Below, piece by piece: positions 1 through 64,000 of a stretch of 64,000 nucleotides of DNA (position 1 is the first letter of the stretch; every line of letters starts with the position of its first letter). The stretch is taken from positions 1 to 64,000 of the forward strand of contig NZ_JALZWP010000003.1 of assembly GCF_023336755.1 (NCBI RefSeq), written 5' to 3'. Position numbers and translations under genes: made by a program. A model generated the notes under the pieces. That model ran no database searches, was not told the origin of the DNA, and was given only the letters and a program-made list of their open reading frames with translations. The stretch is from Roseinatronobacter domitianus. Lineage in GTDB: Bacteria > Pseudomonadota > Alphaproteobacteria > Rhodobacterales > Rhodobacteraceae.

Positions 1-193
1 CGAAATGTCCGGGAATGGTTTGCCGCCCGCAACCATTTCGCCATAATGTTCGAGGATCGCTTCAATGCGTAACCGTATCTGAAACCCGCATGGGCCAGAC
101 CAGATACACAAAGTTCATGACACTCCCTTGCTGGCGCGCAACTTGGGTTGGCAATTCGCGCAATGGAGCTGCGCCTGCGGTCGCATATCGTCC

Positions 194-1297
194 CTAGCTG
201 CTTTGCCACCAGCCCGTGCTGCGCATTTCCTCTAGCCGCGATGCTGTGCGCCCGAATTCAAAACTTCCTTCGCCTTCAACATAAAGCGCGTCGGGCTCTG
301 CATCGGCGGTCATAATCAGTTTCACGCGGGCCTCGTAAAGTGCGTCGATCAGGGTGATGAACCTGCTCGCCTCATTGTATCGTGCAGGTGACAAGACCGG
401 GACATTTTCAAGGATCAGAAAATCCAGCGCCTTGGCCAAGGCCAGATATTCCGCCGACCCTAATGCCTGGACACACAACTCTTTGAAATCTGCCCGTAGC
501 ATGCGACCTGCGCTGCGCGACAAGCTCAGGCTACGGCCATGAGCGCTGATCGTGAGGGCTGTTTCAGGTTCCCCGTCCAGTAAGCGCAGCCACAGCGCAT
601 CCATTGCCGCACTTGCTTTGTTATTGGCAGGCACATGGTAGGCGTGCTCGGCCTGCGCCAGCACACGACGGTAATCGACCGGGTGACGCAGTTCCAGCAT
701 CTGCATGTGCGATTTTATCACCTCTATGAACGGCAGGAACGCTTGGCGGTTCCATCCGCCGTCATAAAGCTCGTCCGGGTGCCGGTTAGAGGTCGCAACC
801 ACAACTACCCCGCGCTCGAACAGGCGCTTCAGCAATTGCCCCACCAGCATTCCGTCCGTAATGTCGGTGATCTGCATCTCATCGAAGCACAGCAATGACG
901 CGGTATCGGCCACCGCATCGGCCACATGTCTTACGGGATCAGTTGCGCCCTGCTCGCGTTGGCTTGAAATACCCGAATGAATTTCCTGCATAAAGGCATG
1001 AAAGTGAACGCGCCTTTTTGCCGTGACAGGTGCCGTGTCAAAGAAAAGGTCCATCAACATGGATTTTCCGCGCCCCGCCGCGCCATACAGGTATATCCCT
1101 TGCATCCGAGTTTCAGCACCAACGCGGCCGCGCTCTGGGCGCAATAGCGCACGCGCGACGCGCTTGGCCATTCCATGGCCGGGGGTTTGCAAACGCTCTG
1201 ACAGTGCTTGCAGCTTTTCAACCACATGCACTTGTGCCGGGTCATGCGCGATAGAACCCGCCGCGACCAGATCACGATATTTCTGCAACGGGCCCAT
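194..1297 (-). CDS. zapE: Cell division protein ZapE (AFG1-like AAA ATPase)
   Basis: The 367-residue protein has a Walker A motif GAAGRGKS (about residue 72) and a Walker B motif LLCFDEMQ (about residue 135), followed by an SNRHPDELY segment. This is the single-AAA-domain layout of the AFG1/ZapE family. Family members act at the membrane or divisome; in E. coli ZapE associates with FtsZ under stress. Length and motif order are normal. The start is the only ATG giving the conserved N-terminus, but its ribosome binding site is weak. It sits just downstream of the GntR regulator on the same strand and is probably unrelated to the catabolic island. Confidence 0.9.
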   Translation of the reverse strand: MGPLQKYRDLVAAGSIAHDPAQVHVVEKLQALSERLQTPGHGMAKRVARALLRPERGRVGAETRMQGIYLYGAAGRGKSMLMDLFFDTAPVTAKRRVHFHAFMQEIHSGISSQREQGATDPVRHVADAVADTASLLCFDEMQITDITDGMLVGQLLKRLFERGVVVVATSNRHPDELYDGGWNRQAFLPFIEVIKSHMQMLELRHPVDYRRVLAQAEHAYHVPANNKASAAMDALWLRLLDGEPETALTISAHGRSLSLSRSAGRMLRADFKELCVQALGSAEYLALAKALDFLILENVPVLSPARYNEASRFITLIDALYEARVKLIMTADAEPDALYVEGEGSFEFGRTASRLEEMRSTGWWQSS

Positions 1298-1348
1298 GTT
1301 TATGTCACCGCTGTGACCATGCTAATGGCGCATATAGGACGAGATTGC

Positions 1349-2083
1349 TCAGGCGTCTGCCCCTGTTTCAATCTGCCCGTTTTGCACCGCGCGCTGAAAC
1401 GCGTCTACCGTCCGCTGGTAATGCGCGGCAAGCAGTGCGCAGCCGCGATCAGCATCGCGTTTCAGGACAGAGTCCAGAATTTCGGAATGTTCGCGCGCGA
1501 TCTCTTCGCGGTAAGGTGCCCCGGAGCTAACGACCGCAGCGCGCCTGTAACGGTCGCATTTGCTGGCAAAGCCCTCTTGGCTGTGCAGCAGCCATTGTGA
1601 CGGGCAGCCGGACAGAAGCGCGCCATGAAACTCTGCATTCGCGCTTTCCCAGCGTGCAACATCGTCGCATTTTCCGTCCAGCATCTGTGCGTCCCATTTC
1701 TGCAAGATGTAGCCAGCGGCGACAACGCGGCCTTCCCAGTCTTCACCCCCGTATTGAATTGAAAGGCGCAGCGCCGCCGTCTCTATAGCGGTCCGCGCAA
1801 TATTGAGATCCACAAATTCCTCTACAGAAAGTGGCGCCACCTGAAACCCGCGCCCACCACGCGCAATAACAAGTTTTTCGGCTGTCAGGCGCTGAAGTGT
1901 CTCGCGCAGCGGTGTTGGACCAACCCCATAGGTCCGGCTCATGCGGTCGATGCGCAACAATTCACCCGGTTTTCGGCTGCCCGAAATAATATCGGCCTTC
2001 ATGGCGCCATAGACGCTTTCCACCGTCGACTGGCTGGCTGTGCCGCGCACCAAGTCTGTGGAACTGGATTCTGAACTTATCAT
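1349..2083 (-). CDS. GntR-family (FadR/FCD-type) transcriptional regulator
   Basis: The 244-residue protein has an N-terminal winged helix (about residues 20-85, with SRTYGVGPTPLRETLQRL in the recognition region) and an all-helical C-terminal FCD domain ending in an EHSEILDSVLKRDADRGCALL segment. FCD regulators usually bind small carboxylates and repress catabolic operons. It lies at the downstream end of the transporter/molybdenum hydroxylase operon, so it is the natural candidate to bind the repeated ATCATCGATAAT boxes at 8.6, 9.8 and 21.6 kb. That link is inferred from position. I see no copy of the box in front of this gene itself, so autoregulation is not supported. Confidence 0.88.
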   Translation of the reverse strand: MISSESSSTDLVRGTASQSTVESVYGAMKADIISGSRKPGELLRIDRMSRTYGVGPTPLRETLQRLTAEKLVIARGGRGFQVAPLSVEEFVDLNIARTAIETAALRLSIQYGGEDWEGRVVAAGYILQKWDAQMLDGKCDDVARWESANAEFHGALLSGCPSQWLLHSQEGFASKCDRYRRAAVVSSGAPYREEIAREHSEILDSVLKRDADRGCALLAAHYQRTVDAFQRAVQNGQIETGADA

Positions 2084-2302
2084 TAACTTTGCCCCATCAA
2101 ACTAAGGTCGGCCGCTGTCGGCAAGACCTGAAAAATATTTCATTGCGCTGTTCAGAATATGGATCGCTGCTGGCGGCAAGCGCGTTATGCCTTAAAATGC
2201 CGTCTTGCAAGCCGAAATATGTAAGCACCACGTTCTCGTCTCTCCGCAATTGTTCGGCATCCAGAACCCCAACCGCCTTTTGCGGTTCGTTATGCTCTCG
2301 CA

Positions 2303-3094
2303 CTAGGGAAGCTGTGCCGCGACCGCACGCGCGGTCAGAACCTGCGTAAGATGTGCACGATAAGAGCCGCTGCCATGCAAATCCGCAATCATGTCTTCAC
2401 TTGGCCTCGCCAACGCCTCTACAGAATTGGGTGAAAACTCATCTGCAAGGGCTGCTTCTGCGTCCTGCCAGCGGAAGACGCCTGCTTCAGATGCGCCCGT
2501 GACCGCAACGCGCACTGCATCTGCAAACCGGGCAACAAACACGCCGGTCAAGGCAAAGCGCGATGCGGGTTGCCAGAATTTCTGGTAAGAGGCCGACACC
2601 GGGATCGGGAACCGCACTTCGGTAATAATCTCATCCTCTTCCAGATCGGTGAAGAACATGCCCTGAAAGAACTCATCGGCCGCAATGCTGCGCTGTGGTG
2701 TGATAATGGTGGCACCTGATGCCAGCACGGCAGACGGGTAGCAGGCGGACGGGTCGTTATTGGCCAGACTGCCGCCAATGGTGCCGCGGTTACGCACCGC
2801 CGGATCACCAATATTTGCAGCCATATCGGCAAGGGCCGGGTAAATATCGCGCGCTTGTGCTGCAACGGTTGCATGCGTGGTCATCGCACCAATGCACAAC
2901 AGATCATCTGTTACGCGCAGCCCCTGAAGATCGCGGATCGCGCGCAGGCTGACCAGTTTGGACGGCGCAGCAAGCCGGGATTTCAGTGTCGGGATCAGGG
3001 TCTGACCGCCCGCCAGGGGTTGCGCTTCTTCTTCGGCCAACGCTGTCAGCGCATCCTCTAGCGTGGTGGGGGAGACAAGGTCGAATGCATGCAT
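2303..3094 (-). CDS. Molybdenum hydroxylase FAD-binding (medium) subunit, CoxM-like
   Basis: The 263-residue protein starts MHAFDLVSPTTLEDAL and contains LAGGQTLIP (about residue 30) and IGDPAVRNRGTIGGSLANNDPS (about residues 95-116). These are the two FAD-contact motifs of the CO dehydrogenase/xanthine dehydrogenase medium subunit. Length is typical (about 260-290). It is preceded by GGAAACG before the ATG and follows the 2Fe-2S subunit by 21 bases. Together with the small subunit here and the large subunit at 17.3-19.6 kb it should form a three-subunit molybdenum hydroxylase that passes electrons Mo to FeS to FAD. The gene order (large subunit 14 kb away) is unusual. Confidence 0.92.
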   Translation of the reverse strand: MHAFDLVSPTTLEDALTALAEEEAQPLAGGQTLIPTLKSRLAAPSKLVSLRAIRDLQGLRVTDDLLCIGAMTTHATVAAQARDIYPALADMAANIGDPAVRNRGTIGGSLANNDPSACYPSAVLASGATIITPQRSIAADEFFQGMFFTDLEEDEIITEVRFPIPVSASYQKFWQPASRFALTGVFVARFADAVRVAVTGASEAGVFRWQDAEAALADEFSPNSVEALARPSEDMIADLHGSGSYRAHLTQVLTARAVAAQLP

Positions 3095-3115
3095 CTTATC
3101 GTTTCCTTCCGTCCA

Positions 3116-3604
3116 TCATTGCGCAAAGGCGTCAGCGGAGGGCATCTGGCCAGAAGCCGCAAGCGCCGCTTTCACGATATTGGCATAGCCGGTGCACCGG
3201 CAGATATTGCCTTCCAGATGATGACGTATCTGGGCCTCTGTGGGTTTAGGAGTGTGGCGCAAAAGCGCGCTGAGCGACATGATCATGCCCGGCGTGCAAT
3301 AGCCGCATTGCAGCCCGTGATGGTCCTGAAACGCCTTTTGCAGGGCCGACAGCGAGCCATCCTTGTTTTCCATGTCTTCAATGGTGCGCACCTCTGCTCC
3401 GTCAAGCTCTCCGACGAACATGGTGCAGGATTTTATCGCCATACCATCCACATGGACCGTGCAGGCACCGCACTGACTGGTGTCGCATCCAACATGGGTG
3501 CCGGTCAGATTCAGGGTCTCTCGCAGGTAATCGACCAGCAGTGTCCGGCCTTCGACATCGGCAGTGACAGACCGACCATTGACCGTCATGGTTATCTTTT
3601 GCAT
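3116..3604 (-). CDS. Molybdenum hydroxylase 2Fe-2S (small) subunit, CoxS-like
   Basis: The protein has about 162 residues from the ATG at 3604, chosen because AAGGAGAG lies five bases upstream; a longer upstream reading adds a non-conserved tail. An N-terminal plant-type ferredoxin fold carries [16 protein letters not shown] and a C-terminal helical domain carries CGYCTPGM and GNICRCTGY. These eight cysteines hold two 2Fe-2S clusters in this family. It is the electron-transfer subunit of the molybdenum hydroxylase with the CoxM-like gene just downstream. It lies 58 bases after the SLC13-type carrier gene on the same strand and is very probably cotranscribed. Confidence 0.94.
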
Positions 3605-3662
3605 CAGGTCTCTCCTTCTATAGCTGGCCGCGTCAGGGCGCATGCCTTGCTTGTCGTTCAAC

Positions 3663-5081
3663 TTAGTACCAGCCCAGCGCCTGCCACCAGAAATGGGCCG
3701 CGATCATGGTAATCGGTGTTGTGATTAGCGCCAACAACAGCAGCACGCGGGTTGCATCGCGCATGGATATGTTCGCCATCGCCATCGCCAACATCAGCGG
3801 CGGCAACTGATAGGGCATAAGCGGCGTGGCATATCCGAGAACCTGGCTCATGGCCACGGCTTCTACGCTCCAGCCAGTGGACGCGGCAATCTCTCCGAAG
3901 AAAGGCGCTGTCATGGCAGGCGCGACTGGCATGGTTGTCACAAGCGAGGTCGCAGCGGCAATAATCGCCAGCATTGTCAGACGCACCGGGTTAGATGCCT
4001 CTTGCAGCGGAACGCTGGCAACCAACATGCGCGACAACGCATCGCCCGCACCGGACACGGTCATAACCGCGCCTATGCCCAGCACAGCGCCAATATAGAG
4101 CAACATGGGAAAGGCGGTGTTGAATGGCATCGCTTTCAGATCGGTGATCTGCATGAATGGCATCAGGCACAACACAGCCGCACCCAAACCGATCCAGGCG
4201 GGCGAAACACCATGCAGAAAATCGAGGCTCCAGAGCAGAAGTGTCGCGCCCATGATCGCTATCAGCCGCAGGCCCGCACCCGATAGCGGCTTCGCCACGT
4301 TTTCTTGCTGCGCTGCTTGAGGCGTAGGGTCTTGTTGAAACAGATGAACCAGGATCAACACCAGAGCAACGCCCTTGACCAGGCCAATAACCGGAAAATG
4401 CAGAAGCATGTAAGGTCCAAAAGTCAGCGTTACATCATGCAGGGATTCCAACGATCCGGCCAAAACAATATTCGGCAGGTTCGCAGGTAAAAAGGTGATG
4501 GGAACGATGTAGGTGCCGACGGGCACCGCCAGAACCAGCCCTGTGCGCCCCTTGCTGCCGGGCTGATACCCCACCACGTCACACAGCGCGATGACAAGCG
4601 GCAACAAAACCGCCACCCGCGCCAAGGTAGAGGGCAGGATCAACGCCAGCGCGGCAGCGAACAGAACAATCAGGCTAACCCGCGCGGCATAGCTGGACGC
4701 GGCAAAGCGCGCATTCAAAAACCTTGCGGCCAACCAATGCGACAGCCCGGTTTTGGTTGCGCTTGCGCTGAGAATAACGCCTGCAAAAATTAGCCAGAAC
4801 GCCGTGGTGGTGAATCCAGAAAATACCACCGGGGGGGCAAGGCCAACGATCGTGACCGCCCCAAGCAAAAACAGCAGGCCCGTCAACGCCTCTGGCAGCA
4901 CACCCAACGCCCAAAACCCGATGGCCAGCGCCACAAGCGCAAGACTATCGGCCATTTGCGGCGGTGCGCCGGATATGCGCAAGCCCAGCGCCAGCGCCGC
5001 GCTCAGGAATATTACCAGCACTGCACGCAGTCCGGCACCACTGGCCATACCTCGGACCATTGCCCCTATGGCCTGCCTCAT
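3663..5081 (-). CDS. SLC13/DASS-family anion transporter
   Basis: The 472-residue integral membrane protein has roughly a dozen hydrophobic segments. The [28 protein letters not shown] stretch (about residues 88-115) and the late [15 protein letters not shown] segment resemble the SLC13/DASS divalent anion:sodium symporters (dicarboxylates, citrate, sulfate). It lies between coxG-like and coxS-like genes in a catabolic operon that already encodes a TRAP carboxylate transporter. It may import a second acid or export a pathway acid. Substrate cannot be read from sequence. The stop codon lies 58 bases before the small molybdenum hydroxylase subunit. Confidence 0.75.
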
Positions 5082-5084
5082 GGG

Positions 5085-5552
5085 TCAGGCACCCTCTGTC
5101 GCATCATCCGGGCCGTTTTCAATATGCGCCTGAAACGCGTCGAAAAACTGCCCGGCCAGCCGTTTGGCAACACCACCAACCAATCGAGAGCCAAGCTGCG
5201 CCAGCTTGCCGCCAAGCGCCGCTGTCGCTTCATAGGTCAGCTCTGTGCCTTCAGGCACCTCGCGTAGGGTCACGACCGCGTCGCCCTTGGCAAACCCGGC
5301 AATCCCGCCATTTCCCTCGCCGACAATACGGTAGCTTTCCGGCGCGTTTATATCAGTCAGCGTGACCTTGCCTTTGAAGGTTGCCTTCACCGGCCCGATT
5401 TTTTGCGTCACGCTGGCGACAAACCCTTCGTCGGGCGACCCTTCCAAAGATTTGCAGCCCGGAATTGCCGCACGCAGGGTTTCGGGGTCATTCAGATGCG
5501 CCCAGACCGTTGCACGATCAGCAGCAATTATGCGGGTGCCAGAGAGTTCCAT
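5085..5552 (-). CDS. CoxG-family SRPBCC protein
   Basis: The protein has about 155 residues starting MELSGTRIIAADRATVW. ATG at 5552 (or 5555) follows AAGGATGG. The body has the CoxG pattern: LRAAIPGCKSLEG, KIGPVKATFKGKVTL, GEGNGGIAGFAKGDA and ATAALGGKLAQLGSRLV. In Oligotropha, CoxG is thought to recruit CO dehydrogenase to the membrane; homologues accompany many molybdenum hydroxylases. It directly precedes the SLC13 carrier (three-base gap). A paralogue at 28580-29098 shares the same motifs but has a longer acidic tail. Confidence 0.9.
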   Translation of the reverse strand: MELSGTRIIAADRATVWAHLNDPETLRAAIPGCKSLEGSPDEGFVASVTQKIGPVKATFKGKVTLTDINAPESYRIVGEGNGGIAGFAKGDAVVTLREVPEGTELTYEATAALGGKLAQLGSRLVGGVAKRLAGQFFDAFQAHIENGPDDATEGA

Positions 5553-5629
5553 CATCCATCCTTGCACTTATTGGGTTTCAACGCCGCGGCCGGGGCCGCG
5601 ACATGCGATCAGCTCGGTCTTGCATCCAC

Positions 5630-6946
5630 CTACAAAAGGCTGGGCAAGTATAGAACGATTGACGGGAAGAGATACATCAGCAAGATCAGTACGGCATCGC
5701 AACCAAGATACGGGGCCGCAGCCACGGCTACCCTGCGCAGCGTGGTGCCCTTCGGAGCCACACCCAACATGACATATAATAGCAAGCCGAAAGGCGGTGT
5801 CGTCTGCGACATCTCCAGGCTGATCAGCACGAACAGGCCAAACCACAGCGGGTTGATCCCTAATTGAGCCGCCAACGGAAAGAAGATCGGTGTGGTGATT
5901 AGGATCATGGAAACCGGGTCCATGAACATGCCCAGACTCAGCAGCGCCACGAACATGATAATCAAGACGACGACCGTGCTTACATCGAACGAGGTGGCAA
6001 AGCGCAGCATCCCCGAACTTGCGCCGGAATAGGCCAAAAGCTGGCTGAAAATGCTGGAATTCAAGATGATGAAAAACACCATTCCGCCAATCTTGACCGT
6101 CGAGATCAACGCCTGCTTCACCGCGTCGTAGCTCAGGACACGAAATGCGGCCATCAGGATCAGGATTGAGACAACGCCAAATGCAGCGGATTCCGTTGGT
6201 GTGGCAACGCCCAGCAAGATCAGCCCGACCACCATGAACACAACAAAACCCATCGGCATGATATTGACGATGAAGGCATGAACCTTTTCCGCCATAGGCA
6301 CTGGTGGGACATCATATTGCGGTGCGTTTTTGGGGTTCCACCAAACCTGCCCAGCGATCACGGCAGTATACAGGACGGCGAGCAACACGCCGGGCAGAAT
6401 ACCCGCGATCAGGAATGCGCCCACGTCCAGGCCCGCGATGGTTGCCAGCAACACACCCAGCGTTGACGGCGGAATGACCATTGCCAGCCCTCCCGTGCCC
6501 AGGATGGGGCCAAGCGACATGCGCCAATGATAGCCGCGCCGTTCCATTTCCGGCACCATCATCGACCCCAGCATAGCGGTATTGGCCATGCTGGACCCTG
6601 TTAGCGTGGAAAACAGCGCCCCGCCCCCGACCGTCAGAAAGCACAGACGACCCGGAATCCGACCCATCAGAATATCCAGCGTCGTGAACACGCGCTGTGC
6701 TATGCCTGAATAAAAGAACAATGACCCCATGAGGATGAAAAACGGGACCGGGGCCAACTGGAAACGGGTTATCAAAGAGGTCGAATTATCGACAACCTGA
6801 TAAAACGCGAACGTATCGCCCATAAAGATGTAGGCGCAGATCAGGTTGGTCGCCATGAAGGCAAACGCAACAGGCACCCCCAACATCATCAATCCGACGA
6901 CAAGCCCAATCAAGAGCGCAAGGGCCATATACCATTCCAGGATCAT
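5630..6946 (-). CDS. dctM: TRAP transporter large permease (DctM-like)
   Basis: The 438-residue polytopic membrane protein begins MILEWYMALALLIGLVVGLMMLGVPVAFAF. It has the DctM signatures PFFILMGSLFFYSGIAQRVF, GSSMANTAMLGSMMVPEM and VIPPSTLGVLLATIAG, and a late MDPVSMILITTPIFFP segment. It forms the transport channel of a sodium-driven TRAP importer with the DctQ and DctP proteins encoded immediately upstream. Its ATG overlaps the dctQ stop by one base (TGATG), so translation is coupled. The transporter probably brings the island's carboxylate substrate into the cytoplasm. Confidence 0.95.
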   Translation of the reverse strand: MILEWYMALALLIGLVVGLMMLGVPVAFAFMATNLICAYIFMGDTFAFYQVVDNSTSLITRFQLAPVPFFILMGSLFFYSGIAQRVFTTLDILMGRIPGRLCFLTVGGGALFSTLTGSSMANTAMLGSMMVPEMERRGYHWRMSLGPILGTGGLAMVIPPSTLGVLLATIAGLDVGAFLIAGILPGVLLAVLYTAVIAGQVWWNPKNAPQYDVPPVPMAEKVHAFIVNIMPMGFVVFMVVGLILLGVATPTESAAFGVVSILILMAAFRVLSYDAVKQALISTVKIGGMVFFIILNSSIFSQLLAYSGASSGMLRFATSFDVSTVVVLIIMFVALLSLGMFMDPVSMILITTPIFFPLAAQLGINPLWFGLFVLISLEMSQTTPPFGLLLYVMLGVAPKGTTLRRVAVAAAPYLGCDAVLILLMYLFPSIVLYLPSLL

Positions 6947-7458
6947 CAGAGGCCCTCATTCGCATCGGTGGACCCATACAGGCTACGCCGAGTGACAAGA
7001 TACCGCCCGAATTCAATGGTCAGCAGCCCAAAGGTCAGCGGATAGCCGGCATGTAGCAACCAATAGGGCATGTCTACCGAGCGTTGATCAAAGTGACCGC
7101 GCGCAATGGCTTCGCTCATGATCTCTATGCTGACAAACAGGAAGATAAGACTGACCGCAATGCCAAGCAGGTAGATCAGAGCTTCCAGGATTTGGCGTGG
7201 CAGGCCGCTCATGTTCGCGATGGCCATGTCAACCATCACATGCCCGCGGGTGTGCAACAGGTAGGGCGCGCTGAACAGGGCGAAATATAACAGGATGTAT
7301 TCGACTGTAGCGATGGTGGCCTGAAAAGACCCGTAGCCCAAAGCTCTGGAAGCAACATTCAGCACAACAAGGGCGATTGAGAACACGATCAACAAAGCGG
7401 CAATTGCCGCCAGTCCGAAGATCAGGCCGTGATACAGCCGAGAGATTATGGCAAGCAT
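6946..7458 (-). CDS. dctQ: TRAP transporter small permease (DctQ-like)
   Basis: The 170-residue protein has four predicted membrane helices (about residues 13-35, 47-66, 88-108 and 131-150) and a LRTRGH-like segment (LLHTRGHVMVDM) between helices 2 and 3, as in DctQ. It is the small membrane subunit bridging the binding protein and the large permease. It lies between dctP (76-base gap) and dctM (one-base overlap). Length is normal for the family. Confidence 0.93.
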   Translation of the reverse strand: MLAIISRLYHGLIFGLAAIAALLIVFSIALVVLNVASRALGYGSFQATIATVEYILLYFALFSAPYLLHTRGHVMVDMAIANMSGLPRQILEALIYLLGIAVSLIFLFVSIEIMSEAIARGHFDQRSVDMPYWLLHAGYPLTFGLLTIEFGRYLVTRRSLYGSTDANEGL

Positions 7459-7534
7459 GGTCTACAGTCCAGTTCCTGCACTACATGAATAGGGCGCCCG
7501 CATTAAGCGCGCGCCCTGTCGAATCGCAGACGGA

Positions 7535-8518
7535 TCAGTCAGCTTTATAGATCATGCCGCGCAATTCATCGGTCACGTCGTCACCGACATTGCCACGCAC
7601 ACTGTTCCACATCGCATCAAAGGCGGTTGAAAGGTAACTTGCGGCTGCGTCACCTTCCATCCGCACGGCCTGCACGCCTGCCGCATCCGCGGCGGCAATA
7701 TCGGCCTCGCCCATCATGTTCATCTCGTCGATCGACAACTGCTCATAGGCCAGAGCGACACGGCTCAGTTGATCGCGAGCTTCATCGCTCAGGCGTTCCC
7801 ACTTATCCTGATTGACCAGAACAATATTGGCCAGATTGTAGAACTGCGGTTCAACCCGGTAGCTGACCGAATCCTGCAACCCGATGGATTCAAGACCAAC
7901 CGTCGGCCAGCCAAAACCATTGATTACCCCACGGTCCAGACCCTGCGGAACATCCCCTGAAGGGATCGCAACAGGAGAGCCATTCAGCGCCTCGATGATC
8001 GGACGGTAAGCCCCGGTCGAACGCATGGACAGACCGGTGAGGTCCACAACGCCGTCTTCGGTCATGGCCGGCTCAGTTGCCAGATACAGATAGTAGCCCG
8101 CACTGGTTTCTGCCCAAGCAAGGAAATGGGCGTTCGCCTTTTCCGCAAAGATATTGGCGAAGTGATCGTAGGACCCATTTGCCCGCAATTCATCAATCCC
8201 GATATTTTGCAGCATCATGGCCTGCGCTTCGGGAATCGTGCCTGTGGTAAACGCGGCTGGAATCCATAGGATGTCCAGCAAGCCGCGCTCCAGGGCGGCA
8301 ACCGCGCGGTCCTGTGGGTTCACCTCTGGACCACCCAGCATATTCACCTGAACTGCACCATCTTCGGCATTGATCACGTCAACAAAATGCTTGGTGAAGC
8401 TTTTGGAAAGTGTGTGCTGAGTCGGCAGCGCGGTTTGGGCACGCAACACCTCTTGTGCACTTGCAGGCAAGGCAACGATGGCGGCGACAATAGCCAGTGC
8501 ATGTATTGGTCTTGTCAT
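7535..8518 (-). CDS. dctP: TRAP transporter substrate-binding protein (DctP-like)
   Basis: ATG at 8518 follows GGGAGGAA with good spacing and gives a 327-residue precursor with a clear signal peptide (MTRPIHALAIVAAIVALPASAQ). A longer upstream reading would run through the promoter and is rejected. The mature protein has the DctP fold signature LTGLSMRSTGAYRPII, whose arginine normally pairs with the substrate carboxylate, then DVPQGLDRGVINGFG. It is the first gene of the operon and lies 64 bases behind a promoter with the repeated operator-like box. A carboxylic acid ligand is expected; its identity is not visible. Confidence 0.93.
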   Translation of the reverse strand: MTRPIHALAIVAAIVALPASAQEVLRAQTALPTQHTLSKSFTKHFVDVINAEDGAVQVNMLGGPEVNPQDRAVAALERGLLDILWIPAAFTTGTIPEAQAMMLQNIGIDELRANGSYDHFANIFAEKANAHFLAWAETSAGYYLYLATEPAMTEDGVVDLTGLSMRSTGAYRPIIEALNGSPVAIPSGDVPQGLDRGVINGFGWPTVGLESIGLQDSVSYRVEPQFYNLANIVLVNQDKWERLSDEARDQLSRVALAYEQLSIDEMNMMGEADIAAADAAGVQAVRMEGDAAASYLSTAFDAMWNSVRGNVGDDVTDELRGMIYKAD

Positions 8519-8582
8519 CTCAGAAAATTCCTCCCGGTTTTGGGTCCGCTGCTGGTCGCTCACCAACAGTCTAGGACTTACA

Positions 8583-8611
8583 TTATTATCGATGATTATC
8601 ATCATTGTCAA
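8583..8611 (-). promoter_or_regulatory. Promoter with operator-like box in front of dctPQM operon
   Basis: On the minus strand TTGACA (8611-8606) and TAATAA (8588-8583) are separated by exactly 17 bases. The spacer contains ATAATCATCGATAAT, a near-palindrome centred on ATCGAT. The same word occurs in the aldolase/hydrolase intergenic region and before the FAH-family gene at 21.5 kb. A protein bound here would block RNA polymerase, so repression is likely. Confidence 0.7.
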
Positions 8612-8673
8612 GTTTGGGTCACCGCGTAGATGCAATGGACCGCATTTCCTGCGCTGCTTCGGACAAAACACGA

Positions 8674-9738
8674 TCAGGGCGCGCGCAATCTCTCAGCCAT
8701 CCAATCCGCCATAAGCGGGCGCACCTTATATGGAATATTGTCACAGACGTGGTTTCCATCCGCAAAAACTGTCAGCTCTGCATCAGACCCCAACTCATCG
8801 ATCATGCGCTGCGATTCCGCGACCGGGCAGACATTATCCTGTCCGCTATGCACGATCAGGACAGGACAGCGCACATTGGCAAGCACCCCCGCAAGCGTAT
8901 ACTCGCGCGCCAGTTCTGCGCCTTCGGCCAATGTGCGCACCCCGAACGCATAGCAAATGGAATCGGTGGTCCCTTTCGGCATCCGCGACCAGATCGCACC
9001 CATGTCGTAAAACCCCCCGATGCTGATACAAGCGCGCAACCTTGGGTCAGTCGCCCCTCGAAGGGCGCAATACGCTCCAAAGCTACGCCCCCATAAACCT
9101 ATACGGGCCGGATCAATCTCTGCGCGCGCGCAAAGCATATTTATGACTGCGCCAATCGGCGCTTCATAATCTGGACGCAGCTTCATGTTGGCCCATGTCA
9201 GCCCCTGCCCAGGCCCGTCATAGCTGAAGGTTGCCACACCACGGGCCAGAAACTCGTTCTCCAGGCTGTGAAACTCTTCCTTCGTCGAATCCGCTCCGGG
9301 GTTTAGCAAAACGCAAGGCGCAGGGCCTGATGAATTCAGTGGCAGCCGCAGGTTGCCCACGAATTCAATCCCCTCGAATGGCACGCTTAGTTGTGCGGCA
9401 GGGGGCTGAAGAAATGGCGCGGCGCGCAGGTAAGCTGCAACTTGCTGGCGCTGCATGCGCTGCTTTTCCGCCGGATCATCGACATAAACGAACTGCCCGA
9501 AATGGTGGTAGAGCGCGGCCTTCTGAAAAGCTGCCCCCGCCGAGACAGTCCGACCTTCCGCCAAGGCCGCCTCGCCCAACTCCTCACGCATAAGGGCGAG
9601 CGACTGCCACGCGGCAGGCCAATCCTCTATCCGCGAAATATCGCGCATCAGCGACTGGATATCGTTGTAATCCACCCCAGCCGCATACAATCGAGGCAGC
9701 CGGTCGCGCAGGGTTTCCGCCAGAAGATCGTCGGCCAT
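8674..9738 (-). CDS. Alpha/beta hydrolase resembling 2,6-dihydroxypseudooxynicotine hydrolase
   Basis: The 354-residue protein has an N-terminal helical region (about 1-115) and then an alpha/beta hydrolase domain: NPGADSTKEEF (oxyanion side), nucleophile elbow GRSFGA with Ser219, acid Asp301 (HSGQDNVCP) and His330 (ADGNHVCDN). Size and triad spacing match the C-C bond hydrolase of nicotine breakdown, DHPON hydrolase (triad 217/300/329 from my recollection); its extra catalytic Glu is not obvious here. FrsA-like esterases share the fold, so the reaction is inferred. ATG at 9738 follows AAGGAGGG. The gene is divergent from the aldolase operon and shares its regulatory region. Confidence 0.8.
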   Translation of the reverse strand: MADDLLAETLRDRLPRLYAAGVDYNDIQSLMRDISRIEDWPAAWQSLALMREELGEAALAEGRTVSAGAAFQKAALYHHFGQFVYVDDPAEKQRMQRQQVAAYLRAAPFLQPPAAQLSVPFEGIEFVGNLRLPLNSSGPAPCVLLNPGADSTKEEFHSLENEFLARGVATFSYDGPGQGLTWANMKLRPDYEAPIGAVINMLCARAEIDPARIGLWGRSFGAYCALRGATDPRLRACISIGGFYDMGAIWSRMPKGTTDSICYAFGVRTLAEGAELAREYTLAGVLANVRCPVLIVHSGQDNVCPVAESQRMIDELGSDAELTVFADGNHVCDNIPYKVRPLMADWMAERLRAP

Positions 9739-9787
9739 AAGCTACCCTCCTTTTAGTTTCACGCCACTTCGCCACCAGCGCGGCTTA

Positions 9788-9841
9788 GTCGATGATAAAT
9801 TATAAGCTAGCTTGACATAATAATCATCGATAGTCTAGCAT
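9788..9841. promoter_or_regulatory. Divergent promoter region with two operator-like half boxes
   Basis: On the plus strand TTGACA (9812-9817) is followed after 18 bases by TAGCAT (9836-9841), and the spacer holds AATCATCGATAGT. On the minus strand a perfect TATAAT lies at 9804-9799, with a second TCGATGATAAAT copy at 9789-9800 in the opposite orientation. The two TCGATGAT words form an inverted pair about 35 bases apart. Both divergent genes (hydrolase at 9738, aldolase at 9880) could be controlled from here. Confidence 0.65.
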
Positions 9842-9879
9842 ATCGTCGTATAAACGCAAAGCAAACAGGGGCTGAACGG

Positions 9880-11295
9880 ATGCTGGGACACGACATTCGC
9901 GCGGATCTTGCGATGGCTTGCCATGTTCTTGCGGCGCATCGAATTATTGACCTTTGGGGGCATCTGAGCATGCGTATTCCCCGAAGCGAACACATCCTCA
10001 TGACCCCGCGTTTTGGCACCACAGCGTGGCCGCGCGGCCTGACTGCGGGTCAGATGCTGGTCGTCGATCTGGATGGCAATATCGTGGACGGTGCGGGCGA
10101 ATTGCCTATTCAGGCCAAGACCGATCTGGCGCTTTACCGTCGCGATCCCGGCGCAGGCGCCTGCATCAGCTTTTCACCACGCTATGCGATGGCTGCTGCG
10201 ATAGCGGGCTTCGAACTGAAGCCGATGACGCATATGGAAGCCTTCATTTCTTATGACACCCATGTCTGGAACTGCGCCGAACTGGCCGTTACGTCCGCAG
10301 CCGCAGAAGATCTGGCTGCGCTATTGGCGAGGTCCATTGCCGTCCAGCAGCCCGGAATTGCCGCTTGGGTAAAGGGCGAGTCGCTGCTCGAAACACTGCT
10401 GGCCGCTTATCATCTGGAATATTTAGGCCAACAGAACAGCATTATTGCAAACATGGACGTGACCACGCTTTGCAAGCGCGAAGATTCCGAAAAGATGTGG
10501 CGCCAGTTTGCAGGCTGGGACCATTATGTCGATTTCTTTCACTCGCTGGACCCAGGCCCCCTGCCCCACCCCGCGCAGTCGCTTAAAGAGACGCAGGACC
10601 AGGATGAACGGCAGCACATTCTGCAATCTGCAAGCATTGCCTGCAAAGCGCTTTGGGAGCGCGACACGCTGGTCGCCTTTCTGGAACACGTTAGCCACAG
10701 GCTGCCAGAAGATGACCGCATGATTATCAGCGCCGCGAAGAACTTTTCAATGGTTGCGCCCGAAGACATGTGCGTGACGGACCTTCGCGGCAATTGGATC
10801 AATGGCCCCAAGCCGCCGGGCTACAAGTTCATCCACGCGCAGATATTGGCAGAACGACCAGATGTGCAGGCTATTGTGCATACCCACGACCTGTATGGCC
10901 GCAGTTACGCATTGTCGCGCCACGAACTGGTTCCGATGACCCGTCTGGGGCTTGATGTGGCGCTGCGGCCTCTGCCGGTCTACCCGCGTTGCGATCTGGT
11001 TGTAGATGTTGATGTGCGCCGCGATGTGATCGACCTGCTGGGCGATGGGCCCATGGTTCACGAAGCCTGCCACGGAACCGATTTTGTTGCCGATACGCTG
11101 GAGCAGGCACTGGTCGACGCAATCCAACGCGAGCAGTTTTTGGAAATGGACCATCTGGCGCGGCGCTTCGGCGGCGTTAATCCCATGCCGACAGCGCGAG
11201 AACACATTCAGCAGAATGAGTTTTCAGCCAAGGATTGGTGGTGGTTCTACACCGCCGAAATCAACGCGCCACGCCGCAGCGCGGCGGGGCTGTGA
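9880..11295 (+). CDS. Tandem class II aldolase/adducin-domain protein
   Basis: The 471-residue protein is built of two class II aldolase/adducin domains (about 5-185 and 255-450); usual members have one domain of 210-260 residues. The C-terminal domain keeps a metal site (His334-Thr-His336 in AIVHTHDLYG, and His398). In the N-terminal domain the corresponding positions read Ser97-Phe98-Ser99 and lack the late His, so that copy should not bind metal. The usual glutamate before the LYRARPDV-type segment is also replaced in the C-terminal domain (PPGYKFIHAQIL), which points to a decarboxylase or lyase other than a sugar aldolase. ATG follows AGGGG. It is first in the rightward operon. Confidence 0.85.
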   Translation: MLGHDIRADLAMACHVLAAHRIIDLWGHLSMRIPRSEHILMTPRFGTTAWPRGLTAGQMLVVDLDGNIVDGAGELPIQAKTDLALYRRDPGAGACISFSPRYAMAAAIAGFELKPMTHMEAFISYDTHVWNCAELAVTSAAAEDLAALLARSIAVQQPGIAAWVKGESLLETLLAAYHLEYLGQQNSIIANMDVTTLCKREDSEKMWRQFAGWDHYVDFFHSLDPGPLPHPAQSLKETQDQDERQHILQSASIACKALWERDTLVAFLEHVSHRLPEDDRMIISAAKNFSMVAPEDMCVTDLRGNWINGPKPPGYKFIHAQILAERPDVQAIVHTHDLYGRSYALSRHELVPMTRLGLDVALRPLPVYPRCDLVVDVDVRRDVIDLLGDGPMVHEACHGTDFVADTLEQALVDAIQREQFLEMDHLARRFGGVNPMPTAREHIQQNEFSAKDWWWFYTAEINAPRRSAAGL

Positions 11296-11327
11296 TCGAA
11301 CGTCCATCACCGATAGGGGAACCCAAT

Positions 11328-11543
11328 ATGGCGATGAGCCTTGAATACATGAAAGCGCAGCTGACACAGGATATGGGCAGATGTCCAATCCCAGATGGCT
11401 CTTTGCTGACCTATGCGGCAACTCTGGCTGATCTTTCGGACCAAATCAACATGGCGGCCAAGGCGCTACAGCCCGAAGACGAAGCCGCCGGATTCTCGGG
11501 TTTCCTTGACAGCTTTGCGCAGACATCAAACCATGCATTCTGA
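11328..11543 (+). CDS. AtzG/GatC-like small subunit (DUF4089-type)
   Basis: A 71-residue protein (MAMSLEYMKAQLTQDMG...) with AGGGGA before the ATG. It is mostly helical and contains DLSDQINMAAKALQPEDEAAGF near the middle. Its size, helical pattern and position immediately before a GatA-type amidase match AtzG, the small partner of AtzE in cyanuric acid degradation, a relative of GatC. Its stop codon overlaps the amidase start by 11 bases, so equal synthesis is likely. The assignment rests on context and size more than on strict motifs. Confidence 0.65.
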   Translation: MAMSLEYMKAQLTQDMGRCPIPDGSLLTYAATLADLSDQINMAAKALQPEDEAAGFSGFLDSFAQTSNHAF

Positions 11544-12936
11544 CTTGACCCTGACTGAAGCCAGCGACGCGCTGGCCCGTGGCGACATCACCTCCGAGGC
11601 GCTGACGGCCACTGCGCTTGACCGGCTGGAGCAAACCGGCAAACCGCTAAATGCCGTTATTGCGCTGAACCGCGAAAACGCACTGGAGCAGGCGCGCGAC
11701 TGCGACAAGGCTCGCGCACGGGGCGACCGGTGTGGCGTGTTGCACGGCATACCCCTTGCTCACAAAGATCTGTTCTACCGCGCTGGCCGCGTGTCCACAT
11801 ATGGATCAGCTATACGCGAGGGTTTTGTGCCCAGCGTTACGGCAACTGCGCTGACACGGCTGGACAATGCCGGAGCGCTGGACATCGCCACTTTGGCGTT
11901 GTCGGAATTCGCGTTCAGCCCCACAGGGTTTAACCGGAGGTTCGGCTCTGGCCGCAACCCATGGAACAGCAAACACATCGCAGGTGGGTCTTCCAGCGGA
12001 TCGGCCATTGCAACCGCCGGGCGTATGGTATTCGGGGCGCTGGGAACAGACACCGGCGGTTCGATCCGCCATCCTGCTGCGGCCTGTGGCGTGGTCGGTC
12101 TTAAACCAACATTGGGCCGGGTGAGTCGCTTCGGTGTTGGTCCGCTGTCGGCAAGTCTGGATTGTGTTGGCCCGATTGCCCGCACAGCGCGCGACTGCGC
12201 CCGCCTCTTATCGGTCATTGCCGGGCAAGATGCAGCGGACCCAAGTGCATCATTGGCCGACGTTCCCGATTATGAGGCCACGCTCGACGGCAACCTGACG
12301 GGCCTGCGCATTGCCGTGCCAAGAGCTTTTCACGACGCACCGCTAATCGCGGAAGTTGCCCAGAAGCTAGAGGCCAGCATCGAGGTGCTGCGCGCACGCG
12401 GAGCACAGATTATTGACTGCCCGGCCCCTGATCTGGGGCCTGCAAATGCACTGGGTCAGGCGGTGATGGCTGTCGAAGCAGCCGCGGTCCATCGACCATG
12501 GCTTGCCGAACGGCGGGATGATTACGCAGAGGTTGTTCGCAGCCGTATAGAACCGGGGCTATTCCTTTCGGCAACGCAATACATGAACGCATTGCGCGCC
12601 CGTCGGCAGGTTTTGCAAGACTATATGAATGTCGTTTTCGCACAAGCCGATCTCGTGCACCTTCCGATGTTCGCATCTGCCGTTCCAACAATTGCCCAGA
12701 CGACGGAAGGCCCGCCAGAGATCATTGCAGCCTCACTGTCAGCATTGACCGCTTTCACGCGCAGCCTGAACTTTCTTGGTCTACCTGCAATCTCGGTGCC
12801 AGCAGGATTTACGGAAAATGGCCTGCCCGCCGCGTTTCAGCTTGCCGGGCGTCCCTTTGCAGAAGCGACCTTGTTGCATGCCGCCGACGCTTACCAGATG
12901 GACACGGACTGGCACCGAAAATTGCCGCCGGTTTAA
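11533..12936 (+). CDS. Amidase-signature family hydrolase (AtzE/GatA-like)
   Basis: The 467-residue protein from ATG 11533 has the full amidase signature triad: Lys78 (GIPLAHKDLF), cis-Ser153 (AGGSSSGSA) and nucleophile Ser177 (GTDTGGSIRHPAA); Ser153 to Ser177 is the usual 24 residues. It cleaves a C-N amide bond and releases ammonia or an amine. The start was chosen by homologous N-terminus (DLTLTEASDAL) and by overlap with the small AtzG-like gene. The AtzE-type complex acts on small ureide/amide acids, consistent with nitrogen removal from a ring-opened intermediate. The exact substrate is unknown. Confidence 0.88.
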   Translation: MHSDLTLTEASDALARGDITSEALTATALDRLEQTGKPLNAVIALNRENALEQARDCDKARARGDRCGVLHGIPLAHKDLFYRAGRVSTYGSAIREGFVPSVTATALTRLDNAGALDIATLALSEFAFSPTGFNRRFGSGRNPWNSKHIAGGSSSGSAIATAGRMVFGALGTDTGGSIRHPAAACGVVGLKPTLGRVSRFGVGPLSASLDCVGPIARTARDCARLLSVIAGQDAADPSASLADVPDYEATLDGNLTGLRIAVPRAFHDAPLIAEVAQKLEASIEVLRARGAQIIDCPAPDLGPANALGQAVMAVEAAAVHRPWLAERRDDYAEVVRSRIEPGLFLSATQYMNALRARRQVLQDYMNVVFAQADLVHLPMFASAVPTIAQTTEGPPEIIAASLSALTAFTRSLNFLGLPAISVPAGFTENGLPAAFQLAGRPFAEATLLHAADAYQMDTDWHRKLPPV

Positions 12937-13002
12937 GCGCGCAGGCCGCAAGAACGGCCGAACCCTGCACACTAAAAAACTGAACTAAAAAGGAAGAACA
13001 CT

Positions 13003-13854
13003 ATGAAACTCTTGCGCTGGGGGCCAAAAGGTCAAGAAAAGCCGGCAATACTGGATAAGCAGGGGACGGCACGCGACCTTTCCGGACTGGTTCCCGATAT
13101 TGCCGGACCAGTCTTGAGCGATACTGGCCTTGCAATGCTGCGCGGACTTGACACTGCAAACCTGCCACAAGTTCCTCAGGATGCCCGGCTGGGGCCTTGC
13201 GTTGGCCAGACCGGCAAGGTGATCTGCATCGGGTTGAATTATTCAGACCACGCCGCAGAAACGGGTGCTCAGGTGCCGCCGGAACCGATTACCTTCATGA
13301 AGGCAACATCGGCACTGTGCGGGCCAAACGATCCGATCATCATACCGCGCGGGTCTGAGAAAACAGACTGGGAGGTGGAGCTTGCGATCATTATCGGCAC
13401 CACGGCGCGCTACGTCAGCGAAGACAACGCTTTAACGCATGTTGCGGGCTATGCGGTGGCAAATGATGTCAGCGAACGCGCATGGCAGATGGAACATTCA
13501 GGCCAGTGGACCAAAGGAAAAAGCTCTGACAACTTCGGACAGGTCGGGCCATGGCTGGTAACGCGCGACGAAGTTTCCGACCCGCAGGCTTTAGGCCTAT
13601 GGCTCAGCGTGAACGGGAGCAAGAAACAAGACGGCTCTACCAAGACAATGGTGTATGGCGCAGCATTTCTTGTGAGCTATCTCAGCCGCTTCTTTACGCT
13701 GCATCCAGGCGACATTGTTATGACCGGCACTCCTCCGGGCGTGGGCTTGGGGATGAAGCCGCCGCAATTTCTTAAACCCGGCGATGTCGTTGAATTGGGG
13801 ATCGATGGGCTGGGGCAACAGCGTCAGGACGTTGTCGTAGACCCGCGGGGCTGA
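13003..13854 (+). CDS. Fumarylacetoacetate hydrolase (FAH) family protein, copy 1
   Basis: The 283-residue protein has the FAH core: CIGLNYSDHAAETG (about residue 73), the metal ligands in DWEVELAIIIG and the downstream Asp in VANDVSERAWQ, then KSSDNFGQVGPWLVT and a C-terminal MTGTPPGVGLGMKPPQFLKPGD. AAAAGGAAG precedes the ATG. Family members hydrolyse beta-dicarbonyl C-C bonds, decarboxylate oxaloacetate-like acids or act as ureidoglycolate lyase. It sits 66 bases after the amidase. A second, diverged copy lies at 20.7-21.5 kb, so two different steps are likely. Confidence 0.92.
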   Translation: MKLLRWGPKGQEKPAILDKQGTARDLSGLVPDIAGPVLSDTGLAMLRGLDTANLPQVPQDARLGPCVGQTGKVICIGLNYSDHAAETGAQVPPEPITFMKATSALCGPNDPIIIPRGSEKTDWEVELAIIIGTTARYVSEDNALTHVAGYAVANDVSERAWQMEHSGQWTKGKSSDNFGQVGPWLVTRDEVSDPQALGLWLSVNGSKKQDGSTKTMVYGAAFLVSYLSRFFTLHPGDIVMTGTPPGVGLGMKPPQFLKPGDVVELGIDGLGQQRQDVVVDPRG

Positions 13855-13863
13855 CCGATAGTT

Positions 13864-14913
13864 ATGACCCTACTCAAGACCAGAGGCTCCATGCCGCAAA
13901 AATTGCCCGGTGCAGATGTTTCACACAAACCCCGCATCGCGGTTTTTGCGCTTGGTGGCACGATCGCAATGACACGCGGAGAAACCGGAGCAATCGCACC
14001 GTCCCTGTCGGGCGCGGCTCTTGTGGCGGCTGTGCCCGGCCTGACCGATGTGGCCGACATCGCGGTTCATTCGCCCCTGCAAAAGCCCGGAGCGTCGCTG
14101 ACGATTTCCGATATCTTGGCGGTTGCATCCGAAGTGCGGAGCGCGCTTGCAAATGGCGCAAACGGCGCAGTCGTGGTTCAGGGCACAGATACAATAGAAG
14201 AAACTGCCTTCTTGTTGGATTGCGTGCTGGAAACCTCGGCGCCGGTCGTGGTCACAGGCGCCATGCGTGGGCCAGAAGCCGCAGGGGCCGATGGCCCGGC
14301 AAACCTGCTGGCTTCGGCAATCGTTGCGGCCAGTGGCGCGCGCAATACAGGTGTGCTTGTTGTGCTGGGCGATACAGCCCATGCCGCACGCCACGTTCGC
14401 AAAGGGCATACCGCGCGCCCGGATGCGTTCACCTCAGCACCGTTCGGGCCTTTGGGATATGTGTTCGAGGGGCAGTTTCGGCAATACTTGCATAGATCAG
14501 TTGGCCAAACCCTTTATCTGGATACAGATACGCCGATCCCACCGGTTGCGCTGCTACAGATTGGCCTGGGCGACGATGGTCGCATGCTGCGTCATTTACC
14601 CGAAATGGGGTTTGAGGGCGCCGTGATCGCGGCCATGGGTGCAGGGCATGTGCCGCAGCCGATTGTCGAAGAGCTTGGCATCTTGGCAGACACAATCCCT
14701 GTTGTCCTGTCCAGCCGCGTCGCCACTGGACCGGTTTTTGAAAACACCTACGGATTTCCCGGATCAGAGATTGATCTGCTGAAACGCAACCTTGTGCCGG
14801 GCGGTTCCTTGGGGCCTCTGAAGGCTCGGCTATTGCTACAGCTTGGGCTTGCCGCCGGGCATAACCAAAACACTGACATACAGAAACTTTTCGTCTCTTG
14901 GGGCAACGCCTGA
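13864..14913 (+). CDS. Asparaginase-family amidohydrolase
   Basis: The 349-residue protein has the two asparaginase threonine motifs: VFALGGTIAMT (about residue 31) and VVVQGTDTIEETAFLLD (about residue 99), plus VVVTGAMRGPEAAGADGPANL. The C-terminal domain carries GAVIAAMGAGHVP and SSRVATGPVFENTYG. No signal peptide is seen, so it is cytoplasmic. ATG 13864 is nine bases after the FAH stop; ATG 13891, preceded by CAGAGG, is a plausible alternative. Beside an amidase in a catabolic operon it probably removes nitrogen from an asparagine-like or other amide intermediate. Confidence 0.88.
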   Translation: MTLLKTRGSMPQKLPGADVSHKPRIAVFALGGTIAMTRGETGAIAPSLSGAALVAAVPGLTDVADIAVHSPLQKPGASLTISDILAVASEVRSALANGANGAVVVQGTDTIEETAFLLDCVLETSAPVVVTGAMRGPEAAGADGPANLLASAIVAASGARNTGVLVVLGDTAHAARHVRKGHTARPDAFTSAPFGPLGYVFEGQFRQYLHRSVGQTLYLDTDTPIPPVALLQIGLGDDGRMLRHLPEMGFEGAVIAAMGAGHVPQPIVEELGILADTIPVVLSSRVATGPVFENTYGFPGSEIDLLKRNLVPGGSLGPLKARLLLQLGLAAGHNQNTDIQKLFVSWGNA

Positions 14914-14986
14914 GCAGCGGATGGGCGCGCTGACGTGACACGGCCTCTCTTATATTCGTTTCCACCATGAGCTTAGGAAATCCAGT

Positions 14987-15964
14987 ATGAAAAGACGCAA
15001 TCTTGGAGATTTGAGTGTCTCTGCTATCGGGCTGGGCTGCATGAGCATGACCCCCATCTACGGCACTCCAGACGCGCAAGAATCCATCTTCACGATCCAT
15101 CACGCGCTAGACCACGGTATCGACCTGATCGACAGTTCAGACGCCTATGCCTTTGGGAAAAACGAAGACCTGATCGCACGCGCCATCGCCGACAGGCGCG
15201 ACAAGGTGGTTCTGGCAACCAAATTCGGCAACCTGCGCAACCCCGATGGCACCATGGCGGTGAATGGCAGGCCCGAGTATGTTCGCCTTGCCTGCGAGGC
15301 AAGCCTGCGGCGTCTAGGCACCGATGTGATCGACCTGTATTATATCCACAGGATCGACCCTAATGTTCCGATAGAAGATACAATCGGCGCGATGGTGGAC
15401 CTGAAGACGGAAGGCAAGATTCGTCATCTTGGTTTGTCAAAGGCCGCCCCGGACACGTTGCGCCGCGCACATGCGGTGCATCCGATTGCCGCACTCCAGA
15501 CCGAATATTCGCTATGGACCCGAGATGTGGAAACCGAGCTTCTGGCTCTGTGCAAAAGCCTTGGAACCGGGTTTGTGGCCTATTCACCGTTGGGGCGTGG
15601 GTTTCTGACCGGCCTGCTTGATAGCCCCGATGCTTTGGCAGAAAATGACCGGCGGCGCGACCATCCGCGCTTTGCACCGGAAAACATGACCGCGAATGCC
15701 GCGTTGATCGCGACACTGACCACTCTGGCCCGCGAACAGGGCTGTGCACCAGCGCAGCTTGCACTGGCTTGGGTGCTGACAAGAGGTGATTACATTGTCC
15801 CAATTCCCGGCACCAGCAAACGCAAATGGCTGGACCAAAACATCGCCGCGCTGGATATCACTCTGTCAGAGCAGACCTTGGCTGAGCTTGACCAAGTGTT
15901 TTCTTTCGGTGCCGCTGCGGGAACGCGGTATCCCGCAGCACAAATGAAATCGCTGCATCTTTAA
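14987..15964 (+). CDS. Aldo/keto reductase
   Basis: The 325-residue TIM-barrel protein has the catalytic tetrad pattern Asp49/Tyr54 (DSSDAYAFG), Lys (VVLATKFGN) and His (DLYYIHRIDP), and NADPH-binding SKRKW near the C-terminus. AGGA precedes the ATG. It closely resembles the YajO/pyridoxal-4-dehydrogenase-like AKR group and would reduce or oxidise an aldehyde intermediate with NADP(H). A 73-base gap after the asparaginase leaves room for an internal promoter, but orientation fits the operon. Confidence 0.9.
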   Translation: MKRRNLGDLSVSAIGLGCMSMTPIYGTPDAQESIFTIHHALDHGIDLIDSSDAYAFGKNEDLIARAIADRRDKVVLATKFGNLRNPDGTMAVNGRPEYVRLACEASLRRLGTDVIDLYYIHRIDPNVPIEDTIGAMVDLKTEGKIRHLGLSKAAPDTLRRAHAVHPIAALQTEYSLWTRDVETELLALCKSLGTGFVAYSPLGRGFLTGLLDSPDALAENDRRRDHPRFAPENMTANAALIATLTTLAREQGCAPAQLALAWVLTRGDYIVPIPGTSKRKWLDQNIAALDITLSEQTLAELDQVFSFGAAAGTRYPAAQMKSLHL

Positions 15965-16020
15965 TCCGTATGCCCTGACGCCCCGCCGATCACCTACCCG
16001 GAGGCTTCGGTCAAAACCCT

Positions 16021-17244
16021 ATGCCATCATCTGATCATGACACGGACCACACGTCGGAGTTGAAAAAAGCCGTTGCTCTGCGCGCCGTATGTCTCTGCGC
16101 TTTTTTCAGCCTTGGCCATTTGCAGATGATCGCGCTTTCAGTGCCGCTTTGGGGCGGCAGTCTGGGCTTTTCGGCGGCCATTATGGGTGTGGCAATGGCG
16201 TCCCGTTCGTTGTTGCCGCTGGTCTATTCCATTCATATCGGTTCGTTGATGGATGGGTTGGGCGTGCGCCGAGTGCTCAGGGTTGCAGCGCTGCTCGGGG
16301 TGATCCTGCCACTGATGCACCCCGTGCTGCCATACACGGGCGCATTGGTTGTCTTGCAGACAGTTCTGGGATTCACTTCTGCTATGTGTTGGCTGGGTGC
16401 GCAGACTGCCATCGGGCAACTTGCGGGCAACAACCGCCGGCACACGACGCGGTTTTCCTTATCTGCGGCAGCCGGTTTAATGGTCGGGCCCGTGCTGTTT
16501 GGGTTGGTCTGGCAGCATTTGGGGGCAATCGCGGGGTTCACCTTGCTCAGCCTGTGGGGTTCCGGCACCTTGCTGGCGGTTTCATACCTACGCGCCCTGC
16601 CCGGATCTGACACCGCCCAGCCCTCGCCGTCGCGCAGCTTTCGCCGCCTTGTCTTGCCCGATCCGGCGGCCTATGCCGTTGCGATGCGGCTTATGTTCAC
16701 GGCAGCCGGGGCATATTTGGTTATCTTCAGCATGCTGCGCCTGGCCGGAATTACCATACAAGAAAGTTTTTATCCCGTTCTGCTGCAAGATATGGGCTAT
16801 TCAGCGGGTCTAATCGGGGCGCTGGTCGGTCTTGGAAACCTCGCCAGCCTGCCTGCGTCCATGCTGTCAGAGCATTGGTCCCGTCTTTGGGGCGGTGATG
16901 GCCGTGCCTTGGCAATCGCAATTTCACTATCCTTAAGCGCGATGGCGGCGACACCCTTATTGACGTCGTTGCCGCTGCTGTTGCTTGGCGCAATCGTGTT
17001 TGGCTTTGGGGTCGGCGCCAGCATGCCGGGCATCCTGAACCTGATGTCATCCCGACTGCCGCTGCAAGAACAGGGTGTCGCCGCGGGACTGCGGGCAACA
17101 GCCAACCGGCTTGCTGCGTTTGCTCTGCCGTTGGCAATGGGACTGTTGGTCGAAATCTTCGGCATTGCCGCAGGTTTCTGGATGGTCGGCGGCGGGTTGA
17201 TCTGCGCAACCGCTCTGGCAGGCTTTGCCGCGCGCCATATTTGA
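16021..17244 (+). CDS. Major facilitator superfamily transporter
   Basis: The 407-residue protein has twelve predicted membrane helices with the MFS loop GSLMDGLGVRRVLR between helices 2 and 3 (about residues 76-89). The GLRATANRLAAFALPLAMGLL stretch late in the protein is typical of efflux-like MFS carriers. It closes the rightward operon, 57 bases after the aldo/keto reductase. GGAGG lies unusually far (16 bases) before the ATG. It may import a related substrate or export a toxic intermediate. Its 3' end converges with the large molybdenum hydroxylase subunit 20 bases away. Confidence 0.87.
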   Translation: MPSSDHDTDHTSELKKAVALRAVCLCAFFSLGHLQMIALSVPLWGGSLGFSAAIMGVAMASRSLLPLVYSIHIGSLMDGLGVRRVLRVAALLGVILPLMHPVLPYTGALVVLQTVLGFTSAMCWLGAQTAIGQLAGNNRRHTTRFSLSAAAGLMVGPVLFGLVWQHLGAIAGFTLLSLWGSGTLLAVSYLRALPGSDTAQPSPSRSFRRLVLPDPAAYAVAMRLMFTAAGAYLVIFSMLRLAGITIQESFYPVLLQDMGYSAGLIGALVGLGNLASLPASMLSEHWSRLWGGDGRALAIAISLSLSAMAATPLLTSLPLLLLGAIVFGFGVGASMPGILNLMSSRLPLQEQGVAAGLRATANRLAAFALPLAMGLLVEIFGIAAGFWMVGGGLICATALAGFAARHI

Positions 17245-17263
17245 CGCGCGCGGCCCACCCTGC

Positions 17264-19615
17264 TCAGTCCGATTTCTGGCGCGCATCCTCTATCGCCTGC
17301 CACACCCTGTAGGGCGTTGCCGGCATATCAAGATGCCGGATACCCAAGGGCGCAAGTGCATTGATCACGGCATTCATATAGGCAGGCAGGGCACCTACTG
17401 CGCCCGCCTCGCCCGCACCTTTTATGCCCAAGGCATTATTGGTGCTTGGCACCGGATTGGATATAACGTCGATCATGGGCAAATCTGATGCGCGCGGCAT
17501 TGGATAATCCATGAACGACCCGGTCAGAAGTTGCGCGGAGTCGGCGTCGAAGACAATTTCCTCTCCTGCGGCCTGTCCGATACCTTGTGCAACGCCACCG
17601 TGTATCTGGCCCTTGACCAGCATGGGGTTCACCACCGTGCCTACATCGTCAACCACCAGATAACGCTCAATGCTTACCCGGCCGGTTTTCGGATCCAACT
17701 CTACCTCGCAGACATGCACGCCGTTCGGGAAATTGGCCTCGGGCGGAACGACAATTGCCGACGCCCCCAGCCCCATGTCCCAATCCAGCGGCAGCTTGCC
17801 GCGTATGAACGACGCACGCGCGACATCCTCGATCCGGATATTGCGGTTGCTGTCGCGGACGTGGAATGTGCCCTCGGCAAAATCAATCTGTGCGGGGTCG
17901 GCTTCCAGCAGATGCGCGGCTATTTCCTTGGCGCGCGCAAGCACCTTGTCCGCAGCGCGCTGCAATGCCAGCCCCCCGGCCATAGCCGAACGAGACCCGA
18001 ACGTGCCGCGCCCATGAATAACCCGATCAGTGTCGCCAGACGTTACGCGGACGGCTTCGGGTTGCACGCCCAGAAATTCGACAGCCATCTGGCGAAAGGT
18101 TGTCTCGTGACCTTGGCCATGGTTCTGCGTGCCCATCAGCAGGGTCACGCCCCCACCAGTGTCAAAGCGTATTTCCGCGCCTTCTTCATTGGTATTGCGA
18201 AACGGGCCGCCCGCGATCTCTATCGCGTTGATTAGCGCTATGCCACGCAACATTCCGCGCGCTTCAGACTGTTTTTTCCGCGCCTCGAACCCCTTGTAGT
18301 CAGAGGCGTCCAAGGCGATATCCATGTTCTTCTCGAACTCACCCGTATCATAGACGAACAGAAACCCGGTATCATAGGGCATTGCAGAGGCAGGGATCAG
18401 GTTGCGGCGCCGTAAGTCCACCGGGTCTATGCCCAGTTCTTGTGCCGCCAGGTCGATGACACGTTCGATGGCATAAGTGGCTTCGGGACGGCCCGCACCG
18501 CGATAGGGTGCTGTTGGCTGTGTGTTTGTGAACACGCCAAGAACTTCGGCATGAATGGCTGGCGTGGTATAGACACCCGATAACCCGCCCAGATTGTTCG
18601 TCGGTGAATGGGGTGTGTTGAACCCTAGATAAGCACCCAGATTGGCCTTCGTTCGCACCCTCAGCCCCAGAAATGTGCCCGCCTTGTCCAGGGCAAGCTC
18701 AACATGTGTGAAATTGTCTCGCGCATGGAAATCCGACAGGAAAGATTCTGAACGAGTGGCGGTCCAACGCACAGGGCGGCCCAGTTTTTTCGCCGCCCAA
18801 AGGACAAGTATATGTTCAGGATACGGGCTGCCCTTCATCCCGAATGCCCCGCCGACATCGGGTGCAATCACGCGCAGGCGCATTGGGTCGATCCCCAAGG
18901 TGTTTTCAGCAATCTCACTTCGAATTTTGTGAGGAATCTGAACGCCCGATGTCAAAGTATAGCGGTCGTCTATCGCGTCATAGCTTCCAAGCGCGTTGCG
19001 CGGCTCCAGCGCATTGGCGGAAACACGGGTCACACGAAAATCCAGACGGGTCACATGGTCGGCCTTGGCAAAGGCACTTTCTACTCGCGCAGAGTCGCCG
19101 GCTTCGAAAACAAAGGAAATGTTATCATCTACCAGCCCCGGCCAAACCGCAGGGGCGTCAGGCTCGGCCGCGGCCAGCGCGCTGCCGACGGCCTCAAGGG
19201 GCTCATACTCGACCTCGACCAAATCGGCGGCATCGCGCGCGGCATTGCGCGTTTCGGCAACAACGATCGCCACACCTTCGCCAATAAAGCGAACCCTCTC
19301 AATCGCAAGCGGGTAAAAGGGCGGGCGCTCCATCGGGGTGCCATCGCGCTTGTGGCGCTGGACCATGGTGTGCAAGCGGCCAATGCCATCCGCGATCAAG
19401 TCTTTCCCGGTCAGCACGCCCAGCACGCCCGGATGCCCTTCGGCCTCTGATGTGTCGATATCAAGAATTCGCGCCGCCGCATGGGGCGCGCGGATCACGG
19501 CCATATAGGTTTCACGCGCTGCGACAATGTCATCGACATAGCGCCCGCGACCGGTGGTCAGGCGACGATCTTCTGAGCGCGGAATGGATTGTCCAATGCC
19601 TGCATGCGGTGTCAT
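17264..19615 (-). CDS. Molybdenum hydroxylase large (molybdopterin-binding) subunit
   Basis: The 783-residue protein has an N-terminal xanthine-dehydrogenase a/b hammerhead domain (about 20-135) and the molybdopterin domain. Cofactor-contact motif GGAFGMKG lies at 255-262, the active-site loop reads APYRGAGRPEA at 369-379, and the catalytic base is Glu736 in GIKGAGEAGAVGALP. True form I CO dehydrogenase has a CSFR loop there, so this is not CO dehydrogenase but a hydroxylase of an organic (often N-heteroaromatic) substrate. Start follows GGAGCAACAG. It is third in the operon FAH - decarboxylase-like - large subunit. Its FAD and FeS partners are at 2.3-3.6 kb. Confidence 0.93.
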   Translation of the reverse strand: MTPHAGIGQSIPRSEDRRLTTGRGRYVDDIVAARETYMAVIRAPHAAARILDIDTSEAEGHPGVLGVLTGKDLIADGIGRLHTMVQRHKRDGTPMERPPFYPLAIERVRFIGEGVAIVVAETRNAARDAADLVEVEYEPLEAVGSALAAAEPDAPAVWPGLVDDNISFVFEAGDSARVESAFAKADHVTRLDFRVTRVSANALEPRNALGSYDAIDDRYTLTSGVQIPHKIRSEIAENTLGIDPMRLRVIAPDVGGAFGMKGSPYPEHILVLWAAKKLGRPVRWTATRSESFLSDFHARDNFTHVELALDKAGTFLGLRVRTKANLGAYLGFNTPHSPTNNLGGLSGVYTTPAIHAEVLGVFTNTQPTAPYRGAGRPEATYAIERVIDLAAQELGIDPVDLRRRNLIPASAMPYDTGFLFVYDTGEFEKNMDIALDASDYKGFEARKKQSEARGMLRGIALINAIEIAGGPFRNTNEEGAEIRFDTGGGVTLLMGTQNHGQGHETTFRQMAVEFLGVQPEAVRVTSGDTDRVIHGRGTFGSRSAMAGGLALQRAADKVLARAKEIAAHLLEADPAQIDFAEGTFHVRDSNRNIRIEDVARASFIRGKLPLDWDMGLGASAIVVPPEANFPNGVHVCEVELDPKTGRVSIERYLVVDDVGTVVNPMLVKGQIHGGVAQGIGQAAGEEIVFDADSAQLLTGSFMDYPMPRASDLPMIDVISNPVPSTNNALGIKGAGEAGAVGALPAYMNAVINALAPLGIRHLDMPATPYRVWQAIEDARQKSD

Positions 19616-19645
19616 CTGTTGCTCCGTTATTGGCGCGTTTGAGGC

Positions 19646-20632
19646 TTAATCGACAAGCCGCAATGTAGAGGGGTGAAACAGCTCTTCCGGAGCGACCTTT
19701 CGGCTGGCCGTGCCATCAGCATGCATGTAGCGGGTCATCGCCTCCAACTCGGCGCGGTTGCGCTCAAAGCCATATGGCCATGGGTCGCCGCCGGTTATCG
19801 CCATCGTATCGGCATAGTCATGCGCGGCCCATGGCAGCGAAATTCGCAACACATTGCCAAGTGCCATTTCGTCCTGACGCATTCGCTTGGCCTTGGAAAA
19901 CGCATTGAACAGCGCCTCGGGCAACCATGGGTGTGCTTCGGCGATATCTTTGCGCAATGCCAGCGCATGCATGATCGGGAAGAAACCGGTCTTGTGATAA
20001 TAGTCAACCTCTGCGGCTCGCAGGTCTGGGTAGAGCCGCGCAATCCTTGGATCGCCGCGCAGCAGACTGGCCGGAACGCGCGGGCTGATAATGGCATCCA
20101 GACGCCCGGTCAAAAGCATCTCATCCAAGGTGTCGTCTGTATCGATGGGTTTGACCACGATGTCTTCTGGCAGCTTTATGGCAATCCGTTCTCCCGCACT
20201 CGGGGCATTGAGCCCGCCGACATGCCATGTCACATCCGACGCTGCGACCCCTTCGTCGGCCATCATACCGCGGACCCACATAGCAGCGGTTTGCTGGTAT
20301 TCCGGGACCCCGATTTTGGCACCTTTCAAATCCGCCAAAGATGAAATCCCGGCCCCTGAGCGAATGAATATCGCAGAATGTCGGAATGCTCGCGACAGGA
20401 ACACAGGAACCGCAATGTAATGCGCGTCTCCGCGTGCTGTTGTTATGATATGGCTCGACATCGACAATTCGGTCAATTCGAAGCTTTGATTGTTGAGTGC
20501 TTCTCTAAAGATCGCCTCTGGCTCGGAAAAATTCATCCCGATCTTGCAACCAGGCACGTCTACCTCGCCTGTAGCGAATAGCCGCGTGCGGTCCGTCGCA
20601 ACGCAGGTGATGGTGAATTCGGGTTTGCTCAT
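19646..20632 (-). CDS. 4,5-dihydroxyphthalate decarboxylase-like protein
   Basis: The 328-residue protein has a periplasmic-binding-protein fold but no signal peptide (MSKPEFTITCVATDRTRLF), as in cytoplasmic 4,5-dihydroxyphthalate decarboxylase (Pht5). Matching segments are EALNNQSFELTELSMSSHI, IPVFLSRAFRH-like IAVPVFLSRAFRHSAIFI, IGVPEYQQTAAMWVRGMMAD and the C-terminal DPWPYGFERNRAELEAM. It may decarboxylate a dihydroxylated aromatic or pyridine acid. A periplasmic ABC binding protein is the alternative, but no ABC permease genes are nearby. AGGTAG precedes the ATG. It lies 37 bases after the FAH gene. Confidence 0.8.
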   Translation of the reverse strand: MSKPEFTITCVATDRTRLFATGEVDVPGCKIGMNFSEPEAIFREALNNQSFELTELSMSSHIITTARGDAHYIAVPVFLSRAFRHSAIFIRSGAGISSLADLKGAKIGVPEYQQTAAMWVRGMMADEGVAASDVTWHVGGLNAPSAGERIAIKLPEDIVVKPIDTDDTLDEMLLTGRLDAIISPRVPASLLRGDPRIARLYPDLRAAEVDYYHKTGFFPIMHALALRKDIAEAHPWLPEALFNAFSKAKRMRQDEMALGNVLRISLPWAAHDYADTMAITGGDPWPYGFERNRAELEAMTRYMHADGTASRKVAPEELFHPSTLRLVD

Positions 20633-20669
20633 GGTGCTACCTGACGTTGGAAAAAGAAAAGATCGTTCG

Positions 20670-21536
20670 TTACGCGACGGGGTTTGACAGCGTGCCGATG
20701 CCGGAGATCGATACCGAGACGGTGTCGCCCGGTTTCAGATACAAGGGGGGCTTGTGGCCAATCCCGACCCCGGCCGGGGTGCCGGTGGCGATTATGTCAC
20801 CGGGGTAAAGCGTCATGGTGGCGCTTAAAGTTTCGATCAGCGTTGGGATGTCAAAGATCAGATCACGGATTGACGCACGCTGACGCTCTTCCCCATTCAC
20901 GGTTGTCACCAGTTCCTGATCGACAATATCGTGAAGCTGGTCAGCGGTCACGATCCACGGACCAACTGGACCAAAGCTATCAAGGCTTTTCCCAATAAGC
21001 CATTGATTATGCGTCTTTTGCAATGCGCGCGACGTCACATCATTACAAATTGTGTATCCGAAGATCGTATCCCAAGCATCCGCTTTGGAAACCTTGTGCG
21101 CCTGTTTTCCGATTACAATCGCAAGCTCGCCCTCATAGTCGACAGTGTTCGTCGGGTCCAACGACGCCCGAATAGCGGTGCCATCGGCTACAACACTGGA
21201 CCCAAGTTTTGCAAAAATCACTGGCGCTTGTGGAATTTCATCCTGCGCGGTCGAATCGAAGCCACTGCCAAAGAATTCTTTCGCATGGGCATGATAGTTT
21301 TTGCCCACACATATGATGGCTCTGTCACGAGATGCGACCGGCGCTTCAAGTTGGACCGAAGACAGGGCAATACGGTTTGACGTGGATTTGGTCGAGGCGC
21401 GCCCCGACATGCCGGCCCCGATCAGGTCAAGCAACAAAGGGCCGTGATCGCCGCGCGCGATCACTGTGATCACATCATCTTCGACAAGCCCAAGCCCTGG
21501 GCCATCAGAATCCCTGAAAGCTGCAACAATCATCAT
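20670..21536 (-). CDS. Fumarylacetoacetate hydrolase (FAH) family protein, copy 2
   Basis: The 288-residue protein has an N-terminal FAH_N-like region and the FAH core: CVGKNYHAHAKEF (about residue 77), metal ligands in DYEGELAIVIGK and ICNDVTSRALQ, then KSLDSFGPVGPWIVT and TGTPAGVGIGHKPPLYLKPGD. It is only distantly alike to the first copy, so the two probably act on different intermediates. It is the first gene of the leftward operon. ATG 21536 (or 21533) is preceded by ACGAGGAT and lies 15 bases from the operator-like box. Confidence 0.92.
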   Translation of the reverse strand: MMIVAAFRDSDGPGLGLVEDDVITVIARGDHGPLLLDLIGAGMSGRASTKSTSNRIALSSVQLEAPVASRDRAIICVGKNYHAHAKEFFGSGFDSTAQDEIPQAPVIFAKLGSSVVADGTAIRASLDPTNTVDYEGELAIVIGKQAHKVSKADAWDTIFGYTICNDVTSRALQKTHNQWLIGKSLDSFGPVGPWIVTADQLHDIVDQELVTTVNGEERQRASIRDLIFDIPTLIETLSATMTLYPGDIIATGTPAGVGIGHKPPLYLKPGDTVSVSISGIGTLSNPVA

Positions 21537-21550
21537 ATCCTCGTGTCTTG

Positions 21551-21593
21551 TTATTATTATCGATGATATAATAAACTATCGTCACCGGGTCAA
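21551..21593 (-). promoter_or_regulatory. Promoter with operator-like box before FAH/decarboxylase/large-subunit operon
   Basis: On the minus strand TTGACC (21593-21588) and TATATC (21570-21565) are 17 bases apart. The -10 element is embedded in a near-perfect inverted repeat (21551-21574) with TTATTAT arms around ATCGATGATA. This is the third copy of the box seen at 8.6 and 9.8 kb. The rest of the gap up to the BLUF gene (21594-21839) shows no further gene or clear signal. Confidence 0.7.
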
Positions 21594-21839
21594 GCTGCTA
21601 GGGCACCGCAGCCGACATGCCGACAGGCGCATCAGACCACGTCTATCAAAACGGCTATACCTGGCGGGCGGTGCACGGGCTGCTGAACAGGCAGTTTCAG
21701 GTGCCTTCGCGGCGAATTGGGTAGAGGGCAAAATCTGACGTGCTTCATGGCCGATGTCAGCAGACCAAGAAATCTGCCTTTATCCGTGCCAAGTAGACAG
21801 GGATGTGCCATGCTCGCACAAGCAGCAAAAGGCCTACCC

Positions 21840-22262
21840 ATGTCAGTTTATCGCGCGATCTACACATCACGCCCATTCGGCTTTGACAGCAATACACTGA
21901 ACAGCATTCTGGTGCATGCGCAGCACGCCAACCCCAGCGTTGGCATTACTGGCGCATTGATCTGCCGCGAAGACGTCTATCTGCAACTTCTGGAAGGTCC
22001 GGAAGATGCCGTCAGGAACGTCATGGAACGTATCAGGCGCGATGACAGACATGTAGAATTCCAAGTTCATGTCGAGCACACTGTACCTGAACGAATGTTT
22101 GGGAAATGGGCCATGCTGCATGATCCCGCCGCGACATGGATATGGTCACGCTCTGAGGTCCGAGACGACGCGATCGAGCGCACCACCGAAGCAGAGGTAG
22201 AAGGATTTTTCGAAAGGCTCCGCGACAAAATGGATACCGCAGGTGCGGGAATGTCCGACTGA
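21840..22262 (+). CDS. BLUF-domain blue-light photoreceptor
   Basis: From ATG 21840 (AAAGG upstream) the protein is 140 residues and consists almost only of a BLUF domain. All photocycle residues are present: Tyr8 (IYTSR), Asn31 (ANPSVGITGAL), Gln49 (YLQLLEG), Trp90 and Met92 (FGKWAM). The Asn-Gln and Gln-Trp distances equal those of AppA. It should bind FAD and sense blue light. ATG 21810 would add ten residues. There is no attached output domain, so it must act through a partner protein, as short BLUF proteins do. It is separated from the catabolic island by its divergent orientation. Confidence 0.92.
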   Translation: MSVYRAIYTSRPFGFDSNTLNSILVHAQHANPSVGITGALICREDVYLQLLEGPEDAVRNVMERIRRDDRHVEFQVHVEHTVPERMFGKWAMLHDPAATWIWSRSEVRDDAIERTTEAEVEGFFERLRDKMDTAGAGMSD

Positions 22263-22400
22263 TCCACCCAACCCGGATAAGCGGAATGGCGCATCTGAAC
22301 GAGGCCGCGAGGGTCGTGTGACTGTGACGCGACGAGATATCTTCCCTCCCCTCGGCGGCACCGTGGCCTGAAGCCCCGCCGTGATGCGCCCCAGTAGAAT

Positions 22401-22582
22401 TGTCCACGAATTGGGACAGGTTTATGTCTTTTCTGTAGGATCAAGAGACGGCGGAAACGGGAGGCAAACACGAAGAAATCGTCCTGAAATGGCGTCGGGT
22501 TGAAGTTCTGCAAGGACAAGGCATCTTCATCTATGATGCTGTGCGGCATGTCAGCGGGACGCCGCAGACCTGTTCCCGATAA
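22401..22582 (+). pseudogene. Remnant of IS3-family transposase OrfA
   Basis: A plus-strand frame from 22454 to the stop at 22580-22582 reads KHEEIVLKWRRVEVLQGQG and IYDAVRHV, the N-terminal helix-turn-helix of IS3-family (IS511-like) OrfA, in which EEIV-LRQVEVL-QG is characteristic. Upstream, the RRRKRE part lies in another frame and an in-frame TAG follows ATG 22424, so the reading frame is broken. TGTCCACGAATTGGGACAGG at 22401-22420 could be the old left terminal repeat. Nothing else of the element remains, and the gap 22263-22600 otherwise shows no gene. Confidence 0.6.
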
Positions 22583-22600
22583 GGGCTGCCATCGCAAGCT

Positions 22601-23938
22601 TCACACGTTGGGACCGGGGCGCATCGGGCTGCCATCGGTAAAGCGCGACATCCTGAACCGTTGTAGATCATGGCCAACATTCCCGCCCGTAGCCAGCGCC
22701 GCGAGCACACGGCCCATGGCCGGCCCTATGCCGAAACCATGTCCTGACATGCCTGTGCCGATCGTCAGACCGGGCATGGTTGTGGCGCGGTCTACCACGG
22801 GGACAAGATCGGGCATTGTATCAATCATTCCGGCCCAAGCCGCCTGAACGCGCACAGGGGGTAAACCCGGAAACAACTGCTGAAAATCGCGCAGCAGCTT
22901 TTCAAGCTTGCGCGTGTTGGGTGCGGGATCAAGGATCCGCATTGCCTCGAACGGGGTTGTCTGCTCTGCATCCCAGCGCCGCGCGGTGCCCCATGCATCC
23001 GGAAAACCCTTGGGCGCAAAGGGCAGCAGACGCTGACCAAACGGCGCGGCGCGCAGTTGTGCCAGATACTTGGGAAAGGCGCGCACCGCATCAGGACCAA
23101 CAAACAACTCCGGCGCGCCGGGCGGGGCCAAGGTGTAGCCGCCGTCGGCCCGGCGGCGAAAAGCCACCTTGCGGGTCGTCGCAGCACCGTCATGGATATT
23201 CGGTAGTGGTTCAGTTGCTGCCACGTTTTCGCGCACCGACAGTTGCGGGATGCTGATGCCGTGATTGCGCAAAAACAGCGACGACCATGCGCCGCCTGCC
23301 AATACGACCTCCGGTGCCGCGATCCGGCCTGCCTCTGTGATAACACCGACAACGCGGCCTGCAGCGATGTCCAGCATACGCACGGCACAGTTTTCGACAA
23401 TCTGGACACCGTCGCGCGCGGCAATCGCCGCCAAAGCAGGCACCGCGACCCACGGTTCCGCGCGCAAATCAGACGGGGTGACCAAGGCTCCCTTGATACC
23501 AGCGGTACGCATATCTGGAAACTGAGCTGCGACCTCTTGGGTCGATAAAATCTTGCTGTCCAAGCCGTTTTCATAGGCCGCCGGCAGCCAATCGGCATAG
23601 CCCTTCATATGGGCATCGGTCGTGGCAAGATACGTGGTCCCAGTCTGACGCAAGCCAATGTCGACATTGGTCTGTGCAGATAGCTCATGCCAGAGCTTGT
23701 TCGCTTCAACCATGATTGGCAGTTCATCAGGATCGCGCCCTTGCTGACGAATCCACCCCCAGTTGCGGCTGGATTGTTCTGCCGCAACACGTCCTTTTTC
23801 CAGCAGCACAACACGGTGTCCTGCACGCGCTGCGTAAAGTGCAGCGCACACACCGATCACGCCGCCCCCGATCACAACAACGTCTGCCTGAGCGGGTAAA
23901 GGACCAGGATAAGTAACCGGTGTGTCGAGTGTGATCAT
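22601..23938 (-). CDS. FAD-dependent oxidoreductase (D-amino acid oxidase/DadA fold)
   Basis: The 445-residue protein opens with the Rossmann dinucleotide motif ADVVVIGGGVIGVCAALYAARAGHRVVLLEK (about residues 18-48, GxGxxG at 24-29). It continues with the DAO-type SSRNWGWIRQQGRDPDELPIM segment and a C-terminal FAD-contact stretch, TIGTGMSGHGFGIGPAMGRVLA. Such enzymes oxidise amines or amino acids with release of H2O2 or transfer to an electron acceptor. It resembles glycine/D-amino acid oxidase relatives in roseobacters. It stands alone with no operon partner. Substrate is unknown. Confidence 0.87.
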   Translation of the reverse strand: MITLDTPVTYPGPLPAQADVVVIGGGVIGVCAALYAARAGHRVVLLEKGRVAAEQSSRNWGWIRQQGRDPDELPIMVEANKLWHELSAQTNVDIGLRQTGTTYLATTDAHMKGYADWLPAAYENGLDSKILSTQEVAAQFPDMRTAGIKGALVTPSDLRAEPWVAVPALAAIAARDGVQIVENCAVRMLDIAAGRVVGVITEAGRIAAPEVVLAGGAWSSLFLRNHGISIPQLSVRENVAATEPLPNIHDGAATTRKVAFRRRADGGYTLAPPGAPELFVGPDAVRAFPKYLAQLRAAPFGQRLLPFAPKGFPDAWGTARRWDAEQTTPFEAMRILDPAPNTRKLEKLLRDFQQLFPGLPPVRVQAAWAGMIDTMPDLVPVVDRATTMPGLTIGTGMSGHGFGIGPAMGRVLAALATGGNVGHDLQRFRMSRFTDGSPMRPGPNV

Positions 23939-24194
23939 GAATGACAGGCTCCCTTATGTCCAACTGTGCTTCGGCCAGTCGACGTAGGCAGATAATGCAT
24001 CAACGCGAGTTGTTGTCCAACGAAGCGTTCTAGGTCTGGGTGATGCTGGCCGAAGCACGGACCACCACTTTCACGCATCGGCGCAAGGCGTTCATGCTTT
24101 CCACACCACAATCCGTGGGCTGCGCTGCATTGAGTCGGCGCTGCTGCCACTTGCTTTGCATACAAGCAAAATTCAAACCGAGCGCTTTTGGCGA

Positions 24195-24515
24195 TCACTC
24201 CGAGCGGGAACGATTCAACCGCAACCGCATATCCAGGGCGCTGCGTCCGCCGATCTCAAACTCGCCCACCACATGCCGCCATTCGCCCGCAGACATCCGC
24301 TTTCGGTGTGAAAACCGCACCGAATGAAGCGGGCCGTCGATCTGATCGTGCCAGAATTCGATAAACTCGAACAGGCGCGGATAGTCGGGGGCCAGATCAT
24401 ACTCCTGCCACAGAAACGTGTTCAGCACATGAGTATGATCGGGCATGCGGTAAATCATTTCTGCCGTGGTCAGCCCATAGCCTTTCAGCATCAATTCGGT
24501 GGGGGATGCAGTCAT
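24195..24515 (-). CDS. usg: Usg-family protein
   Basis: From ATG 24515 (AAGAGGT upstream) the protein has 106 residues: LMLKGYGLTTAEMIYRMPDH and LWQEYDLAPDYPRLFEF, then GPLHSVRFSHRK. This is the conserved body of the short alphaproteobacterial Usg family, whose biochemical role is unknown. The upstream 24516-24707 region serves the divergent gyrA. The 256-base gap 23939-24194 towards the oxidoreductase shows no gene. Confidence 0.85.
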   Translation of the reverse strand: MTASPTELMLKGYGLTTAEMIYRMPDHTHVLNTFLWQEYDLAPDYPRLFEFIEFWHDQIDGPLHSVRFSHRKRMSAGEWRHVVGEFEIGGRSALDMRLRLNRSRSE

Positions 24516-24707
24516 TTTCAACCTCTTGCAACGCTGGATCATGAAATCATGCCAAGCAAAATATAATTTTCAATGAAAACATATTGTTAGCCACCCACCA
24601 TCACGGCTGCCAAAATGCCGGGGCGCGAGCCATTGCACCCCATATCGTGCATCTGATACGGTAGCCCCAACCAAATATAGATTGCCCCAACAGCACATGA
24701 GGGTCCA

Positions 24708-27455
24708 GTGAGCGACACGCCCGAAACCCCTGAGAACATTGACGAAATGCCGCCCGCAGGTCCAAGCGGGCCGACCATCTCTATCGAGCAGGAGATGCGG
24801 ACCTCCTACCTTGATTACGCGATGAGTGTGATCGTCAGCCGCGCGATCCCCGATCTGCGCGACGGGTTAAAACCTGTGCATCGGCGTATTTTGTATGCGC
24901 TGCACAAGGCGGGCAACACGCATGACAAGCCCTACCGCAAATCCGCGCGCGGTGTGGGCGATGTGATGGGCACCTTCCACCCGCATGGCGACAGCGCGAT
25001 CTATGACGCGCTGGTGCGGATGGCGCAGCCGTTTTCCATGTCGCTGAAACTGCTGGACGGGCAAGGCAATTTCGGGTCCATGGATGGCGATAACCCCGCC
25101 GCCATGCGCTACACCGAAGTCCGGATGGACAAGGCGGCGGCAGCACTTCTGGCCGATATCGACAAGGACACGGTCGATTTTCAGGACAATTATGACGGGC
25201 GCGACCAGGAACCGACTGTGCTGCCCGCACGCTTCCCGAACATGCTGGTCAATGGCGCGGGCGGGATTGCCGTCGGCATGGCCACCAACATTCCCCCCCA
25301 CAATCTGGGCGAGGTGATCGATGCCACCCTGGCACTGATTGAGAACCCGGACCTGACCAGCGCCGACCTGATCGACTATGTCCCCGCCCCCGATTTCCCG
25401 ACCGGAGCCTTGATTCTGGGCCGGACCGGCGCGCGCAAAGCGTATCTGGAGGGCCGCGGGTCGGTCATTATCCGCGCGAAAACGCATACCGAGGAAATCC
25501 GCAAGGACCGTTTTGCGATTATCGTCGATGAGATCCCCTACCAAGTGAACAAATCCACCATGGTCGAGCGCATTGCCGAGGCCGTGCGCGACAAGCGGAT
25601 TGAAGGCATTTCCGGCGTGGCGGATGAATCCGACCGCGTTGGTGTGCGCGTCGTGATCGAGTTGAAGCGCGACGCGACGCCCGATGTGGTGCTGAACCAG
25701 TTGTTCCGCTTCACGCCCATGCAGACCAGCTTCGGCTGCAACATGCTGGCGCTGAACGGCGGGCGGCCTGAACAGCTGACGTTGCGCGACTTCCTGACCA
25801 ACTTCATCAGCTTTCGCGAAGAAGTCGTCACGCGCCGCACCGCATATGAGCTGAACAAGGCGCGCGAGCGGTCCCATGTGCTGTGCGGTCTGGCTGTGGC
25901 CGTGTCGAATGTGGATGAGGTTGTCGCAACCATCCGCGGCTCTGCCGACCCGGCGGAAGCCCGCGAAAAGCTGATGACGCGGCGGTGGCCCGCTGGTGAT
26001 ATCGCGCAATATATCCGGCTTATCGACGACCCAAGCCACACCATGAATGACGATGGCACCTATAACCTGTCGGAAACGCAGGCCCGCGCCATTCTGGAAC
26101 TGCGTCTGCAACGTCTGACCGCCATGGGCGTCAAGGAAGTGACGGACGAGCTGGAATCGCTGGCCGCCAAGATCAAGGACTATCTGGATATCCTGCGGTC
26201 CCGCGCGCGGGTGATGGAGATTATCAGCACCGAACTGAGCGACGTGCGCGAGCAATTCGCCGTGCCGCGCCGCACTGAAATCGTCGACTGGGCCGGCGAT
26301 ATGGACGATGAAGACCTGATCGAGCGCGAGGATATGGTCGTAACCATCACCTCTGCCGGCTATATCAAGCGCACCCCCTTGGCCGATTTCCGCGCGCAGC
26401 GCCGGGGCGGCAAGGGTCTGTCAGGCATGGCCACCAAGGATGATGACGTTGTCACCACGCTCTTTGTGGCCAACACGCATACTCAGCTTTTGTTCTTCAC
26501 CACCGATGGCATGGTCTACAAACTGAAGACATGGCGCCTGCCGCTGGCCGGGCGAAACGCACGCGGCAAAGCGATGGTCAATATTCTGCCGATTGCCACC
26601 GGCGTCAGCATTGCCGCTATTCTACCCGTCGAACGCCCGGAAGAAGAATGGGAAAACCTGCAAATCGTCTTCGCCACTTCGGCAGGCGATGTGCGGCGCA
26701 ATGCGCTGTCGGATTTCACCAATGTCATGCGCAACGGCAAAATTGCCATGAAGCTGCCCGAGGATGTAACGCTGGTGAATGCGCGCATCTGCGATGAAAA
26801 TGACGATGTGATGCTTGTCACCTCATCGGGCCGGGCCATCCGCTTCCCGACCACCGATGTGCGTGTCTTCAAAGGCCGCGATTCGACCGGCGTGCGCGGC
26901 GTGCGCATGGGCGGCGATGACAGCGTGGTCTCTATGGCCGTGATCCGCCATTTTGAAACCACACCGGAAGAGCGCGAAGCCTTCATCCGCCAGCGCCGCT
27001 TGATCGCCGGTGTGACCGAAGAGGACGCCGACGAGAGCGAAGAGGCCGTGGAAGCGGGCCAGCTTTCCACAGAGCGTTATGCCGAAATGTCCGCCGCCGA
27101 AGACCTGCTGTTGACGATCACCGCGAATGGTTTGGGCAAGCTCACCTCCAGCCACGATTACCGCATTACCACGCGCGGCGGCCAAGGTGTGGGTGCCACC
27201 GACAAGGCCATGCGCGGCGGGGCGCTGGTGGCATTGTTCCCGGTCGATGCAACCGATCAGGTCATGCTCGCCACGTCGAAAGGCCAGTCCATCCGCGTGC
27301 CGGTTGAAGGTATCCGCTTCCTGCGCCGCACCGGGGGTGGGGTTAAAGTGTTCAACACCGGGGCCGGGGAACAGGTTGTGTCGGTGGCGCGCATTGCCGA
27401 AACCGGCGATGAGGACGCGGTTGCAGAGCCGCCAGAGGACGGCACAGACGTGTGA
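24708..27455 (+). CDS. gyrA: DNA gyrase subunit A
   Basis: The 915-residue protein starts at GTG 24708. It has the breakage-reunion domain with [20 protein letters not shown], the catalytic Tyr135 ([10 protein letters not shown]) and quinolone-determining residues Ser96 and Asp100 ([10 protein letters not shown]), both in the sensitive form. The C-terminal beta-pinwheel domain carries the GyrA box QRRGGKG, which separates it from ParC. Length is at the upper end of the family because of an acidic stretch ([10 protein letters not shown]) in the pinwheel. A four-base overlap couples it to the next gene. Confidence 0.98.
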
Positions 27456-27772
27456 TCGACGAGCTAGAGGCGCGGCTGGCAAAGCTGGCCGCGCAACACG
27501 ACGTCATCACTTATGGCAAACTGGCCGCTGACCTTGGGCTGGACGGGCCGGGTCGCATTGCGCGGCTCACCACGGCACTCGAAACTTTGATGGCGCAGGA
27601 CACGGCAGCGGGCCGCCCCTTACGCGCGGCGCTTGTGGTCGGGCGCGCCACGGGTGGCCTGCCTGCACGCGGGTTCTTTGATAAAGCGCAAGCGCTCGGC
27701 CATGATGTGTCCGATCCTGCTGGCTTTCATTGCGCGCAGCTATCGGCCTGCTTCGGTCTTGCGGCAGGCTGA
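27452..27772 (+). CDS. Conserved hypothetical protein, coupled to gyrA
   Basis: A 106-residue protein starting GTG at 27452, overlapping the gyrA stop in GTGA. It contains [22 protein letters not shown] and [26 protein letters not shown] do not recognise a named domain. The first part could be a small helix-turn-helix, the second a beta-turn-beta unit. The overlap and maintained frame support a real gene. It converges end to end with the GntR gene at 27773. No catalytic motif is visible. Confidence 0.7.
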
Positions 27773-28441
27773 CTAGCCCTGCAAATGCTTCAGCCCTTGC
27801 GTCACATCCGTGCGGATTGCCAGCCGCAGGGCCGCATCATCGCCCGCGCGCAGGGCTTCCAGAATATGCCGGTGATGCGGTGGCGGCGTGGTCCGGCGCA
27901 ACCGCGTATACAACTCTCGCATGGTCGGCCCAAGTTGCAGCCAAACGGTTTCCAGCAGCCCCAGAATAGCCGGGCTTTGCGCGCGCAAGTAAAGCGTGCG
28001 GTGAAATTCCAGATTGGTGCGAATATAGCTGATCGGGTCTTGGCGGTTGACGGCGCGGGCATTGGCCTCGTTAATCGCATCCATCCGGTCGATCAACGCC
28101 AGATGCGCACGGCGCAGCGCGCGGCTGCCCAATTCCGGTTCCAGCAGCGCCCGGATCTGGGCCAGTTCCTCGATCCGGTCGTTGCTCAGTTCCGGGGTGG
28201 TCACACGTCCCGACCCCGACATTGTCAGCGCACCTTCCGCCGACAAGCGCCGCACGGCTTCGCGCGCGGGAGTCATGCTGACGCCAAACGACTTGCCGAT
28301 CCCCCGCAAGGTAAGTGCGTGTCCGGGTGGCAACTCTCCATGCATGATCTGCTGGCGCAGACCACGATACACCCGGTCATGCGCTGCCTGCACAGGGGCG
28401 TCGGGCTGGACAGATGGCAATCGGGTCAAGATATCGGACAT
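27773..28441 (-). CDS. GntR-family (FCD-type) transcriptional regulator
   Basis: The protein has 222 residues from ATG 28441 (TTG at 28447 would add two). A winged helix (about 25-85, GKSFGVSMTPAREAVRRL in the recognition region) is followed by an FCD domain with EFHRTLY and a late RHILEALRAGDDAAL segment that provide ligand/metal contacts. It is divergent from a coxG-like gene and lldD, so it may control them in the manner of LldR. TGTGATCACA lies eight bases before its start codon and could be its operator. Confidence 0.88.
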   Translation of the reverse strand: MSDILTRLPSVQPDAPVQAAHDRVYRGLRQQIMHGELPPGHALTLRGIGKSFGVSMTPAREAVRRLSAEGALTMSGSGRVTTPELSNDRIEELAQIRALLEPELGSRALRRAHLALIDRMDAINEANARAVNRQDPISYIRTNLEFHRTLYLRAQSPAILGLLETVWLQLGPTMRELYTRLRRTTPPPHHRHILEALRAGDDAALRLAIRTDVTQGLKHLQG

Positions 28442-28448
28442 GGACAAC

Positions 28449-28458
28449 TGTGATCACA
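28449..28458. promoter_or_regulatory. Candidate operator of the GntR regulator
   Basis: TGTGATCACA is a perfect ten-base palindrome just upstream of the GntR start codon and 121 bases before the divergent coxG-like gene. FCD-type GntR proteins bind short palindromes of this size. Support is positional only. Confidence 0.4.
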
Positions 28459-28579
28459 TTTACCGCTCAAGGTCAATTCAGAGCCGGGCCTGCGACCTTT
28501 GCCCATGCGACGAAAGCCTTGGTCGCCGACACGGCTGCATTGCCGTAAGCTGCACCCAAATTCGAGGGGGACGCAGACC

Positions 28580-29098
28580 ATGGAACTGACCGAAGATCGC
28601 ATCATCGCAGCACCACGGGCAACTGTCTGGGCCGCATTGTTCGACCCTGAAGTGCTGAAAGCCTGCGTGCCCGGTTGTCAGGAATTGACCGGCTCTGCCA
28701 AGGACGGGTTTGACGCGGTCGTCGTCCAGAAAGTTGGCCCGGTAAAAGCCACCTTCAAGGGGGCCGTGACCATGGCCGATGTCGTCGAAGGAGAAAGCTG
28801 CACGCTTGTCGGTGAAGGCAAAGGCGGCGCGGCGGGCTTTGCCAAGGGCGAGGCGCGGGTGGCCTTGGAAGATGCCGAAGGCGGCGCCACCAAGCTAAGC
28901 TATGTTGTCGATGCGAAGGTCGGCGGCAAACTGGCGCAGCTTGGCAGCCGCATTGTAGATGGGTTCGCCCGCAAGATGGCGCAGGATTTCTTCACCCACT
29001 TTCAAGAGCAGGTCGAACCGCCCAAGCCCGACGCAGAAAGCGCAGAGCCAGACGACGCCCCCAAGAAGGGATGGCTGAAGCGCACCTTCAGCTCCTGA
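28580..29098 (+). CDS. CoxG-family SRPBCC protein, second copy
   Basis: The protein has 172 residues from ATG 28580 (GAGGGGGA upstream): MELTEDRIIAAPRATVW, CVPGCQELTG, KVGPVKATFKGAVTM, GEGKGGAAGFAKGEA and GGKLAQLGSRIVDGF. These align motif by motif with the copy at 5.1-5.6 kb. It has an extra acidic/proline tail (QVEPPKPDAESAEPDD) ending in a basic patch KKGWLKRTFSS, as in membrane-tethered CoxG. No molybdenum hydroxylase genes are adjacent. It lies between the GntR regulator and lldD. Confidence 0.9.
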   Translation: MELTEDRIIAAPRATVWAALFDPEVLKACVPGCQELTGSAKDGFDAVVVQKVGPVKATFKGAVTMADVVEGESCTLVGEGKGGAAGFAKGEARVALEDAEGGATKLSYVVDAKVGGKLAQLGSRIVDGFARKMAQDFFTHFQEQVEPPKPDAESAEPDDAPKKGWLKRTFSS

Positions 29099-29161
29099 CA
29101 GGATGCTTGCTTTCATCGCCCCCCACCGGTAAACATTTCTTACCAATGCGCGGAGGAAGCC

Positions 29162-30331
29162 ATGCCCGTCATCACGAATATCGAAGATCTGCGCCGGATC
29201 TACGAACGCCGCACCCCGCGCATGTTTTACGATTATGCGGAATCTGGCAGCTGGACGGAACAGACCTTCCGCGAGAACACCTCGGATTTCAGCCACATCC
29301 GGCTAAAACAGCGCGTTGCAGTGGATATGGACAATCGTTCGACCAAGACGCAGATGATCGGCGAAGATGTCTCCATGCCCGTGGCGCTTGCCCCCGTCGG
29401 GCTGACCGGCATGCAATCCGCGGATGGAGAGATCAAGGCCGCCCGCGCCGCAGAGAAATTCGGCGTGCCGTTCACGCTGTCGACCATGTCGATCTGCTCT
29501 ATCGAAGATGTGGCCGAAAACACCACCAAACCCTTCTGGTTTCAGGTCTACACGCTGAAAGACGATGATTTCATGCGCCGCCTTTTCGATCGCGCCCGCG
29601 CGGCGGGGTGTTCGGCCATCGTGGTTACGGTGGACCTGCAAGTGCTGGGCCAGCGCCACAAGGATCTGAAAAACGGCCTGTCGGCCCCGCCCAAGCTGAC
29701 GGTCAAATCCGTGGCCAACATGATGACCAAGGTGCAATGGGGCTTGGGCATGCTGGGCACGAAGCGGCGCTTTTTCGGCAATATCGTGGGGCATGCGAAG
29801 GGCGTCAGCGATCCATCTTCGCTGGCAACCTGGACCGCCGAGGCGTTCGACGTCTCGCTCGACTGGGACCGCATCGCGCAATTCAAGAAATGGTGGGGCG
29901 GCAAGCTGATCGTCAAAGGCATCATGGATGCCGAAGACGCCCGCCGCGCCGCCGATATCGGTGCCGATGCGATCATCGTGTCCAACCATGGCGGTCGCCA
30001 GTTGGATGGGGCCGTCAGTTCCATCCGCGCCCTGCCCGCAATCCTGGATGCCGTGGGCGACCGTATGGAAGTGCATTTCGACAGCGGCATCCGGTCTGGG
30101 CAAGACGTGCTGAAGGCCGTGGCGCTTGGCGCAAAGGGCACCTATGTCGGGCGCGCCTTTACTTACGGGCTGGGTGCGATGGGCGAAGCCGGTGTCACCC
30201 GCGCGCTGGAAGTCCTCCACAAGGAACTGGACGTGACCATGGCGCTGTGTGGTGAAACCGACATCCGCAATGTCGGCCCACATATGCTGTATGTCCCACA
30301 AGGCTTTGGCGACCCGACCGTGCCACTCTGA
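29162..30331 (+). CDS. lldD: FMN-dependent L-lactate dehydrogenase / alpha-hydroxy acid dehydrogenase
   Basis: The 389-residue TIM-barrel protein has family motifs [15 protein letters not shown] near the N-terminus, [13 protein letters not shown] (FMN phosphate side), [10 protein letters not shown], the catalytic His with its arginine in [10 protein letters not shown] (about residue 280) and [14 protein letters not shown]. Such enzymes oxidise L-lactate or another 2-hydroxy acid to the keto acid and feed electrons to the respiratory chain. GGAGG precedes the ATG. Upstream are coxG and a divergent FCD regulator, consistent with induction by a hydroxy acid. Glycolate or mandelate oxidation cannot be excluded. 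Confidence 0.92.
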
Positions 30332-30384
30332 TTTCATCCTTGTAAAAATATCCTCCGGGGGTGAATTGTGCCGAAGGCGCAAGA

Positions 30385-30411
30385 GGGGGCTGGAAAGCCC
30401 CCTTCCCTTCC
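30385..30411 (+). terminator. Probable terminator after lldD
   Basis: GGGGGCT and AGCCCCC form a seven-base-pair stem with a GGAA loop, followed by TTCCCTTCC. The T-run is imperfect, so termination may be partial. Confidence 0.5.
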
Positions 30412-30497
30412 CGCCGAATCTGCCCTATAGCCAGCGCACTTGCGGCCCGCACCCTTGGAGGCGGGCCGTTTCACATGTCATAAGGAACACACACACC

Positions 30498-31115
30498 ATG
30501 GCAAAAGAGATCCCTGATCTTTCAGCCCAGGTACGTGCGGGGACAGGCAAGGGGGCCGCCCGCCAAGCTCGTCGTGAGCATTTCGTACCTGGTATCGTAT
30601 ATGGCGGCGGCGTTGACCCGCAGCCGATCAATTTCAACTATCACTACCTGATCGCCAAGCTGAAGGCCGGACGTTTCATGTCCACGCTCTTCAACTTGAA
30701 GGTCGAAGGACAAGACGACGTCCGCGTGATCTGCCGCGCCGTTCAGCGTGACGTGGTCAACGGTCTGCCAACCCATGTCGACCTGATGCGCCTGCGCCGC
30801 ACCAGCCGGATCAACCTGTTTATCCATGTTGATTTCTTGAATGCCGACAAATGCGTCGGTCTCAAGCGCGGCGGCACGCTGACCATCGTGCGCCCGGAAG
30901 TGGAACTGAACGTGCTCGCCGGTGAGATCCCGGACAAGCTGGAAATCGATCTGTCCGACTACAAGGTCGGCGACACGATCACGATTTCGGCCATCAACCT
31001 GCCCCAGGGCACGAAGCCGACCATCGACCGCGATTTCGTCATCGCCAACATCGCCGCACCGCGTGCCTTGGCGGCAGCAGACGACGAAGAAGAGGCCGAA
31101 GCCGCAGAGGAGTGA
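30498..31115 (+). CDS. rplY: 50S ribosomal protein L25/general stress protein Ctc
   Basis: The 205-residue protein from ATG 30498 (TAAGGAAC upstream) has the long two-domain Ctc form. The N-terminal 5S-rRNA-binding L25 domain contains [22 protein letters not shown], and the C-terminal beta domain contains [21 protein letters not shown]-like [12 protein letters not shown]. It ends in an acidic tail [11 protein letters not shown]. It binds 5S rRNA in the central protuberance of the 50S subunit. The rplY-pth neighbourhood is typical for bacteria. A strong terminator follows. Confidence 0.96.
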
Positions 31116-31140
31116 TCCTCAGCCGGGCCTGGAAACGACA

Positions 31141-31167
31141 AGGGCGTCCCGATTGGGGCGCCCTTTT
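31141..31167 (+). terminator. Rho-independent terminator of rplY
   Basis: AGGGCG and CGCCCT pair around a short CG-rich loop region and are followed directly by TTTTT. It lies 26 bases after the rplY stop and just before the 3' end of the convergent gene at 31174. Confidence 0.85.
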
Positions 31168-31173
31168 TGCAGT

Positions 31174-31494
31174 TTAATCCGTGGCGCTTATGCACTGGAC
31201 CGAATCATAGAACTCCAGTTCCGGCGGCCCCATATAAATTGCACCATGATCGCGCACGCCCTTGTGCGACCCACGGAAATTTTGCGATCTTGCCCAACCG
31301 TCAAATGCTGCCTTGTCGCGCCATAACGTGTGCGACAGGTAAATCGTGGCCTCTTCGTTCGAAGCCCCCCGAAACAGGTGGAACTCCACGAACCCATCCA
31401 TCGCGGGCAGCTTGCTTTCGCGGCTTTGCCAGATCTCTTCGAAGGCTTTTTCTTGCCCCGGCCGCACCTTGAACCGGTTGATCGTCAGATACAT
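31174..31494 (-). CDS. Antibiotic biosynthesis monooxygenase (ABM/IsdG-like) domain protein
   Basis: The 106-residue single-domain protein begins MYLTINRFKVRPGQEKAFEEIW, then GFVEFHLFRG and YLSHTLWRDKAAFDGWARSQNFRGSH. The Asn6, Trp and His of this pattern match the catalytic residues of IsdG/HmoA-type heme-degrading monooxygenases. Many ABM proteins act on other substrates, so a role in heme turnover is plausible but not certain. It is monocistronic and convergent with rplY. Confidence 0.82.
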   Translation of the reverse strand: MYLTINRFKVRPGQEKAFEEIWQSRESKLPAMDGFVEFHLFRGASNEEATIYLSHTLWRDKAAFDGWARSQNFRGSHKGVRDHGAIYMGPPELEFYDSVQCISATD

Positions 31495-31611
31495 GCGTTC
31501 ATCCTTTCACTTTTCCCCAAGGTAAGAGACGCTCCACCAAGCCTCAAGCGCGGCTTGCGCTTTTCTCTGCCCCTATGGGGGACTATGCTGCTCCAGCGAA
31601 TAAGGTAGGCG

Positions 31612-32295
31612 ATGATGAAACTTTTTGCAGGTCTTGGCAATCCGGGCACGAAATACGCGGGCAACCGGCACAATATCGGCTTCATGGCGCTAGAGGCGAT
31701 TGCCGATGCGCATGGATTCGCGCCGTGGCGCGCCAAGTTTCAGGGCGAGGTCAGCGAAGGGCGGCTTGGGTCAGAAAAGGTTTTTCTGCTGAAACCCCAC
31801 ACTTTCATGAACCTTTCCGGCCAATCGGTGGGGGAGGCGTTGCGCTTCTACAAGCTGGATGTCTCCGATCTGACGGTGTTCCATGATGAATTGGACCTGG
31901 CCCCCGGCAAGCTGCGGCTTAAGCAAGGCGGTGGGCATGCGGGCCATAACGGGTTGCGGTCTATCCACGAGCATCTGGGGCCGGATTATGCCCGTGTTCG
32001 GCTGGGTATCGGACATCCCGGCCACAAGGACCGTGTGTCAGGATATGTGCTGTCCGATTTCGCCAAATCCGACCGGGACTGGTTGGATGATCTGATGCGC
32101 GGCATTGCCGATGGCGCGCCCGCGCTGGCATCGGGTGACGGCGCGCGGTTTTCGAATGCGGTTGGCTTGCGCATGTCACCGCCCAAGCCCGATACGCAGT
32201 CCGCCAAGCCCAAGGCTGCGCCGACGCCAGCGGCCTCGCCCGCGACAGAAGACACGCGAAACCCGCTGCAAAAACTGGTGGACCGCTTCAAATGA
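31612..32295 (+). CDS. pth: Peptidyl-tRNA hydrolase
   Basis: The 227-residue protein has the Pth signatures [21 protein letters not shown] (catalytic His in NRHN), [14 protein letters not shown] and [26 protein letters not shown]. It releases tRNA from peptidyl-tRNA that drops off the ribosome. A C-terminal proline/alanine-rich extension of about 35 residues ([16 protein letters not shown]) is common in alphaproteobacteria. AAGGTAGG precedes the ATG pair at 31612/31615. It overlaps the next gene by four bases. Confidence 0.97.
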
Positions 32296-33344
32296 GTTTC
32301 CGGACCCATGCAAAGGCACAGGCAGAGGCCTGTGCTCAACTCGGCTCGCCCTACACAGCACGCGTCTTGCGGCTGGTGGCCGACCACCTGCGCCCCGGTC
32401 ATGCTGTCGCAGACCGCCTGCTGGGTTGGCCTGCCGAGCGGGTAGAGGATGACGCCGTAGCATTGCGGCTTGCCGGAGCGCTGCACCATCTTGTGCTGAC
32501 CCGGAAGGCCGCGATGCTCGCGCGGTTCTACACCCGCGACGACATTGACGATGCGCAACTGTGGCGCAGCCTCGACGCAGTGTTGCGGCTGAATGCGGAA
32601 GATATCCTGCCGGTTCTGAACCACGCACCGCAGACCAACGAAGTTGCGCGCAGCGCGGTCTTTATCGCTGCCGGTCATTGGCTGAGTGCGGCATTCGGAC
32701 TTCCGCTTGTCTTGTCCGAGCTGGGCACATGCGCCGGGCTGAACCTGATCTGGGACAGCTACGCGCTTCAGATCGGCGACCACCACTACGGCCCCCAAGA
32801 TGCCGCGATCACGCTTGCGCCCGACTGGTACGGCAGCCTGCCCCCGCTGGCACCGCCTGTCATTCGCGCCCGCGCCGGGGTGGACCGCCACCCGTTGGAC
32901 CCGGTTGCCGATCGTGCCCGGCTGCAAAGCTATATCTGGGCCGACCAGACCACGCGGCTGGAACGGCAGGCACTGGCGCTCGACCTTGCCGCAGAGGCCA
33001 GGCCGCCCGTCCATGAAGGCTGCGCGGTTGCATGGCTGTCCGACCGCTTGTCGCGCCCGCAACCGCAGGCGTGCCACATGGTTTATCATAGCCTGTTCTG
33101 GCAATATCTGACCGACGATCAGCAGCGCAACATTGTCGATGCGATGGCCCGCGCCCGGCTGCAAGCGAATGAACCGCTGGCCCATGTCGCAATGGAAGCT
33201 GATGACGATGGCCCCGGCGCAAGGTTGACGCTGACGCTTTGGCCTCAAGGGACCGAAATTACACTGGGCCGCGCCGATTTCCACGGCGCCTGGGTAGATT
33301 GGCAAGCGCCCGACCCAAAGGCATGGACAGAAGCGCAGCACTGA
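32292..33344 (+). CDS. DUF2332 family protein
   Basis: A 350-residue cytoplasmic protein whose ATG overlaps the pth stop (ATGA). Recognisable family segments are [18 protein letters not shown], the [23 protein letters not shown] central block and a late [10 protein letters not shown] block. The GTCAGLNL loop and layout suggest a Rossmann/methyltransferase-like fold, but no function is established for DUF2332. Translational coupling to pth may only reflect gene packing. Confidence 0.85.
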
Positions 33345-33378
33345 CTATCTGTCGGGAGTGGCTGCAAAGGATCTCGCG

Positions 33379-33762
33379 ATGCCGATCACCAAATTGCCCT
33401 CTGTCAACGTGTTGGGCGGCACACTGGCACCATGCTCGACCGCACCTCTGACGGGGTTTTTCCGCGACGGGTCTTGCGACACCTGCGCCGAAGACCATGG
33501 CAGCCATACGGTCTGCGCCGTCATGACCGCCGAATTCCTCGCGCATTCGAAATACCTTGGCAATGACCTGTCTACGCCGCGCCCGGAATTCGCCTTTCCG
33601 GGGCTGAAGCCTGGCGACCGCTGGTGCCTCTGTGCCGCGCGGTTTCTGCAAGCCCATGGCGAAGGGGTCGCGCCGCAAATTGCGCTGCGGTCCACCCATG
33701 AACGCGCCTTGAAGGTGGTCACGCTCCAAATTCTGGAGAGTTACGCGATCGACATGCCTTAA
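33379..33762 (+). CDS. DUF2237 family protein
   Basis: The protein has 127 residues from ATG 33379 (AAAGGATC upstream; a GTG at 33358 would add seven residues). It has the DUF2237 layout: NVLGGTLAPCSTAPLTGFFRDGSCDT, then DHGSHTVCAVMTAEFLAHSKYLGNDLSTP and PGDRWCLCAARFLQA. The conserved cysteines may bind metal; function is unknown. Its stop overlaps the 3' end of the convergent LuxR-type gene by four bases. Confidence 0.88.
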   Translation: MPITKLPSVNVLGGTLAPCSTAPLTGFFRDGSCDTCAEDHGSHTVCAVMTAEFLAHSKYLGNDLSTPRPEFAFPGLKPGDRWCLCAARFLQAHGEGVAPQIALRSTHERALKVVTLQILESYAIDMP

Positions 33763-34274
33763 TCCGGGGTTTTGTCGCGTTCCGAACAGGGTGGCGAATC
33801 TGCGATAAGATCGTCAATGAACAAGCTCATCAACTGGCCGCGACCATTGACCCCGGCCTTGCGATAAATGGCGTTTGTCTGCGCTTTGACCGTGCCTTCG
33901 GATGTTTTGCGGAAACCAGCGATTTCCTGTGTCGAGAACCCCTTGAGCACGAAAAACGCCACATCGCGCTCTGCCGGGGTCAGACCCCATGTCGTGAAGT
34001 TCTGCTCTAGCAGATCCATGAACGCGGCGGACGCGCGCTGCAACTGGGCTTCGGCGCGCCCAAGGCGGCGCTGCGATTGTATCAGCAGCGCGCCGGACAG
34101 CACCAGCCCGAACAGCAGCGCAACGGCCGCACCGATTTCCAGCAACTCTCGGGTTTGCCAGTCGATGGGCTGCCGCGGGATGCCCAGCACCGACATGGTA
34201 ATGTCGCCGATGAAGAACAACGCCCCCACCGCCTGAACCAGCACCATCAGCAAGATTAGAAGGTTAAGCTTCAC
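33759..34274 (-). CDS. Membrane-anchored LuxR-type helix-turn-helix regulator
   Basis: The protein has 171 residues from GTG 34274, preceded by AGGAGGGG. Two membrane helices (about residues 3-24 and 45-64) are followed by a coiled segment (SQRRLGRAEAQLQRA) and a LuxR/FixJ-type DNA-binding domain: LTPAERDVAFFVLKGFSTQEIAGFRKTSEGTVKAQTNAIYRKAGV. There is no receiver domain. A regulator that binds DNA while held in the membrane is uncommon; it may sense envelope state, perhaps with the secreted protein encoded next upstream. Confidence 0.85.
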   Translation of the reverse strand: MKLNLLILLMVLVQAVGALFFIGDITMSVLGIPRQPIDWQTRELLEIGAAVALLFGLVLSGALLIQSQRRLGRAEAQLQRASAAFMDLLEQNFTTWGLTPAERDVAFFVLKGFSTQEIAGFRKTSEGTVKAQTNAIYRKAGVNGRGQLMSLFIDDLIADSPPCSERDKTPD

Positions 34275-34337
34275 GCGCCCCTCCTGCTGCAAAACGGCGC
34301 GCTGATGTCGCGTTCTGGATGAAATCGCATTTTGTGT

Positions 34338-34682
34338 TCAATTCTGTAATGTTAATTCGTTCGGGGGTTCAAGAAGCTCACCGCCGCGCGGCATATCACC
34401 CGGTTCCGGGTCTGGCATGTCGGTAGGTGCAAATTCTACCGCGTAATCGCGCAAAATCTGCCCGCTGGAAGAATCGAGAACGATTTCACGCCAAACAGAC
34501 CCCAGCGAAGCGGTAACCCGCATCCGCCCCAGCAGCGTGCGCGTGACGGATTCAACCGTATAGCCCTGCGCCTCAAGCGCCGAACTGACCATTTCAAGGG
34601 TGATGCGCTCGGCGCCGAAAGCAGCCTGCACTGTGAGCAACAGTGCAAAACATGCGATTTTCAGATGTCGTCCAATAATCAT
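34338..34682 (-). CDS. Small secreted/periplasmic protein
   Basis: The protein has 114 residues from ATG 34682, with signal peptide MIIGRHLKIACFALLLTVQAAFGA. The mature part (ERITLEMVSSALEAQGYTVESVTRTLLGRMRVTASL, then REIVLDSSSGQILRDYAVEF) looks like a single PepSY-like alpha/beta unit with an acidic proline tail. Function is unknown. It lies 63 bases upstream of the membrane-anchored LuxR gene on the same strand and may be cotranscribed with it. Confidence 0.65.
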   Translation of the reverse strand: MIIGRHLKIACFALLLTVQAAFGAERITLEMVSSALEAQGYTVESVTRTLLGRMRVTASLGSVWREIVLDSSSGQILRDYAVEFAPTDMPDPEPGDMPRGGELLEPPNELTLQN

Positions 34683-34720
34683 GATCCGACGGTTCCGACC
34701 GAGCGGCGCGCCATGCGCCA

Positions 34721-34760
34721 AAGAAAAAACCGCACCCCGAACAAATGTCGAGGTGCGGCA
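34721..34760 (-). terminator. Rho-independent terminator downstream of trpB
   Basis: On the minus strand CCGCACC(TCG) and (CGG)GGTGCGG form a ten-base-pair stem followed by GTTTTTTC. It stands about 255 bases after the trpB stop, an unusually long 3' distance. Confidence 0.8.
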
Positions 34761-35013
34761 TTACTCATATCACTCTTTACATGAACTGGCACTCAGACAC
34801 CTGAATTACCCTGCGCAAAACAAACACAACCGATAGCGTAGCAGTCACCAACACTCTTGAACCACAAAGAAACGCCACGCTCTATGCGCAGAGAAGCGCC
34901 CGTGAACACCGTGAACAACGAGCGTCCGAAACAATCGAACACCTGCCGGAATATGCCGGGACGCCGCAGGGTTCTATCGGGCAGAGGTTTAAATTTCGGC
35001 CATAAACGAAAGT
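34761..35013 (-). other. Gene-free stretch between trpB and its terminator
   Basis: No convincing reading frame in either strand. A short inverted repeat (CATAAAC/GTTTATG, 35002-35019) overlaps the trpB stop without a T-run. The stretch is less GC-rich than its neighbours and ends in a strong terminator, so it could be a long 3' UTR or hold a small RNA on the minus strand. Confidence 0.4.
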
Positions 35014-36240
35014 TTATGCCCCCATTTCAAACCCAAGATGTTTGGCAACCGTAAAAATGTCCTTGTCGCCACGACCACACATGTTCATCACCAGAAGATG
35101 GTCACGTGGCAATTCCGGTGCAATCTTCAACACATGGGCCAACGCGTGGCTTGGCTCTAGCGCCGGGATGATCCCTTCCTGAGCGCAGCAAGTCTGGAAG
35201 GCCGAGAGCGCTTCCTTATCGGTAATGCTGACATATTGCGCACGACCAACGTCCTTCAGCCAGGCGTGTTCCGGGCCAATCCCCGGATAGTCCAACCCGG
35301 CACTGATCGAATGGCCCTCCAGGATCTGACCATCCTCGTCTTGCAGCAAATAGGTGCGATTGCCATGCAACACGCCGGGACGACCGCCGGTCAGCGACGC
35401 GCAATGCTCCATCTTGTCATCGACGCCGCGTCCACCGGCCTCAACCCCGATAATGTCCACTTCCTTGTCATCCAGGAACGGGTAGAACAGACCCATCGCA
35501 TTCGACCCGCCGCCGATCGCCGCAACCAGCGTATCGGGCAAGCGACCTTCGCGTTCCATCATCTGCTCGCGGGTTTCTTGGCCAATGATTGACTGGAAAT
35601 CGCGCACCATGGCCGGATAGGGGTGCGGTCCGGCCACCGTGCCGATGCAATAGAACGTGTCGCGCACATTCGTGACCCAATCGCGCAAAGCGTCGTTCAT
35701 CGCGTCTTTCAGCGTACCGCGACCCGAGCGCACCGGCACCACCTCTGCCCCCAGCAGGCGCATACGGAACACGTTGGGCGCTTGGCGTTCGACATCATGC
35801 GCGCCCATGTAGACGATACATTTCAGTCCAAAGCGGGCGCACACCGTGGCAGTTGCAACGCCATGCTGCCCTGCCCCGGTTTCCGCAATGATGCGGGTTT
35901 TGCCCATACGCCGCGCCAGCAAAATCTGGCCCAGCACATTGTTGATCTTATGCGCGCCGGTATGGTTCAACTCGTCGCGTTTCAGGTAAATCTTCGCGCC
36001 ACCGCAATAGTCTGTCAGCCGCTCTGCGAAATACAAAGGCGACGGGCGACCAACATAATGCTTCCACAGATCGTCCATCTCGGCCCAGAATGTCGGGTCG
36101 GTCTTGGCATGCTCATATTCTGCTTCCAGCGACAGGATCAGCGGCATCAGGGTTTCTGACACAAAACGCCCGCCATATATGCCGAAACGGCCCTGCTCGT
36201 CAGGTCCGGTCATGTAGGAATTCATCAGATCATCGGGCAT
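35014..36240 (-). CDS. trpB: Tryptophan synthase beta chain
   Basis: The protein has 408 residues from ATG 36240 (AGAGGA upstream). PLP lysine lies in [13 protein letters not shown], the phosphate-binding loop is GGGSNAMG, and the indole channel segment [13 protein letters not shown] follows. It converts indole and serine to tryptophan in complex with TrpA. Length is normal. trpA is not adjacent here, and usg, often near trp genes, lies 11 kb away. Upstream on the same strand are the protease and monooxygenase genes, 71 bases away. Confidence 0.97.
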
Positions 36241-36310
36241 GGCGCATATCCTCTGTGGGGTTATCAGAGTCCTAGCGCTGCAACCCCTTGCAGACAAGCC
36301 CGAAGACCGC

Positions 36311-36892
36311 TCAGCGTTGCAGGAACAGGCGGTCGCCTTCTATCGAAATGCGCGCGTAGCGCGACAAATATCCCATCCCCAGAAGCGAGACATCCAGCGC
36401 GCCCTCATTCACGAAGGCAGGAACATTGGTGTCCCGAAACTCCAGCCCACCTTCGGACAGAACCACCTCGTTCAATTCCACGCGGGCCAGCCCGACAATG
36501 CCATTCGCGGTGCGCGCCTGCCCCAGATAGGGCAAGCTGGCAGGGTCGAACCCGACACGCGCGGCATCTTCTTGCGACAACACAAGATCAGAAGCACCGG
36601 TGTCGAGAATGAACGTAACCGGGCTGCCATTGACCTGCAATTCCAGCCTGAAATGCCGGTCATTGCCTGCACGAAGCACAATTTCCCCGTCGCCGGTTAC
36701 GCTTGGGCGGCGATCATTCAAGTTCTCCCACAGCCCATAAGCAGCGGCGACCCCGACAAAGATCAGGCCCCACAAAACCGCATGGCGCAGGGTGGTGCCA
36801 AGATTCGTGGCACGCGCGACCAAAAGATAACCCACAAGCACCGCGCCCCAGATGCTTAGATAGACCAGTTGCATCATGTCATCTGTGGTCAT
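36311..36892 (-). CDS. Membrane-bound retropepsin-like aspartic protease (TIGR02281-type)
   Basis: The 193-residue protein has two N-terminal membrane helices (about 9-27 and 37-54) followed by a single retropepsin domain. The catalytic motif is [13 protein letters not shown] with Asp97, then [20 protein letters not shown] and the late [24 protein letters not shown]. As in clan AA proteases with one motif, activity needs a dimer. The protease domain should face the periplasm. Its ATG overlaps the end of the FAD monooxygenase by four bases. Confidence 0.9.
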
Positions 36893-38034
36893 GCGCCCCC
36901 CTTGGTCGCGTCATGATCGTAAATCCATCCGAATTGCCGCAATGGCGCATCGGGCACAAAGCGTTGCGACAGGCGCAGCGCAAGATGTGCCAATGGCGCA
37001 AGCGGCGCGCGCAGATGGTAATTCCGCGCATTACGATTCGCTGCCTCGACCACGCGCAGCACGCGGCCCCGACGCGCTGCCTGATAGGCGGCTAGGCCCG
37101 TCGGCACATCAGGCGCGCGGTCCAGTTCACGCGCCAAGGTGAAGGCATCTTCCAAAGCCATATTCGCGCCTTGTGCCATGAAAGGCAGCGTGGGATGCGC
37201 GGCATCACCCAAGAGCACAGCGCGCCCCGCATGCCACCGCGGTGCAACTTTGTGACGGAACAAACCCCATAGATAAACTTGGTCCACCTGTTCCAACCAG
37301 CCTGGCACCGGCCCGCCAAACCCCGCAAAAGCCCGCCGCAGATTGTCGGGGCTGTCGGGGTGGTTCCAGCCTTCATCGGCCCACGCCTTGCGCTCCTCGA
37401 CTGCGACAATATTGCGCAAAGTGCCACCCCGCAGCGGGTAGCTGACAAGATGCCGGCCCGGCCCCATGAAGACCTGCGTCTCTGCGCGGTCCTGTGGGGT
37501 GCCGGGAATCAGCGCGCGCCATGCCACCTGCCCGGTGAAAAAAGGCGGCTGGGCACCGTTCAACACCGGGCGCAGGACCGAATGCAAACCATCTGCGCCG
37601 ACCACCAGATCGGCGTCCAGTGTTTCGCCCCCCGACAGGGTGACACGGCCAGCCATTGCATCGACCGCAACGGCTTGCGCGTTGAAGCGGATCGCAACTC
37701 CTTGCGCCTGCGCTGCAAGAGCAGCTACGCAATCGGCGCGGTGCACAAGATGAAATCCCGGCCCGTTTTGGGGCAAGCCCATCTGCAAGACCTGCGCGCC
37801 CGAAGAGTTGCGTAATGTCACGGCTTGTGCTCGCAGACCAACCGGGGACAGACCCAAAGCCTGCCAGACGCGCGAACCGTTGGGGCTGATCTGGATGCCT
37901 GCGCCAACCTCGCGAAAAGCCCCGGCTTGTTCCAGCAACGTGACCATTGCGCCATGGTTTCGCAGCGCCACTGCCGCAGCCAGCCCGCCAATGCCGCCCC
38001 CAACAATCACAACAGATTTGCCCGCAAGCGTCAT
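36889..38034 (-). CDS. FAD-dependent aromatic monooxygenase (salicylate hydroxylase-like)
   Basis: The 381-residue protein has GxGxxG (VVIVGGGIGGLAAAVAL, residues 8-24), the DG motif LVVGADGLHSVLRP (about 145-158) and the GD motif AVLLGDAAHPTLPFMAQGANMALEDA (about 270-295), the three fingerprints of class A flavoprotein hydroxylases. It resembles 3-hydroxybenzoate 6-hydroxylase/salicylate hydroxylase. No other aromatic pathway genes adjoin it; its only partner is the overlapping protease gene, so the substrate is open. It lies 17 kb from the catabolic island. Confidence 0.9.
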   Translation of the reverse strand: MTLAGKSVVIVGGGIGGLAAAVALRNHGAMVTLLEQAGAFREVGAGIQISPNGSRVWQALGLSPVGLRAQAVTLRNSSGAQVLQMGLPQNGPGFHLVHRADCVAALAAQAQGVAIRFNAQAVAVDAMAGRVTLSGGETLDADLVVGADGLHSVLRPVLNGAQPPFFTGQVAWRALIPGTPQDRAETQVFMGPGRHLVSYPLRGGTLRNIVAVEERKAWADEGWNHPDSPDNLRRAFAGFGGPVPGWLEQVDQVYLWGLFRHKVAPRWHAGRAVLLGDAAHPTLPFMAQGANMALEDAFTLARELDRAPDVPTGLAAYQAARRGRVLRVVEAANRNARNYHLRAPLAPLAHLALRLSQRFVPDAPLRQFGWIYDHDATKGGA

Positions 38035-38130
38035 GCAACCCCTCTCAACGACAAAGGCACCGGCTGCGCTTTCGCGCCCCGATGCCTTTAAATGCGCATA
38101 GCGCTGCGGCTATGCAACGTGGCAAATTGC

Positions 38131-38553
38131 TCAATCGTCGCGATGCACGCGTTCTTTACGCTCATGCGCTTCCTGCGCCTGCAAGGTCATGGTCGCAATC
38201 GGGCGCGCATCCAAGCGTTTCAGCGAAATCCGCTCCCCTGTCATCTCGCAATAGCCAAAGTCGCCAGAATCGATCCGGCGCAATGCCGCATCAATTTTAG
38301 AGACCAGCTTGCGCTGGCGGTCACGCGTGCGCAATTCCAGCGCGCGGTCGGTTTCTTCGGATGCGCGGTCGGCAATGTCGGGAATCGCTCGGCTACTTTG
38401 GGCCAGTTCCGCCAACGTTTCGGCGCTACCCTTCATGATGTCGTCTTTCCAAGCCAGAAGTTTGCGGCGGAAATACTCAACTTGGCGTTCGTTCATGAAC
38501 GGTTCGTCTTCGGCAGGACGATAGTCTTCTGGCAAAAATACTTCAGTTTTCAT
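38131..38553 (-). CDS. dksA: RNA polymerase-binding transcription factor DksA (zinc-less form)
   Basis: The protein has 140 residues from ATG 38553 (MKTEVFLPEDYRPAEDEPFMNERQ). It has a long coiled-coil with conserved tip, then the C-terminal globular motif GYCEMTGERISLKRLDARPIATMTLQAQEAHE. Classical DksA has four zinc cysteines; here only the first remains (C-x2-T ... T-x2-A), the same replacement known from the Rhodobacter sphaeroides DksA, which stays active. It binds the secondary channel of RNA polymerase with ppGpp. A longer upstream reading is rejected as non-conserved. Confidence 0.95.
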   Translation of the reverse strand: MKTEVFLPEDYRPAEDEPFMNERQVEYFRRKLLAWKDDIMKGSAETLAELAQSSRAIPDIADRASEETDRALELRTRDRQRKLVSKIDAALRRIDSGDFGYCEMTGERISLKRLDARPIATMTLQAQEAHERKERVHRDD

Positions 38554-38753
38554 CACCTGTTCCCCGTGCTCTGCGGAACCATAGGTATTGAGGTCTTCGT
38601 GCATGACATCACCCATATTCCGTGCCCTCGCGGGCCGGATACCCCAAGCGGCAGGTATTGTCACGCGCTTTCCTGCCTTGCCCATCTTGCGACCTTGCCG
38701 CTGAAATGACCGCGGGCTAGGTTGCGCTCATGAAACAGGCAGGCGGGCAACGA

Positions 38754-39596
38754 ATGCGATTTTCCTCTACAAATGATTACATAGCGGGCAATGATCTGAC
38801 CATGGCCGTCAATGCCGCGATCACCTTGCAACGCCCGCTTTTGGTTAAAGGGGAGCCGGGGACCGGCAAAACCGAACTGGCCCGCCAAATAGCCGGCAGC
38901 CTTGAAGTGCCGATTATCGAATGGGGCATCAAATCCACCACCCGCGCGCAGCAGGGCCTTTATGAATACGACGCTGTGTCGCGGCTACGGGACAGCCAGT
39001 TGGGCGATGCGCGGGTCGAGGATGTGTCGAACTACATTCGCAAAGGCAAGCTGTGGCAAGCGTTCGAGGCCGACCAACGCGTCGTCCTGTTGATTGACGA
39101 GATCGACAAAGCCGATATCGAGTTTCCGAACGATCTGCTTCAGGAATTGGACCAGATGCAGTTCTTTGTCTACGAAACGGGCGAGACCATCCGCGCCCGG
39201 CACCGGCCCATCGTCATCATCACCTCGAACAATGAAAAAGACCTGCCCGATGCGTTTCTGCGCCGCTGCTTTTTCCATTACATTCAATTTCCCGACATGG
39301 AGACACTGAAATCCATCATCGCCGTGCATTTTCCTGACATAAAACCGCGATTGCTGGAAACCGCGCTGACACAATTCTTCGAGGTCCGCGATACGCCGGG
39401 GCTGAAGAAGAAACCCTCGACCTCGGAAGTGCTGGACTGGCTGAAACTACTTCTGGCAGAGGATTTGTCGCCGGAAGATTTGCGCCGCGATGGTGCCAGC
39501 GCCTTGCCCAAGCTGCATGGTGCCTTGTTGAAAAATGAACAGGATGTGCATCTCTTCGAACGGCTGGCCTTCATGGCACGTCGGCAAGGACGCTAA
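38754..39596 (+). CDS. MoxR-family AAA ATPase (CoxD-like)
   Basis: The protein has about 280 residues from ATG 38754 (ATG 38730 would add eight). Walker A is GEPGTGKTEL, Walker B VVLLIDEIDKAD, sensor 1 IITSNNEKDLPDAFLRRC. MoxR ATPases work as chaperones with a VWA partner, and such a partner lies 2 kb downstream (41559-42740). In molybdenum hydroxylase systems the CoxD/CoxE pair matures the active site, but this pair also occurs widely without such enzymes. Confidence 0.92.
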   Translation: MRFSSTNDYIAGNDLTMAVNAAITLQRPLLVKGEPGTGKTELARQIAGSLEVPIIEWGIKSTTRAQQGLYEYDAVSRLRDSQLGDARVEDVSNYIRKGKLWQAFEADQRVVLLIDEIDKADIEFPNDLLQELDQMQFFVYETGETIRARHRPIVIITSNNEKDLPDAFLRRCFFHYIQFPDMETLKSIIAVHFPDIKPRLLETALTQFFEVRDTPGLKKKPSTSEVLDWLKLLLAEDLSPEDLRRDGASALPKLHGALLKNEQDVHLFERLAFMARRQGR

Positions 39597-39598
39597 GG

Positions 39599-40033
39599 AT
39601 GGATATTCGCCCGCTGGCACAAGCTGATCGTTCTCAATGGGATGCGCTCTGGCGCGGTTATCTGGAGTTTTACGAAACCACCCTGCCGCCAGAAACCTAT
39701 GATGCAACCTTTGCTGCGCTGCTGTTGGAAAAGGACATGTGCGGGCTGGTGGCCGATGACGGGGGCCGCTTGCTCGGCCTTGCGCATATAGTGTTCCACG
39801 CGCATTGTTGGCGGCCCGAAGGGGTAACTTATCTGCAAGACCTTTTCACCATGCCAGATGCGCGCGGCAGGGGTGTCGGTCGCGCGTTGATAGAAGCGGT
39901 CTACGCGCTGGCGGATGCGCGCGGGCGGCCTTCTGTCTACTGGACGACGCAACACTTCAATACAGACGCGCGCCAGCTTTATGACCGCGTCGGGCAGTGG
40001 ACACCCTTTATCAAATATGTCCGCCCGACATGA
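39599..40033 (+). CDS. GNAT-family N-acetyltransferase
   Basis: The 144-residue protein has the acetyl-CoA-binding motif LFTMPDARGRGVGRALIEAVY (about residues 81-101, R/Q-x-x-G-x-G/A form) preceded by the VTYLQDLFT beta strand. It acetylates an unknown amine or protein. It lies two bases after the MoxR gene and overlaps the next gene by four bases (ATGA), so the cluster is an operon. Confidence 0.88.
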   Translation: MDIRPLAQADRSQWDALWRGYLEFYETTLPPETYDATFAALLLEKDMCGLVADDGGRLLGLAHIVFHAHCWRPEGVTYLQDLFTMPDARGRGVGRALIEAVYALADARGRPSVYWTTQHFNTDARQLYDRVGQWTPFIKYVRPT

Positions 40034-41370
40034 GGCATGCGCTGGCCTTTGCACTGCTGCTTGCAGGCTGCGCGCCACTTTCCGTGGACGGCCCTGTGCC
40101 CGACATGGCGCTTCAAACCCGCGCGCTTAGCTCGCAAACCCTGTTCGGGGCACCCCAGCCACAACCGACGCAGGTGGCCAATGGCCAGATGGTGCAAGAC
40201 ATCCTTGAACTTGGCTTTCAACTGGAATCGGGGCGCGAGATCCCGCGCCTGTCCCGCTTCGAAGGCCCAATTACGCTGCGCTTGACGGGCCGCCTGCCGC
40301 CATTGGCCGCTGCTGAAACCGACCGCCTGTTGACGCGGCTGCGCACCGAAGCCGGGCTGGACATTCAACGGCAAGCCGAGCCGGCCAACATTACCGTCGA
40401 ATTCGTGCCGCGTGCCACAATGCGCCGCACTGTGCCCGAGGCCAGTTGCTTCGTGGTGCCGAATATTACCTCTTGGGCCGAGTTTCGCGCGGCGCTGCGC
40501 GGACCGGGTCTGAACTGGGCCGAGATCATAGAGCGCGACCGCGCTCTGGTCGTCGCGCCCTCCGATGCCACCGTGCAGGAAATGCGCGATTGCCTGCATG
40601 AAGAAATAGGCCAGGCGCTTGGCCCGCTGAACGACCTGTATCGCATTGCCGGAACCGTCTGGAATGATGACAATTTCCAGACCGTGCTGACCGGCTATGA
40701 CATGTTGGTGCTGCGGGTCTGGAATGATCCTGCCTTGCGGTCGGGGATGACCAAGGCAGAGGTCGCGCGCCGCCTGCCCGCCATTCTGGCCCGCTTGAAC
40801 CCGCGCGGGCAAGGCGGGGCGGCCAGCGCCCCTGCCGCGAACGCGCGCGACTGGGTGCAAGCCATCGAAGACGCGCTGTCCTCGCCACGCCCCTCGCGCA
40901 GCTACCAGCAAGCGGCCCGCGCACTGGGCCTTGCCGTAGAGGCAGGCTGGCAGGATGCGCGACTGGCCTTCAGCCTGTTTCTTGTGGCCCGTTTTGCCCC
41001 GCCAGCACGCGGCGCAGACGCATTGGAAGCGTTAATCCAAGCCTCGAATTTATATGGCGCACTTCCCGACGGGGCCAAAGCACAAGCCTATGTCGACCTG
41101 CACCTTGCGGCACAAGCGCTGGGGGTCAAGCAATATTCGGATGTGCTAGGCCTGACTGCGCGCGCCATGCGCGCGGCCCGTCAAGCAGAGAACGGGGCGC
41201 TTTTGTCCTCACTCATGTTACTGCGCGCGCAGGCACTTGCTGCGCAGGGAAATACCACCGAGGCCGCGCGATTGCGCCGTGACGCGACCCCGTTCGCGCT
41301 GTATGGCTTCGGCTCTGACAAGGCCGCGACCGCGCGGCGCGACGAAATCGCGCTGCTGGGCGCGCCATGA
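40030..41370 (+). CDS. DUF2927-domain lipoprotein
   Basis: The protein has 446 residues from ATG 40030. Its lipoprotein signal ends in the lipobox LLLAGC (Cys15), so it is anchored to a membrane. The central region has CLHEEIGQALGPLNDLYRI and DDNFQTVLTGYDMLVLRVW, the core of DUF2927, with HEE reminiscent of a metalloprotease-like site. A helical repeat-like C-terminal half (about 285-440) follows. Function is unknown. It is encoded between GNAT and a small membrane protein in the MoxR/VWA operon. Confidence 0.85.
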   Translation: MRHALAFALLLAGCAPLSVDGPVPDMALQTRALSSQTLFGAPQPQPTQVANGQMVQDILELGFQLESGREIPRLSRFEGPITLRLTGRLPPLAAAETDRLLTRLRTEAGLDIQRQAEPANITVEFVPRATMRRTVPEASCFVVPNITSWAEFRAALRGPGLNWAEIIERDRALVVAPSDATVQEMRDCLHEEIGQALGPLNDLYRIAGTVWNDDNFQTVLTGYDMLVLRVWNDPALRSGMTKAEVARRLPAILARLNPRGQGGAASAPAANARDWVQAIEDALSSPRPSRSYQQAARALGLAVEAGWQDARLAFSLFLVARFAPPARGADALEALIQASNLYGALPDGAKAQAYVDLHLAAQALGVKQYSDVLGLTARAMRAARQAENGALLSSLMLLRAQALAAQGNTTEAARLRRDATPFALYGFGSDKAATARRDEIALLGAP

Positions 41371-41389
41371 ACCTGAAAGGCACAAAGGC

Positions 41390-41554
41390 ATGATCGTGAT
41401 CGCTGGAATGATTCTTGGGGCGATTTTGGGGTGGCGCAAGGCCCGCAAACTGGGCGGCAACCGGATGGATATCGCACAATACGCAGGTGTCGGAGCAATC
41501 GCCGGGGCGCTTTTGGGGCTGTTCATTACGATTGGGCTTGAAAAGGTGCTTTAA
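41390..41554 (+). CDS. Small conserved membrane protein
   Basis: A 54-residue protein with AAAGGC before the ATG. Two hydrophobic helices (MIVIAGMILGAILG and YAGVGAIAGALLGLFITIGL) flank a basic loop RKARKLGGNRMD. The GGNR-x-D-x-x-Q-Y-A pattern recurs in short Rhodobacterales membrane proteins. It is encoded between the DUF2927 and VWA genes with short gaps. No function is known. Confidence 0.7.
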   Translation: MIVIAGMILGAILGWRKARKLGGNRMDIAQYAGVGAIAGALLGLFITIGLEKVL

Positions 41555-41558
41555 CCCC

Positions 41559-42740
41559 ATGTTCCTGCCCTTCTTTCAGTCACTGCGCGCCCATCAGGTG
41601 CCGGTCAGCCCGCGCGAATATCTGGGCTTTCTGGAAGCGGTTCTGGCAGGGCTGGCAACCTATGACATTGACGGATTCTACTATCTGGCCCGCGCCGCCA
41701 TGGTGAAGGACGAACGCCATCTGGACCGGTTCGACCGCGCCTTTGCCGCAAGCTTCAAAGGGCTGGAGGCGATCAGCTTCGACGACATGGTGCAGGCGAT
41801 GGACCTGCCCCGCGACTGGCTGGAAAAGCTGGCAGAAAAGACGCTCTCGCCCGAGGAAATGGCCGAGATCCAGTCGCTTGGCGACTTCGACAGGTTGATG
41901 GAGACGTTGAAACAACGTCTGGAAGAACAGAAAGAGCGCCATCAGGGCGGCAACAAATGGGTGGGCACGGCGGGCACATCGCCCTTTGGGGCCTACGGCT
42001 ACAACCCCGAAGGCGTCCGCATCGGGCAGGACCGCTCGCGCCACAGACGGGCGGTCAAGGTCTGGGACAAGCGCGAGTTCCGCGACCTGGATGGTGACCG
42101 CGAGCTTGGGACACGTAATATCAAGGTGGCGCTGAAAGGGTTGCGCAAATGGGCGCGCGATGGTGCGGCGCAAGAGCTGGATCTTGACGGCACGATCCGC
42201 GCGACCGCCGAACAAGGCTGGCTGGATGTGAAAACCCGGCCAGAGCGGCGCAACGCGGTCAAGGTATTGCTATTATTGGATATCGGCGGGTCCATGGACG
42301 ACCATGTGCAGGCTGTTGAAGATCTGTTCAGCGCCGCGCGGGCCGAATTCAAGCATATGGAGCATTTCTATTTCCACAACTGCCTGTACGAATTCGTCTG
42401 GCGCGACAATGCCCGGCGCTGGACCGAACGCCTGCCCACATGGGATTTGCTGCGCAGCTATGGCAGCGACTGGAAGTGCATTTTCGTGGGCGATGCGGCC
42501 ATGTCGCCCTATGAAATTGCCCTGCCCGGTGGCGCGAATGAGCATTGGAACGAAGACGCGGGCCAAGTCTGGCTGGAGCGGGCGCGGCTGCAATGGCCCG
42601 ACACCCTGTGGATCAACCCGGCGCCGGAAGCGCATTGGCGCTATACGCAATCGACCCAGATGATCGGCCAGATTTTCGAGGGGCGCATGGTGCCCATGAC
42701 GCTTGATGGCCTTAGCCGCGGCGTAAAGCTGTTGGGCTAG
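41559..42740 (+). CDS. VWA-domain protein (CoxE-like)
   Basis: The protein has 393 residues from ATG 41559. The helical N-terminal part is typical of CoxE-like proteins (SLRAHQVPVSPREYLGFLEAV), and the C-terminal VWA domain has MIDAS sequence LLLDIGGSMDDHV; the usual DxSxS reads DIGGS. The central segment GTSPFGAYGYNPEGVRIGQ is conserved in this subgroup. It is the expected partner of the MoxR ATPase upstream. It ends the operon. Confidence 0.9.
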   Translation: MFLPFFQSLRAHQVPVSPREYLGFLEAVLAGLATYDIDGFYYLARAAMVKDERHLDRFDRAFAASFKGLEAISFDDMVQAMDLPRDWLEKLAEKTLSPEEMAEIQSLGDFDRLMETLKQRLEEQKERHQGGNKWVGTAGTSPFGAYGYNPEGVRIGQDRSRHRRAVKVWDKREFRDLDGDRELGTRNIKVALKGLRKWARDGAAQELDLDGTIRATAEQGWLDVKTRPERRNAVKVLLLLDIGGSMDDHVQAVEDLFSAARAEFKHMEHFYFHNCLYEFVWRDNARRWTERLPTWDLLRSYGSDWKCIFVGDAAMSPYEIALPGGANEHWNEDAGQVWLERARLQWPDTLWINPAPEAHWRYTQSTQMIGQIFEGRMVPMTLDGLSRGVKLLG

Positions 42741-42835
42741 ATCGGCATTTTTCTGCCGCCCGTATTTGCATGCCTCTCTCGTGTCCCCTACCTCCTTCGC
42801 AGTCGCGGACTGACCCGCGCAGGACAGGAGACTAA

Positions 42836-43216
42836 ATGACCTTCAAAACGACTCTTACAGCCGCAGTGCTGGCCTCTGGACTTGCCCTTGGGACAGCACC
42901 CGCAGTGCTGGCTCAAACGCCGCCAGACGGAGCCGTACTTGTGCAAGAAGAGGGGAAGCTGGACTCTTTCGTCATGGCCGCTTTGGCCGTCGACGAGGTG
43001 CGCAATACCTATGTTGCACAGCTTCAGACGATTGAAGATGAAACAGCTCAACAAGCCCTTATCGAAGAGGCAAATGCTGCGATTGTGCAAGCCATCGAGA
43101 ATGCCGAAGGGATTGGCCTTGAGGAATATGTCGCCATCGGCGAAGCCGCCAGCACTGACCCGGAAATTGCTGCGCAACTGGAATCGATGATGCGTGAACG
43201 CGCGCCCGCTCAGTGA
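42836..43216 (+). CDS. DUF4168-type periplasmic protein
   Basis: A 126-residue protein with signal peptide MTFKTTLTAAVLASGLALGTAPAVLAQ and a mature acidic helical domain (KLDSFVMAALAVDEVRNTYVAQL, then NAEGIGLEEYVAIGEAASTDPEIAAQL) matching DUF4168. AGGAGA precedes the ATG. The function of this family is unknown. It is monocistronic and ends at a bidirectional terminator. Confidence 0.8.
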   Translation: MTFKTTLTAAVLASGLALGTAPAVLAQTPPDGAVLVQEEGKLDSFVMAALAVDEVRNTYVAQLQTIEDETAQQALIEEANAAIVQAIENAEGIGLEEYVAIGEAASTDPEIAAQLESMMRERAPAQ

Positions 43217-43235
43217 TCTTACGCCCATGAAACGG

Positions 43236-43265
43236 AAAAGGCCGGGCAAAACGCCCGGCCTTTTT
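43236..43265. terminator. Bidirectional terminator
   Basis: GGCCGGGC and GCCCGGCC form an eight-base-pair stem with A-run on the left and T-run on the right. It serves the DUF4168 gene (plus) and the cyclophilin gene (minus). Confidence 0.9.
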
Positions 43266-43282
43266 AATTCAATCGCAGTATC

Positions 43283-43900
43283 TTAGCGTTCGATCGTGAC
43301 GCGTTCCATACGGTCGGGTTCACCCACAATCGCGCCGTTTCCACCGGTGCCAAGCTTGATGGCATCCAGAACATCATACCCATCGATTAACTGGCCAACC
43401 ACGGTATATTGCCCGTTCAAATGCGGCGCTGGCGTAAACATGATGAAGAACTGGCTATTTGCAGAATCTGGGTTTTGTGAACGTGCCATGCCGACCACAC
43501 CGCGTGCGAAATTCTGGTCCGAGAACTCGGCTTGCAGGTTGGGCAGGTCCGACCCGCCCATCCCCCAAAACCGGGGATTCCCGTCAGCGCGACCATTTTC
43601 CACGTCGCCCGTTTGCGCCATGAACCCCTCAATCACACGGTGGAACACCACGCCGTCATAATCGCCGCGCTCTGCCAGCGTCACGATGCGTTCCACATGC
43701 GCAGGTGCCAGATCGTCGCGCAAGGCAATGCGCATGGTGCCACTGGCTTCACCCGCCACCTCTATCACCATGACCGGACCGTCATGGTCGGCAGGCACTT
43801 CGGCGGTCTGGGCGCTGACAGCGTTCAGGTTCCACCACGACGCGCCCAAAATCGCCAGACCCGCCGCGAAAAGCCCCGCGAAGATCAGCTTGTCACGCAT
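43283..43900 (-). CDS. Peptidyl-prolyl cis-trans isomerase, membrane-anchored/exported cyclophilin
   Basis: The protein has 205 residues from ATG 43900. An N-terminal hydrophobic segment (MRDKLIFAGLFAAGLAILGASWW) precedes a cyclophilin domain with VVFHRVIEGFMAQTGD, FARGVVGMARSQNPDSANSQFFIMF and HLNGQYTVVGQL. It should act in the periplasm. It overlaps the upstream cytoplasmic cyclophilin by eight bases, so the two are coupled. The pair looks like a tandem duplication with split location. Confidence 0.93.
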   Translation of the reverse strand: MRDKLIFAGLFAAGLAILGASWWNLNAVSAQTAEVPADHDGPVMVIEVAGEASGTMRIALRDDLAPAHVERIVTLAERGDYDGVVFHRVIEGFMAQTGDVENGRADGNPRFWGMGGSDLPNLQAEFSDQNFARGVVGMARSQNPDSANSQFFIMFTPAPHLNGQYTVVGQLIDGYDVLDAIKLGTGGNGAIVGEPDRMERVTIER

Positions 43901-44399
43901 CGGCGGCCACCTTGACCGACAGCATCTTGTCGGGGCTTGCAGGCGGTTCACCACGCGTGATGGCATCGACATGTTCCATCCCCGATATCACGCGGCCATA
44001 GACCGTGTATTGGCGGTTCAGGAAGTGGTTATCGCCAAAATTGATGAAGAACTGGCTATTTGCGCTGTCTGGATTTTGCGACCGCGCCGCCCCCAGCGTT
44101 CCCCGGTCATGCGGCACGCCCGAGAATTCGGCCTTCAGGTTTGGCAAGTCCGACCCGCCGGTGCCGCAGCGGCCGGGGGTGTAGTTAACCTCGGTATTGC
44201 CGTTGGCCACGTCGCCGGTCTGCGCCATGAACCCGTCGATCACCCGGTGAAACACCACGTTGTCGTATTTGCCGGCACGGGCCAGTTCCTTCATGCGTGC
44301 GCAATGGCCAGGGGCCACATCGGGCAGCAATTCGATGATAACGGTGCCGTCCTTCAATTCCATCAGGATGGTGTTTTCGGGGTCTTTGATTTCGGCCAT
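43893..44399 (-). CDS. ppiB: Peptidyl-prolyl cis-trans isomerase, cytoplasmic cyclophilin
   Basis: The protein has 168 residues from ATG 44399, with AGGAGCG upstream. It has no signal. It contains VVFHRVIDGFMAQTGDVANG, HDRGTLGAARSQNPDSANSQFFINF and FLNRQYTVYGRV. The catalytic Arg (FHRV) and the Phe/Gln pocket are intact. The alphaproteobacterial insert NYTPGRCGTGGSDLPNLKAEF is present. A longer upstream reading starting near 44825 is antisense to pgk and rejected. Confidence 0.95.
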   Translation of the reverse strand: MAEIKDPENTILMELKDGTVIIELLPDVAPGHCARMKELARAGKYDNVVFHRVIDGFMAQTGDVANGNTEVNYTPGRCGTGGSDLPNLKAEFSGVPHDRGTLGAARSQNPDSANSQFFINFGDNHFLNRQYTVYGRVISGMEHVDAITRGEPPASPDKMLSVKVAADA

Positions 44400-44648
44400 C
44401 TGGGCGCTCCTGTTGCAGATATGGGGGCAACCTAATGCGCGAGAGCAGGCATGGAAAGCCCTGTTGCGACGCTCCGGCGTGGACGTGATGGTCAGAATGG
44501 CCGGGGTCTTTAGATTGCCCGGCTGGGCAATATACGGGGTCAGACCATGCGATCCGCCCACCTTCCACCCCCAATTCAACGGGCGTCTGGCATTGACCCG
44601 CCCCCTGCTTTCGCGCCACATAGGCCGAAAGGTTTGCCGGGGGTAAAG

Positions 44649-45839
44649 ATGGCTTTCAAAACGCTTGAAGACATAGATTTCGCTGGCCGCACGGCGCTTG
44701 TGCGCGTTGATATCAACGTGCCGATGGCCGATGGCCGCGTGACAGACGCAACACGGATCGAGCGTATTTTGCCCACGATCCGACACATCACGCAAGCGGG
44801 CGGCAAGGCGGTGCTTTTGGCGCATTTCGACCGGCCAAAGGGCCAGCGCGTGCCCGAAATGTCGCTGTCACTGGTTCGCCCGGCGCTGGAAGCGGCGTTG
44901 GGAAAACCCGTGGCCTTTGCCGAGGATTGCATAGGCATACCTGCCAAGAAAGCGGTCGCGGCCATGGAACCCGGCGATGTGCTGCTGCTGGAGAACACCC
45001 GCTTTCACGCGGGCGAGGAAAAGAACGACAAGATGCTGGCGGCCGGCATGGCGGCGCTGGGGGATGTCTTCGTAAATGACGCATTCTCGGCTGCGCATCG
45101 CGCGCATGCCTCTACCGCGGGGGTGGCGGAGTTGATGCTGAACTGCGCCGGTCGCCTGATGGAAGCCGAGTTGACAGCGCTGGAAAAAGCATTGGACAAG
45201 CCGGAACGCCCGGTGGCTGCGGTGGTTGGCGGGGCCAAGGTCTCGACCAAGCTGGACCTGCTGTCAAACCTGATTGGACGGGTGGACCACCTGATTATCG
45301 GCGGCGGCATGGCGAACACGTTTCTGGTGGCGCAAGATGTCGAGATCGGCAAATCGCTGGCAGAGCGCGATATGACCGACACCGCGCGCGACATTCTTGA
45401 CCGCGCCGCGGCGCAGGGATGCACAATCCATCTGCCCTGCGATATTGTCGTCGCGCGCGAATTCGCCGCCGGTGCCGCATACGAAACCGTGCCGATCAAT
45501 GAGTGCCCGGCCGACGCCATGATCCTGGATGCCGGGCCTGACACTGTCGCGGCGATTACCAAGCTTTTGGGCGACTGCCGGACCTTGGTCTGGAATGGAC
45601 CGCTGGGCGCATTCGAGATCGCGCCCTTCGACATGGCGACCAACGCCGCCGCCCGCGCTGCGGCAGAGCTTACCGAAGCCGGGCATCTTGTCTCGGTTGC
45701 GGGTGGTGGCGATACGGTCGCGGCCTTGAACAAAGCAGGTGTGGCAGACCGCTTCAGTTATGTTTCAACCGCCGGGGGCGCGTTCCTGGAATGGCTGGAA
45801 GGCAAGACCTTGCCCGGCGTCGCCGCCTTGGAGGACTGA
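44649..45839 (+). CDS. pgk: Phosphoglycerate kinase
   Basis: The protein has 396 residues from ATG 44649 ([25 protein letters not shown]). It has the PGK signature [10 protein letters not shown], the substrate segment HFDRPKGQR and nucleotide side [17 protein letters not shown] and [13 protein letters not shown]. It catalyses ATP formation from 1,3-bisphosphoglycerate. Length is normal. A 71-residue membrane protein follows three bases after the stop. Confidence 0.98.
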
Positions 45840-45842
45840 GCT

Positions 45843-46058
45843 ATGGACATGATCGTCTGGGCCGGCGCGGTCGTCTCGCTTGCCGGGGTTGCCGGGTTGG
45901 TTTGGTGCATTCTGTATGTTATCCGCCTGCGCCGCGCGACCCTTGACGAGGCTACGATGCGGGCGCGGATGCAAAAAGCCGTGCTGGTGAATTTTGCCGC
46001 GCTGGCCGTGTCGACCCTTGGGTTGATGATGGTGGTTGCGGGAATTTTCCTGTCCTGA
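45843..46058 (+). CDS. Small two-helix membrane protein
   Basis: A 71-residue protein with hydrophobic helices at about residues 5-26 and 48-68 and a charged loop RLRRATLDEATMRARMQKA between them. It starts three bases after the pgk stop, so it is probably translated from the pgk mRNA. No family is recognised; similar short proteins occur beside pgk in relatives. Confidence 0.6.
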   Translation: MDMIVWAGAVVSLAGVAGLVWCILYVIRLRRATLDEATMRARMQKAVLVNFAALAVSTLGLMMVVAGIFLS

Positions 46059-46147
46059 GGGATTCCCGCGCGCGGCGTCCTGTGGCATAATGGCGGAAAA
46101 GGGCCGGTTAAGAACCGGCGCAGTCTTACGGACGAGCAGGATAACAT

Positions 46148-46444
46148 ATGCGCAAACCACGCCCGGCCATCGGGGCGCTCTTCTTTTTCGGAACTGCGCT
46201 TGTTCTGGCGCTATATTTCACTTTTGCGGCGGTGCAAGGCAGCTTTGGGCTGTTCAATCGTGTTCAGGTGCAGGCGGAGAGTTCCGAATTGGTGCAACGT
46301 CGTGACAGGTTGCAGGTGGAGCTGTCGCAGCTTCAGAACAAGACCACGCGGCTGTCGGATGATTTTTTGGATCTGGACCTGCTTGACGAGCGCGCGCGCG
46401 ATGTTCTGGGGCTGGGGCGCCCGGATGATGTGATCATCCGTTGA
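46148..46444 (+). CDS. ftsB: FtsB/DivIC-type septum formation initiator
   Basis: The 98-residue protein has a short cytoplasmic tail, one membrane helix (about 9-27) and a periplasmic coiled coil (SSELVQRRDRLQVELSQLQNKTTRL) ending in LDLLDERARDVLGLGRPDDVII, the conserved motif of the FtsB/DivIC family. It works in the FtsQBL divisome subcomplex. AGCAGGATAAC precedes the ATG. Size is normal. Confidence 0.88.
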   Translation: MRKPRPAIGALFFFGTALVLALYFTFAAVQGSFGLFNRVQVQAESSELVQRRDRLQVELSQLQNKTTRLSDDFLDLDLLDERARDVLGLGRPDDVIIR

Positions 46445-46493
46445 GGCTTTGGCCTGTCCCGGCTTGGGCCGTTCTTATCGGGGGAAGCTTGAG

Positions 46494-47930
46494 TCAATAC
46501 GCGTTCTCACCGCCCAGAACTGCGGGCAACGTCAGAACAAGGATGCGTATGTCAAGCCAAGGCGACCAATCGTCAATATAATCCAGATCGCAGGCAAGGC
46601 GGCGGCGGATATCTTCGGGCCGAAGAACCGCACCCCGGAAACCCCGGATCTGTGCAAGGCCGGTCAGGCCCGGCTTCACCTTGTGACGGGCGGCATAGCC
46701 TGCGGCCACAGCGGCGAATTCCAGATCGTGGCTGCGCGCGCCGACAGCGTGTGGGCGTGGCCCGACAAGCGACATATCACCAATCAATACATTGAAAAGT
46801 TGCGGCAATTCGTCCAATGAACTGCGGCGTAGGAACCGACCGACACGGGTGATGCGGGCATCTGCACGGGCCACGGGGACGAGCGCGCGGTCATCACGCT
46901 GGGCATGGTGCAGGCTACGGAATTTGAGCGCTGTAAAGGGTGCGCCGACATAGCCTTCGCGGCGCTGGCGAAACAGGACCGGGCCGGGGCTGTCCAGCCG
47001 GATGGCCAGCGCAAGCAGCGCCATCAGCGGAAGCGCCAGCAAGGTCAGAAGCACGCCGAGCACAAGGTCGAAGGCGCGTTTGAAGACCGCGTCACGCCCC
47101 CGCAGCGGGCGGTCGAACAGGTCCAGCAGCGCCAATTCACCCAGCCAGCGATACGAGCGCGGGCGCAGCCCCAGCTTGCTGTCATGTGGGGCCAGCCGGA
47201 TATCTACCGGCAGCACCCAAAGCGGGGCAAGGATTTGCATAATGCGGTCTTCGGCGCGGGGCGGCATGGTGACAATGACGATATCGACGGCCTGCCGCGC
47301 GATAAAATCCGGAAGGTCGGCCATGGTGCCCAGCCGCGGCACGCCAAGTTGCAAGGGCGGTGAGCGCGCGCCATCGCGGTCATCGAACAGCCCCAGCACC
47401 CGAACGCCCTGCCGGCGTAATCGGGCCAGATGTTCGAGTGTCGGTTGCGCTTCGGCACCGCCCCCCGCGATCACCACGCGCAACCCGATCCGCCCCCGCA
47501 GCACGCCGCCCCGTGACAACGGCAAAAGCCCGAGTCGCCAGACTGCCGCCATGCTTGCCCCAGCGGCGCAGATGGCAAACCCCGGCACATGCAGGGTCAT
47601 CCACCCGCCCGCCGCAAACGCCGCCAGCATGGCCCAGAGCCGGGCACCCTTCTGGGTGTCATAGCCACCCAACGGCGCTGCCGGGTCGGGGCGTGCGGAC
47701 ATAAAGCCCAACGACAGGCCCGATACCCCAAGCGCCAGAGCCGGACCGGCCTTTGCGAGCGCCATATCAGCAAGACCGAACGCGAAGGCCGCAACGACCA
47801 TAGCTGCAAGCGCCAAAGCCCATTCAAGCGACCAAGCGAGTGCCACAAAACGAGCAGGCGTGATGCGCCAGCACGCTATACCAAGTGGCTTTGCACCCAA
47901 ACCCAGTGAACCAGACGGTAATTCTTGCAT
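46494..47930 (-). CDS. Exopolysaccharide polyprenyl-phosphate sugar transferase
   Basis: A 478-residue protein with four N-terminal membrane helices (about 28-130), a central Rossmann-like CoA-binding segment (LRVVIAGGGAEAQPTLEHL) and a C-terminal bacterial sugar transferase domain: KRAFDLVLGVLLTLLALP, GPVLFRQRREGYVG, FRSLHHA, SSLDELPQLFNVLIGDMSLVGPRP. It adds the first sugar phosphate to undecaprenyl phosphate in capsule or exopolysaccharide assembly. No other polysaccharide genes are in the window. Confidence 0.92.
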   Translation of the reverse strand: MQELPSGSLGLGAKPLGIACWRITPARFVALAWSLEWALALAAMVVAAFAFGLADMALAKAGPALALGVSGLSLGFMSARPDPAAPLGGYDTQKGARLWAMLAAFAAGGWMTLHVPGFAICAAGASMAAVWRLGLLPLSRGGVLRGRIGLRVVIAGGGAEAQPTLEHLARLRRQGVRVLGLFDDRDGARSPPLQLGVPRLGTMADLPDFIARQAVDIVIVTMPPRAEDRIMQILAPLWVLPVDIRLAPHDSKLGLRPRSYRWLGELALLDLFDRPLRGRDAVFKRAFDLVLGVLLTLLALPLMALLALAIRLDSPGPVLFRQRREGYVGAPFTALKFRSLHHAQRDDRALVPVARADARITRVGRFLRRSSLDELPQLFNVLIGDMSLVGPRPHAVGARSHDLEFAAVAAGYAARHKVKPGLTGLAQIRGFRGAVLRPEDIRRRLACDLDYIDDWSPWLDIRILVLTLPAVLGGENAY

Positions 47931-47989
47931 GAGTGCCCGAACGTAATGTTTCGGACCATCCTAAAGCTATCAAGTTTAGAACGCGTAAA

Positions 47990-48381
47990 GATGCGGATGG
48001 CCTGTAAGCCGGGTTCTGTCCGGGGGCCAAGGCCCCCTGGATGACCATTCATCTGCCCCCGTGCTTGCGCACGAGGGTCAAGCTGCCAACCCGGACCTCG
48101 GGCTGAAGCGGCCCTGCGGCGGTATCCCAAAGGGACCGGACCCGCGTGAAGTCCCTATTCGGCATTGCTCCCGGTGGGGCTTGCCGTGCCGGTCCGGTTG
48201 CCCGTCCCGCGGTGGGCTCTTACCCCACCGTTTCACCCTTACCATGCATGCATGGCGGTTTGTTCTCTGTGGCGCTATCCCTCGGGTTGCCCCGGCCGGG
48301 CGTTACCCGGCACCGTCGCTTCATGGAGCCCGGACTTTCCTCGAAGGCTTGCACCTCCGCGGTCATCCAGCCATCCGCATC
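47990..48381 (-). ncRNA. rnpB: RNase P RNA (type A)
   Basis: The minus-strand transcript begins GATGCGGATGGCTGG and ends CCATCCGCATC, which pair as helix P1 and set both ends. Between them are the universal CR motifs GAGGAAAGTCCGGGCTCC near the 5' end and GGACAGAACCCGGCTTACA near the 3' end, and AGGGTGAAACGGTGGGGTAAGAG-type sequence in the middle (written on the minus strand). Length is about 392 bases, as for alphaproteobacterial RNase P. It lies between the sugar transferase and surE. Confidence 0.95.
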
Positions 48382-48486
48382 GGGGTTGCGCATATGCCGC
48401 GCGCGCGGCTTGGTCAATGGCCTACACCCCTTGTCGCCCCGCCCGGCCTGCACTAAGCAAGAAACAGGCGCAAAGACGGGGCGAAG

Positions 48487-49272
48487 ATGCGAATTCTGGT
48501 GACGAATGACGATGGGATCAATGCACCCGGCCTGAAGGTTCTGGAAGATATCGCGGGACGCATCGCCGGGCCAGAGGGAGAGGTCTGGGTCGTCGCCCCT
48601 GCTTTCGAGCAATCGGGCGTGGGCCATTGCATCAGCTATACGCACCCGATGTTGCTGAGCAAGCTGGAGCATCGCCGCTATGCTGCCGAAGGTAGCCCCG
48701 CCGATTGTGTGCTGGCCGGATTTTACGACGTGTTGCAAGGCGCGCGCCCCGATCTGGTGCTGTCGGGCGTGAACCGGGGCAATAACGCAGCTGAAAACGT
48801 GCTGTATTCCGGCACGGTCGGCGGCGCTATGGAGGCCGCGTTACAGGGCCTCCCCGCGATTGCCTTGTCGCAATTCATGGGGCCAGAGACGGAAAACCTG
48901 CCAACGCCCTTCGACGCCGCGATCGGCCATGGCGAGGCCGTGGTGCGCGCACTTTTGGACAAAGCACCGTGGGACGAGCAGGATTATCGCCTGTTCTACA
49001 ACGTGAATTTCCCGCCTATCGGGCGCGATGCGGTCAAAGGCACCAAGGTGGTTCGCCAAGGCTACCGCAAGGACACGTTTTTCGGGGTGGAACCGCAGAT
49101 GTCGCCCTCTGGCCGCCGGTTTTTGTGGATCAAGGGCGGCCCGCAGCACATGCCCACGGCGCCGGAAACCGATGCGGCGGCCAATCTGGACGGGTATATC
49201 TCTGTCACACCCATGCGCGCCGACCTGACCGCGGAAGATGCGCTGGACGATGTCCGAAAGGCGCTTGAATGA
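48487..49272 (+). CDS. surE: 5'/3'-nucleotidase SurE
   Basis: The 261-residue protein starts [16 protein letters not shown], with the metal-binding Asp pair, and has [35 protein letters not shown] and a conserved NVNFPP segment. It dephosphorylates nucleoside monophosphates. It overlaps pcm by four bases, the conserved surE-pcm-nlpD order. Confidence 0.97.
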
Positions 49273-49913
49273 ATGACGCGCCCGACCAGATGGAAGCGCG
49301 GATGCGTTTCATCTACACCCTGCGTTCTCGCGGTGTGACCGATGCGCGTATTTTGACCGCGATGGAAAAGATCGACCGCTCGGCGTTTTTGACCGGCCTG
49401 TTCCGCGAGCGGGCCTATGAAGACACGCCCCTGCCAATTGCCTGTGGGCAAACCATAAGCCAGCCCTCTGTGGTGGCGCTGATGACAGAGGCGCTGGACC
49501 TCGGACCGCGCGACAAGGTGTTGGAAGTAGGCACCGGGTCGGGCTACCAAGCCGCGATCCTCAGTCAATTGGCACGGCGCGTCTACACGGTCGAGCGGCA
49601 TCGGGCCTTGGCCCGGCAGGCGCAAGGCGTGTTCGATGCGCTTGGGTTGGTGAATATCACCTGCATCGTGGGCGACGGGTCGCACGGATTGCCCGACCAG
49701 GCGCCATTTGATCGCATCATCGTGACCGCGGCGGCAGAGGACCCTCCCGGCCCTCTCTTGGCGCAACTTAAAATTGGCGGTATCATGGTCGTCCCGGTTG
49801 GTCAGTCGGACACAGTTCAGAACTTGATCCGTGTGCATAGACAAGACACTGGATTCGAGTATGAGGAATTGCGCGCCGTGCGATTTGTCCCTCTTGTCGA
49901 GGGGCTGGGTTGA
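49269..49913 (+). CDS. pcm: Protein-L-isoaspartate O-methyltransferase
   Basis: The 214-residue protein has the PCMT motifs [19 protein letters not shown] and SAM-binding [19 protein letters not shown] (about residues 79-97), then [23 protein letters not shown] and GGIMVVPVG. It methylates isoaspartyl residues in damaged proteins. It overlaps surE by four bases and is followed by nlpD. Confidence 0.97.
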
Positions 49914-49969
49914 CCCCGCCACGATCAGAGCCGGAACGGCCATCGCGTCAGAGCAGAAGGTTTTGGGAC

Positions 49970-51100
49970 ATGCAACAGACACGCCCGGTCTTGATACTGA
50001 CCGCAACCGCCATTTTGGGACTGACCGCATGTTCCGATTTCGACATGGACATGCGCAGCGCCGCCAACGGGTTTTCGACCGCCGATGCCGCGCGGCAGAT
50101 AAGTGCTGACCGTCCACGGGCCGACGCGCGCGGAATTATCACTTATCCCGATTATCAAGTCGTGGTTGCACGCGGCGGCGACACGGTGCAGACCGTGGCG
50201 CAGCGCTTGGGCGAAAACCCGGTGGATCTGGCGCGTTACAACGCGCTGACCCCAGACACCAAACTGCGCCCGGGTGAGATCCTTGCCCTGCCTCGTAAAC
50301 TTGAGACGAACAGTGGGATTGCTGTAACCACGCTTGCCGAAACAGCGATCAACCGCGCAGAAGGCGGCGCCGAGTCTCCCGCTCCGGCCGCCCGAACAGA
50401 CGGCCCACAGCCGACACGCCACCGGGTCGAACGCGGCGAAACGGCGTTCCAAATCGCCCGACTGTATAACGTAAGCCCGCGCGCGCTGGCTGACTGGAAC
50501 GGGCTTAGCCCCGAAATGGAGGTGCGCGAGGGGCAGGTTCTGATGATCCCGGTCGCGGCGCAACTGGATCGCGCGCCGGCTGTCGCGCCGGTGACGCAGC
50601 CGGGCAGCGGTAGTCCAACACCGCCGCCACCCTCGGCCTCTACCCCAATGCCGGAACCAGCGCCACCGGCCCAAGTCGCGGCGCAAGAGGCCGAAGACGC
50701 GCGCCCGCCTTCGCCGCAATTGGCGCAGGAACGCACCGAACCTGCGGCGGCCACCAGTTTTGCCATGCCGGTAGATGGGCGCATCATCCGGGCTTATGCG
50801 CCGGGGCGCAACGACGGGATCGGGATTGCGGCCAGCGCAGGCACCAATGTGCGCGCCGCGCAGTCGGGCACCGTCGCCGCCATCACCAAGACCACGACCG
50901 GGGTGAATATCCTTGTGCTAAGTCATGCCAACAACGTGCTGACAGTCTACGCCAACATCGACACGCTGGCCGTTGAGAGGGGCGCGCGCGTGTCACGCGG
51001 ACAGACGATTGCAAAGGTTGCTGCGGGCGATCCCAGCTTTCTGCATTTCGAAGTGCGCAATGGGCAGGACAGCGTCGATCCGATGCAATATCTGCAATAG
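49970..51100 (+). CDS. nlpD: NlpD-like LysM/M23 peptidase-domain lipoprotein
   Basis: The protein has 376 residues from ATG 49970 (AGAAGG upstream), with lipobox LGLTAC (Cys about 18). Two LysM repeats (about 68-112 and 150-195; YQVVVARGGDTVQTVAQRLG and HRVERGETAFQIARLYN) precede a Pro/Ala/Glu-rich linker and a C-terminal M23 domain with VDGRIIRAYAPGRNDGIGIAA. The zinc HxGxD site reads NDGIGIAAS and lacks the metal histidine, so it is likely a catalytically inactive amidase activator as in E. coli NlpD. Confidence 0.92.
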   Translation: MQQTRPVLILTATAILGLTACSDFDMDMRSAANGFSTADAARQISADRPRADARGIITYPDYQVVVARGGDTVQTVAQRLGENPVDLARYNALTPDTKLRPGEILALPRKLETNSGIAVTTLAETAINRAEGGAESPAPAARTDGPQPTRHRVERGETAFQIARLYNVSPRALADWNGLSPEMEVREGQVLMIPVAAQLDRAPAVAPVTQPGSGSPTPPPPSASTPMPEPAPPAQVAAQEAEDARPPSPQLAQERTEPAAATSFAMPVDGRIIRAYAPGRNDGIGIAASAGTNVRAAQSGTVAAITKTTTGVNILVLSHANNVLTVYANIDTLAVERGARVSRGQTIAKVAAGDPSFLHFEVRNGQDSVDPMQYLQ

Positions 51101-51127
51101 CAAATCTGTAAGGCAGGTTTTGCCGCG

Positions 51128-51613
51128 TCAGGAGGCGCGCGCAGTTCCATCTGCGGCCGCTTCCGCCGCGGGAAGTGGCACTGTGTTTTCCGCATCGAAC
51201 AACATCGAGAGCCGCTCCGTTGCCGCAAGCAGCATTGCTTGTTCCCACGGGGCCAGTTGTTCGAAGCGTTTGGTGAAACGGTCATGCAACGGATCTGGCG
51301 TCTGCTCCAGCAAGCTGCGCCCGGCATCGGTCAGGATAGCCCAGACCGCCCGACGATCGGCCTGACGCCGCTCGCGCCGGACCAATCCGCGTGCTTCCAG
51401 CCGGTCAATCTGAACCGATATCGTCGCCTGCCCCACGCCCAGCGCGCGTGCAATGTCGCGCGGCATTTCCTGTCCCTTACGGCGTAGCGTGTGCAACACC
51501 AGAAGTTGCGCTTGCGTCAAACCCGACGCCCGCGCCATGGCACGCTCATTGCCTTCCAACGTGTGCAAGATGCGCCGCAACGCGATCAAGGTATCGGATG
51601 AGCGTTCAATCAC
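51128..51613 (-). CDS. ectR: MarR-family regulator of ectoine genes (EctR-like)
   Basis: The protein has 161 residues from GTG 51613, preceded by TGGAGG. The winged-helix MarR domain reads ASGLTQAQLLVLHTLRRKGQEMPRDIARALGVGQATISVQIDRLEARGLVRRERRQADRRAVWAILT, with the usual Asp-Arg wing (QADRRAVW). It is divergent from ectA, the standard EctR position in halophilic proteobacteria, where it represses the ectoine operon at low salt. The intergenic inverted repeat at 51730-51745 is the likely site. Confidence 0.88.
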   Translation of the reverse strand: MIERSSDTLIALRRILHTLEGNERAMARASGLTQAQLLVLHTLRRKGQEMPRDIARALGVGQATISVQIDRLEARGLVRRERRQADRRAVWAILTDAGRSLLEQTPDPLHDRFTKRFEQLAPWEQAMLLAATERLSMLFDAENTVPLPAAEAAADGTARAS

Positions 51614-51729
51614 CACAGCCTCCAGAAAAACACTTGTTGATAATGCCCTTAGCCGGCGCGAATGACAAGTCACCACCTAAAATTTAGTTTTCTTAACAAT
51701 TTTTCACTGCTGAGAAAAAACTTTGCTTT

Positions 51730-51745
51730 GCGAACTCTAGTTCGC
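51730..51745. promoter_or_regulatory. Candidate EctR operator
   Basis: GCGAACT and AGTTCGC form a perfect inverted repeat with a two-base centre in the AT-rich ectR-ectA gap (51614-51875). Size and symmetry suit a MarR dimer. No equally convincing -35/-10 pair was found around it, so the promoter position is open. Confidence 0.55.
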
Positions 51746-51875
51746 GCCATTCTCTTAAATTATGATTTTATTTCAATATTTTAAGTTTCGAAAAGCACCC
51801 CACATACTTCGGGTTGATAAATTAAATTCAATACCATATGTTATGCAGAACGAAATAACAGGGGTCAGCATTTCC

Positions 51876-52418
51876 ATGGCGAAAGACGTGACATTCGATC
51901 AAGCCGACACGCAGGATCTTCTGCATCTGCGCAAGCCGACCAAAGCTGACGGTGCATCCGTCTGGCAGTTGGTGGCGGAATGTGCGCCGCTGGATCAGAA
52001 TTCAATGTATATGAACCTGGTTCAGTGTGACCACTTTGCAGAAACCTGCATCCTGGCCGAACGCGGTGGCGAGGTGCTGGGCTGGATTTCCGGCCATATA
52101 CCCCCTGAAACACCTGACACGATCTTTGTGTGGCAAGTTGCCGTCCATGCCGATGCGCGGGGCCTTGGCCTTGGCAAGCGGATGCTGCGCGCGCTGTTGC
52201 AGCGCCCTGCCTGTGCGAATGTGACCAAGCTGGAAACCACGATCACCCGCAGCAATGACGCAAGCTGGGGTTTGTTCCGCAGCTTTGCTCGCGACAGGGG
52301 TGCCTCGCTGTCGGACGCACCTCATTACGAGCGCGACGCGCATCTGAATGGTGAACACGCGACCGAACATCTGGTCTCTATTGACCTGCCGCGCAAGCGG
52401 CTGCGGCTAGTCGCCTGA
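51876..52418 (+). CDS. ectA: L-2,4-diaminobutyrate acetyltransferase
   Basis: From ATG 51876 (AGGGG upstream) the protein has 180 residues; ATG 51843 is an alternative without a ribosome site. It is GNAT fold, with LRKPTKADGASVWQLVAECAPLDQNSMYMNLVQCDHF, WISGHIPPETPDTIFVWQVAV and acetyl-CoA loop ARGLGLGKRML, the specific EctA pattern. It acetylates diaminobutyrate in the second step of ectoine synthesis. A GC-rich hairpin separates it from ectB. Confidence 0.95.
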   Translation: MAKDVTFDQADTQDLLHLRKPTKADGASVWQLVAECAPLDQNSMYMNLVQCDHFAETCILAERGGEVLGWISGHIPPETPDTIFVWQVAVHADARGLGLGKRMLRALLQRPACANVTKLETTITRSNDASWGLFRSFARDRGASLSDAPHYERDAHLNGEHATEHLVSIDLPRKRLRLVA

Positions 52419-52437
52419 GGGGCGCGCATTGCGCCCC
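52419..52437 (+). other. Intercistronic hairpin between ectA and ectB
   Basis: GGGGCGC and GCGCCCC pair around GCATT immediately after the ectA stop. No T-run follows, so it is more likely an mRNA-stabilising or partial attenuating structure than a terminator. Confidence 0.5.
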
Positions 52438-52478
52438 CGCCCCTAGCCTCTGAACCAACATTTCTGAAAGGACACAGC

Positions 52479-53759
52479 ATGACTGATGCAGCCATGACCG
52501 ATATCTACACCCGCCGCGAATCTGAAGCGCGCAGCTATTGCCGCTCGTTTCCGGTCAGCTTTACCAAGGCGCAAAACGCCACCCTGACCGATGCTGATGG
52601 CCGCGAGTATACCGACTTTCTGGCCGGATGTTCGTCGCTGAACTATGGCCATAACGACACCGACATGAAAGCCGCTCTGCTGGAGCATATCATGGCCGAT
52701 GGCGTGGCGCATGGGCTGGACATGCACACCACGGCGAAGGCAGATTTCCTGAACGCGTTCGAGCGGATTGTGTTGGAACCGCGCGGCATGGATTACAAAT
52801 TCATGTTCACCGGCCCGACTGGCACCAACGCGGTCGAAGCTGCGATGAAGTTGGCGCGCAAAACCACCGGGCGCGAAACCATCGTCGCCTTTACCAACGG
52901 GTTCCATGGCATGACCATGGGCGCACTTGCCGCGACCGGCAATGCCGGCAAGCGTGGCGGCGCTGGCATGGCACTGTCGGGTGTGGTGCGTATGCCTTAT
53001 GAAGGCGCGATGGAAGGTGTCGACAGTCTTGCGCTTATCCGGGAAATGCTGGCCAATCCGTCCAGCGGCATCGACGCGCCTGCGGCTTTTCTGATCGAAC
53101 CTGTGCAGGGCGAAGGCGGCCTGAACGCGGCCTCTGCCGAGTTTCTGAAAGGCCTGCAAGAGCTTGCCCGCGAACATGGTGCGCTCATCATCATGGACGA
53201 CATCCAGGCAGGCATTGGCCGCACCGGTCCGTTCTTCAGCTTTGAAGGCATGGGCATCCAGCCAGACCTTATCCCGCTGGCGAAATCGCTGTCGGGCATG
53301 GGCCTGCCCTTCGCGGCGCTGCTGATCCGCCCTGATCTGGACGTGTGGAAACCGGCAGAGCATAACGGCACCTTCCGTGGCAACAACCATGCCTTTGTCA
53401 CCGCCCGTGTGGCACTGGAAAAGTTCTGGAGCGATGATGCGTTCCAGAAGCAAACGGAGGCCAAGGCCGCTTTCCTGACCGAGCGCCTGCGCAGGATAGC
53501 CAATGTTATCCCCGGTGCCAGCTTGAAGGGGCGCGGCATGATGCAAGGTATAGATGTTGGCTGCGGCGAGATGGCGGCGGCAATCTGCGCCACCTGTTTC
53601 CAGCACGGTCTAATTATCGAGACCTCTGGCGCGCATGATGAGGTGGTCAAGGTGCTTGCGCCGCTGACCATCCCACAAGACCAGTTCGCCAAAGGTCTGG
53701 ACGTGCTGGAAGCCGCAGTGCAGGTTCATCGTCCGGCAACAAAAATTGCAGCGGAGTAA
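52479..53759 (+). CDS. ectB: Diaminobutyrate-2-oxoglutarate transaminase
   Basis: The 426-residue class III aminotransferase has the substrate/PLP segments [20 protein letters not shown] and [12 protein letters not shown] and the PLP lysine Lys269 ([12 protein letters not shown]). GAAAGGAC precedes the ATG. It makes 2,4-diaminobutyrate from aspartate semialdehyde and glutamate, the first ectoine-specific step. It lies 60 bases after ectA. Confidence 0.97.
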
Positions 53760-53764
53760 CGCGC

Positions 53765-54151
53765 ATGATAATTCGTGACTTTCACAAGGAAAAAACCACC
53801 GAGCGCCGTGTTGGCGCAGAGCGCTGGGAATCCGTCCGCCTGCTGCTGGCGAATGACGGAATGGGGTTTTCTTTCCACATCACCACCATCGAGGCGGGGT
53901 CGGAACACACGTTCCATTACAAGAACCATTTCGAGAGCGTCTATTGCATCTCTGGCGAAGGCAGCATCGAAGACCTTGCCACCGGCGAAGTGCACGAACT
54001 GAGCCCCGGCGTGATGTATGCGCTGGATCAGAACGACAAGCACACACTGCGCTGCAAAACGGAAATGGTCTTTGCCTGCTGCTTCAACCCGCCGATCACC
54101 GGCAACGAAGTGCACCGCGAAGACGGTTCCTACGCGCTGGAAAATTCGTAA
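53765..54151 (+). CDS. ectC: L-ectoine synthase
   Basis: The 128-residue cupin begins [21 protein letters not shown] and has [37 protein letters not shown] and the C-terminal [15 protein letters not shown]. Metal ligands (Glu in FESVYC, Tyr in MYALD, His in DKH) are present. It closes N-acetyldiaminobutyrate to ectoine. It starts five bases after ectB. No ectD (hydroxylase) is found in the window. Confidence 0.97.
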
Positions 54152-54191
54152 AACAGGTGGCGGGGGTGAAAAGCCACCCGCCAACATATCC

Positions 54192-55643
54192 ATGACCCAT
54201 ACAGTCGAGAAAATCGGCGGCACCTGCATGAGCCGCGCCACCGAATTGGTGGACGCCCTGTTCCTGCATGACGCGGACGCAATCTATAATCGCGTCTTCG
54301 TGGTGTCGGCCTTTGGTGGCATCACCAACAAGCTGCTGGAACACAAGAAAACCGGATCACCCGGCATTTACGCACGCTTCGCCGTTGATGATAGCGGCGC
54401 GGGTTGGGTGGATGCGTTGCGCGACACCGCTGACAGCATGTGCGCGACCCACGCGGGCATTCTGACCCATGACGGCGACCGTGAACGCGCCGATGCCTTC
54501 GTGCGCGACCGCATGGAAGGCGCACGCGCCTGTATGCTGGATTTGCAGCGCCTTGGCAGCTACGGGCATTTCCGCATTGACCAGCAAATGATGACGCTCC
54601 GGGAATTGTTGTCAGGCATGGGTGAGGCGCATTCGGCCTTTGTCACCACGCTTTTGCTGCAACGCAACGGCGTGAACGCCCGTTTCGTGGATCTGTCGGG
54701 CTGGCGGGATGAGGGCAACCCCTCGCTGGCTGAGCGGTTGACGCAGGCAATGGCGGGGATAGACCTGTCTGCCGAATTGCCCATCGTGACTGGCTACGCG
54801 CAATGCTCTGAAGGGCTGATGCGCGAATATGACCGGGGCTATTCCGAAGTGGTGTTCGCCCATCTGGCGGCGCAGACCGCCGCCGCAGAGGCGATCATCC
54901 ACAAGGAATTCCACCTGTCATCTGCCGACCCCAAGATCGTCGGGGTCGATGCCGTGCGCAAGATTGGCCGCACCAGCTATGACGTGGCCGACCAATTGTC
55001 GAATTTGGGCATGGAAGCGATCCACCCCAATGCAGCGCGCGTGCTGCGCCGTGCCGATGTGCCGTTGCGCGTGAAACACGCGTTCGAGCCCGACGATCCG
55101 GGCACGCTGATCGGGCCGGAAGGCGGCGAGGCGAATCGCGTCGAGATGGTGACAGGGCTGCCTGTCCAAGGGTTTGAAGTGCATGAGCCGGACATGGTTG
55201 GCGTCAAAGGCTATGACGCGACCATCCTGTCGGCGCTGACGCGGCATAACCTGTGGATCGTTTCGAAACAGTCGAACGCGAACACGATCACGCATTACAT
55301 TAACGGGTCTTTGAAAGCCCTGCGGCGCGCCGAGCAAGAGGTGCAGAAAGCCTATCCGAATGCAGAGATAAGCACCCGCGCGCTGGCCATGGTTGCGGTT
55401 ATTGGCTCGGACCTGTCAGAAGTGTTGGTCCTGTCGCGCGGATTACAGGCGCTGGAAACTGCCGGGCTGCGCCCCTTGGCCGCCCAGCAGGGTTTGCGCC
55501 GGATCGAAGTGCAATTCCTGTTGCCGCGCGACCAGATGGACACCGCGATCAAGGCGCTGCATGACGCCTTGGTGACAGAGGGTGAGAGCAAGCAGACCAG
55601 CAAGGCCAAATCAAAACGCGACGCACAGCTTCGTGCCGCGTAA
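54192..55643 (+). CDS. ask: Ectoine-pathway aspartate kinase
   Basis: The protein has 483 residues from ATG 54192 (MTHTVEKIGGTCMSRATELV). It has the aspartokinase catalytic segments KIGGTCMS and FVVSAFGGITNKLLEH and C-terminal ACT domains (MVGVKGYDATILSAL, MVAVIGSDLSEVL). The long divergent insert and operon position identify Ask_Ect, a specialised kinase that supplies aspartyl phosphate for ectoine and resists normal feedback. A GGTGGC/GCCACC hairpin lies in the gap after ectC (54156-54177). Confidence 0.95.
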   Translation: MTHTVEKIGGTCMSRATELVDALFLHDADAIYNRVFVVSAFGGITNKLLEHKKTGSPGIYARFAVDDSGAGWVDALRDTADSMCATHAGILTHDGDRERADAFVRDRMEGARACMLDLQRLGSYGHFRIDQQMMTLRELLSGMGEAHSAFVTTLLLQRNGVNARFVDLSGWRDEGNPSLAERLTQAMAGIDLSAELPIVTGYAQCSEGLMREYDRGYSEVVFAHLAAQTAAAEAIIHKEFHLSSADPKIVGVDAVRKIGRTSYDVADQLSNLGMEAIHPNAARVLRRADVPLRVKHAFEPDDPGTLIGPEGGEANRVEMVTGLPVQGFEVHEPDMVGVKGYDATILSALTRHNLWIVSKQSNANTITHYINGSLKALRRAEQEVQKAYPNAEISTRALAMVAVIGSDLSEVLVLSRGLQALETAGLRPLAAQQGLRRIEVQFLLPRDQMDTAIKALHDALVTEGESKQTSKAKSKRDAQLRAA

Positions 55644-55651
55644 GACAAACT

Positions 55652-55681
55652 GCGCGAGGGACTGCCCCTCGCGCTGTTTTT
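55652..55681 (+). terminator. Terminator of the ectoine operon
   Basis: GCGCGAGGG and CCCTCGCGC form a nine-base-pair stem with loop ACTGC, followed by TGTTTTT. It overlaps the last base of the convergent DUF1289 gene. Confidence 0.9.
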
Positions 55682-55914
55682 CAATCCAGAGAACGCACGC
55701 GCGCGCGACCGCCGCGCCGTTTCTTCAACTCTGGCGCGCGGCTTGGCAATTCATCCATGATCGCACGGCGCTCGGCAGGAGCCATCCGCGACCATCCGGC
55801 AATTTCATCCAAAGACCGCAGGCACCCAGTGCAAAGCCGCGCCTCGGGATGGATGATGCAAATTTTTACGCAAGGGCTTTGCACTTCGTCGCGTTTCCAG
55901 ATGTGGTCGGTCAT
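55681..55914 (-). CDS. DUF1289 family protein
   Basis: The 77-residue protein has the four-cysteine pattern QSPCVKICIIHPEARLCTGCLRSLDEIAGWSRM of DUF1289, which probably binds an iron-sulfur cluster or zinc, and a basic C-terminus (LKKRRGGRARVR). Its function is not known; it is widely found in proteobacteria. It lies 61 bases from ruvX on the same strand. Confidence 0.9.
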   Translation of the reverse strand: MTDHIWKRDEVQSPCVKICIIHPEARLCTGCLRSLDEIAGWSRMAPAERRAIMDELPSRAPELKKRRGGRARVRSLD

Positions 55915-55975
55915 GGGGCGGCCCTGAAATTGTGGTTAGATCGACGTAAGACCGCGACCGTGAAAAAGAAACCCC

Positions 55976-56455
55976 TTACCCGCTCCGCATCACTGCAAGA
56001 CGGTCCAAAGCGCCTTGCAGGATGACTCCGGCGGCAACATGGTCAATCACCTCTGCCCGGCGACGTCGGGACGTGTCGGCCTCTAGCAGCGCGCGCTCGG
56101 CGGCAACGGTGGACAGGCGCTCATCCCAGAACCCGATGGGACGATCGGTCAGGCGCGACAAGTTGCGCGCAAAGGCACGCGTGGATTGGCAGCGCGGTCC
56201 CTCGGTCCCGTCCATATTCCGCGGCAGTCCAAGGATAATCCCGCCAATCTCGCGCGCCTCAAGAATGTCGAGTAATGCCGTGGCATCCAGCCCGAATTTC
56301 TTGCGCCGGATTGTCTGCAAGGGCGAGGCAATAGAGAGCATGCGGTCCGACACCGCGACACCAATCGTCTTGTCGCCCAAGTCCAGCCCCGCGAGCGCCC
56401 GCATGGGCGGCAATGCAGCGGCAAATTCGGTCATGTCGTCGAAAAGCGTGCTCAC
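55976..56455 (-). CDS. ruvX: Holliday junction resolvase-like YqgF/RuvX
   Basis: The 159-residue RNase H-fold protein has the Asp in RALAGLDLGDKTIGVAVSD, the Glu in IGFWDERLSTVAAERAL and the late Asp in EVIDHVAAGVILQ. Family members are thought to act on pre-16S rRNA processing or Holliday junctions. It overlaps ccmI by four bases. Confidence 0.95.
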   Translation of the reverse strand: MSTLFDDMTEFAAALPPMRALAGLDLGDKTIGVAVSDRMLSIASPLQTIRRKKFGLDATALLDILEAREIGGIILGLPRNMDGTEGPRCQSTRAFARNLSRLTDRPIGFWDERLSTVAAERALLEADTSRRRRAEVIDHVAAGVILQGALDRLAVMRSG

Positions 56456-57696
56456 TCTGCGGTCAGCCCGGCGGCGCGGGCGGCGTCATTTATCATTGCC
56501 AGCGCCTGCGCGTCTGCCGCAAAGATCGTGCGCGCCTCTTGCAGGATGGCCGTGGCTTGTTCGCGCCGCTCCAGAACCCCCATCGCGCGCAGAAGCTGCG
56601 CCCAGTCTTGCGCGTTACCGCCCTCATTTGCCAGACGTGCCAACATGCCATCAACCATGCCCGCGATCATCTCTTGACGCTCTTCCGGCGTCATATCCTG
56701 CGCGGCCTCTATGTCTTCGGCAGACGGCCCGCGCGGGCTGGGGGGCGGTGGCAACTGATAGCGGGGCGCGCCCGAAATCTGCGCAAGTTCCGGCAGCGCC
56801 GCGCGAATTTCTTCCAGCCAGGGCGCATCGGGCGGGCTGACATCATGCAGGCGCCGCCATAGGCGGAAGGTCAGATCGGGGCGCCCCGTCTGGGCGTAAA
56901 GCCGCCCGGAATAGTAAAGCGCTATCGGGTTTTCCGGATCGCTCCGCAGGATACGCTCAATCACGGCTTCCTGCTCGGGCGAAACAATCCCCCCCGTTCC
57001 AAGCGCCATAAGGTCCAGCAAATAAGCCAGTTCGTCCACCGGCACGCGCTCACCCGACAAGTCCACCACGCGTATCTGTGCTTCAATAGCGGCGCGGAAA
57101 TTGCCCAGCCGCACCTCGTTCCGCGCCAGCAACCGAAAGCCGTTCACATCCTCTGGCCGGGTGACAAGCGCCTCGCGCAACTGTTGCACCATAGGTTCCA
57201 ACTGGTCGCGGCCCTCAAAATCGAACGGGCCGGGGAAGGCTTCGGCATAGCTGGCTTCCAGCTCTGCCTGTCCGGGACGGTTCGCGCGCGCGTCTTGCGC
57301 CTGCGCGTGGCGTTCCATCAACGGCATGTCGCGATATGTTGGCAACCCAACGCTGAAATACAGCAGCGCGCCCCCGATCAGGGCCAGCACCACGACGCCC
57401 ATCGCAACCATGCGCGGACCGGCTTCACCGCTGCCCAGGTCGCCACGTGCCGTGCGGTCCAGTTCCAGAACACGGCGCTGCACTTCCAGCTTGGTGCGCT
57501 CGGCCTCGTCCGCCACGATGATTCCGCGCGCCAGGTCGCGGTCAATTTCCGTCAACTGGTCGCGGTACACCCGCATGGCGCGCTCATACCCATTGGCGGT
57601 ATCGCTTTGATTGCCCGCGCGCAGCACCGCGCGCCACAACACGATACCAACCATCAGGACCATCACCCCGAAACCTGCGATCTGGCCAATTGTCAT
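56452..57696 (-). CDS. ccmI: c-type cytochrome biogenesis protein CcmI
   Basis: The protein has 414 residues from ATG 57696 (GAAGGG upstream; an upstream GTG-type start would add five). It has two membrane helices (about 5-22 and 99-117), a leucine-zipper-like loop between them (LTEIDRDLARGIIVADEAERTKLEVQRRVL), and a periplasmic TPR domain with VTRPEDVNGFRLLARNEVRLGNFRAA. It presents apocytochrome c for heme ligation. The other ccm genes are not in the window. Confidence 0.93.
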   Translation of the reverse strand: MTIGQIAGFGVMVLMVGIVLWRAVLRAGNQSDTANGYERAMRVYRDQLTEIDRDLARGIIVADEAERTKLEVQRRVLELDRTARGDLGSGEAGPRMVAMGVVVLALIGGALLYFSVGLPTYRDMPLMERHAQAQDARANRPGQAELEASYAEAFPGPFDFEGRDQLEPMVQQLREALVTRPEDVNGFRLLARNEVRLGNFRAAIEAQIRVVDLSGERVPVDELAYLLDLMALGTGGIVSPEQEAVIERILRSDPENPIALYYSGRLYAQTGRPDLTFRLWRRLHDVSPPDAPWLEEIRAALPELAQISGAPRYQLPPPPSPRGPSAEDIEAAQDMTPEERQEMIAGMVDGMLARLANEGGNAQDWAQLLRAMGVLERREQATAILQEARTIFAADAQALAMINDAARAAGLTAE

Positions 57697-57911
57697 GTGG
57701 TCGCCCTTCACGTTTCTTCTAGGGTTCTGTAACCTTACAGAAGGCCGCGCAAAAGCGAAAACGGGTCACAGCCGCGTCAGCAGCCCCCCAATTGCGACCA
57801 TGCGCCGCGCCAAAGGGGCGATTTCGGTTTTCGCCCTGAACATGACGTTTCTGGATAACCGCGCGGCGCGCCGCTGGTCCAGAAGACAGCAAGAGCTCGG
57901 AGTGCCCGCCC

Positions 57912-59159
57912 ATGAAACACTATTCCGCCTTTGCCATCGCCCGAGAGGCGTTCCGCCAGCACACCGGCTGGGGCCGCGCCTGGGCCAGCCCGGAACCGCG
58001 CGCATCCTATGATGTCATCATCGTCGGCGCGGGCGGGCATGGCTTGGCCACGGCCTATTTCCTTGGCAAGCGTTACGGCATCAAGAACGTGGCGATCATT
58101 GAAAAAGGCTGGCTGGGCGGCGGGAACACGGGCCGCAATACGACAATCATCCGCTCGAACTATCTGCAAGACCCATCAGCGGCGATCTATGAAAAATCGC
58201 GCAGCCTGTTTGAAACCATGTCGCAGGACCTGAACTACAACGTCATGTTCAGCCCGCGCGGCGTGATGATGCTGGCGCAGACGGAACACGAAAAGCGCGG
58301 CTACCTGCGCACCGAACGCGCCAATGCGCTGCAAGGCGTGGACACGCGCTTCATCTCGCCCGCCGAGGTGAAAAAGCTGGTGCCGATCATCAACCTTGAC
58401 GGCCCGCGCTACCCGGTTCTGGGCGCGCTCTGGCAAGCGCGCGCGGGCACCGCGCGGCATGACGCGCTGGCATGGGGCTATGCGCGGGCGTGCTCTGACA
58501 TGGGCATGCATGTGATAGAGCAATGCGCTGTCACAGGCGTCGAATCCGTGGGCGGCGAGGTCACGGCAGTCAACACCACCAAGGGCACCATCGGCTGCAA
58601 AAAGCTGGGCATCGTGGTCGCGGGCCATTCGGGCGCGCTGGCTGACATGGCGGGCTTCCGCCTGCCGGTGGAATCGGTGGCGTTGCAGGCGCTGGTGTCG
58701 GAACCCATCAAGCCCTGCATGGATGTGGTCGTCATGGCCAACACCGTGCATGGCTACATGTCGCAATCCGACAAGGGCGAAATGGTCATCGGCGGCGGCG
58801 CGGATGGGTTCAACAACTACACGCAGCGCGGGTCGTGGCACCACATAGAGGAAACCGTGCGCGCCTTGGTCGAGACCTTCCCGATGGTTTCACGGCTCAA
58901 GATGCTGCGCCAATGGGGCGGGATCGTGGACATGACCGGCGACCGCTCGCCCATCATTTCCAAAACCCCCTTGGGCAATTGCTTCATCAATTGCGGCTGG
59001 GGCACGGGCGGGTTCAAGGCGACGCCGGGGTCAGGCTATGCCATGGCCGAACTGGTTGCCAAGGGTGAACCGGGACCGCTGGCCGAGGCGTTCAGCATGT
59101 ATCGCTTCCGCGAAGGGCGCTTCATTGATGAAAGCGTGGCGGCGGGGGTGGCGCACTGA
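57912..59159 (+). CDS. soxB: Sarcosine oxidase beta subunit
   Basis: The 415-residue protein has the FAD-binding motif YDVIIVGAGGHGLATAYFLGKRYG (residues about 34-57) and GGNTGRNTTIIRSNY. RAGTARHDALAWGYARA contains the His expected to hold covalent FMN in this subunit family. The late GTGGFKATPGSG segment completes the FAD fold. It oxidises sarcosine to glycine, formaldehyde and H2O2 (or 5,10-CH2-THF). The stop overlaps the next gene in TGATG. Confidence 0.96.
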   Translation: MKHYSAFAIAREAFRQHTGWGRAWASPEPRASYDVIIVGAGGHGLATAYFLGKRYGIKNVAIIEKGWLGGGNTGRNTTIIRSNYLQDPSAAIYEKSRSLFETMSQDLNYNVMFSPRGVMMLAQTEHEKRGYLRTERANALQGVDTRFISPAEVKKLVPIINLDGPRYPVLGALWQARAGTARHDALAWGYARACSDMGMHVIEQCAVTGVESVGGEVTAVNTTKGTIGCKKLGIVVAGHSGALADMAGFRLPVESVALQALVSEPIKPCMDVVVMANTVHGYMSQSDKGEMVIGGGADGFNNYTQRGSWHHIEETVRALVETFPMVSRLKMLRQWGGIVDMTGDRSPIISKTPLGNCFINCGWGTGGFKATPGSGYAMAELVAKGEPGPLAEAFSMYRFREGRFIDESVAAGVAH

Positions 59160-59521
59160 TGAACCAGAGCAAACAAATTCCAAAAGCTCTCAAGGCAATC
59201 GCTTGGACGTCGGTGCTGATGGCATCTTTGGTTTACATCGCTGCACTTTGGTCGGACCTTGTTCATAACACTGAGTTCTTTGTGCGTGCTGGGGCCCTCT
59301 CCGTATTTCTTGTGGTTCTGCTCTTCTTTGTTTCGCAATGGACCGGCTTTTTCACCTTTTTGAGTGCTGACAACATAGACAACATGAACCACGCTGCACA
59401 AAGAAGCTATCTAACACCTTTTGAGGGATACCTCTTGGTCAGTGGAACCCTAGTCTGGGGCTTCGGCGATTGGTGCGTTTGTTCGCTCAAAATTGGGAGC
59501 TTGAACACATGCAGCTTTTAG
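59159..59521 (+). CDS. Unrecognised membrane protein inserted in the sox operon
   Basis: A 120-residue protein with two or three hydrophobic segments (about 14-31, 42-66 and 86-105). Its ATG overlaps the soxB stop by one base, so it may be translated by coupling. Codon use and base composition are clearly more AT-rich than the flanking sox genes. The C-terminus (CSLKIGSLNTCSF) looks abrupt, and in another frame VRLFAQNWELEHMQLLD continues, so a frameshift near 59470 is possible. No family is recognised. A soxBDA operon normally has no gene here; recent transfer is likely. Confidence 0.6.
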   Translation: MNQSKQIPKALKAIAWTSVLMASLVYIAALWSDLVHNTEFFVRAGALSVFLVVLLFFVSQWTGFFTFLSADNIDNMNHAAQRSYLTPFEGYLLVSGTLVWGFGDWCVCSLKIGSLNTCSF

Positions 59522-59645
59522 ATAGCACAAATGTCAGCGGAGTACGCTTGCGGACCGGCCATTTTCCGCGCAATTCCACGCCCTTGGGGGTGACATGGCC
59601 GCATCCGTCCTTATCTATGTCCCGGACGGAACAGAGGACAGTGCC

Positions 59646-59834
59646 ATGCGTTTCACCTTCATCACCCGATTTGCCGATGCCATCCTGCGCAACCCGCAGC
59701 GCGTGGGCGGCCTTGCCTTTGGTATTCTCATCCCGCTTCTGGTCGCGGGGCTTGTCCTTGCCCCGCGCATCGGTGGGCTGTCGGACAGCAACCTGTCCAG
59801 CGCCCCACAAGCCTATTCCATCCCCGTCGAATAA
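59646..59834 (+). CDS. Small single-helix membrane protein between soxB and soxD
   Basis: The protein has 62 residues from ATG 59646 (AGAGGACAG upstream): RFADAILRNPQRVGGLAFGILIPLLVAGLVLAPRIGG, one membrane helix (about 17-38). Base composition is like the sox genes, so it was probably there before the AT-richer neighbour. It could be a small accessory or assembly peptide. No family is recognised. Confidence 0.5.
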   Translation: MRFTFITRFADAILRNPQRVGGLAFGILIPLLVAGLVLAPRIGGLSDSNLSSAPQAYSIPVE

Positions 59835-59870
59835 GGCGCGCAGGCTAGCGCGCTCCATGAAAGGCGCGCC

Positions 59871-60194
59871 ATGCTACTGCTGACATGCCCCTGCTGCGGC
59901 GTCACTGCCGAGGAAACCGAATTCGCGCCGGGCGGCGAAGCGCATCTCAAGCGCTTCGGTCCGGGGTCTTCGGATGCCGATTACGAATCCTACATGTTCA
60001 ACCGCAAGAACCCGCGCGGCGTGCATTTTGAACGCTGGCGGCATGCCTATGGCTGCGGCAAGTGGTTTCTGGCCGCGCGCTGCACCATGACGCTGGAAGT
60101 GTTCGGCACCTACCGCGCGCAAACAGTTGAGCCGCCCGCCGAGATTGTCGCCGCCATAAAGGCAAAACGCCCTGACTGGGAGGGGTTCGCATGA
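59871..60194 (+). CDS. soxD: Sarcosine oxidase delta subunit
   Basis: The 107-residue protein begins MLLLTCPCCGVTAEETEFAPGGEAHL. The CPCCG cysteines with HAYGCGKWF provide the zinc site of this subunit. It ends next to soxA with a four-base overlap. It is required for assembly of the heterotetramer. Confidence 0.96.
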   Translation: MLLLTCPCCGVTAEETEFAPGGEAHLKRFGPGSSDADYESYMFNRKNPRGVHFERWRHAYGCGKWFLAARCTMTLEVFGTYRAQTVEPPAEIVAAIKAKRPDWEGFA

Positions 60195-63100
60195 GCCATC
60201 GTCTTGCCACCGGCGGCCGGTTGATTGACCGCGCCCGTGATGTGAAATTCACCTTTAACGGCAAGCATATGAAGGGCCATGCGGGCGACACGCTCGCGGC
60301 CAGCCTGCTGGCCAATGGGCAAACCCTGCTGGGCCGGTCGTTCAAATACCACCGCCCGCGCGGGATTGTGGCCAGCGGGGCCGAGGAACCCAACGCGCTT
60401 GTAGGTCTTGGCAAAGGCGACCGCTATGAGCCGAACCAGCGCGTGACCACAACCGAGGTTTTCGACGGGCTGAGTGCCGAGACTCAGAACCACTGGCCGA
60501 GCTTGGATTTTGACCTGCTGGCGGTGAACAGCCTTGTGCCGCAATTCCTGACGGCCGGGTTTTATTACAAAACCTTCCTGCGCCCGCGCGCGTTCTGGAA
60601 GCATGTGTATGAGCCGATCATCCGCAAATCAGCGGGCCTTGGCAAAGCCCCCGCGCATGACGCGCGCGACCCCGACCGTTACGAGCAGCTTTACGCGTTT
60701 TGCGATGTGCTGGTCATTGGCGGCGGGATTGCGGGCCTGCAAGCGGCGCTGTCGGCGGCAGAGGCCGGCGCGCGCGTGGCCCTATGGGAGCAGACCGCGC
60801 ATTGGGGCGGTCGCGCGCCTGTGGATGGCGTGACCATTGACGGACAGGATGCGGATACATGGATTGCCGCGACCGTCGCCAGGCTGGAAGGCATGGACAA
60901 CGTCCACCTACGCCTGCGCTGCATGGGCGCGGGTCTGCATGACCATGGCTATGTGCTGGGCTATGAACGTGTGTCCGACCACGCGCCAAACATCGACGCC
61001 CCCCGCCACCGCCTGTGGCGGATGCGCGCGGGCCAGATCGTGACGGCCACGGGCGCGATAGAGCGCCCCTTGTCCTTTGCGGGCAATGACCTGCCGGGCG
61101 TGATGCTGGCCAGCGCCGTGCGCGACTATGTCGTGAATTATGCGGTCGCGCCGGGGCAATCCGTGGTCGTGGTCACGAATAACGACGATGCCTACCGCAC
61201 CGCCATAGCGCTGCGCCGCGCCGGAATCGGCGTGCCTGCCGTGGTCGATGCCCGCGCAGAGGCGAACGGCCCATTGGTGGCAGAGGCGCGCGCGGCGGGC
61301 ATTACCGTGCTGACCGGCAAGGGCATTCGCAAGGTCAAGGGCGGCAGACGCGTGACGGGCGTCGAGATCTGCCGCATCGACAGCAAGGGCACAGCCTTTA
61401 CCGAGGTCTTCGACTGCGACGCCGTCGCCATGTCGGGTGGTTGGTCGCCGGTCGTGCATCTGTGGTCGCATTGCGGCGGCAAATTGCTTTGGGACGACGC
61501 GCATCATTTCTTTCGCCCCGATGCCAACCGCCCGCCCTTGGGCGTGGATGGCACGGGCTTCGTGACGGTGTGTGGCGCGGCCAATGGCGATCTGGGCGCG
61601 GTGCTGCATGGCGCGCATGACGCGGGCGTAGTCGCGGCGAAAGCCACCGGGGCCACAGGCAACGCCCCTACCCCGGCCACCGACAACGCCCCTGACATGG
61701 TCCCGATGGACGCCGTCTGGATGATGCCGCGCAATGCCGAATACGATCTTCGCATGAAAATGTGGCTGGACTACCAGAACGATGTGAAGGTGTCGGACGT
61801 GCAACTTGCGGCGCGCGAGGGGTATCAGAGCGTGGAACACACCAAACGCTATACCACTTTGGGCATGGCCACGGACCAAGGGAAGCTAAGCAATATCAAC
61901 GGTCTGGCAATTCTGTCGGATGCTTTGGGCCAGCCCATTCCCGCCACAGGCACCACCACCTTCCGCCCGCCCTACACGCCCATTTCCATTGGCGCGATCG
62001 CGGGTGAGGCAACGGGCAGCACGTTCCAACCGCTGCGCCGCTCGCCATTGCAAGACTGGCATGAGCAGAACGGCGCAGACCCGGAGCCCGTAGGCCATTG
62101 GCGCCGCCCCTATACCTTCCTGCGCGCGGGCGAAGATCGGCACAAGGCGGTCAACCGCGAAGTCACCAATGCACGCACGAATATCGGGCTGCTCGACGCC
62201 TCTACCCTTGGCAAAATCCTTGTCAGCGGGCCGGATGCGGGGCGGTTCATGGATATGCTCTACACCAATATGATGAGCAATCTGAAACCCGGCAAATGCC
62301 GCTATGGGCTGATGTGCAACGAAAACGGCTTCCTGATGGATGACGGTGTCGTGGCGCGGCTGTCAGAGGATGCGTTCCTGGTGCACACCACATCGGGCGG
62401 GGCGGACCATGTGCATGGCTGGATGGAAGACTGGCTGCAATGCGAATGGTGGGACTGGAAGGTTCACACCGTCAACCTGACGGAACAATACGCGCAAATC
62501 GCCGTGGTCGGCCCGAAAGCGCGCCAGCTTCTGGAACGGCTGGGCGGCATGAATGTGAGCGCCGATGCGCTGAAATTCATGGAATGGACCGACGGCAAAC
62601 TGGGTGGGTTCGATGCGCGCGTGTTCCGCATCAGCTTTTCCGGTGAGTTAAGCTTCGAGATTGCCGTGCCTGCAAGCCAAGGCCGTGCGTTTTGGAACAA
62701 GCTGCTGGCCGAGGGGGCTGATCTGGGCGTCATGCCTTACGGCACCGAAGCGTTGCATATCCTGCGCGCCGAGAAGGGTTTCATCATGATCGGCGATGAA
62801 ACCGATGGCACGGTCATTCCGCAAGACCTGAACCTGAACTGGGCGATCAGCAAGAAGAAGGATGATTTCCTTGGCAAGCGCGGCATGGAACGCGAGGCCA
62901 TGATCCACCCCGACCGCTGGAAGCTGGTGGGGCTGGAAACGCTCGATGGCTCTGTTTTGCCCCATGGCGCGCTGGCCGTGACCGGGGGCAAGAACGCCAA
63001 CAAACAGGCCGAAACCGAGGGGCGCGTCACCTCGACCTATTATTCGGCCACGCTGAAGCGGGGCATTGCCATGGCGCTTGTGCGCTTTGGTCCCGACCGT

Positions 63101-63205
63101 ATGGGCGAAGTGTTGGAATTTGCCGGGCCGAATGACGCCCGCATAAAGGCGCGGATCGTGGACCCGGTTCTCTATGACAAGGAAGGGGCGAAGCAAAATG
63201 TCTGA
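60191..63205 (+). CDS. soxA: Sarcosine oxidase alpha subunit
   Basis: The 1004-residue protein has an N-terminal 2Fe-2S-fold-like segment (FNGKHMKGHAGDTLAASLLANG), a NAD/FAD Rossmann domain (DVLVIGGGIAGLQAALSAAEAGARVALWEQ, about residues 172-201), a second GNDLPGVMLASAVRDYV segment, and a C-terminal GcvT-like folate domain (about 620-990; VVGPKARQLLERLGG, GELSFEIAVPASQGRAFW). This is the full alpha layout. It passes the methylene group to tetrahydrofolate. It overlaps soxG by eight bases. Confidence 0.97.
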   Translation: MSHRLATGGRLIDRARDVKFTFNGKHMKGHAGDTLAASLLANGQTLLGRSFKYHRPRGIVASGAEEPNALVGLGKGDRYEPNQRVTTTEVFDGLSAETQNHWPSLDFDLLAVNSLVPQFLTAGFYYKTFLRPRAFWKHVYEPIIRKSAGLGKAPAHDARDPDRYEQLYAFCDVLVIGGGIAGLQAALSAAEAGARVALWEQTAHWGGRAPVDGVTIDGQDADTWIAATVARLEGMDNVHLRLRCMGAGLHDHGYVLGYERVSDHAPNIDAPRHRLWRMRAGQIVTATGAIERPLSFAGNDLPGVMLASAVRDYVVNYAVAPGQSVVVVTNNDDAYRTAIALRRAGIGVPAVVDARAEANGPLVAEARAAGITVLTGKGIRKVKGGRRVTGVEICRIDSKGTAFTEVFDCDAVAMSGGWSPVVHLWSHCGGKLLWDDAHHFFRPDANRPPLGVDGTGFVTVCGAANGDLGAVLHGAHDAGVVAAKATGATGNAPTPATDNAPDMVPMDAVWMMPRNAEYDLRMKMWLDYQNDVKVSDVQLAAREGYQSVEHTKRYTTLGMATDQGKLSNINGLAILSDALGQPIPATGTTTFRPPYTPISIGAIAGEATGSTFQPLRRSPLQDWHEQNGADPEPVGHWRRPYTFLRAGEDRHKAVNREVTNARTNIGLLDASTLGKILVSGPDAGRFMDMLYTNMMSNLKPGKCRYGLMCNENGFLMDDGVVARLSEDAFLVHTTSGGADHVHGWMEDWLQCEWWDWKVHTVNLTEQYAQIAVVGPKARQLLERLGGMNVSADALKFMEWTDGKLGGFDARVFRISFSGELSFEIAVPASQGRAFWNKLLAEGADLGVMPYGTEALHILRAEKGFIMIGDETDGTVIPQDLNLNWAISKKKDDFLGKRGMEREAMIHPDRWKLVGLETLDGSVLPHGALAVTGGKNANKQAETEGRVTSTYYSATLKRGIAMALVRFGPDRMGEVLEFAGPNDARIKARIVDPVLYDKEGAKQNV

Positions 63206-63758
63206 GCTGGCACAAAGCGCCCTGCCCGGCGCACGGTATGAGGGCTTTGTCACGGTCACTGAGGCGGGCCTGCGCGGGATGATTACTTTGCGTGGCGATC
63301 TGTCGGCCATGGCAGGCGCGGTCAAGGATGCCACGGGCTGCGCGGTCCCGGCACTGCGCCGGGTGGAAGCGTCAGACGGCAAAGCGGTAGCCTGGATGTC
63401 GCCTGATGAGCTTCTGATCTTGTGCGACTATGCCGATGCTCCCGGATTGGCCGCGTCGCTGGCAAGGGCGCTGGAAGGTCAGTTTGCCACGGTCGCCAAT
63501 GTATCGGACGCGCGGGCGGTGTTTACGCTGACCGGCGCGCAGACGGGCGATGCTTTGGCCAAACTCTGCCCGGTCGATTTCGGCACGCTGCGCACGGGCG
63601 ATATTCGCCGCACGCGGGCAGCACAGGTGGCCGCAGCGATCTGGGTGTCGGGCGAGGGCGAAATGACGCTGGTCTGCTTCCGCTCGGTCGCGCAATACAT
63701 GTTCGACCTGTTGTCGCGGGCCGCCGCGCCGGGGTCGGAACCACGGCTTTATGCTTAA
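63198..63758 (+). CDS. soxG: Sarcosine oxidase gamma subunit
   Basis: The protein has 186 residues from ATG 63198, overlapping the soxA stop. It has the gamma/GcvT-like layout: GMITLRGDLSAMAGAVKDATG, AWMSPDELLILCDY and LCPVDFGTLRTGDIRRTRAAQVAAAIW. It completes the heterotetrameric enzyme. A strong terminator follows. Confidence 0.95.
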   Translation: MSELAQSALPGARYEGFVTVTEAGLRGMITLRGDLSAMAGAVKDATGCAVPALRRVEASDGKAVAWMSPDELLILCDYADAPGLAASLARALEGQFATVANVSDARAVFTLTGAQTGDALAKLCPVDFGTLRTGDIRRTRAAQVAAAIWVSGEGEMTLVCFRSVAQYMFDLLSRAAAPGSEPRLYA

Positions 63759-63810
63759 GGCGAAGGGCAGCGGCGGATCGGGTTCTACTGTCGAAACGGC
63801 AAGGTAAAGA

Positions 63811-63846
63811 AAAAGGCGCAAGGGGGAAGCCCTTGCGCCTTCTTTT
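63811..63846 (+). terminator. Terminator of the sarcosine oxidase operon
   Basis: AAGGCGCAAGGG and CCCTTGCGCCTT make a twelve-base-pair stem with GGAAG loop and a following CTTTT. It also lies just beyond the 3' end of the minus-strand gene at the window edge and has an A-run on that side, so it may work both ways. Confidence 0.9.
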
Positions 63847-63849
63847 GAT

Positions 63850-64000
63850 TTATCCGAAGCGACGGCGCTTCTGACCGCCGCCAGCACCCGGCGCCTTGGC
63901 CTTCGGCTTGTCGCCCCGCGCGCCGCCTGCGCCTTGCGGCTTGCGACGTTGCTGCGGTTGGCCACGCTTGCGCTGTTCAGCGCGCGCAGGACCAGCCAGA
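63850..64000 (-). CDS. C-terminal tail of a probable DEAD-box RNA helicase (partial)
   Basis: A minus-strand frame enters from the right edge and ends at TAA (63852-63850). The last 49 residues are a basic Gln/Arg/Gly-rich tail (RKRGQPQQRRKPQGAGG, then DKPKAKAPGAGGGQKRRRFG). Such tails end RhlE-type DEAD-box helicases in Rhodobacterales. The catalytic core is outside the window, so the call rests on composition alone. Confidence 0.45.
   Translation of the reverse strand, partial: LAGPARAEQRKRGQPQQRRKPQGAGGARGDKPKAKAPGAGGGQKRRRFG

Follow-up and report, generated by a model that had tools for sequence, protein, structure and literature searches.

Two fused class II aldolase-fold domains that may divide one active site between them, encoded in a candidate catabolic gene cluster of Roseinatronobacter domitianus

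INTRODUCTION

The closest described relatives of the protein analysed here include two decarboxylases, HMPDdc from Mesorhizobium loti (3-hydroxy-2-methylpyridine-4,5-dicarboxylate decarboxylase; PDB 2z7b) and PhtC (3,4-dihydroxyphthalate decarboxylase), three Fe(II) oxygenases, namely pyruvic oxime dioxygenase (POD), NovR and TqaM, and the L-fuculose-1-phosphate aldolase of E. coli (FucA). The class II aldolase family protein of Arthrobacter keyseri pRE1 is taken here to be PhtC. In both FucA and POD the active site sits in the cleft where subunits meet, and the neighbouring subunit contributes Tyr113' and Tyr233', respectively (PMC11841055). DhbB, a further class II aldolase, takes part in 3-carboxy-2-hydroxymuconate semialdehyde decarboxylation (PMC6362003). 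The fold and the superfamily are known; the literature searched gave no description of a fusion in which active-site residues are sorted between the halves, and no paper on class II aldolases in tandem or duplicated form came up in the searchable literature, outside which most subscription journals lie.

Here we describe such a fused protein, encoded in the window, by which we mean the whole 64,000-nucleotide stretch of contig NZ_JALZWP010000003.1 of Roseinatronobacter domitianus that was analysed. Our preferred account, to which we give an even chance, is that two class II aldolase-fold domains have been fused into a pair that divides one active site, and that this pair is perhaps a decarboxylase of an N-heteroaromatic carboxylate.

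RESULTS

Two aldolase domains in one chain

The original prediction placed two aldolase/adducin domains in a single 471-residue chain, and the open reading frame, its frame, strand and length and the two PF00596 matches all agree with this (Table 1). When each half was scanned alone, PF00596 matched the N half with 57 bits and the C half with 70.7 bits, both above the 22.2-bit cut-off, and a profile of the N halves matched a profile of the C halves over 167 columns (hhalign E 3e-6, probability 88). The best NCBIfam model for the window protein was L-ribulose-5-phosphate 4-epimerase, at 100 bits against a cut-off of 251, and the second was the PhtC model NF053537, of which the protein falls far short (85.6 bits against a cut-off of 200).

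Table 1. Features of the fused gene and its surroundings in the window (residue numbers are those of the 471-residue protein)
Feature	Position	Strand	Evidence or comment
Molybdenum hydroxylase FAD and Fe-S subunits	2303-3094 and 3116-3661		
Divergent alpha/beta hydrolase; nearest solved structure: 2,6-dihydroxy-pseudo-oxynicotine (DHPON) hydrolase	8674-9738	-	2jbw E 4.3e-52
Two-domain class II aldolase/adducin-fold protein	9880-11295	+	471 aa; open frame
N domain, residues ~1-230, aldolase fold, without metal ligands	9880-10569	+	PF00596 E 3e-15; model residues 2-227 against 2z7b
Q78, opposite FucA Glu73, N half	10111-10113	+	Q in 8/8
S97-F98-S99, opposite HxH metal motif	10168-10176	+	His at neither 97 nor 99 in 8/8 N halves
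H118 (THM motif), opposite FucA Tyr113 and the invariant His of HMPDdc-like rows	10231-10233	+	N 8/8, C 0/8; proposed trans residue for C-half site
I160, opposite third metal His (FucA H155)	10357-10359	+	I or V in 8/8 N halves
C domain, residues 242-447, aldolase fold with metal site	10603-11220	+	PF00596 E 1.8e-19; model against 6btg
Y315, opposite FucA Glu73, C half; invariant K316 next	10822-10824	+	Y or F in 8/8, F in 4/8
H334-T335-H336, metal ligands 1 and 2	10879-10887	+	8/8 C halves
R355, trans position of C half	10942-10944	+	R in 8/8
H398, metal ligand 3	11071-11073	+	8/8 C halves
Conserved C-terminal tail: D452, WWWF 453-456, APRRS, GL	11233-11292	+	columns invariant in fused-family alignment
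Small ORF, 71 aa, between aldolase-like gene and amidase	11328-11543	+	overlaps amidase start (inferred 11533)
AtzE/GatA-like amidase	11533-12936	+	PF01425 E 1.3e-99 for 11503-12936; start inferred from frame
FAH-family hydrolase	13003-13854	+	PF01557 E 5.2e-73
Molybdenum hydroxylase large subunit	17264-19615	-	
4,5-dihydroxyphthalate-decarboxylase-like protein	19646-20632	-	9jp7 E 1e-77, sole PDB match

A scan of genome contigs from 84,980 species, with a four-member alignment and two peptide patterns as query, returned at least seven further loci, in each of which the N site is lost and the C site kept. The fused form is represented by eight proteobacterial proteins, window included, with 54-82% identity to that of the window: four from Rhodobacteraceae, among them Roseinatronobacter thiooxidans, one from Alphaproteobacteria and one from a Proteobacteria MAG, and two from Betaproteobacteria MAGs. 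Three of the seven loci were also met among the 60 relatives sampled, two of those genomes belonging to the window's genus. With its own genome counted, the fused form occurs in 4 of the 60 relatives, 2 of 385 genomes of the class and 1 of 398 genomes of the phylum (the best four candidates per genome being scored in the phylum sample), and it is rare in the class and phylum samples. A PF00596 search of 120 genomes gave, among the matches listed, two matches in one open frame for the window only. Phage records held no match to the fused protein, viral contigs scanned with the fused family and with HMPDdc-like rows held no relative, and none of the 15 plasmid records with a match contained 80% of the query, so that no fused member was found there.

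The metal site and the catalytic positions

The 16 halves of the eight fused proteins were aligned with 26 proteins that each contain a single aldolase domain (19 from the phylum sample, 4 from the relatives sample, the A. keyseri protein and E. coli AraD and FucA; two were trimmed at the N end). All three metal histidines are present in the eight C halves and in 26/26 one-domain proteins, and none of the three is present in any of the eight N halves. The HTH at 334-336 and His398 that the C-terminal copy was said to keep were thereby verified in the window protein, as was the SFS at 97-99 of an N-terminal copy without a late His, the late position being Ile160; the dead metal site claimed for the protein corresponds to an N half that has no metal His in 8/8 members. 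Since the identical architecture and losses recur in 8/8 fused proteins, we confirmed that the two-domain architecture with its losses is real and is neither a chance arrangement nor a sequencing error.

The catalytic Glu had been described as altered in the C-terminal copy, which holds (Tyr315), but not for that copy only, because the N-terminal copy is altered too (Gln78). In the MAFFT alignment Y/F315 stands opposite the Glu and Lys316 opposite the Arg that follows it, and in the HMMER alignment two HMPDdc residues, the Glu among them, are gapped out of the C half; judged by either method, the Glu is gone from the C half. At the FucA Glu73 position Glu is present in 2z7b, in 6/6 HMPDdc-like rows and in the A. 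keyseri row, and absent from 8/8 C halves, which is why the chemistry cannot be the one that HMPDdc uses. FucA Glu73 and Tyr113 are both replaced in each half, by Q78 and H118 in the N half and by Y or F315 and R355 in the C half. These replacements make it likely that the enzyme catalyses something other than aldol cleavage, in line with the original prediction.

Active-site residues are sorted between the halves

To compare what each half has kept, we used six one-domain proteins (L006, L018, L023, L024, L025 and L036), called HMPDdc-like because they carry the LERxIH-type motif of HMPDdc, the motif being the sole ground for the label. Thirty-nine alignment columns are invariant among these six rows, and a residue was scored as kept when present in 8/8 halves. 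By this measure 13 columns are kept by the C half alone, 4 by the N half alone, 3 by both and 19 by neither. The 13 include H319, R326 and D328 besides the three metal histidines, and the four are D24, P51, H118 and L145. Near exceptions are R46 and L154 (L018 numbering), scored as C-alone and present in 7/8 N halves, and G41 and A165, scored as neither and likewise present in 7/8 N halves. H118 aligns with FucA Tyr113, which acts on the adjacent subunit. The cis metal ligands are thus found in the C half, and the residue that is expected, by analogy, to act in trans is found in the N half.

The N half is less conserved than the C half, with 60/195 invariant columns in its core against 86/180. 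Over 6 of the 28 pairs, dN/dS was 0.05-0.16 for the N half and 0.06-0.14 for the C half; dS is above 1 in several cases, and those values are rough. The N half is not decaying, and both halves are under purifying selection. Loss of the ligands from a sequence that is nevertheless conserved would also be expected if the N half were a regulatory or ligand-sensing domain outside the active site, which comes close to the regulatory half of the original prediction. We regard this as improbable: the N half keeps a trans histidine that the C half has lost, the active site of POD and FucA sits in the inter-subunit cleft (PMC11841055), and nothing points to regulation. The N half looks instead like a partner that supplies trans residues.

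Predicted structure of the fused protein

The final AlphaFold2 model was built from the fused sequences together with 15 one-domain rows, which MAFFT placed over the C half, and reached a mean pLDDT of 84.3 and a pTM of 0.86. The 15 rows were drawn from 24 viral-contig loci (L040-L063), the remainder of which were near copies or partial. A first model, made from 8 close sequences, was set aside (pLDDT 54.8). Two of the IMG/VR viral contigs carry class II aldolase-like genes (L044 908-1789 and L046 956-1771) that keep HxH and the late His and have Phe 15 residues before HxH, where other rows carry His.

In single-chain comparisons with Foldseek and VIA-align, residues 2-227 of the model superpose on HMPDdc 2z7b (Z 23.9, rmsd 2.3 over 221) and residues 242-447 on deoxyribose-phosphate aldolase 6btg (Z 22.6, rmsd 3.3 over 204). 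NovR (Z 23.4) and POD (Z 23.3) match the fold of the N half as well as HMPDdc does, because Z gaps below 1 count as ties, and POD, NovR and TqaM are all among the best fold matches of the model. Both halves of the predicted model are of aldolase/adducin fold; an N half of some other fold, the outcome that would have told against the original prediction, was not borne out by structure prediction and superposition. Because the pTM is 0.86 for a chain of two domains, the model also suggests that the halves are packed in a fixed, defined manner. In the conserved C-terminal tail, residues 461-471 have pLDDT below 50.

Kinship and origin of the two halves

In the tree the N halves form one clade and the C halves another, each with support of 100/100. 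Both fall into a group that also includes PhtC and the six HMPDdc-like rows, with support (93/87) short of what the tool marks as firm, and the Glu-less adducin-like rows lie outside it; POD, NovR and TqaM were absent from this tree. Within the group, the C halves stand beside the PhtC row (85/71), a placement flagged as possible long-branch attraction, and the neighbours of the N halves are the HMPDdc-like rows (86/79). Long branches (1.8) lead to the N and the C halves alike. A tree forcing the N and C halves into one clade was 4.84 log-likelihood units worse, with an AU p of 0.106, so that the duplication named in the original prediction is neither shown nor rejected; the tree is compatible both with an internal duplication and with a fusion of two paralogues.

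The HMPDdc-like profile matches the N half with E 3.5e-16 and the C half with E 7.6e-18. Among PDB sequences, 2z7b is the top match of the single sequence and of the N profile and the fourth for the C profile. The highest-ranking PDB sequences in the C-profile search are those of fuculose-phosphate aldolases, which precede NovR 9ryg in third place (E 4.7e-10) and HMPDdc in fourth.

The decarboxylases known among the relatives have retained the Glu that this protein lacks, and for that reason the main competitor of a decarboxylase is a POD-, NovR- or TqaM-type non-haem Fe(II) oxygenase, in which the C half would act on a ring or a side chain and the N half would be the same structural partner. 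The Glu-less solved relatives in our alignments include NovR and TqaM, the profile and fold searches give these oxygenases the high ranks described above, and the sequence of POD shows three His but lacks counterparts of FucA Glu73 and Tyr113 (PMC5216522 and PMC11841055). The grouping of both halves with PhtC and the HMPDdc-like rows nonetheless argues the other way, in a tree that holds no oxygenase sequences, and neither the compensating Glu164 of POD nor its N-terminal helix was identified in the alignment. As far as the sequences allow a judgement, we consider an oxygenase unlikely, if still to be taken seriously.

Somewhat less probable again is that the C half is another kind of lyase or an epimerase, carrying out a retro-aldol reaction, a hydratase reaction, or the breakage of a C-C bond in a hydroxy acid that derives from a ring. 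Membership of the superfamily, the epimerase that heads the NCBIfam models, the aldolases that head the PDB matches of the C profile, and the FAH-family and DHPON-hydrolase-like hydrolases encoded nearby are all consistent with such an enzyme, but the NCBIfam scores lie far under their cut-offs and neither half retains FucA Glu73 or Tyr113.

Gene neighbourhood

The genome context of the two-domain members was compared across the fused loci. An amidase homologue lies directly downstream of the fused gene in 6/8 loci (backed by Pfam in the window, L015 and L016) and a nitrilase-family gene in the remaining two (L013, and L014 by an open frame of very similar sequence), so that a gene for a C-N hydrolase of the amidase or nitrilase family follows in 8/8. 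All six amidase loci have a counterpart of the small ORF before the amidase, 64-71 aa long; none of the five tested matched a Pfam family above cut-off. The small ORF of the window, at 11328-11543, presumably resembles the AtzG/GatC small subunits, judging by its place and size. Between the aldolase-like gene and its divergent upstream neighbour, at 9792-9841 on the + strand, TTGACA-18-TAGCAT and ATGATA-18-CATAAT are promoter-like as consensus matches only.

Eighteen genes at 1349-21536 (~20 kb) look like one catabolic cluster. They comprise genes for a GntR regulator, a three-subunit molybdenum hydroxylase, a CoxG-like gene, DASS and TRAP transporters, the DHPON-hydrolase-like hydrolase, the fused aldolase, the amidase, two FAH hydrolases, an asparaginase, an aldo-keto reductase, an MFS transporter and the 4,5-dihydroxyphthalate-decarboxylase-like protein. 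Homologues of 18/18 are found in R. thiooxidans (L009, L010) and of 15/18 at the Rhodobacteraceae locus L017, which is without the CoxG-like gene, the FAH gene at 13003-13854 and the MFS gene. Among distant loci, L015 has TctC/TctA transport and FAH genes, L016 has a TctC gene, and L013 has genes for a luciferase-like monooxygenase, an FAH hydrolase and an NMT1-type protein. The luciferase-like monooxygenase (L013 370-1461) is possibly a ring-opening oxygenase that replaces the molybdenum hydroxylase. In the window the molybdenum hydroxylase genes are split, with those for the FAD and Fe-S subunits at 2303-3661 and that for the large subunit at 17264-19615. The 4,5-dihydroxyphthalate-decarboxylase-like protein is a second decarboxylase candidate of the cluster, although family models call it a substrate-binding protein, which makes its name a likely mis-annotation trap.

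From this gene content we infer that the pathway may be one for catabolism of a carboxylated N-heteroaromatic compound. Nothing fitting such a pathway appeared in the literature among the matches listed.

DISCUSSION

A decarboxylase, as the original prediction had proposed by way of example, remains the best lead for the chemistry, given the tree group with the PhtC and HMPDdc-like rows (93/87) and HMPDdc as the top fold. Against it stand the absent Glu of HMPDdc, the epimerase model of NCBIfam and the aldolases at the top of the C-profile search, and the cluster already has a decarboxylase candidate in the gene at 19646-20632. We rank a decarboxylase first, an Fe(II) oxygenase second and another lyase or epimerase third.

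In the arrangement that we favour, a fused pair sharing one active site, two chains would form a four-domain ring in the order N-C-N-C, a pseudo-tetramer like the fuculose-aldolase tetramer. By the geometry of a head-to-tail ring with a twofold axis, this order would make each C site border an N half. The metal site of each C half would be completed by H118 from the adjacent N half, the N pockets would be blind, with R355 of a C half opposite them, and the ring would hold two composite active sites rather than four. The substrate may be an N-heteroaromatic carboxylate that is hydroxylated and chelates metal, or the product of opening its ring; it would be decarboxylated or, less likely, oxygenated or cleaved, and the neighbouring amidase or nitrilase-family enzyme would serve as pathway partner by hydrolysing a C-N bond. 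The variation of transport and oxygenase genes among distant loci speaks against this explanation.

More tentatively, and with doubts outweighing our confidence, we suggest that the protein is an obligate heterodimer in one chain, with cis ligands in one half and a trans acid/base in the other, with two rather than four sites in each ring, with a chemistry that does without the Glu and is unlike that of the decarboxylases compared, and with a role in an undescribed pathway for N-heteroaromatic carboxylates. The fused protein would be a clean, conserved example of subunit specialisation after fusion, in which the residues that one site draws from two neighbours have been sorted into separate halves. 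If this reading holds, the catalytically important interface residues of the fold can be read from what each half has kept, and the fused enzyme marks a catabolic gene cluster. For annotators, the name 'class II aldolase' may mislead when given to the fused protein.

Among known systems, HMPDdc is the best fold match of the model, sharing its THM motif with the N half and its His triad with the C half. It consists, however, of one domain that carries both a triad of its own and the Glu (LERYIH), whereas the fused protein splits the motifs over two halves and is without the Glu. PhtC groups with the C halves and supplies the second NCBIfam model, but it too is a single domain with the Glu, the window protein scores below its cut-off, and the join in the tree may be long-branch attraction. 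POD, NovR and TqaM resemble the C half in fold, in their three His and in having no Glu at the Glu73 position; they differ in being single domains, and the N-terminal helix that is essential in POD, according to PMC11841055, was not identified in the fused protein. FucA has the fold in common and shares the metal triad with the C half, from which the fused protein departs by its replaced Glu73 and Tyr113 in both halves, by the fusion and by having half the metal sites. Adducin, finally, offers a likeness to the N half, since its class II aldolase domain is catalytically inactive and yet has been retained within a tetramer (PMC12599920); in the fused protein, by contrast, the dead half is joined to a C half with a complete triad, so that the metal site is not lost from the protein as a whole.
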